In this document: positions 1-33,223 of the stretch, one piece after another
How the letters are laid out: each line of letters begins with the position of its first letter
How positions within the stretch are numbered: the first letter of the stretch is position 1
Source of the DNA: Omnitrophica bacterium GWA2_41_15
GTDB taxonomy: Bacteria; Omnitrophota; Gorgyraeia; Gygaellales; UBA12090
Length of the DNA: 33,223 nucleotides
Direction: 5' to 3'
Assembly: GCA_919902675.1 (NCBI GenBank)
Contig: CAKKRH010000045.1
Coordinates: forward strand, 1 to 33,223
Translations under genes and position numbers: made by a program
The notes under the pieces: generated by a model
What the model was told of the DNA's origin: nothing
The model's database searches: none
Seen by the model: the letters and a program-made list of their open reading frames with translations, nothing else

Positions 1-59
1 ATTACTATTTTAAAAATAATCTCAAACGAAAATATTTTTTAACAAAGTACTGTAAATAC

Positions 60-87
60 TTGACAAAGGTTATATTTAAAGTATACT
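60..87 (+). promoter_or_regulatory. Putative sigma70-type promoter, TTGACA (60-65), 16-nt spacer, TATACT (82-87)
   Basis: Near-consensus -35/-10 hexamers upstream of a long leader and the ORF at 244. Confidence 0.65.
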
Positions 88-116
88 TTATATAACAATT
101 TTAAAATTACTTATTG

Positions 117-226
117 TCCGGCTTCTACTTGAGTAGGCTGATACTCAGGCAGCAAGCCACGGGAAACTTCCGCCAAAAGCGGAGAGATTTCAGCCGGATA
201 GACCACATAAGATGTCTGTCCGGTTT
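117..226 (+). promoter_or_regulatory. Structured 5' leader, candidate riboswitch/attenuator of unassigned class
   Basis: P1 TCCGGCT (117-123) pairs perfectly with AGCCGGA (192-198); inner hairpins TGAGTA/TACTCA (130-135/142-147) and TCCGC/GCGGA (169-173/179-183); 3' side of P1 overlaps a downstream hairpin followed by TTTTTT. Confidence 0.6.
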
Positions 227-227
227 T
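194..227 (+). terminator. Putative intrinsic terminator in the leader
   Basis: CCGGATAGAC...GTCTGTCCGG stem (one G-T wobble) followed immediately by TTTTTTG; 5' arm shares CCGGA with the P1 stem. Confidence 0.6.
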
Positions 228-243
228 TTGTTTGGGAATTTAA

Positions 244-1668
244 TTGAGTAAAAAAATGTTTAAAAAAACCATATCTCTGATCCTATCTTTCAGTTTACTC
301 TTAGCCCAGCCGGGCTTTGCCCAGGGGGTGGCCGAGTTGAATATCAGCAAATACTTAAGCCAGATGCCGGCCTTGAATACGGATAGCTTCCGCCCTGCGC
401 ACCTGCGCTATATCTCTTATGATATTAAAAGCAATGACTTTAAGTTATTATTAGACCAGGGCGACCTTGAAAAGTCACTCGGACACCATGACACAAGGTC
501 ACCGGAGAAATCGAAAAATGCCCTTAAGATTGAAACCAAAAATTTATTCAATTATTTTCTAATAGGCTTAACTTTGCCCAACGATAAATTCTGGGTCAAC
601 CTTAGGCCCGATGCCCCGGAGCAGATAATAGACCCAGAGTTAGAAAAGACGGATATCGGGAAGATAATGCTGGAGGCCGACCTGCAGTTAAAAAAAGACA
701 CCGCCAGCCTGACCTCACCCCAGAACCCAGAAGGCAGAGAATACTGGGATAAGCTCTATAAAAGGGCAGGGGAATTATTCGGGACCGAAAACATCACTAT
801 ACCCACCATCACCCGGCCCTGGATAGTGCCGGGTGAGGTAATTATTAGAGAGAGCCAAGACTCGTCCTATATCTACAAGGCCAATCTTAAAGTAATGCTG
901 GAAGAAGACTATCTTAAGAGCTCAAGCAACTCAATAAACTCAACTAACTCCATAAACTATTCTTTTAACGACCCCAGGCTCAAAGAATTAAACCAATATT
1001 CTACCCAGCTTATCCGGGAATTTATCCTGCCCAAGCTCACCCTAGAGGTCAACACCTCTAAGAAATACGCCCAGCTAAGGCAGGTGTTTTTCTCGCTAAT
1101 CCTCTCCAGATGGTTTAAAGACAGATTCAAGGGTAAGATAGGCCAATATTCTCAACTAATTGACAGCCGTAATTTAGATAACCTTACCTCTAAAGAAGTA
1201 TGGAGCAAAGATTATTACTTCAACCAATATAAAAAGTCCTTCCAACAGGGCGAATACAACCTCAAAGAACAGATAACCACGCCTACCGGACAGGTAATCA
1301 GGAGCTATGTCAGCGGGGGGATAAACCCTCTTGAAGGAATTTCTTTTATCAGTCATCAATCCAATTCTTCACTAGGAACTTATTTATCAGATAATAGAAT
1401 GTTCTCAGATTTAAGTTTCCTGCCAAAAGTTAAGGATGCAGTAGTTTATGTAAGAGATAAATTCGGTCTGATGAATAAATTTTACCCAAATGGGGATGAT
1501 TATAAACAAGAAAGTCCACATGATGGATATGGGGTAACTGGTTCTGTCGATACTGAGCATTTAGACGTAGGCTCTTCGCCGCTGACTATAGAGGAATCCC
1601 AAAAATCATTAGAAGAATATAAAAAAGAAATCCAGGGATTCCCGCTAAAATATTTGAAGGAAGGGTAA
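244..1668 (+). CDS. Secreted hypothetical protein, N-terminal part of an interrupted larger reading frame (start TTG 244 or ATG 256)
   Basis: ORF with signal-peptide-like N-terminus (KKTISLILSFSLLLAQPGFAQ); same frame continues open after the TAA at 1666-1668. Confidence 0.65.
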   Translation: MSKKMFKKTISLILSFSLLLAQPGFAQGVAELNISKYLSQMPALNTDSFRPAHLRYISYDIKSNDFKLLLDQGDLEKSLGHHDTRSPEKSKNALKIETKNLFNYFLIGLTLPNDKFWVNLRPDAPEQIIDPELEKTDIGKIMLEADLQLKKDTASLTSPQNPEGREYWDKLYKRAGELFGTENITIPTITRPWIVPGEVIIRESQDSSYIYKANLKVMLEEDYLKSSSNSINSTNSINYSFNDPRLKELNQYSTQLIREFILPKLTLEVNTSKKYAQLRQVFFSLILSRWFKDRFKGKIGQYSQLIDSRNLDNLTSKEVWSKDYYFNQYKKSFQQGEYNLKEQITTPTGQVIRSYVSGGINPLEGISFISHQSNSSLGTYLSDNRMFSDLSFLPKVKDAVVYVRDKFGLMNKFYPNGDDYKQESPHDGYGVTGSVDTEHLDVGSSPLTIEESQKSLEEYKKEIQGFPLKYLKEG

Positions 1669-3489
1669 AAGAGAAACAACCTTGAGAGTCTGCTAAGAGC
1701 TTATTTTTTAAATTCTCAACATAACGAAAATATCGCAATCGCCGCGGGATATTTAAGCACGCTCGCCAAGGATGAACTGAATAATTTTACCTTATCGCAA
1801 GAATGGGAACAAAAACGAATAAATATAACGCAGATTGTTGCCGTACTTGCAGCAATAACGAGTGAACAAAAAACCGCTTCACCACTAACCCTTGAGGATG
1901 CGCAGGCGCGGCTTGATAAAATGGTAGTTGATTACAAGGCGAAAATCAAAATTTTTATAGATGAAGTAGAGGAGAAGGCCAAAAAGTCAGCCAAGCCATT
2001 GCTTCTCCAGAAACTTACCCCTTATATAAAACTTGCTAAGGACGCCAATAAAATGAATAAAGGAAGCTTGTCCGGAATAGGTATCAGCGCGATTGATATG
2101 ATACACGCTGCCGAGGATAAGTATCTTACGGAGATTAACGCGGCAATTGAAGATTACCGCGATAAAAAAGAGGCTCTTAAAATATTGCAAGGCGGCAAAG
2201 AAGCTATGGAGAAGTTTATAGGAGAATTAAATAATTTAGAACAGGATATATCCGCCTTTTTGTATTCAGGAAAAGAGCAGGAAATCAGTTCTTTGCCGCT
2301 CACGCAGGAGGAGACGGATGAAACCGGCGCTTCTTCGGCGATAACTCATTTTCGGAAAATTGCAGATCAAACAATAAATATCTTAGAGGAAATTTATCGA
2401 CAAGGAAAACTTGAAACAGCGCTCAGGGCTTTAGAAGACATAAAAACAGGTTTGGATAAAGATGAGCAGGAGGGCGAGAGGGTTAAGATTCTGTTTGATC
2501 TAATCAACATTATGCATAAAGCGTATTTGGAGAGTCGTGAAGATCAGCAGGAACAACTTGTAAATACCTATAAAGATGTATGGAATTATTTATATAATGC
2601 CGCGGAGCAAGGCAAGGTAATTAACGCGCGGAATTCTATTGCCAAAATAAAGCAGTTTATCCCTAAGGCTATAGATAGTATTAAAGGTAAAACCGAGACT
2701 TTAAAGGTAATAAAAAAGTATGTAGATTTTAGTCAGAACAATGAGGACATAGTTGTAAATAATATCAAGTCTATTGGAGACGCGATAATAGCGCTAAAAG
2801 ACATATTCTCTCTTACGCGGGACCATGATAAGGCTTTAGAATTGGACAAACTACTTTTAGAAGATGTGTGGTGCCTGGCAATCCAAAGGGATTACGATGA
2901 CGTATCAAGAGACCCGGAGCTAAAAGCCTCAGATAAAAGTGAAATTTGCTTAGGATTGCTTTACCAAGATCGCCAAAACTGGCTTGACCGTAAAAAACCA
3001 ATTTATGGCTATCAGGTAACTACTATCCTAAGAGAACCTGGTACAAGTTCAGCAATAGTTCAAGAAATATCGGGTTTAAAAGTGAAAACTGCCTTTGAAC
3101 AAGAAGTTGGCGGTATCGACTTTACCCGGATTAACTATCTCACCCAGCCGATGGGAAGCTTCCAGGGGCTAGACCTGCGCCTGCCACGCTTGAGCAAGGC
3201 GGAATTGGAGGAGATTGAGATAAGCCGGGAACTGGCCGCGGTGGAGCAGATGATTAACGCCAAGATAGATGTCTCAACCGACCGGCTCAAGCGTCTGCTT
3301 GCGGCGATGTCCCAGGAAGGCGCCTTTAACGCCCAAAGAGAGATCCGGCTCTTGCCGCTACTTTTGCGGCTGTGCTGGCTGAAGGAAGAAAGAGGGGTAG
3401 AGACTACCCCGGACTTCCGGGCGGTCCTGCTTATCGCCGACACCGGCCTCTTTGTAACCCAAAGTAAAGATAAATATTCGCTGAATTAA
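1669..3489 (+). pseudogene. Open continuation of the 244 frame (607 codons including stop); first in-frame ATG at 1921
   Basis: Manual translation 1669-1920 gives KRNNLESLLRAYFLNSQHNENIAIAAGYLSTLAKDELNNF...LTLEDAQARLDK with no stop, joined in frame to the 1921-3489 ORF. Confidence 0.6.
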
Positions 3490-3600
3490 AACTCCCAGCC
3501 ATTATTTTTTGTCTCTCGCTAAAAATTCGCGATAATGACACCAATTGGGCAATAGATCTGAGGAGTAAAATAAAGTAACGAAAAAAGCAGTATAAAACAA

Positions 3601-3633
3601 AAAAACCCGCTTATAGTCTCGGCGGGTTTTTTT
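3601..3633 (+). terminator. Rho-independent terminator
   Basis: AAAAACCCGC...GCGGGTTTTT inverted repeat followed by a T tract. Confidence 0.88.
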
Positions 3634-3650
3634 GTGGCCTAAGGATTAAT

Positions 3651-3679
3651 TTGACAGTTTGATAGTTATCATTTATAAT
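3651..3679 (+). promoter_or_regulatory. Consensus sigma70 promoter of lysS: TTGACA (3651-3656), 17-nt spacer, TATAAT (3674-3679)
   Basis: Exact match to consensus hexamers and spacing. Confidence 0.85.
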
Positions 3680-3688
3680 AGTTTTTCT

Positions 3689-5137
3689 ATGGAACTGGAA
3701 AATATAATCAATGACCGACAGGCAAAACTTAAGGCCTTGCAGGATAAAGGGATAAATCCTTTTGGGGGCAAGCTAGATAACCTCACCCCAATAGCTAAGG
3801 CTTTGGCTGAATTTAAGGAAGGTTTGCTGATTTCGGTTTCCGGCCGTCTGATGGCCAAAAGGGAACACGGCAAGGTTGTCTTTATTGACCTAAGGGATGA
3901 GGCTGCTAAAATCCAGGTGTATATTAAAGAGGATACCTTAGGTAAAGACGGCTTTGAGTTATTCCAGAGTTTAGACATCGGAGACCTGATAGTAATCGAA
4001 GGTGAACTTTTTAAAACCCGTACCCAGGAGCCGACCATCAAAGCCGTGAATCTATCTTTATCGGCTAAATCCTTAAGGCCGCTTCCGGAAAAGTGGCATG
4101 GTCTTAAGGATGTGGAAATCCGTTACCGCCAGAGATACTTAGACTTGATTTCCAATTATGAAATCAGGGAAATTTTTACCAAACGCTCTAAAATCGTCTC
4201 GGCTATCCGCGGCTATCTGGACGCCAAAAGCTATTTAGAGGTGGAAACCCCGATGATGCATCCTATTCCCGGCGGGGCGGCCGGCCGGCCGTTTAAGACC
4301 CATCATAATGAATATGACGCGCAGTTATACCTAAGGATCGCCCCTGAGCTTTATTTAAAGCGCCTTCTGGTAGGCGGCTTTGAAAAGGTATATGAAATCA
4401 ACCGCAGTTTCCGCAATGAAGGTGTCTCCACCAGGCACAACCCGGAATTCACTATGCTTGAGGTCTATACCGCCTACAGCAGTTGTGAAGGGATGATGTC
4501 TTTGGTGGAAGAAATAGTGGTGGAAGCGGCCAGGGCATCGGGATGCGGACTCAAGTTTGAATATCAGGGAAAGACTATAGACATTACTCCTCCCTGGAAG
4601 CGCTGTTCTTTCGCCCAAATGGTTAAAGATAGATTTGATATCGCTCCTGATGACTCAACCGAGCTAATGCTGAAAAAACTGCAAGGCAAAGGCAGGGCCA
4701 AAGAAGAAAAAAGGCTCTCCCGTTCCCAGATAGTAAAAATAGTCGAGGAAGCCATTCAGGAAGAGCGGGATTTCTCACCCACATTTTTTACCGATTATTT
4801 TTCCATCCTCTGCCCTCTGGCTAAAAATAAACCGGATAATCCTTTCATCTCCGAGAGGTTTGAGCTTTTTATCGCCGGGATGGAGGTAGCCAACGCCTAC
4901 TCCGAGCTAAACAATCCCATAGAGCAGAGAAAAAGGCTGGAGGAAGAGATAGGCGAAGCCGGAACCGAAGCCAACAGCTTAAGGATGCTGGATGAAGATT
5001 TTATCACCGCCCTGGAATACGGGATGCCACCTGCCGGAGGCTTAGGTATCGGCATAGACCGATTGGTAATGGTCTTGACTAATCAGCCTTCTATCCGGGA
5101 TGTGATTTTATTTCCCTTATTGAGACCGGAAAAATAA
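3689..5137 (+). CDS. lysS: Lysyl-tRNA synthetase, class II
   Basis: Class II motifs (FRNEGVSTRHNPEFTMLEVY; GGLGIGIDRLVMVLTNQPSIRDVILFPLLRPE); ATG at 3689 preferred over track start 3659, which overlaps the promoter. Confidence 0.95.
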   Translation: MELENIINDRQAKLKALQDKGINPFGGKLDNLTPIAKALAEFKEGLLISVSGRLMAKREHGKVVFIDLRDEAAKIQVYIKEDTLGKDGFELFQSLDIGDLIVIEGELFKTRTQEPTIKAVNLSLSAKSLRPLPEKWHGLKDVEIRYRQRYLDLISNYEIREIFTKRSKIVSAIRGYLDAKSYLEVETPMMHPIPGGAAGRPFKTHHNEYDAQLYLRIAPELYLKRLLVGGFEKVYEINRSFRNEGVSTRHNPEFTMLEVYTAYSSCEGMMSLVEEIVVEAARASGCGLKFEYQGKTIDITPPWKRCSFAQMVKDRFDIAPDDSTELMLKKLQGKGRAKEEKRLSRSQIVKIVEEAIQEERDFSPTFFTDYFSILCPLAKNKPDNPFISERFELFIAGMEVANAYSELNNPIEQRKRLEEEIGEAGTEANSLRMLDEDFITALEYGMPPAGGLGIGIDRLVMVLTNQPSIRDVILFPLLRPEK

Positions 5138-5191
5138 TCGCGCAACTACTCGCAACCTGTACTGCGTGATTCAGGGCAAAACTTTGTTTAT

Positions 5192-6367
5192 ATGAAAGTA
5201 ATATTCTGGATAGCCTGGCGTTATTTGTGGACTAAGCGCAAAGAACGCTTTGTTTCTTTAATCAGCCTAATCTCCATATTAGGGGTGGCGATTGGGGTGG
5301 CGGCGCTAATTATAGTCCTGGCGGTGATGTCCGGGTTTGATAAAGACCTCAAAGAAAAAATCATCGGTAATTATTCCCACATCGTTATTGAGGCACCTTT
5401 TCCCATCAGTAATTATGCCGGGATTATCCGGGATATAAATAAGCTTAAGCATATCACGGCATCCGCGCCCTTTATCCAGAACCAGGCCTTTTTAGAATCC
5501 CCCCAGCAAAATAGAGGGGTATTGGTGCGGGGAATTGACCTGAACCTGGAATCTCGAGTAACCGACATTGAAAGATATCTGGATCAAAAAACCCGGGATT
5601 TCAATAAAGGGGTTTTTATTGGCAAAGAGTTAAGCGGCATCCTTGGACTGGAAGCCGGCGATGAGCTTACCTTAATCAATCCCGATGGAGGCCGAACAAT
5701 GGCCAAAATCAGCGGATTGTTTAATTCCGGGATGTATGATTATGATACCAATATTATTTATATGGATTTAGCCCAAGCCCAGGATTTCTTCGGCTTAAGT
5801 CTTTCCGTAAGCGGAATAAGCGTTAAGGTTGACAAGCTTTTTTTGGCGGATGCCCTCAAGGTTGAAATTCAGAAAACCATCGGCCCGGCCTATAGCATAA
5901 AAACCTGGATTGAACGCAACAAGAATTTCTTTGCCGCCTTAAAATTAGAGAAAATCACTATGTTTATAATATTAACCCTGATTATCCTGGTGGCCGCCTT
6001 TAATATTATCAGCACCCTGGTGGTAATGGTTACCGAAAAAACCAAAGATATTGGCATACTTAAAGCCGTAGGGATGAGCAACGCTAAAATCAGGGCTATT
6101 TTTACCTTAGAGGGACTGTTTATCGGCCTATTCGGCTGTATCCTGGGCTGTGCTATCGGAATAACTTTATCCTTACTGCTTAAAAGATATCAATTCGTTA
6201 AACTCCCCGCGGATATTTATTATTTAGACCGCCTGCCTGTAAGCCTGGTACTCTGGCCGGATGTGGGAATGGTAATAATCGCGGCCTTTTTAATCAGCCT
6301 GGTCTCAACCATATACCCGGCGAGAAAAGCCGGACAGTTGAATCCGCTTGAGGCATTGCGCTATTAG
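5192..6367 (+). CDS. Lipoprotein-releasing ABC transporter permease, LolC/LolE family
   Basis: FtsX-like permease: N-terminal TM, periplasmic domain, C-terminal TMs with VTEKTKDIGILKAVGMS; next to LolD. Confidence 0.88.
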   Translation: MKVIFWIAWRYLWTKRKERFVSLISLISILGVAIGVAALIIVLAVMSGFDKDLKEKIIGNYSHIVIEAPFPISNYAGIIRDINKLKHITASAPFIQNQAFLESPQQNRGVLVRGIDLNLESRVTDIERYLDQKTRDFNKGVFIGKELSGILGLEAGDELTLINPDGGRTMAKISGLFNSGMYDYDTNIIYMDLAQAQDFFGLSLSVSGISVKVDKLFLADALKVEIQKTIGPAYSIKTWIERNKNFFAALKLEKITMFIILTLIILVAAFNIISTLVVMVTEKTKDIGILKAVGMSNAKIRAIFTLEGLFIGLFGCILGCAIGITLSLLLKRYQFVKLPADIYYLDRLPVSLVLWPDVGMVIIAAFLISLVSTIYPARKAGQLNPLEALRY

Positions 6368-6369
6368 TA

Positions 6370-7035
6370 ATGATTAAGGCCAGGGACATCCATAAGTATT
6401 ATAAAAACGGCAAAGAAGATATTCATGTCCTTAAGGGCATTGACTTACAGATTGCTAAAGGAGAAATCGCGGCCATACTCGGGCCATCGGGGGCGGGAAA
6501 ATCAACCTTACTGCATATCTTAGGAGGATTGGATCAGCCATCAAAAGGCCAGGTCAGCTTTGAGGGTAATTCTCTTTGGGAACTGCCCCAGAATGAACTC
6601 TCGGGAATCCGCAATCGCCTGATCGGATTCGTCTTTCAGTTTTATCATCTCCTGCCGGAATTTACCGTGCTGGAGAATGTTTTACTGCCGGCTTTGATAG
6701 ACAAAAACCGGAATACCAAAGAGAAGAAAGAAAAGGCCGAGGCACTGTTAAGCTCTTTTGGATTAGAAAATAGAGCCGGACATTTTCCCTCTCAACTTTC
6801 CGGAGGAGAACAACAGAGAACAGCCATTGCCCGGGCATTGATTAATGAACCTAAGCTCTTGCTCTGTGATGAGCCAACCGGGAATTTAGACTCTGAAAAC
6901 GGCCAAGAGGTTTGCCGCCTGCTTAAAAAACTCAATCAAGAAAAAGCGATGACTATAGTAATGGTTACCCATAATTTAGATATGGCAAAATTCGCTTCCA
7001 AGGTTTATAATATTAAAGACGGATATTTGCGCTGA
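6370..7035 (+). CDS. lolD: Lipoprotein-releasing ABC transporter ATP-binding protein
   Basis: Walker [10 protein letters not shown], signature [15 protein letters not shown], Walker [13 protein letters not shown]. Confidence 0.9.
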
Positions 7036-7049
7036 CAATAGGAGAAATA

Positions 7050-7919
7050 ATGAAAGTTTACATTAACGGAAAATTTTATGAAAAACAGGATGCCAGGATT
7101 TCGGTGTTTGACCATGGCTTTCTTTACGGTGACGGGGTCTTTGAGGGGATAAGGTCTTACGGCCGGGTGGTTTTTAAATTAAAAGAGCATATTGAAAGGT
7201 TATACGAGTCGGCCCAGAGTATCTGCCTGAAGATACCTGCCAGCAAAGAAAATCTGACTAAGGCGGTCTGTGATACCCTTAAAATAAATAAGCTGGATGA
7301 CGCCTATATCCGCTTGATTGTCTCCCGGGGCGAGGGCGACCTGGGGCTTGACCCCCGCAAATGTAACGGCAACGCCACTATCGTGATAATTACCGATAAA
7401 ATTTCCCTTTACCCGGAAAAACTATACCGGGAGGGGTTAAAAATCATCACTGTCCCGACTGTCCGCAATCTTCCCGAGGCCCTTAATCCTCAAATCAAAT
7501 CCCTGAATTACCTGAACAACATCCTGGCTAAGATTGAGGCTATCAACTGCGGATACGAAGAAGCGATTATGCTGGATTCCCTGGGATATGTGGCTGAATG
7601 CACCGGAGATAATATCTTTATTGTCAAGAAAAATGAACTTTACACCCCTCCCCAGTGTATGGGGACATTACGCGGGATAACCCGGGACACCATCTTGGAA
7701 ATAGCCTCTAAAAAAGGAATTTCTGTTCACGAGCATGTCATAACCCGGCATGAGGTGTATATCTCGGATGAATGCTTCTTGACCGGAACCGCGGCTGAAA
7801 TCATCCCGGTAGTATGCGTGGACGGACGGGAAATCGGAGACAGCAAGCCCGGAAAGTTAACCCTGAAGCTAAGAGAAGAATTTCATAAAGTTACCAGAAA
7901 AGAAGGTATTAAATATTAA
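7050..7919 (+). CDS. ilvE: Branched-chain amino acid aminotransferase family (class IV)
   Basis: DHGFLYGDGVFEGIRSY, NYLNNILAKIEA, EAIMLDSLGYVAECTGDNIF motifs. Confidence 0.85.
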   Translation: MKVYINGKFYEKQDARISVFDHGFLYGDGVFEGIRSYGRVVFKLKEHIERLYESAQSICLKIPASKENLTKAVCDTLKINKLDDAYIRLIVSRGEGDLGLDPRKCNGNATIVIITDKISLYPEKLYREGLKIITVPTVRNLPEALNPQIKSLNYLNNILAKIEAINCGYEEAIMLDSLGYVAECTGDNIFIVKKNELYTPPQCMGTLRGITRDTILEIASKKGISVHEHVITRHEVYISDECFLTGTAAEIIPVVCVDGREIGDSKPGKLTLKLREEFHKVTRKEGIKY

Positions 7920-7934
7920 AAAGGTATAGAGAAT

Positions 7935-8067
7935 GTTAAATCCTAAACACGAAATCCTAAGCCCTAAACAAACACAAAATATAAATTCTCCAAACAAAAA
8001 ATAAGATTTTTTGAGTTTTGGGTTTAGAATTTCAGGTTTATTTAGGATTTATGGTTTAGGGTTTAAC
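7935..8067. repeat. Imperfect long inverted repeat of degenerate CCTAAAC-like words
   Basis: Left GTTAAATCCTAAACACGAAATCCTAA; reverse complement of right arm GTTAAACCCTAAACCATAAATCCTAA. Confidence 0.75.
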
Positions 8068-8104
8068 AAATAATGGCGTATCGTTATAAACAACGGAGAA
8101 ATGA

Positions 8105-8620
8105 ATGCTATGTGACGTATGCGCGGCTAACCCCGCGACAGTGCACCTGACAGAAATCGTGGATGAGCAAATGACCGAGCTCCATCTTTGCGAGGAATGC
8201 GCCAAGAATAAATCCAGCGAGATGGAGCAACAGTTCGGCTTGGCCGACCTTTTGGCCGGGCTCTCGGATTTAGGAAAAGGGACGGTTGACACCAAAGAAA
8301 GCCTGAAAATTAAATGTCCCAACTGCGCTCTGACCTACGCGGATTTTAAGAAAGTGGGCCGCTTAGGCTGCGGCGAGTGCTATACATCTTTCCGTAAATA
8401 TCTCCTGCCCCTCTTAAAGCGCATCCATGGCTCAAATAAACATTACGGAAAGATGCCCCTGGTTTTGGCCAAGCCGCTAAAGACAAAAACCGATATTGAA
8501 GAACTGAAGCTAAAGCTACAAAAAGCAGTTTCTATCGAAGACTTTGAAGAGGCGGCGCGGATCAGGGATATAATTAAGAAGTTAGAAAACAGCGGACCAG
8601 AATACAAGGATACGCCATGA
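8105..8620 (+). CDS. mcsA: McsA-type protein (zinc-binding, UVR domain), activator of arginine kinase
   Basis: CDVC...CEEC and CPNC...CGEC pairs, UVR-like C-terminus (LKLKLQKAVSIEDFEEAARIRDIIKKLE), next to McsB. Confidence 0.9.
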   Translation: MLCDVCAANPATVHLTEIVDEQMTELHLCEECAKNKSSEMEQQFGLADLLAGLSDLGKGTVDTKESLKIKCPNCALTYADFKKVGRLGCGECYTSFRKYLLPLLKRIHGSNKHYGKMPLVLAKPLKTKTDIEELKLKLQKAVSIEDFEEAARIRDIIKKLENSGPEYKDTP

Positions 8621-8903
8621 ACCCCGCCCTTCCTAACAATGGCATTATGTATACTGGCTAAAGAGCAATAAGATGCCAAGAATCTATATTGGTTGTGCCA
8701 ATAATTTAGAAAAAAGACTAAAAGAGGATATCAAAGGAAAAGTTTATTCAACTAAAAAAATGCTGCCGGTAGAATTAATTTATTATGAGGCCTATCCATC
8801 AAAAGATTACGCATATGAACGAGAAAAGAGTTTGAAGACTTATGGAAGCAGTTTAGCGAAGATTAAGTCGCGCCTTAGGCTGACCAAGGAAGGAAGGGCG
8901 GGG
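8621..8903. mobile_element. Candidate GIY-YIG mini-element with perfect 13-bp terminal inverted repeats
   Basis: CCCCGCCCTTCCT (8622-8634) / AGGAAGGGCGGGG (8891-8903); flanking TGA at 8618-8620 and 8904-8906; encodes GIY-YIG-like ORF. Confidence 0.7.
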
Positions 8904-8906
8904 TGA
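8639..8906 (+). pseudogene. GIY-YIG nuclease-like ORF with apparent 1-nt disruption after the start codon
   Basis: HYVYWLKSNKMPRIYIGCANNLEKRLKE...YEREKSLKTYGSS readable in frame from 8643; track ORF starts at internal ATG 8673; ATG 8639-8641 is out of frame by one base. Confidence 0.65.
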
Positions 8907-9952
8907 AATTAGACGATTTACTCAGCCATTCCAGCGAATGGCTTAAAGGAAGCGGGCCAAATTCAGATATTGTGATTTCCAGCCGGATAAGGCTGGCCAG
9001 GAATATCGCGGCCAGATTCTTTCCTCATTGGGCGGATAAAGCGCAGGGAGATGAAACCGCGGGGATCATTTATCAGGCTATCCAAAAGGTAGATTATCTA
9101 AAAAAGAATACCTATTTTAAGCTTTCCGAGATGGATAATGTGGATAAGCAATTTCTGGTGGAGCGCCACCTGATGAGCCGGGAGCAGGCCTCTAAGCCCA
9201 ACTCCAAGGCGGTAGTCATTGATAACGAGGAAATCATCTCTATAATGATCAATGAGGAGGACCACCTCAGGCTCCAGGTGATGAAATCCGGTTTTGACTT
9301 ACTTGACGCCTGGGAGATAATGAACAGGATTGACGACGCCCTTTCCAAAGAGCTAATCTTCGCTTTCTCCTCGGAATACGGCTACTTAACAGCCTGTCCC
9401 ACCAATACCGGAACCGGAATGCGCGGCTCGGTGATGCTGCATTTGCCGGCCTTGGTAATGCTCAGGACCATAGATAAGGTCCTCTCAGCAATTGCCAAAC
9501 TAAGCTTTACCACCCGGGGCCTTTACGGAGAAGGAACCCAGGCTATCGGAAATTTCTTTCAGATCTCTAACCAGATTTCCTTGGGCCATAATGAGGATGA
9601 GATTATCAGTAACATCAACGGGCTTATCCGCCAGGTTATTGAACATGAGGAAACCGCCAGGGGTGTATTGCTAAAACAACAGAAAACTCTTTTGGAAGAC
9701 AGGGTCTGGCGTTCTTTAGGCATACTCAAAAACTCCTTCATCATCTCATCGCAGGAGACCACGGAATTACTTTCCATGCTCAGGCTGGGCATTGATTTAA
9801 GTATCGTTAAGGACATTGACCGCAGGACAGTAAATGAATTATTTATTCTGATTCAGCCGGCGCATCTGCAAAAGTTGGAAAGCAAAAAACTCAGCAGTCA
9901 GGAAAGAGACATTAAAAGGGCAAGTCTGATTAGAAGTAAGTTAGTGAAATGA
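8903..9952 (+). CDS. mcsB: Protein arginine kinase McsB (GTG start)
   Basis: Guanido kinase motifs SSRIRLARN, CPTNTGTGMRGSVMLHLPAL, TRGLYGEGTQAIGNFFQISNQISLG. Confidence 0.93.
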   Translation: MKLDDLLSHSSEWLKGSGPNSDIVISSRIRLARNIAARFFPHWADKAQGDETAGIIYQAIQKVDYLKKNTYFKLSEMDNVDKQFLVERHLMSREQASKPNSKAVVIDNEEIISIMINEEDHLRLQVMKSGFDLLDAWEIMNRIDDALSKELIFAFSSEYGYLTACPTNTGTGMRGSVMLHLPALVMLRTIDKVLSAIAKLSFTTRGLYGEGTQAIGNFFQISNQISLGHNEDEIISNINGLIRQVIEHEETARGVLLKQQKTLLEDRVWRSLGILKNSFIISSQETTELLSMLRLGIDLSIVKDIDRRTVNELFILIQPAHLQKLESKKLSSQERDIKRASLIRSKLVK

Positions 9953-9964
9953 AAGTAAAAAGGC

Positions 9965-10109
9965 AAAAGTAAAAAAGTAAAAGTAAAAAGGTAAAACTAA
10001 AAATCAAAAGGTAAAATCAAGACTAAAGCGAAAAAAGGCGCGTATCTTAAAAACAGCTTTCATTCTTTTATCGTAGTTTTACCTTTTGAGTTTTAACTTT
10101 TTACTTAAC
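9965..10109. repeat. Intergenic inverted repeat of AAAGT/AAAGGT words upstream of clpC
   Basis: AAGTAAAAAGGTAAAACT (9981-9998) vs reverse complement of AGTTTTAACTTTTTACTT (10089-10106), 17/18. Confidence 0.8.
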
Positions 10110-10136
10110 AATTTATCTATTAATACGGGAGGACTA

Positions 10137-12563
10137 ATGTTTAATCGTTTTACTGAAAGAGCAAGGAAGGTCATTATTTTAGCCAAAGAGGAGGCCAGGC
10201 GTTTTAATCACGATTATATCGGAACTGAACATATACTTTTAGGTTTAATCCGGGAAGGCGAAGGCGTAGCGGCGGCGGTCCTGGAAAAGCTTGGCTTAGA
10301 CCTGCAGACCATCCGCTTAGAGGTGGAAAAAGTAGTCCAGCCAGGGCCAACCACCCAGATATTAGGCGATATTCCCTTTACCCCCAGGGCAAAAAAGGCC
10401 CTGGAACTGGCGGCTGAAGAAGCCCGCTCTTTAGGCCACAATTATATAGGCACGGAACACATCTTATTAGGGATAATCCGGGAAGGCGAGTCCGTGGCTT
10501 CGCAGGTTCTGCTTAACTTAGGATTGGATTTGGAAAGGGTAAAGAACGAAATTATGTCGGTTCTGGGCGCGGCTACCCCAGGCTTCACCCAACAACAGCA
10601 ACAAGCCCCGCACGGAAAAACCAAAACCCCGGCCCTGGATGCCTTTGGCCGGGACATAACTCTCGCCGCTAAAGAAGGCAAGCTTGACCCGGTAGTTGAC
10701 CGTAAAATTGAAATTCAGAGAATTATCCAGATCTTATCCCGGCGCACCAAAAACAACCCGGTGCTTCTGGGTGAGGCGGGCGTGGGAAAAACCGCGATTG
10801 TTGAGGGGTTAGCCCAATTAATAGTCAACGAGAATGTCCCGGAGGTTTTAAGAAACAAACGCCTGATAATCCTGGATTTAGCCCTGATGGTTGCCGGGAC
10901 TAAATACCGCGGCCAGTTTGAAGAGCGGATCAAGGCGGTAATGGAAGAAATCAAGCGCTCTCAGGACGTAATTATATTCATAGACGAACTACATACCCTG
11001 GTCGGGGCCGGAGCGGCCGAGGGGGCGATAGACGCCTCAAACATTTTAAAGCCTTCCTTGTCACGGGGAGAAATCCAGTGCATCGGAGCCACCACCATGG
11101 ATGAATACCGCAAATACATTGAGAAAGACGCGGCTCTGGAAAGAAGATTCCAAACCATAATGGTTGAGCCGCCTAACGCTCAACAGACAGTTGAAATACT
11201 TAAAGGCTTAAGGGATAGATATGAAGCCCATCACAAGGTAAAGTTCTTGGATGAGGCTTTGGAGGCGGCGGCGAAATTATCCGAACGCTACATCTCCGGC
11301 CGGTTCCTTCCCGATAAAGCTATTGATCTGATTGATGAATCCGGCTCACGGGCCAGGTTAGACGTCCTGGTAATCCCCCCGGACATAAAAGAGCTTGAGG
11401 CAAAGGTAGAGGCCTTAAAAAAAGAAAAAGAAGCCCTGATAAAATCCCAGGATTTTGAAAAAGCCGCGGCCCTGCGCGACCAGGAAAGACAGGCGCGGCT
11501 GGAACTGGAGAAGGTAAATAAAGAGTGGAACCAAAAGAAAGACCAGATGCGCCCCCAGATAGACGCCGAAGCCATTGCCAAGATAATTTCCCAATGGACA
11601 GGAATCCCTCTTTTTCGCTTAGAGGAAAAAGAAGGCGACAAGCTGCTTAAAATTGAAGAAAATCTGCATAAACGCGTGGTAGGCCAGGAAGAGGCCATCT
11701 CGGCGATTGCCAATGCCACCCGGCGTTCCCGGGCCGGGATTAAAGATCCCCGCCGCCCAATCGGCTCATTCATTTTCTTAGGGCCGACCGGTGTAGGTAA
11801 AACCCTCTTAGCCCGGGCCCTGGCTGAGTTTATGTTCGGTGATGAGGAATCCTTGATTCAAATAGATATGTCCGAATATATGGAAAAACACAATATCTCC
11901 CGGCTGATCGGCGCTCCTCCGGGATATGTGGGCTATGAGGAAGGCGGACAATTGACTGAAAAAGTCAGGCGCCGTCCCTATTCGGTAATTCTCTTAGACG
12001 AAATTGAAAAGGCCCATTCCGATGTCTTTAACCTGCTGCTACAAGTGTTTGAAGACGGACGGCTCACGGACAGCTTCGGCAGAAAGATAGATTTTCGTAA
12101 TACCGTGGTAATTATGACCTCTAATGTCGGAGCGGAACTTATCCGCAAGCAGGGCTCTTTAGGCTTCAAATCCCAGAAAGAGGAATTAACTTATCAGGAA
12201 ATGAAAGAAAAGCTCTTGGGTGAGGTAAAGCACGCCTTCAAGCCGGAGTTTCTTAACCGAATTGATGATATCATCGTCTTCAGGCCCTTGGTTAAAGATG
12301 ACCTGCATAGAATTGTGGATATTGAGCTGGGCCATCTCATCAAAAGGCTTACGGAGCAAAAAATTAACCTTGAACTTACCCCCGCGGCCAAGGATTTCCT
12401 GATTGAGAAAGGTTTTGACCCGGTTTTCGGGGCCAGGCCATTAAAAAGGATAATCCAGAGATTCGTGGAGGATCCTCTGGCCCAAGAAATCATTACAAAA
12501 CGTTTTAGCGAAGGTTCTAATGTCCGGGTGGACAAAAAAAACGATGTCCTGGTATTTGAATAA
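10137..12563 (+). CDS. clpC: ATP-dependent Clp protease ATP-binding subunit ClpC
   Basis: Two Clp N repeats, two AAA+ domains ([18 protein letters not shown]), UVR-like linker; ATG 10137 preceded by GGGAGG. Confidence 0.95.
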
Positions 12564-13560
12564 AATCTTTAGAATCCTTATTTTATTTTTCTCTTGTGCC
12601 GGCTTAAGTATTCTGCCTAAGGAAGCTTTAGCCCAGGAAACCAAAACCTTTGACGGCAGAATTGATTTCTTCAGCCAGTACGCCTCTTTCATCTTTGACC
12701 TGAAAGAACAAGGCATACTTTCGGCCGCGGGAAATAAACAAGGCGATAACTACAACATACACCTATCTCTAAAGCATATAAGATTCGGTAATAGCGATAT
12801 ATCCTGCGATTTTTACTCCAGCGGCATAATCATAAAAGCGGAAAATGGGAAAATAAAAGCGGTAAAAGGAAAGGCCTGGACCCAGGCCTCGTTACTTAAT
12901 TTTAAGCCCTTGAAGGAATTCTCCGCGGATTATGAAATAAACGACAGCGGCCTGACCATCAAAGCGCTCAGCTGGGCGGATATAGAAATCAAAGGAGAGA
13001 TCAAGAAAAACCCGGACGGCACTCTTTTTTCTAACACTGATTTTGACCTCTATTTAACCATTAAAGAAATGGCCCTGGATGAACTGGCCGGGCTCATTGG
13101 CGTTAATCCCAAAGATATCGCTTTATCCGGTAAGGTATCCGGAGAAATACGGCTAAAAGGCCCTAAGGAAGCGATAAAGATAGAAGCTAAATTAACCGCT
13201 ACTAACGGCCAAGCGGGAGAGGTTAAATTCAACAGCGCGAAATTCAACCTGGAGGGAATTTTTCCGGTTATGCGCTTAGGGGAAGCCCAAATAAACGAGA
13301 TAAACGGAGCGGCCTATGAATTAAAAGGGCAATTTAATCTTTTAGAGCTGTCTAATTTTGGCTCTTCCCAACACCAAGTAACCGTTCATTCGGCAAATAA
13401 TATTATGCTTATCCAGGACTGGATAATCAAACATAATATAGATCATGAAGGAAGAGATATCGTGGAGGCGGCATATCCTTTAAAGAACAACCAGGCGCTC
13501 AAGATGCGCATCAAGAATCAGGACGAAACCCTGGGATGGCAAAAGACAGTAAAATTTTAA
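12544..13560 (+). CDS. Secreted AsmA/TamB-like hypothetical protein
   Basis: Signal-peptide-like start, repeated beta-strand pattern ([45 protein letters not shown]); overlaps the clpC end by 20 bp. Confidence 0.5.
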
Positions 13561-13594
13561 ACACCATAACGACAAATAACCAATCACCAAGATA

Positions 13595-13665
13595 CAATAA
13601 CCAAAAAATAACCAATAATCAATAACTAATTAAACTTTTGATGATTGATTATTTTTTTGTTATTG
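13595..13665. repeat. Intergenic inverted repeat upstream of mlaE
   Basis: 28-nt arms 13595-13622 and 13638-13665, 25/28 complementary. Confidence 0.85.
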
Positions 13666-13688
13666 GGATTTAGTACTCGATATTAAAG

Positions 13689-14483
13689 ATGGCTAAAAAT
13701 ATTATTGGTTTTGCTCATAAGGTCGGCTCGCACATAGTCTATTATATTGACTACGTGGGCGCGCTGACCAGGCTTTTCTTTAAAACGCTCTACTGGATAT
13801 TTATCCCACCGTTTAAGCGCCAAAGAATCCTACGCCAGGCCTTTATCATCGGAGTAGAGAGCTTGCCGATTGTTTCCTTAGTCGCCTTCTTTATCGGAGT
13901 AATTCTGGCCCTGCAGACCGCCTACCAGATGCAAAAACTTTCCAGCGAGATATATATCGCTAACATTGTGGCCCTCTCTATCGTCCGGGAGCTAGGACCG
14001 GTAATCACCAGCCTGATAGTTGCCGGCAGGTGCGGGGCGGCCATAACCGCCGAACTGGGCACAATGAAAGTAACCGAGCAGATAGACGCCCTGGAGACCC
14101 TGGCGGCTAACCCCGTAAAATACCTGGTAGTGCCGCGCTTTTTGGCTTTTACCTTTATGGTTCCGGTATTAACGATGTATGCCAATCTGGTGGGAATTGT
14201 CGGAGGGTATCTCATTTGTGTTTACCGCTTAGGTATAAGGTCAAGTATGTATCTGAATATGACCTTTGATTCCCTGCAGATTAAAGACGTAACTACAGGC
14301 TTATTTAAAACCCTGATTTTTGGGATGATAATCGCGATGGTCGGCTGTCTTGAGGGTATGCGCACCGAAGGCGGAGCCGAAGGCGTGGGCAAGGCTACCA
14401 CACTTTCGGTGGTAACCAGCTTCATTCTGATTATCGCGGCCGACTGCGTGTTTACCGCGATATTTTATTTTATCTTTCCGTAA
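13689..14483 (+). CDS. mlaE: MlaE-type ABC transporter permease
   Basis: LGPVITSLIVAGRCGAAITAELGTMKVTEQIDALETLAANPVKYLVVPR. Confidence 0.92.
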   Translation: MAKNIIGFAHKVGSHIVYYIDYVGALTRLFFKTLYWIFIPPFKRQRILRQAFIIGVESLPIVSLVAFFIGVILALQTAYQMQKLSSEIYIANIVALSIVRELGPVITSLIVAGRCGAAITAELGTMKVTEQIDALETLAANPVKYLVVPRFLAFTFMVPVLTMYANLVGIVGGYLICVYRLGIRSSMYLNMTFDSLQIKDVTTGLFKTLIFGMIIAMVGCLEGMRTEGGAEGVGKATTLSVVTSFILIIAADCVFTAIFYFIFP

Positions 14484-14485
14484 AC

Positions 14486-14557
14486 AGCTTTCGGCTATCT
14501 GCTTTCGGCTATTGGCAGAGGGCTGAAAGCAGAAGGCTGAAGGCTGAGAGCTGAAAA
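14486..14557. repeat. Intergenic inverted repeat of CTTTCGGCT-like words
   Basis: TCTGCTTTCGGC (14499-14510) vs reverse complement of GCTGAAAGCAGA (14523-14534), 11/12, with further flanking partial complementarity. Confidence 0.7.
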
Positions 14558-15319
14558 ATGATCGAAATCAAAAATATACATAAAAATTTTAACTCCAATA
14601 AAATATTAAAAGGCTTGAGCCTGAACATAGCTGACGGAGAAACCAAGGTAATTATCGGCCGCTCCGGCTGCGGCAAAAGTGTCCTATTAAAGCATATTAT
14701 GGGCGTCTTGAGGCCTGAGAGTGGAGAGATTATTATTGATGGTAAGAATATCGCTAAAATTTCATCTAAAGAACTGAATAAGCTAAGGATGCGCATGGCC
14801 TTGGTCTTTCAGGGCGGGGCGCTATTTGATTCCCTGACTGTAGGTGAAAATGTGGGCTTCACCTTATATGAGTACTCTAAGCTTAGCCCGCTAGAGATTG
14901 AGCATCGGGTCGAAGAATCATTAAGCAATGTTGAGCTCTGCGGAATACAAAAACTCATGCCTTCGGAATTAAGCGGCGGGATGAAAAAACGGGTAGCTAT
15001 TGCCAGGGCTCTATGCGTCAACCCGGAAATTATCCTCTATGACGAGCCGACTACCGGCGTTGACCCAATAACCGCTGACAGCATTAATGAGCTTATCCGC
15101 AGTCTTCACGATAAATTTAAAGTAACCTCAATCGTGGTTACCCACGATATGAAAAGCGCCTACAGGATTGCCGACAAAATAGCTATGCTCTATCATGGAA
15201 AAATTATCGCTGAAGGCTCGGCAGATGAGATACAACAGACAAATCATCCGGTAGTCTATCAGTTCATTAACGGCCTGGCTAAGGGCCCGATCACTGAAAC
15301 CATAGATAAATGTATTTAG
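14558..15319 (+). CDS. mlaF: MlaF-type ABC transporter ATPase
   Basis: GRSGCGKSVLLKHI, LSGGMKKRVAIARAL, ILYDEPTTGVDPI. Confidence 0.92.
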   Translation: MIEIKNIHKNFNSNKILKGLSLNIADGETKVIIGRSGCGKSVLLKHIMGVLRPESGEIIIDGKNIAKISSKELNKLRMRMALVFQGGALFDSLTVGENVGFTLYEYSKLSPLEIEHRVEESLSNVELCGIQKLMPSELSGGMKKRVAIARALCVNPEIILYDEPTTGVDPITADSINELIRSLHDKFKVTSIVVTHDMKSAYRIADKIAMLYHGKIIAEGSADEIQQTNHPVVYQFINGLAKGPITETIDKCI

Positions 15320-15327
15320 TTAACAAA

Positions 15328-15366
15328 TGACGGTTGGCTGCAACTGTCAACTGTCAACTGTCAACT
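15328..15366. repeat. Small hairpin plus three tandem CAACTGT heptamers
   Basis: TGACGGTTG-gctg-CAACTGTCA; CAACTGT at 15341, 15348, 15355. Confidence 0.8.
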
Positions 15367-15385
15367 AATTTGAGGAGGAAAATAA

Positions 15386-16021
15386 ATGACCGCGAAATCA
15401 CGAGTAGAATTATTTGTCGGATTGTTCATAATTATCGGGCTTGTTATCCTGACCGCTTTTGTTTTTTTTATCCGCGATTTTCAAATTATAAAACCCGGCT
15501 ATAAATTTGACATTATCTTTGGCTTTGCCAACGGACTCAAAATAGGCGCTCCCACCCGGTTTTCCGGGGTGGATATCGGCGAGATCAAAAGCATAAAGAT
15601 TTTCTCCGACTCAGAATCAAAAACCACCAAGGTCGGGGTGCGGGTCTGGGTAAATAAAGACGCCCTAATTCCTTCTGATTCCGCGGTCTGGATAAATACC
15701 CTGGGGCTTTTAGGTGAAAAATATATTGAAATAATGCCGGGTAAGGACTATAACCACACGCTTAAAGAAAATGACACTATTTTTGGGCAGGATCCGATCC
15801 CAATGGAAGAAATAACCAAGGAGATGAAGGCATTAGTTTCAAAAACCGATGAAGCGGTTAGCGGCCTTAATCAGATATTATCCGGTATAAAAACCGGAGA
15901 AGGAACTATCGGAAAGTTTTTTTCTGACGATACAGTCTATAGAAATATTGAAGAGCTGACCGACGACCTGAAGCGCCATCCCTGGAAACTGTTTTTTAAA
16001 ACTAAAGAAAAAAATAAATAG
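15386..16021 (+). CDS. mlaD: MlaD-family (MCE) substrate-binding protein
   Basis: Single N-terminal TM and MCE domain (IIFGFANGLKIGAPTRFSGVDIGEIKSI). Confidence 0.9.
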   Translation: MTAKSRVELFVGLFIIIGLVILTAFVFFIRDFQIIKPGYKFDIIFGFANGLKIGAPTRFSGVDIGEIKSIKIFSDSESKTTKVGVRVWVNKDALIPSDSAVWINTLGLLGEKYIEIMPGKDYNHTLKENDTIFGQDPIPMEEITKEMKALVSKTDEAVSGLNQILSGIKTGEGTIGKFFSDDTVYRNIEELTDDLKRHPWKLFFKTKEKNK

Positions 16022-16028
16022 TTAAACT

Positions 16029-17405
16029 ATGAAAACCAAGATTATCTTCTCTTGTCAGAACTGCGGGCATCAGTCGGCAAAGTGGTTAGGCCGCTGTCCG
16101 GACTGCTCCTCTTGGAACTCATTTGTTGAAGAAGATTTCATCGAACCGAAATTAACCGCGAAAACTGATTCTTCGCGAATCAGTGAATTTTACGTCTCTG
16201 ATCCGGTTCTTCTTAAAGACATAGAAAATAAAGAAGAAATGCGGATCAAAACCGGCATCCTGGAATTAGACCGGGTTTTAGGAGGAGGGGTGGTCAAGGG
16301 CGCGGTTACCCTTTTAGGGGGAGACCCGGGAATAGGCAAATCCACCCTATCTTTGCAGATTTCAGCTCAACTGGCGGGATCGGGAATAAAAATACTTTAT
16401 GTCAGCGCGGAGGAATCTATCCAACAGACCAAACTGCGCTCCGAGAGATTAAATATCAAATCCAGAGAAAATATCTACATCGTAAATCAAACCAACCTCT
16501 CCCAAATACTGGAATATATCAAAAAAGTAAAGCCCAATGCCGTCTTTATCGATTCTATCCAGGTCATCTTTAATCCGGATTTCTCCTCCAGTCCCGGCTC
16601 GGTGGCTCAAGTCAGGGAATGTTCCAACACCTTAACCCAATTAGCCAAGGCTCTTGGCATATCAATGTTTATCATTGGACATGTTACCAAAGAAGGGATG
16701 ATTGCCGGGCCGCGGGTCTTAGAACATATCGTAGATACTGTGCTCTATTTTGAAGGAGAAAGGTATTCTTCTTACCGGATACTCCGGGCGGTAAAAAACC
16801 GTTTCGGCTCAACCAATGAGATTGGAGTCTTTCAGATGGGCTCATCCGGCCTGGAAGAAGTGCTGAACCCATCGCGGATATTCCTGGCTCAAAGGCCTAA
16901 AAATTCCTCAGGTTCCGTGGTTACCTCGGTTTTAGAAGGAACCCGGCCCCTGCTTTTGGAAATCCAGGCCCTGGTATCCCGAAGCGCCTTTGGCTATGCC
17001 AGCCGCAAGGCCGAAGGCTTTGACTATAACCGGCTGAATATGCTGATCGCGGTCTTAGAAAAAAAACTTGGCCTGCATTTAGAAAATGACGATGTCTTTA
17101 TCAATGTGGTAGGAGGGATAAAGGTGGATGACCCCTCCTGTGATTTAGCCGTGGCCATGGTGATTATCTCCAGTTTTAAAGAAAAGGTTATAAAAGACAA
17201 CGCGGTCCTGATTGGGGAAATCGGGCTGGCCGCGGAAATCCGCAATGTCGCTCAACTTCCCTTAAGAATAAAAGAGGCCCAAAAACTGGGCTTCACGCAA
17301 TGCCTCGTCCCTAAAGATAATTTAAGCTCTGAGGATAAGTTTGATATTGAAGTTACGCCGGTAAGAAACATCCAGGAAGCAATGGAAATTGTATTTAATA
17401 ACTAA
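16029..17405 (+). CDS. radA: DNA repair protein RadA
   Basis: CQNCGHQSAKWLGRCPDCSSW zinc finger, GGDPGIGKSTLSLQ, KNRFGSTNEIGVF. Confidence 0.95.
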   Translation: MKTKIIFSCQNCGHQSAKWLGRCPDCSSWNSFVEEDFIEPKLTAKTDSSRISEFYVSDPVLLKDIENKEEMRIKTGILELDRVLGGGVVKGAVTLLGGDPGIGKSTLSLQISAQLAGSGIKILYVSAEESIQQTKLRSERLNIKSRENIYIVNQTNLSQILEYIKKVKPNAVFIDSIQVIFNPDFSSSPGSVAQVRECSNTLTQLAKALGISMFIIGHVTKEGMIAGPRVLEHIVDTVLYFEGERYSSYRILRAVKNRFGSTNEIGVFQMGSSGLEEVLNPSRIFLAQRPKNSSGSVVTSVLEGTRPLLLEIQALVSRSAFGYASRKAEGFDYNRLNMLIAVLEKKLGLHLENDDVFINVVGGIKVDDPSCDLAVAMVIISSFKEKVIKDNAVLIGEIGLAAEIRNVAQLPLRIKEAQKLGFTQCLVPKDNLSSEDKFDIEVTPVRNIQEAMEIVFNN

Positions 17406-17426
17406 AATTAATATATAATTCATAAA

Positions 17427-17485
17427 CCCGGATTTTGCAAATAGGTTTCGAGAAAAATGGCCTAAATCCTATTGCAAATTCCGGG
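17427..17485. repeat. Long hairpin-forming inverted repeat upstream of the PIN/TRAM gene
   Basis: CCCGGATTTTGCAAATAGG vs CCTATTGCAAATTCCGGG. Confidence 0.85.
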
Positions 17486-17507
17486 CTAAAGAGAGGAATA
17501 AGCTAAA

Positions 17508-18488
17508 ATGACCTTATTATTTATCCGCATACTTTTTGTTGTGGGAGCCGCCCTGATAGCTTATCAAACCGGTGGATCGGCCGGCGGCTGGATCAAAATG
17601 CTGGCGGGAGGCTTTGCCGGGGTGTTGATTATTTTATTCGAAGTCGGGATGCGCAGGGTCTCGGTAAGGGGGTTATCCAGCGCCGTTTTCGGCCTGCTTT
17701 TGGGTTTAGTTATGTCCCGGATAGTATATGAGGCAATCATCCTTTTTGGCCCTTTACAGGAAAATCTGAAGATTATCCGGGCTATTATGACCTTTATATT
17801 CTGTTATCTGGGGATGATTATCGCTATCCGGGGAAAAGATGAATTTAACATTATTATTCCTTATGTGCGGCTTTCCCGCCAGGATGAATCCGAGTCTATG
17901 ATTGTGATTGACACCAGCGTAATAATTGACGGAAGAATTACCGATATCTGCAAAACAAAATTTATTGAAGGCAAGCTGATTGTGCCCAGGTTTGTCCTCA
18001 AAGAACTCCAGCATATAGCCGACTCTTCTGACCCAATTAAGAGGCAGCGCGGCAGGCGCGGCCTAGAGGTGCTTAACACCATCCAGAAGGATTTAGGCGT
18101 GCATCTGACTATTCATGAGGAGGACTTCCCGGATGTCCCGGAGGTGGACGCTAAGTTAGTAAAATTAGCCAAGCTCCTGGGGGCAATGGTGCTCACCGTA
18201 GATTTCAACCTGAACCGGGTAGCCACCATCCAGAATGTGCGGGTTTTAAATATCAACGAGCTGGCTAACGCCCTTAAGCCGGTAGTCTTTCCGGGTGAAA
18301 CAATGGAAATAAAACTGATTAAAGAAGGCAAGGAACACAACCAGGCCATAGGCTATCTGGAAGATGGAACCATGGTCGTGGTTGAAGAGGGCAGAAAGTT
18401 TATCGGACAGACAATGAAGGTGGCAGTAACCTCGGTGCTTCAGACCCAGGCTGGCAGGATGATCTTTACCAAGATGGAAAACCGGTAG
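17508..18488 (+). CDS. Membrane PIN/TRAM domain protein (YacL-like)
   Basis: N-terminal TMs then [39 protein letters not shown] domain and C-terminal TRAM. Confidence 0.88.
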
Positions 18489-18489
18489 A

Positions 18490-19221
18490 ATGAGCCCCGC
18501 CCTTTCCGCTATGAAGATACACCGAGTAGTAAGAAATGGTGGGGTGAATGTTGAGGCGATTATTCCAGCGGCAGGATACGGCAGAAGGCTGAAGACAAAA
18601 ACCCTTAAGCCGCTAGTAAAGATAAATGGAAAGCCCCTGCTCATTCATACCTTATTAGCATTAGCCAAGCTCAATCTTATACAAAAAATTATCATCGCGG
18701 TCAATCCGGACGGCTTGGGTAAGTTTAAGCGGGCTTTAAATCCATACAAAATAAATAAAGAAATCTCTTTAGTCCCGGGAGGAAAAACCCGCCGGGATTC
18801 CGTAAATAATTGCTTAAAACACATAGGTAAAGATACGGATTTTATCCTGGTGCATGACGCGGTCAGGCCGTTTATCTCGCCTGAACTGATTACCAGAACA
18901 ATAAAAGCGGCCATAGTCAATCAAGCGGCGGTATGCGCGGTCCCTTCCAAGTCAACCCTAAAGCGTGTAACCGATAATTACGAAATATCAGAAACCTTGG
19001 ATAGAAAAAACATCTGGGAAATTCAAACCCCCCAGGTTTTTAAGAAAGACGCCTTACTGCGGGCCTATAATAAATACGGCCGTTTAGAGGTAACCGATGA
19101 TGCCTCTTTGGTAGAAAAAACAGGAATAAAAGTAAAAGTAGTCCAGGGCAGTTATTTTAATATCAAAATTACTACTCCTGAGGATTTAGTATTCGCCCAG
19201 GCAATATTAAAAAAGGGATAA
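18490..19221 (+). CDS. ispD: 2-C-methyl-D-erythritol 4-phosphate cytidylyltransferase (start ATG 18490 or GTG 18544)
   Basis: NVEAIIPAAGYGRRLKTKTLKPLVKINGKPLLIHTL; VHDAVRPF; EIQTPQVF. Confidence 0.93.
   Translation: MSPALSAMKIHRVVRNGGVNVEAIIPAAGYGRRLKTKTLKPLVKINGKPLLIHTLLALAKLNLIQKIIIAVNPDGLGKFKRALNPYKINKEISLVPGGKTRRDSVNNCLKHIGKDTDFILVHDAVRPFISPELITRTIKAAIVNQAAVCAVPSKSTLKRVTDNYEISETLDRKNIWEIQTPQVFKKDALLRAYNKYGRLEVTDDASLVEKTGIKVKVVQGSYFNIKITTPEDLVFAQAILKKG
18494..18544. mobile_element. Candidate short non-autonomous relative of the 8621-8903 element
   Basis: CCCCGCCCTTTCC (18495-18507) ... GAAATGGTGGGG imperfect inverted ends; TGA at 18491-18493 and 18545-18547. Confidence 0.5.
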
Positions 19222-19703
19222 TGCTTAGAGTTGGCATAGGTTACGATATCCACCGTTTAGTTTCCGCAAGAAAGCTGATTTTAGGCGGCCTGGAAATACC
19301 TTTTGAGAAAGGCCTGCTGGCTCATTCCGATGGTGACGTCCTTACCCATGCCATCTGTGACGCGCTCTTAGGCGGCGCGGGATTGGAAGATATCGGGGTG
19401 AATTTCCCCAATAGTGACGATAAGTTTAAAGATATCTCCAGCCTAAAGCTATTGGCGGCAGTAAACCAAAAAATAACTCAAGCCGGATATAAAATAGAAA
19501 ACATTGACAGCGTGCTTATAGCCGATAACCCGAAAATAAATAAATACCGCGCTCAGATAATCGCTAATCTAAGCTCGGTTTTGAAAATACCGCCGGATTC
19601 GGTCAATATTAAAGCCACAACCAGCGAAGGCGTGGGACAGGTTGGATCTCAGGCTATTGCCGCCTACGCGGTAAGCCTGCTGAAGAAGGTAAATAAAAAA
19701 TGA
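19221..19703 (+). CDS. ispF: 2-C-methyl-D-erythritol 2,4-cyclodiphosphate synthase
   Basis: GIGYDIHRL, LAHSDGDVLTHAICDALLGG, TTSEGVGQVG. Confidence 0.96.
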   Translation: MLRVGIGYDIHRLVSARKLILGGLEIPFEKGLLAHSDGDVLTHAICDALLGGAGLEDIGVNFPNSDDKFKDISSLKLLAAVNQKITQAGYKIENIDSVLIADNPKINKYRAQIIANLSSVLKIPPDSVNIKATTSEGVGQVGSQAIAAYAVSLLKKVNKK

Positions 19704-20413
19704 TCGGACTATTGTTATACCTGTTAATTTTATTAGTTTCCCTGATAATACTCTATTCGCTCATGACGGCGCTATTTTTCCGCCGGGAAATACAATCAGC
19801 GTTTAGAAAGGATCCGGCCGCCAAATGTTATCTGGAGGTCTTAACGCTTTATCCGGGATTACACTCCATAGTAATGCACAGGCTGGCTCATTTTATTTAT
19901 TCTCTGAATATTCCTTTTATTCCTCGCTTTATCTCGGAGATGATGCGCTTTTTTACCGGCATAGAGATCCATCCCGGAGCAAAAATCGGAAAAGGCCTGT
20001 TTATTGACCACGGAAACGGGGTTGTAATCGGCGAAACAGCGGTAATCGGCGACGATTGTCTCTTGTATCAGGGAGTTACCCTGGGAGGCACCGGCAAGGA
20101 AAAGGGCAAGCGGCATCCAACAGTCGGAAACAATGTGGTAATCGGAGGCGGGGCTAAAATCTTAGGAAACATCACCCTTGGGGATAATTCTTATGTCGGA
20201 GCAAATGCGGTGGTGATCAGCGATGTCCCGGCAAACTCAACCATAGTAGGGGTCCCGGGAAGGATAACCCGCCAGGACGGAAAAAAGATAGATTTTGATT
20301 TAGACCATATCCATATCGTTGACCCAATCATCCAAAATATGGAAGAATTTGAAAAACGGATAGAGGCTCTGGAGAAAAAAATAGAACAACTAAAGAAAAA
20401 GGAGAATCTATAA
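19700..20413 (+). CDS. cysE: Serine O-acetyltransferase
   Basis: Hexapeptide repeats (IEIHPGAKIGKGLFIDHGNGVVIGETAVIGDDCLLYQGVTLGGTGKEKGKRHP). Confidence 0.92.
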   Translation: MIGLLLYLLILLVSLIILYSLMTALFFRREIQSAFRKDPAAKCYLEVLTLYPGLHSIVMHRLAHFIYSLNIPFIPRFISEMMRFFTGIEIHPGAKIGKGLFIDHGNGVVIGETAVIGDDCLLYQGVTLGGTGKEKGKRHPTVGNNVVIGGGAKILGNITLGDNSYVGANAVVISDVPANSTIVGVPGRITRQDGKKIDFDLDHIHIVDPIIQNMEEFEKRIEALEKKIEQLKKKENL

Positions 20414-20416
20414 AAA

Positions 20417-21844
20417 ATGAATGAGAAGAGAATAATTCAAGCCCTGATGATTGAAGATAATCCGTTTTTTGTGGTGGTTTTTAACGACTTAAGCAAGAAG
20501 ATGCGGGAGATCGAACTTAATATTCATCATACCATAAGCCTGGAAGATTCCTTGAATTTCCTCGACCTCCACCATGAGATAGAACTCATCATTTTAGATT
20601 ACCGGGTTCACGACAAAATTACCGGGCTGGAAATCCTTCAGCATATCCGGGCCAAGGGGATCAATGTCCCGGTGATAGTGGCCACCGGCAGTGGAAGCGA
20701 AGAAATAGCGGTAACTATGCTCAAGGCCGGGGCCAGCGATTATCTGGTAAAAGGATGCATAACTCCCGAGGCTTTTGAGCGCTCAATAAAAGACGCCCTG
20801 GAGCATCACAGGGTGTTTAATAAGGCCGTTGACCGGGGAGAAGAATTTATTCTAAAAGACCTGGCAGTTAAGAGATCCTTAAACGGGGTGTGCATAATGG
20901 ATCCAACAGGAAATATTATCTATGTGAACCCCTCTTTCGCGCTGATGTACGGTTATGAGAATGAGTATGAAATTATCGGCGGAAATATGAAAAACCTGCT
21001 TTTGCCGGGTAAATTCGCCCAAATCATCGGCAGTTTACAGGATAAAAAAACCTGGATGGAAGAACTCATCGGAATAAGGAAAGATAAGGCGGAAATCTCC
21101 ATGCAGACCCTTTTTTCCTTAATTGAACATAAAAACGGTAAAAACCCGGAAATAATGGCTTCATTTATCGATATCACCAAGTTGAAGGATATCGAAAAAA
21201 AGAGAGAATCCCTATATAGGGGGATTATGGAGGTTTTCGCCCTTAAGGCTGAAGAGGTAGGAAATATTGAAACATCCGGCCATATCCACCGTATCGCCGA
21301 CTATACGAATTATATCGCCGAAAAACTCCGCGGGAACGATTACTTCAAAAATTATATAGACGAAAAATATGTTATCGACATCGGCTATGCCAGTATGCTC
21401 CACGATGTGGGAAAGTGGCGCACTCCCAACGAAATCCTGCTTAAGCCTTTTCAGCTGACTGAGGCTGAGTGGGCGATAATAAGGCAGCACCCTAAGTTAG
21501 GGGTAGAGATGCTGATGCCGCTTTTAAAGGATAAAGGCAGTAACCAATACCTGAAATTAGTGGAAAGCGTGGTGCTTTATCATCACGAGAGATGGGACGG
21601 CTCAGGCTATCCTGAAGGATTAAAAGGAGAAGACATTCCGCTTTCGGCAAGGATAGTTTCCCTGGCCGATACCTACGACGCCCTGGTTTCAGACCGCTCT
21701 TACCGTTCGGGCTTTACCCATGAAGAGGCCCTGGAAATCATCAAAAAAGAAGAGGGCAAATATGACCCCCGGATATTTCAGGTTTTCTTAGACAACCATC
21801 TGGAGTTTAAAAGAATAAAAGAGAAAAACAGCGCCACCACTTAA
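20417..21844 (+). CDS. Response regulator with PAS and HD-GYP domains (likely c-di-GMP phosphodiesterase)
   Basis: Receiver (LIILDYRVHD), PAS (NPSFALMYGYE), HD (MLHDVGKW) and GYP (RWDGSGYPEGLKGEDIPLSARIVSLADTYDALVSDRSYR). Confidence 0.92.
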   Translation: MNEKRIIQALMIEDNPFFVVVFNDLSKKMREIELNIHHTISLEDSLNFLDLHHEIELIILDYRVHDKITGLEILQHIRAKGINVPVIVATGSGSEEIAVTMLKAGASDYLVKGCITPEAFERSIKDALEHHRVFNKAVDRGEEFILKDLAVKRSLNGVCIMDPTGNIIYVNPSFALMYGYENEYEIIGGNMKNLLLPGKFAQIIGSLQDKKTWMEELIGIRKDKAEISMQTLFSLIEHKNGKNPEIMASFIDITKLKDIEKKRESLYRGIMEVFALKAEEVGNIETSGHIHRIADYTNYIAEKLRGNDYFKNYIDEKYVIDIGYASMLHDVGKWRTPNEILLKPFQLTEAEWAIIRQHPKLGVEMLMPLLKDKGSNQYLKLVESVVLYHHERWDGSGYPEGLKGEDIPLSARIVSLADTYDALVSDRSYRSGFTHEEALEIIKKEEGKYDPRIFQVFLDNHLEFKRIKEKNSATT

Positions 21845-21919
21845 GTAGGGGTCAGCGTGTAGGGGTCAGCGTAAGCTGACCTTAATATAGGTTCTCACCA
21901 CAAGTTGCCTTACGGCAAC
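21845..21919. repeat. Tandem 14-bp repeat and two perfect hairpins between the HD-GYP gene and cysS
   Basis: GTAGGGGTCAGCGT twice (21845-21858, 21859-21872); GGTCAGC-GTAA-GCTGACC (21864-21881); GTTGCC-TTAC-GGCAAC (21904-21919). Confidence 0.85.
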
Positions 21920-21948
21920 CGCTACAGATAATTCAAACAACCAATAAC

Positions 21949-23379
21949 ATGTCCGTTCGCGTTTATAATTCCCTTACCAAAAAGAAAGAGTTATTTGAGC
22001 CGTTAAATCCTCCTCAGATAAATATGTATACCTGCGGAGTAACGGTATATGACGAATGTCATATCGGACACGCCCGCAGTCTCTATATCTTTGACCTGAT
22101 GCGGCGTTATTTATCCTATCGCGGCTTTCGAGTCCAACTGGTCAGGAACATCACGGATATAGACGATAAGATTATTAACCGGGCCAAAGAATTAAAGATA
22201 AGTTGGTCTGAGCTGACTGAAAAATGCGTAAAAAGTTATTATTCTGACCTTGATTCTTTAAAGATCAGCAAGGCTGATTACGAACCCAGGGCAACCGACA
22301 ATATACCGGAGATGATTAAGCACATCGAAGGCCTGATTGCTAAAGGTTATGCCTATACTACCGAAACCGGGGTCTATTTCCGGGTGCGCGATTTTAAAGA
22401 CTACGGTAAATTATCCGGACAAGGCATTGATGAAATGCACAGCGGAGCACGGAAAGAGCCGGATGAAACCAAGGAAGACGCCCTGGACTTCGCCCTCTGG
22501 AAAAAATCCAAGCCTGATGAGCCCTTCTGGGAAAGCCCCTGGGGAAAAGGGCGGCCCGGGTGGCATATTGAATGTTCGGTGATGAGCGCCAAATACCTGA
22601 AAACCGAGACCCTGGATATCCATGCCGGAGGCAGGGATTTGATTTTTCCCCACCATGAGAACGAAATCGCCCAGAGTGAGGCCTTAAGCGGAAAACTATT
22701 CGCCAGATACTGGCTTCATCACGGCCTGCTGACCATCAACAGCCAGAAGATGGCCAAGTCTTTGGGAAATTTTATCACCATAAAGGATTTTATTGAAAAG
22801 CATCATAACGCGGATTTCTTAAAGCTGTTCTTTTTATCCGCGCATTACGCGCACCCTATGGATTATACGGATAAAAAGATTGAAGAAGCAAGGACCGCGC
22901 TGGAAAGATTCCATATATTATTAAGAAAAGCCCAGCTTATCGTCAGAGACCAGCGCGCGCCGGGAATCCGGTTTCCTATTGCGACAGTGGATTTTATCGA
23001 AAAGCATAAACAAAGATTTATAGAAGCGCTGGATGATGATTTTAACACGCCTATAGCTTTAAGCTGTTTATTTGATTTGGCTAGCGAAACTAATAAATTT
23101 ATTGATTCAGAGAAACACAATCCGCGCTATACAGAGGTTATTTACCGGGCTTGCGAAGATACCATCCTGGAATTGGGAAATAAAATATTCGGATTATTTG
23201 ATGACCTATTCTGGGAGCCTTTGAATGACGAAGAGAAGAGCCTGCTTGAGGAACGCCTGAAAGCCAGGCAGAATAAAGATTTCAAGGCATCCGACAGCTT
23301 TAGGGAAGAATTAAGAAAAAGAGGGATTATTGTTGAAGACACAAAAGAGGGACAATCCTATAGAAGGATATTAAGGTGA
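21949..23379 (+). CDS. cysS: Cysteinyl-tRNA synthetase
   Basis: MYTCGVTVYDECHIGHARS, GWHIECSVMSAKYL, KMAKSLGNF. Confidence 0.96.
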   Translation: MSVRVYNSLTKKKELFEPLNPPQINMYTCGVTVYDECHIGHARSLYIFDLMRRYLSYRGFRVQLVRNITDIDDKIINRAKELKISWSELTEKCVKSYYSDLDSLKISKADYEPRATDNIPEMIKHIEGLIAKGYAYTTETGVYFRVRDFKDYGKLSGQGIDEMHSGARKEPDETKEDALDFALWKKSKPDEPFWESPWGKGRPGWHIECSVMSAKYLKTETLDIHAGGRDLIFPHHENEIAQSEALSGKLFARYWLHHGLLTINSQKMAKSLGNFITIKDFIEKHHNADFLKLFFLSAHYAHPMDYTDKKIEEARTALERFHILLRKAQLIVRDQRAPGIRFPIATVDFIEKHKQRFIEALDDDFNTPIALSCLFDLASETNKFIDSEKHNPRYTEVIYRACEDTILELGNKIFGLFDDLFWEPLNDEEKSLLEERLKARQNKDFKASDSFREELRKRGIIVEDTKEGQSYRRILR

Positions 23380-24011
23380 AAGGCCTTTTCATCACCTTTG
23401 AGGGCGCTGAGGGAAGCGGCAAATCCACCCAAATTAAATTATTGGAAGACTATCTTAAAAATAAAGGCAAGCGTGTTTTAGTCTTGCGCGAGCCCGGCTC
23501 GACTAAATTCAGCGAGGATTTAAGACGCGTGCTTCTGGATAAAAGAAACGGCTTCCTCTCTGAGAAAACCGAACTGCTTCTTTATCTGGCGGCCAGGGCC
23601 CAACTGTTAAAAGAAAAAATCATCCCGGCGCTCAAAGAGAAAAAAATAGTCCTTTGCGACCGTTTTCAGGATTCCACCCTTGTCTATCAGGGATACGGAC
23701 TGGGGCTGGACAGAAAAGTTATTGAATTACTGGGAGAGTTTGTTAGTGAGGGGATCAGTCCGGATTTGACCTTTTTATTAGATATCCCCGCCGAAGAAGG
23801 CTTGAGGCGGGCAGGCGGGGCCTCGGATAGAATCCAGGAGCGGCCGCTGGCCTATCACCGAAAGGTGCGAAACGGATACCTTAAACTGGCTTCGGCAAAT
23901 CCTAAACGGATAAGGCTGATCCGGGCTAAAGATATTCAAGAAACTCAAGGAGAGATCAGGAAGATTATTGACGGACTTTTCGCGAGAATCCGCAGTAAAC
24001 AAATATATTGA
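23376..24011 (+). CDS. tmk: Thymidylate kinase (GTG start)
   Basis: FITFEGAEGSGKSTQIKLL, REPGSTKFSEDLR, DRFQDSTLVYQGYG. Confidence 0.94.
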   Translation: MKGLFITFEGAEGSGKSTQIKLLEDYLKNKGKRVLVLREPGSTKFSEDLRRVLLDKRNGFLSEKTELLLYLAARAQLLKEKIIPALKEKKIVLCDRFQDSTLVYQGYGLGLDRKVIELLGEFVSEGISPDLTFLLDIPAEEGLRRAGGASDRIQERPLAYHRKVRNGYLKLASANPKRIRLIRAKDIQETQGEIRKIIDGLFARIRSKQIY

Positions 24012-24015
24012 TACG

Positions 24016-24984
24016 ATGTCATTTAAACAAATAATCGGGCAGGAAATCGCGCTAAAAATTTTACAAAACTCGCTCAAAGAGAAACGCCGCGGCCTGACTT
24101 ACCTCTTTTACGGCCCGCGCGGCACAGGAAAGTCTTTCGCCGCCAGGCAATTCTCTAAAGCCTTAAACTGTGATCAGGCCCAAAACGAGGACTCTTGCGA
24201 TATTTGTAGTTCCTGCCTCAGAATAGAAAAGCTGGAATATCCTGACCTGCACTGGCTTGATCTGGAGGAAGGCTCAAGCAATATAAAAATTGAGCAGATC
24301 CGCTCTCTGCAAAATGAAATCAGCCTTAAGCCGTTTGAAGCGCGGACAAAAATTTTTGTGATTAATAACTGCCAGAATTTAACCGCGGAGGCGGCCAACT
24401 GCCTGTTAAAAACCACGGAAGAGCCTCCGGCGGATTCGATAATAATTCTCATAACTACCGATTTGCGCTTGGTTCTTTCTACCATCAGCTCCCGGGCGTT
24501 AAAATTGAGATTTTCTCAACTGAATAGGAATCAAACCGCCCAAATACTAGAAAAAGATACCGCGCTTAATGGCGAACAAATTAGTTTTTTTAGCCGTTAC
24601 TTAGAAGGAAGGATTGCTATGTATCCTCAGTTAAATAAGCATGAATTCATCCAACAGAGAGAAGACCTATTCAATGGGCTGTTCAATCATTCACCCCTGA
24701 CAAAATTAGAGGACCTATTCAAAGATAAAAACCAAACATTGGATAACCTTTATATCTTAACCAGCTGTTTCAGGGACATTCTATTTATCAAGTCCGGCTC
24801 AAGAACCGAATACCTGATAAATCAGGATAAAGTCGCGCTAATAAATAAAGAAGCCGATAAATATACTCTCGCGCGGGTTTTAAGCATACTGGAAAATCTG
24901 AGCAAAAGTTTTGAGTATCTCAAGCGCAATCTAAACCTAAAATTACTCACGGATAATATTTGGCTGAATTTCCCCGCCGCCTAA
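24016..24984 (+). CDS. holB: DNA polymerase III delta' subunit
   Basis: YGPRGTGKSFAARQFSKALNC, CDICSSC, LLKTTEEPPADSIIILITT, TISSRALKLRF. Confidence 0.88.
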   Translation: MSFKQIIGQEIALKILQNSLKEKRRGLTYLFYGPRGTGKSFAARQFSKALNCDQAQNEDSCDICSSCLRIEKLEYPDLHWLDLEEGSSNIKIEQIRSLQNEISLKPFEARTKIFVINNCQNLTAEAANCLLKTTEEPPADSIIILITTDLRLVLSTISSRALKLRFSQLNRNQTAQILEKDTALNGEQISFFSRYLEGRIAMYPQLNKHEFIQQREDLFNGLFNHSPLTKLEDLFKDKNQTLDNLYILTSCFRDILFIKSGSRTEYLINQDKVALINKEADKYTLARVLSILENLSKSFEYLKRNLNLKLLTDNIWLNFPAA

Positions 24985-24991
24985 ACCTAAA

Positions 24992-25816
24992 ATGGAAAAA
25001 TTAGCCCAGGTAAAATTAAGAGAAGCCGGTCAAACCATCCTCTTTTCGTATCAAGAGGAGGAAAAGGCTCCGGCAGCTGCCGCGGCTGAACCCGCCAGAA
25101 GCAGGATAAAAATAGGCGATTACTGTATCGTTGAAGCCGACCGTGGGAATGACTACGGCCATGTCGTTTCCTGCGCCTTGAATATCGCGGATAAAACCCA
25201 GGAAGAGCCGATAAGAAAAATCATCAGACAGGCCTCTGCTAATGATTTAAAGCAGATTGATGAAAATAAAATAAAAGCTAAAGAGGCATCCAGCAGCTGC
25301 CAGAATAAAATCCGGGAGCATAAGCTGAATATGAAGCTGATTGACTGCGAATACTCCTTTGACCGCGGCAAAATCATCTTTTACTTTACCGCCGAAAGCC
25401 GGATTGACTTCAGGGAATTAGTCAAGGACCTGGCAAAAATCTTTAAGGCCCGCATAGAACTGCGCCAGATAGGCGTGCGTGATGAGGCCAGGCTTTCGGG
25501 AGGATTCGGGGTCTGCGGAAGACAGCTTTGCTGTGCCAGCTTTTTAAAAGATTTTGAACCGGTGATGATTAAGATGGCCAAAGAACAGGGCCTGCCCTTA
25601 AACCCTCCTAAAATATCCGGGCTCTGCGGCAGGCTGATGTGCTGTCTTTCTTACGAATACGCGACCTATACCGAGCTCTCTAAAGGACTGCCCAGAGAAG
25701 GCGAACATGTCAATATTGACGCGGAAACCGGCAAGGTGGTCAGCGTAAACAAACTTAAGCGCTGCTGCATGGTTCAATTTGAAGACGGAAGACAGGTTAA
25801 GAAGGAATACAAATAA
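24992..25816 (+). CDS. ricT: PSP1/RicT (YaaT) family protein
   Basis: GGFGVCGRQLCCASFLKDFEPVMIKMAKEQGLPLNPPKISGLCGRLMCCLSYE. Confidence 0.93.
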   Translation: MEKLAQVKLREAGQTILFSYQEEEKAPAAAAAEPARSRIKIGDYCIVEADRGNDYGHVVSCALNIADKTQEEPIRKIIRQASANDLKQIDENKIKAKEASSSCQNKIREHKLNMKLIDCEYSFDRGKIIFYFTAESRIDFRELVKDLAKIFKARIELRQIGVRDEARLSGGFGVCGRQLCCASFLKDFEPVMIKMAKEQGLPLNPPKISGLCGRLMCCLSYEYATYTELSKGLPREGEHVNIDAETGKVVSVNKLKRCCMVQFEDGRQVKKEYK

Positions 25817-25820
25817 AAGT

Positions 25821-25929
25821 AAAAGTTAAAACTCAAAAGTCAAAATGGCAATACAATAGCTAAAAAATCTACATTAACAGGAAGGCAACTAAACCAAAAT
25901 TTTGACTTTTGAGTTTTAAATTTTTAGTT
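25821..25929. repeat. Intergenic inverted repeat upstream of metG
   Basis: AAAACTCAAAAGTCAAAAT (25828-25846) exactly complementary to ATTTTGACTTTTGAGTTTT (25899-25917). Confidence 0.92.
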
Positions 25930-25937
25930 TCTAATCT

Positions 25938-27410
25938 ATGTCAAAATTTTATATCACTACTCCTTTATACTATATCAACTCCACTCCCCATATCGGGCAT
26001 TCTTATACCAACATCGCAGCCGATACCTTAGCCAGATTCCACCGGCAATGGGGTGAGGATGTCTATTTTTTGACCGGAACCGACGAACACGGCCAGAAGA
26101 TTGCCAAGGCCGCCGCCCAGGCAAACCTTAAAGAAAAGGATTTTGCCGATAAAATGGTTTCGGTCTTTGTTGAGCTCTGGAAATCGCTGGATATCTCTTA
26201 TGATGATTTTATCCGCACCACTGAAGAGCGTCATACAGCCGTGGTCAAAAACATCCTGAATATCCTGCACAAAAAAGGGGATCTTTATCTGGATGAATAC
26301 GTTGGCTGGTATTGCACCCCTTGCGAGACCTTCTGGGTTGATTCCCAGATAGAGGAAAAAACCTGCCCGGATTGCAAGAGACAGATAGAAAAGATACAGG
26401 AGAAGAATTTCTTCCTGAAACTATCCAAATATCAAGGCTGGTTGATTGAGCATATTAAAGCTCATCCGGACTTTATAAAACCCGTATCCCGTTATAACGA
26501 AGTCTTGAGTTTCTTAGAGAACAATACATTAACTGACCTCTGCGTCTCCCGTCCGCGCGCGAGGCTTAGCTGGGGGATTGAAATACCTTTCAGCCCGGAC
26601 CACGTTACCTATGTCTGGTTCGACGCCTTAATCAACTATATCAGCGCCATAGGATTCGGCTATGATGAGGCAAAATTCAAAAAATACTGGCCGGCGGACC
26701 TGCACCTGATTGGCAAGGATATCTTAAGACAGCACGCGGTTATCTGGCCGATTATCTTAAAGGCCTTGGGCCTTGAAATGCCCAGGATGATTTTTGCCCA
26801 CGGCTGGTGGATGGTGGGTGAGGATAAGATGTCCAAGTCCCGGGGTAATGTGGTTAGCCCCCTGGCAATGGTTGAAAAATACGGGATTGATACCTATCGT
26901 TATTTCCTGCTTAGAGATGTGCCTTTTGGCCTGGACGGAAGTTTCTCGGACGCGGCAATTATCAAAAGGAAGAACTCCGACCTGGCCAATGACCTGGGAA
27001 ACCTTATCCACCGCACCGCCACAATGGTGGAGAAATATTTTTCCGCCAGCCTCCCAGAAACAGGAGAAATCGGGCATTTCCCCCTCAAGGCTGAATGTGA
27101 TAAGCTGGAAAATGAACTAAGGCAGGCTATAGGAAACATTGATTTTTCTTCTTGCTTGGATAAAATCTGGCTGGTGGTTAATCAGGCCAACAAATTTATT
27201 GAAGATACTAAACCCTGGAACCTTTTAAAGGAAGGAAAAAAACAGGAGTTGGACTCTTTTATCCTGCTTTTGGTTTATGTGATCCGCCGGGTATCGAAAA
27301 TCCTTTCCCCGTTTATGCCCCAAAGCGCCAAGATGATACAGGAACAATTTGCCTCTTCCCAGATAACAAAAGGCGTGCCGCTCTTTCCCAGAATTGAAAA
27401 TGCTGGTTGA
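25938..27410 (+). CDS. metG: Methionyl-tRNA synthetase
   Basis: TTPLYYINSTPHIGHSYTNIAADTLARF, KMSKSRGNVVSP. Confidence 0.96.
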   Translation: MSKFYITTPLYYINSTPHIGHSYTNIAADTLARFHRQWGEDVYFLTGTDEHGQKIAKAAAQANLKEKDFADKMVSVFVELWKSLDISYDDFIRTTEERHTAVVKNILNILHKKGDLYLDEYVGWYCTPCETFWVDSQIEEKTCPDCKRQIEKIQEKNFFLKLSKYQGWLIEHIKAHPDFIKPVSRYNEVLSFLENNTLTDLCVSRPRARLSWGIEIPFSPDHVTYVWFDALINYISAIGFGYDEAKFKKYWPADLHLIGKDILRQHAVIWPIILKALGLEMPRMIFAHGWWMVGEDKMSKSRGNVVSPLAMVEKYGIDTYRYFLLRDVPFGLDGSFSDAAIIKRKNSDLANDLGNLIHRTATMVEKYFSASLPETGEIGHFPLKAECDKLENELRQAIGNIDFSSCLDKIWLVVNQANKFIEDTKPWNLLKEGKKQELDSFILLLVYVIRRVSKILSPFMPQSAKMIQEQFASSQITKGVPLFPRIENAG

Positions 27411-28191
27411 CACCCACGCCCATCTGGATTTCTCTGATTTTGACTCCCAACGCCAAGAAGTTATTGCCAGGGCCGCTGAGGCCGGGGTTAAATATATAAT
27501 CAATGTCAGCTCGGATATGCGGGGGTGCCTGGCCTCTCTGGACCTGATCAAAAAATATGAAAACGTATTTGCCTCTATAGGTATCCATCCCCATAGCGCC
27601 GCTGAGGCAGGGGAAGAGGACTTCCAGCGCATCCCGGAATTGCTTAAGAATGAAAAGGTGGTTGCCGTTGGTGAGGTGGGGCTGGACTATTACCGCAATC
27701 TTTCCCCTCAAGATAGACAGAGAGATTTATTTTCCCGTTTTATAGGCTTAAGCCTGGAATCCAAGCTTCCGCTGATTATTCATTCCCGTGAGGCCGAGGC
27801 GGATACTATAGACATACTTAAATCCCGCGCCGCAGGACTGGCTCTTAAGGGGGTAGTCCACTGTTTTTCCGGGAGCCGGGATTTCTGCAAAAAGTGCCTG
27901 GATTTAGGGCTGTATATTTCTTTTACCTGCAATGTAACTTATAAGAAGTCGGAGGCCTTACGGGAGCTGGTAAAATATGTCCCCTCTGACCGGCTATTGC
28001 TGGAAACCGACTGCCCGTATCTTTCTCCCGAAGGCCAGCGCGGCAAGCGTAACCAGCCGTCCAATGTCCGGCTCTTAGCACAATTTGTAGCGGATTTAAG
28101 AGGCTGCAGCCTTGAAGAAATCGCCAAGGATACTAGCGAAAATGCTATTAGATTATTTGATCTAATACTAAAGGGAATTTCGGGGAGATAA
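27400..28191 (+). CDS. tatD: TatD-family deoxyribonuclease
   Basis: LVDTHAHLDFSDFD, GEVGLDYYRN, LPLIIHSREAEAD, LLLETDCPYLSPEGQRGKRNQPSNV. Confidence 0.94.
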   Translation: MLVDTHAHLDFSDFDSQRQEVIARAAEAGVKYIINVSSDMRGCLASLDLIKKYENVFASIGIHPHSAAEAGEEDFQRIPELLKNEKVVAVGEVGLDYYRNLSPQDRQRDLFSRFIGLSLESKLPLIIHSREAEADTIDILKSRAAGLALKGVVHCFSGSRDFCKKCLDLGLYISFTCNVTYKKSEALRELVKYVPSDRLLLETDCPYLSPEGQRGKRNQPSNVRLLAQFVADLRGCSLEEIAKDTSENAIRLFDLILKGISGR

Positions 28192-28265
28192 AGCGTAATT
28201 CCGGGGCAAGGGCCGGGAACACACACTTAATTCAATAACGTAGTTTTTTCATTTCGCTTATAATA

Positions 28266-29399
28266 ATGTCTAAACTCCAGGTATCTATAATAAAATGTAA
28301 GAGCTACCAGCCGGATGAGCTGGCAGAGAAGATTAAGGAGGCTCTGCGGCTTATCGGGGGGATAGAGAAATTTATCCGACCGGGCTCTAAAGTTTTGGTT
28401 AAGCCTAATCTTTTGATGGCGGCCTCACCTAGCGCGGCTATAACCACCCATCCGGAATTCACCCGCCAGGTCCTGCGCTTACTTAAGGGAATTAATTGTA
28501 AGATTTATATCGGCGACGGACCCAGCGTGTTTGGATCAGAGATGGAAAATGTCGTTAAGGTATACGAAGAGACCGGTATCAGAAAAATCGCCGAAGAAGA
28601 GGCGGTAGAGCTGGTAACCTTTGATAAGCGATTTATGGAAGGATATTTTACTTTGGCCCAGCATGTCAAGGACTGCGATTATATCCTGAATCTCCCTAAA
28701 TTCAAGACCCACGAGTATATGATTTTAACCGGGGCAGTGAAGAACCTTTTTGGGCTTATCCCCGGGACATTCAAGCTGGAGTGCCATAAAAACTTTCAAC
28801 AGCCGGAACACTTTGCCAAGATGCTTTTAGATGTCTATACGGCGGTTAAACCGGCATTAAGCATAGTTGACGGCATAGCCGGAATTGAAGGCAACGGCCC
28901 GGCAACCTCCGGGACCAAAAGGGATATCGGCCTGATAGTGGCAGGTAGCAACCCTGTGGCCGTAGATACGGTCTTAGCGGCTATTATGAATGCCAAACCT
29001 GAGAATATCTATACTATTAGAGAAGCCTTAAAAAGAAATTTTTCCGGAGCTTCTTTGAATGATGTTGATATCCTCGGGGAGAGTCTTAAGAATGTGGTTA
29101 TCCGAGGATTTAAACTCCCGGAGATTTCTCTGCCCCGGGCTATTTTAAATAACCTTCCGGGCTTTGCCGCTAATTTACTCAAGAAATGGCTTACCTTTTG
29201 GCCCAGGATTGATACGGATATCTGCCAATCATGCGATGCCTGCGTGAATAACTGTCCTCAAAAGACAATGAGTAATAAGAACGGAAAGATTATAATTGAT
29301 TATTCACAGTGTATTTCCTGTTTTTGCTGCCGCGAGGTCTGCCCTTACGCGGCCATCGGGATAAAAAAGAGCTTTTTAGCCAGACTATTGGGGAAATAA
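28266..29399 (+). CDS. DUF362 domain and 2x[4Fe-4S] ferredoxin domain protein
   Basis: DUF362-like N-terminus and CQSCDACVNNCP...CISCFCCREVCP clusters. Confidence 0.85.
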   Translation: MSKLQVSIIKCKSYQPDELAEKIKEALRLIGGIEKFIRPGSKVLVKPNLLMAASPSAAITTHPEFTRQVLRLLKGINCKIYIGDGPSVFGSEMENVVKVYEETGIRKIAEEEAVELVTFDKRFMEGYFTLAQHVKDCDYILNLPKFKTHEYMILTGAVKNLFGLIPGTFKLECHKNFQQPEHFAKMLLDVYTAVKPALSIVDGIAGIEGNGPATSGTKRDIGLIVAGSNPVAVDTVLAAIMNAKPENIYTIREALKRNFSGASLNDVDILGESLKNVVIRGFKLPEISLPRAILNNLPGFAANLLKKWLTFWPRIDTDICQSCDACVNNCPQKTMSNKNGKIIIDYSQCISCFCCREVCPYAAIGIKKSFLARLLGK

Positions 29400-29400
29400 A

Positions 29401-30405
29401 ATGCCCATTAACACTATTGAATGGAAGAATGACTGCGTACGGATAATTGACCAAACCAAGCTTCCTTTGAAGCTGGAATATTTAGATTGCCGGGAGGTGA
29501 AATCAATATGGAAGGCAATCAAGGAATTGAAGGTGCGCGGAGCCCCAGCCATCGGAATTGCCGGGGCATTAGGGGTGGTCTTGGGGATGAAGGATTGTCC
29601 TGGCGGGGATATCAACGCTTTTAAAAGAAAATTAGAGCAAGTGATCAAATATCTGGCCTCCAGCCGGCCTACGGCAGTAAATCTCTTTTGGGCCTTGGAG
29701 AGGATGAAAAAATGTGATAAGAAATCCCTGCTAAAAGAAGCCCTAAAAATACTGGAGGAGGATAAAGCGGTCTGCCGCAAGATGGCGGATTATGGCTCTG
29801 GGCTTATCCAAGATGGAGATACCTGCTTAACTGTATGTAACGCCGGAGCCCTGGCTACCGCTGACTACGGAACGGCTTTAGGGGTGTTTTACCGGGCGAA
29901 GGAAGAAGGCAAATCTTTTAAAGTTTATTCCTGTGAGACCCGGCCGCTTTTGCAGGGAGCCAGGTTGACCAGCTGGGAATTAAAAGAGCATAATGTTGAT
30001 GTAACCCTGATCGCTGATAATACCGCCGGTTATTTGATGAAAGAAGGTAAAATTGACAAGGTCTTTGCCGGGGCAGACCGCATAGCCGCTAACGGCGATA
30101 CGGCTAATAAAATCGGGACCTTTAACCTGGCCATTTTGAGCCATTACCACAAGATACCTTTTTATATCGTGGCACCGGTTTCCACCTTTGATTTGAAATT
30201 AAAATCCGGTAAAGGCATACCTATTGAACATAGGAAACCGCGAGAGGTTATCCACCTGCAGTCTAAAAAAGTTGCCCATTCCCGGGTCAAGGTGTATAAT
30301 CCCGCATTTGATGTTACTCCAGATAAATTTATCCGCGCCTTTGTCACCGAAAAAGGGCTGATCAAGCCGCCTTTTGACAAAAACATTCCCAATGTTATCA
30401 GCTAG
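29401..30405 (+). CDS. mtnA: S-methyl-5-thioribose-1-phosphate isomerase
   Basis: RGAPAIGIAGALGVVLG, TCLTVCNAGALAT, CETRPLLQGARLTSWEL, GADRIAANGDTANKIGT. Confidence 0.94.
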   Translation: MPINTIEWKNDCVRIIDQTKLPLKLEYLDCREVKSIWKAIKELKVRGAPAIGIAGALGVVLGMKDCPGGDINAFKRKLEQVIKYLASSRPTAVNLFWALERMKKCDKKSLLKEALKILEEDKAVCRKMADYGSGLIQDGDTCLTVCNAGALATADYGTALGVFYRAKEEGKSFKVYSCETRPLLQGARLTSWELKEHNVDVTLIADNTAGYLMKEGKIDKVFAGADRIAANGDTANKIGTFNLAILSHYHKIPFYIVAPVSTFDLKLKSGKGIPIEHRKPREVIHLQSKKVAHSRVKVYNPAFDVTPDKFIRAFVTEKGLIKPPFDKNIPNVIS

Positions 30406-31285
30406 GGTTTCAGAATTAGATTTGATTCAAAGGATAAGCCGCGGGATTAAAAACTCTCCTTCGGTAGTCGGCGGCATTGGAGACGATACCGCGGTTTTAA
30501 AATATACCCGGGATAAATATCAGCTCTTTACCTGCGATATGCTGATTGAAGGAACTGACTTTTTTCCTGATACCTCCGCGCGAGATATCGGCCATAAGGC
30601 GATAGCTTGCTCTTTGAGCGATATCGCGGCAATGGGAGGAAAGCCGAAATACGCCCTCATATCTCTGGGCTTCCCGGGAAGACAAGCAAAAGAATTTATT
30701 AGCGGATTTTACAAAGGGGCATTGGCTTTGGCCGGAAAATTCAAAACCGATATCGTAGGAGGAGATTTAAGCTCATCGCAAAAGTTAATAGTTGATGTCT
30801 CGATGATCGGTGAAGTGCTTAAGAAAAATCTCACCCTGAGGTCCGGGGCGAAGCCGGGAGACCTGATTTTTGTCAGCGGTTCCCTCGGCGGCTCCCTCTA
30901 CGGCAGGCATTTAAAGTTTACGCCCAGGATAAAGGAGGCGAATTATTTGGTTAATAATTACCGCCTAAGCGCGATGATGGATCTATCCGACGGCCTAAGC
31001 ATAGATCTACACAGGCTGACCTTAGCCGGCAGAGTCGGCGCGATTATCTACGAAGAGCTTATTCCGGTTTCTAGCGAGGCCAAGTCACCGGCTGAAGCCC
31101 TGAATATGGGGGAAGACTATGAATTGCTTTTTACTCTACAACCGAAAGAGGCAAGAAGGCTGATAAAAAATAACCCCTTCTTCAAAATGATAGGTGAAAT
31201 TCGCAAGGAAAAACACGGCCTGAAGATAATCACCAAAGACTGCCGGGAAAAAATATTAGAGCCGAAAGGATACCAGCATTTTTGA
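30392..31285 (+). CDS. thiL: Thiamine-monophosphate kinase
   Basis: GIGDDTAVLK, HKAIACSLSDIAAMGGKPKYALISLGFP, MMDLSDGLSIDLHRL. Confidence 0.92.
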   Translation: MLSARVSELDLIQRISRGIKNSPSVVGGIGDDTAVLKYTRDKYQLFTCDMLIEGTDFFPDTSARDIGHKAIACSLSDIAAMGGKPKYALISLGFPGRQAKEFISGFYKGALALAGKFKTDIVGGDLSSSQKLIVDVSMIGEVLKKNLTLRSGAKPGDLIFVSGSLGGSLYGRHLKFTPRIKEANYLVNNYRLSAMMDLSDGLSIDLHRLTLAGRVGAIIYEELIPVSSEAKSPAEALNMGEDYELLFTLQPKEARRLIKNNPFFKMIGEIRKEKHGLKIITKDCREKILEPKGYQHF

Positions 31286-31324
31286 TGGCAACAACCTTGA
31301 ATATCGAATATTGAACAAAGAATA

Positions 31325-31786
31325 ATGAACATACTCTCTCATTCACTCAAACAAACCCAGGAAATAGCCGCTAAATTAGCCACGCGGCTGAAATCCGGAG
31401 ACGTTTTAGCCTTAGCCGGCAACCTCGGTTCAGGAAAAACCGCCTTTGTCAAGGGGTTGGCTATCGGCTTAGGATGCGCTAAAAATAAGGTTTTAAGCCC
31501 GACCTTTGTCCTGATGCGCCAATATAGAGGAAAGTTGACCCTTAATCACTTTGACCTCTACCGCCTTAAAAATATCCGTCAGTTAGAACAAATTGGCTAC
31601 GAAGAATATTTTTACTCTGATGGAATAACCGCCGTTGAGTGGGCGGATAAAATAGAAGAGTGCCTTCCCCGTGAATACCTGAGAGTGGATTTTAAGATTC
31701 TGGATGAAAATAAACGCAGTTTAAAATTCAGCTCTTTCCCTAAAAATAAATTCGCTAAAGCGATTAAAACACTATTGCACCGTTAA
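31325..31786 (+). CDS. tsaE: tRNA threonylcarbamoyladenosine biosynthesis ATPase TsaE
   Basis: LAGNLGSGKTAFVKGLA, SPTFVLMRQYRG, HFDLYRL, AVEWADKIEECLP. Confidence 0.95.
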   Translation: MNILSHSLKQTQEIAAKLATRLKSGDVLALAGNLGSGKTAFVKGLAIGLGCAKNKVLSPTFVLMRQYRGKLTLNHFDLYRLKNIRQLEQIGYEEYFYSDGITAVEWADKIEECLPREYLRVDFKILDENKRSLKFSSFPKNKFAKAIKTLLHR

Positions 31787-31960
31787 ATTAATTTTTAAAT
31801 GTTAACGGTGCAATAAAGGGGGCGTGGGGGAGATTGTCCCCCACGCTTGGGGGGTGCTCAGTCCCGCCGTAGGCGGGACGCCGAAGGGGGGCTTGCCCCC
31901 CTAGCGGAAGTGCGGAGTTAACTTTCGCTATACTCATAAGGATTAAGTTAACGGAGCACT
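31774..31960. repeat. Palindrome cluster overlapping the tsaE stop and abutting rsmD
   Basis: ATTGCACCGTTAA/TTAACGGTGCAAT; GCGTGGGGGA/TCCCCCACGC; GTCCCGCC/GGCGGGAC; GGGGGGC/GCCCCCC; GTGCGGAGTTAACTT/AAGTTAACGGAGCAC. Confidence 0.9.
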
Positions 31961-32539
31961 ATGCGGGTAATCTCAGGAAAACTTAAAGGCCGACAAATCA
32001 AATTCCCTAAAAATATCCGCCCCACCCAAAACAAGGTGCGTAAGGCCGTCTTTGATTGCTTAGGTGATTCGGTTAAAGACAGCGTGTTTCTTGAACTCTT
32101 TGCCGGTTCAGGAGCGGTGGGTATAGAGGCATTTTCTTACGGAGCGAAAAAAGTCGTATTTGTGGATTCTGACATTAATTGCCTGAAACTTATTGAAATC
32201 AACCTTATTTCTTTAGGCATTAAACCCCGTGCGGACGCTAACGGCCCTAACTGCCGGATTTACCGAAAAGACTCCTTGGAGGCGCCCTGTTTTCTTAAAA
32301 GACAAGGACTTAAATTTGACATAATCTTTCTTGATCCGCCTTACCAAACGGGACTGGCAAAAAAGTCCTTGCTCGCTATAATTTCTTATGATATATTAAC
32401 ACCTTTAGGAATAGTGGTGATAGAACACTGTAAAAAAGAAGAGCTGCCGCAAACTGAAGGCAGCTTAATACTTTTTAAGCAAAAGCATTACGGAGACAAA
32501 ATATTATCGTTTTATGAGAGAGCAATCCATACTCTGTAA
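31961..32539 (+). CDS. rsmD: 16S rRNA (guanine(966)-N(2))-methyltransferase
   Basis: MRVISGKLKGRQIKFPKNIRPTQNKVRKAVFDCL, LELFAGSGAVGIEAFSYGA, DIIFLDPPYQTG. Confidence 0.94.
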   Translation: MRVISGKLKGRQIKFPKNIRPTQNKVRKAVFDCLGDSVKDSVFLELFAGSGAVGIEAFSYGAKKVVFVDSDINCLKLIEINLISLGIKPRADANGPNCRIYRKDSLEAPCFLKRQGLKFDIIFLDPPYQTGLAKKSLLAIISYDILTPLGIVVIEHCKKEELPQTEGSLILFKQKHYGDKILSFYERAIHTL

Positions 32540-32577
32540 TCTGTTCTCTGTAGTCTCCCGAGCAAAGCGAGGGCCGC

Positions 32578-33063
32578 ATGTGCCAAAAAGCTATTTATCC
32601 CGGTTCATTTGACCCGGTAACCTACGGACATATTGATATTATCCTTAGAGCCAAAAAGATATTCGATACGGTTATAGTTGCGGTAGCCCATAATTCACAA
32701 AAAAAACCGCTTTTTTCCCTAAAAGAGCGTATTGAAATGCTTAAGGAGGCTACTTCCGGTATGGACGGGGTGATTATCAGCGACTTTGACGGCCTGGTAG
32801 TTGATTATGCCCGGAAAAATAATATCGGGGTAATTGTCAGAGGCATAAGGATGCTTTCTGACTTTGAGTATGAATTCCAGATGGCCCTGACTAACCGCAA
32901 GCTATCGCAGGATGTGGAAACTATATTTTTGATGCCTTCAGAGCAATATTCCTATTTTTCCTCCCGGCTGATAAAAGAAACCGCGGAATTAGGAGCCGAG
33001 CTTTCCTCGTTTGTGCCGGAGGCGGTCCAGCGCGGACTCAAAAATAAACTAAAGATTAAGTGA
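32578..33063 (+). CDS. coaD: Phosphopantetheine adenylyltransferase
   Basis: AIYPGSFDPVTYGHIDIILRA, VRGIRMLSDFEYEFQMALTNRKL. Confidence 0.97.
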   Translation: MCQKAIYPGSFDPVTYGHIDIILRAKKIFDTVIVAVAHNSQKKPLFSLKERIEMLKEATSGMDGVIISDFDGLVVDYARKNNIGVIVRGIRMLSDFEYEFQMALTNRKLSQDVETIFLMPSEQYSYFSSRLIKETAELGAELSSFVPEAVQRGLKNKLKIK

Positions 33064-33105
33064 TCGAGCGATTGACCCAGTTAGTACATTGTTACAGAAG
33101 TTTTT

Positions 33106-33186
33106 GAACAATTGAACAATAGAAAATAGACCGCAATTGAGCTTTTTTCTTGTCTATTGTTCTATTTACTCGATTGCTCAATTGCT
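33106..33186. repeat. Intergenic inverted repeat of ATTGAACAAT-like words downstream of coaD
   Basis: GAACAATTGAACAATAGAAAATAGA vs reverse complement of right arm GAGCAATTGAGCAATCGAGTAAATAGA. Confidence 0.78.
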
Positions 33187-33189
33187 CTG

Positions 33190-33223
33190 TGCGCTGTTAT
33201 TAAAAATTTTATGTAACAGCGCA
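33190..33223. repeat. Perfect 10-bp inverted repeat truncated by the window end
   Basis: TGCGCTGTTA (33190-33199) / TAACAGCGCA (33214-33223). Confidence 0.8.

Follow-up and report, generated by a model that had tools for sequence, protein, structure and literature searches.

A short GIY-YIG nuclease element between mcsA and mcsB of an Omnitrophota bacterium is likely a copy of a minimal DNA transposon

How did a gene for a small GIY-YIG nuclease come to lie between mcsA and mcsB, two genes of a conserved operon, and what could have put it there? In an Omnitrophota MAG, the window (the whole 33,223-nucleotide stretch of DNA analyzed here) holds an insert of 282 bp at this junction, at positions 8622-8903 (Table 1). 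A preliminary description had proposed that a GIY-YIG reading frame enclosed by perfect 13-bp inverted ends had inserted cleanly into the operon, with a 3-bp target duplication and without a recognizable transposase. The ends are indeed perfect, and reach 14 bp if the outer A/T pair is counted. The 13-mer occurs seven times in the 1.74-Mb genome, and its reversed-pattern control does not occur at all. The enclosed frame matches the Pfam GIY-YIG domain PF01541 (E 9.3e-12), and neither the window element nor its relatives have any other open reading frame.

Table 1 Features of the window element and of the genes on either side
Feature	Position	Strand	Evidence
mcsA (UVR-motif protein), upstream host gene	8105-8620	+	ORF; Pfam UVR, E 7e-8
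Left copy of the 4-bp target duplication, TGAA, inside ATGAA 8617-8621	8618-8621	+	Empty sites in congeners; duplications at other copies
GIY-YIG nuclease gene, frameshifted	8617-8906	+	Length relative to relatives; alignment of 5' ends; Pfam GIY-YIG
Left terminal inverted repeat, CCCCGCCCTTCCT	8622-8634	+	Sequence
77-aa mechanically listed ORF	8673-8906	+	ORF list
Right terminal inverted repeat, AGGAAGGGCGGGG (exact reverse complement of the left)	8891-8903	+	Sequence
mcsB (ATP:guanido phosphotransferase domain), downstream host gene, with element-derived GTG start	8903-9952	+	ORF; Pfam, E 3.8e-68
Right copy of the target duplication, TGAA	8904-8907	+	Sequence; empty sites in congeners

We compared this junction with that of close relatives. 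Two congeners, whose McsB is 96% identical, lack the insert and carry a single RTGAA at the empty site (GCCGTGAAATTAG and GCAATGAAATTAG), their junctions reading GCC-GTGAAATTAG and GCA-ATGAAATTAG. The occupied site in the window reads GCC-ATGAA-[CCCC...GGGG]-TGAAATTAG, and thus 4 bp, TGAA, have been duplicated. The proposed clean insertion with a target duplication therefore stands, whereas its 3-bp size is ruled out by these empty sites and by other copies in which the duplicated 4-mer is not TGAA. The search for further copies in the source genome was also fruitful. Elsewhere in this genome lie copies that share these ends and have flanks of the TGAA type, and four short ones (on contigs C6, C13, C16 and C44), with 4-bp duplications of TTCA, TAAA, TCAA and TTCA, respectively, have clean empty alleles in the congeners. 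In addition, one congener (G001) carries an intact 283-bp GIY-YIG element in another operon, for which the counterpart in the other (G002) is a single ATGAA with no element. Together with the window element, this amounts to six insertions with empty alleles. A copy between infA and rpmJ on contig C30 was left out of this comparison, as the insert at this ATGA junction in the congeners is another, diverged one; a tandem copy on contig C48 gave no clean alignment. In more divergent relatives, the mcsA/mcsB junction itself holds other short elements, with CCCCGCACCTT-type ends at one locus (L080) and GCCCCGTCCTTCC-type ends at another (L082).

The empty alleles bear on whether the insert is mobile DNA at all. 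GC-rich palindromes can function as RNA structures when they lie between the genes of an operon, and the inverted repeats could be a regulatory hairpin or terminator around an incidental reading frame that never moved. The arms of the window copy are, however, 256 nt apart, and a search of positions 8000-9500 against Rfam gave no match, including no intron RNA structure around the nuclease gene, so that an RNA element or a group I or II intron was rejected. Empty sites and target duplications contradict an immobile RNA element directly; on the evidence of the empty alleles it is refuted, and we give it next to no credence.

Mobility extends well beyond this locus. Homologous GIY-YIG elements occupy other operons in other genomes, as discrete units, 265-330 bp long and bounded by terminal inverted repeats of 13-16 bp, at many unrelated sites. 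Inverted repeats bracket 24 of the 29 nearest homologues in related genomes at a score of at least 11 (random placements for this set average 7-9, with a highest score of 13), as well as 21 of 40 weaker homologues, about half of which thus lack inverted ends. Among 81 further relatives, 80 from named genomes and one from a viral contig, 59 are bracketed, compared with 10 of 324 control placements; the phyla represented include Omnitrophota, Patescibacteria, Planctomycetota, Aminicenantota, Nitrospirota and Verrucomicrobiota. We distinguished end types A (CCCCGCCCTTCCT, that of the window element), B (CCCAGCCCCTCCT), C (CCCCGCACCTTCTT), D ((T/C)CCCGTTAGACC), E (CCCCGTTAGAGAT) and F (CCCCCACACCAA), plus a CCCCTCAC type. 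A tree of 91 proteins requires 16 changes of end type, as against a mean of 55.8 after shuffling, with none of 200 shuffles as low. Type A forms one clade (support 100/98), and type D is spread over several phyla. This co-segregation is somewhat favored by construction, since the right repeat encodes a few C-terminal residues and near-copies were included. Duplications of TAAT, CTTG, TTTA and TAAA were also found at copies bearing the GIY-YIG gene. Carriage of the element by viruses was rejected: a scan of viral contigs with a single protein found no relative and one with an alignment found a single relative, and PHROGs gave only weak homing-endonuclease matches.

Many copies are short. A scan of 195 related genomes revealed type-A ends in 49 and type-C ends in 38, with reversed-pattern controls near zero. 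In two genomes, G167 and G150, almost all copies with such ends are palindromes of 68-128 bp, and internally deleted, MITE-like copies number up to about 20-25 per genome. A perfect 4-bp duplication flanks 57 of the 62 short copies examined in these two genomes. The duplicated 4-mers include CTGA, TTGA, TTTA, TAAA and TGAG, and this variety means that the duplicated bases belong to the target and not to the element. In G167 the short copies resemble that genome's autonomous element minus its middle. Where copies lie in tandem they have one TGAA in common, as if the element's own end were a good insertion target.

What moved these copies? They may be MITEs mobilized in trans by an ordinary transposase, of an insertion sequence of the DDE type or of the RAYT/IS200 type, with the GIY-YIG frame as a passenger. 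Many short copies have no reading frame, and RAYT-type Y1 transposases are present in seven of eight genomes checked. Furthermore, G150, a one-contig genome, has about 40 type-A arms, and a search of it for a type-A nuclease found none; either the partner nuclease has been lost there or something else moved its copies. Yet of the paired type-A arms listed, none belongs to a coding element other than a GIY-YIG one, and all remaining pairs form short palindromes; the type of terminal repeat, moreover, follows the GIY-YIG tree across phyla. Genomes with a type-A nuclease also more often have type-A arms in addition to the two of the element itself (6/7) than genomes without one (42/188; Fisher p 0.001). 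The window element contains no alternative transposase, with the proviso that DDE families were outside the genome-wide search. RAYT was rejected as the mover despite being common in the hosts: it was not detected in G185, an 88% complete genome with type-A elements, and IS200/605 chemistry leaves no target duplication. Mobilization in trans, in whichever form, thus seems unlikely to us. The GIY-YIG protein is itself probably the mobility enzyme, because the arm pairs examined yielded no further coding element with such ends. This remains an inference without biochemical evidence, as it was in the preliminary description, and is now backed by the co-segregation of ends and enzyme in addition to the lack of another coding element.

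Comparison with known mobile elements points both ways. Terminal inverted repeats and a fixed 4-bp duplication with empty alleles are what defines prokaryotic transposons and insertion sequences, and both are present, as are short non-coding copies with the ends and duplication length of a coding element, which define MITEs. With DDE-type elements the family also shares tens of short deleted copies per genome. It differs from them in that the sole protein is a GIY-YIG one, with no DDE, Tyr, Ser or HUH transposase in the window element or its relatives, as well as in its size, its start-codon sites and a right repeat resembling a ribosome-binding site. REP systems have Y1 transposases and no target duplication. 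The short copies resemble RAYT/REP-REPIN sequences in being dispersed, GC-rich intergenic palindromes, but they have 4-bp duplications and a GIY-YIG partner, and do not meet the definition of that group.

In the subfamily of the window element, the insertion sites are translation starts, often with an overlapping stop. At all 63 elements with a TGAA duplication, A or G precedes the TGAA (ATGAA or GTGAA), compared with 576 of 1271 background TGAA sites (45%). The start codon at the right junction opens a reading frame of at least 60 codons in 58 of the 63 (fewer codons were accepted where the fetched stretch ends), and in 28 the stop of the upstream frame overlaps the insertion site. In the window, the mcsA stop (TGA, 8618-8620) falls within the left duplication. 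Each of the 17 GIY-YIG elements flanked by TGAA duplications points the same way as the host gene; 14 of them use the host ATG or GTG as the nuclease start, and in most the nuclease frame ends with the right-hand TGA. In intact relatives of the window element, the nuclease gene accordingly runs from the ATG of the ATGAA target to the right-hand TGA, and the left repeat codes for NPALP. Across the family, the repeats encode both termini of the protein, MNPALP, MNPAPP or MNPVRP at the N-terminus and GRAG, GGAG or GLTG at the C-terminus.

A new start for the host gene is supplied at the other end. The right ends of types A-D carry Shine-Dalgarno-like purine runs (AGGAAGG, AGGAGG, AGAAGG and GGAGG) that lie a few bases upstream of the new start; there is no such run in type E, the target of which is TAAA. 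In the window, the right-end sequence AGGAAGGGCGGGGTG places AGGAAGG (8891-8897) 5 nt ahead of GTG 8903-8905, the mcsB start formed by the last G of the element and the duplicated TGA. The invaded operon is therefore probably still translatable. The presumed start-region target can be written as AGGAGnnnnnATGAA. Targeting, selection or both could produce this pattern and cannot be separated here; selection may be part of the cause. Past mobility, the 4-bp duplication, the deletion derivatives and the placement at start codons can be taken as demonstrated insofar as genome comparison alone can do so, and the earlier reading of the window element is, on the same footing, largely supported.

The window copy itself appears to have lost its function. 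With a core of 282 bp, it is one base shorter than three close relatives (L041, L043 and L045, each 283 bp), and alignment of the 5' ends places the missing base after position 8638. As a result, the ATG at 8617 does not read into the nuclease frame (8646-8903), which stops at TGA 8904-8906. Because of this frameshift, the shorter frame that opens at ATG 8673 has neither the first motif of the GIY-YIG domain nor its first beta strand. Unless the frameshift is an assembly error, this is, judged from its sequence, a decaying copy. It is probably dead and no longer able to move by itself, as its nuclease gene is frameshifted.

What does the intact protein look like? It is a bare GIY-YIG domain of about 96 aa with a short tail (AlphaFold pLDDT 83.5). 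Its nearest relatives by sequence in the PDB are UPF0213 (1zg2, E 3.5e-12) and SLX1 (7cq2, E 1.7e-6), which are also its nearest neighbors in fold. The expected catalytic-type Y, R and E positions are invariant across homologues, and NCBIfam has no family above cut-off for the protein. By motif and fold it thus qualifies as a UPF0213/SLX1-like member of the GIY-YIG superfamily, with endonuclease activity inferred. SLX1 is a structure-specific endonuclease that acts on branched DNA. Unlike the protein described here, neither UPF0213/COG2827 nor SLX1 is known within an element with terminal repeats and target duplications, nor, to our knowledge, are the related Ssn single-stranded DNA nucleases of Neisseria. 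We consider it likely that the window element represents one copy of a minimal DNA transposon that carries no gene besides the one for this nuclease.

GIY-YIG genes between host genes are familiar from phage T4, and the element might instead be a free-standing homing endonuclease of the Seg type, spreading to homologous sites by double-strand-break repair, with its inverted ends incidental. The fold, the intergenic position and the orientation, which is that of the neighbors, all match the T4 seg genes SegA-G (PMC2988022). Yet terminal repeats, 4-bp duplications, many non-homologous sites per genome and deletion derivatives are foreign to intronless homing. Seg genes home to allelic sites and have no known terminal repeats, target duplications or MITE-like derivatives, so that of the marks of a Seg-type gene only the intergenic GIY-YIG nuclease is found here. 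Free-standing T4 enzymes moreover cut hundreds to thousands of bp from their own gene (PMC2988022). As far as these comparisons go, homing is largely refuted, and we regard it as very improbable.

How might a GIY-YIG transposon move? GIY-YIG enzymes hydrolyze DNA and we know of none that joins it, which is why we do not presuppose a reaction purely like that of a transposase. Instead, the protein would recognize the terminal repeats together with a ribosome-binding-site-like target that resembles the element's own end (AGGA..GTGAA), and would nick 4 nt apart. The host would then finish the insertion and fill the duplication, either by repair and ligation or by repair templated on a donor copy. 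The nuclease frame would be expressed from the host gene's own ATG, the Shine-Dalgarno-like motif of the right repeat and the duplicated TGA would give the displaced gene a GTG start, and the insertion would thereby be left nearly neutral for the host. Some observations count against a GIY-YIG mechanism. Cleavage by SegA, a relative from T4, produces a 3' extension of 2 nt (PMC2988022), as opposed to the 4-nt duplication here; moreover, roughly half of the weaker homologues lack inverted ends, and some are found in tRNA genes instead. On balance we lean, with less assurance than for the window element itself, towards a new class of DNA transposon in Omnitrophota, Patescibacteria and other phyla. 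It would encode a single GIY-YIG nuclease, target start sites through a ribosome-binding-site-like sequence that its own repeats mimic and regenerate a working start with each insertion, and a subclade in Patescibacteria would do likewise at the 5' ends of tRNA-Ala genes.

A review of transposable element classification describes prokaryotic transposase chemistries without GIY-YIG (PMC5718144). In the openly licensed literature, the only literature searched, we found no description of a GIY-YIG element with terminal repeats and target duplications, and within it no known family of bacterial jumping genes was found to use a GIY-YIG enzyme. If the protein is the mobility enzyme, it adds a catalytic class of DNA transposon, and one of minimal size, with one protein of about 96 aa in about 330 bp at most. 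The element illustrates a low-harm route into dense operons, in which it takes the host start codon for its own gene and provides the host gene with another start and ribosome-binding site. It would also account for the GC-rich palindromes scattered through these uncultured genomes, and for the many small GIY-YIG genes there that lack an explanation. It affects the annotation of start codons, and the hypothesis can be tested directly in laboratory bacteria.

Several further observations were made. Two 50-bp copies in the source genome (G000:C16:51385-51434 and G000:C13:116438-116487) form, with their 4-bp duplications, in-frame inserts of 18 codons (54 nt) inside glutamate-synthase-like and transporter-like genes, both sites being empty in the congeners. 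In this they resemble Rickettsia palindromic elements; they differ in that most copies here lie at start codons and have ends matching a GIY-YIG-coding element. A repeat of about 54 bp ending AGCGCGAGAGAGCAATTGAGCAA has many dispersed copies in congeners G001 and G002 (L155-L169), and adjoins rpmJ at the end of contig C30 of the source genome. AT-rich imperfect inverted repeats (GGTTTAGGGTTT type and GTAAAAAGGTAAAA type) lie on both sides of the mcsA-mcsB pair in the window, at 7920-8085 and 9950-10085. Seven GIY-YIG elements (L104, L108, L112, L114, L115, L137 and L060) sit in a palindromic context, CGAATT...AATTCG, which suggests either a second repeat family used as a target or longer ends.

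tRNA genes adjoin some members of the family. GIY-YIG elements of the CCCCTCAC type from Patescibacteria and one other bacterium (L184, L215, L230, L234 and L238) abut tRNA-Ala genes, which start inside or beside the right terminal GGGG. Four GIY-YIG homologues without inverted ends (L124, L109, L125 and L133, in G116, G150, G007 and G001, respectively) have a copy of a tRNA gene's 5' half on either side, tRNA-fMet-like for L124 and L109 and tRNA-Arg for L133, as if a sister lineage inserted into tRNA genes and rebuilt them.
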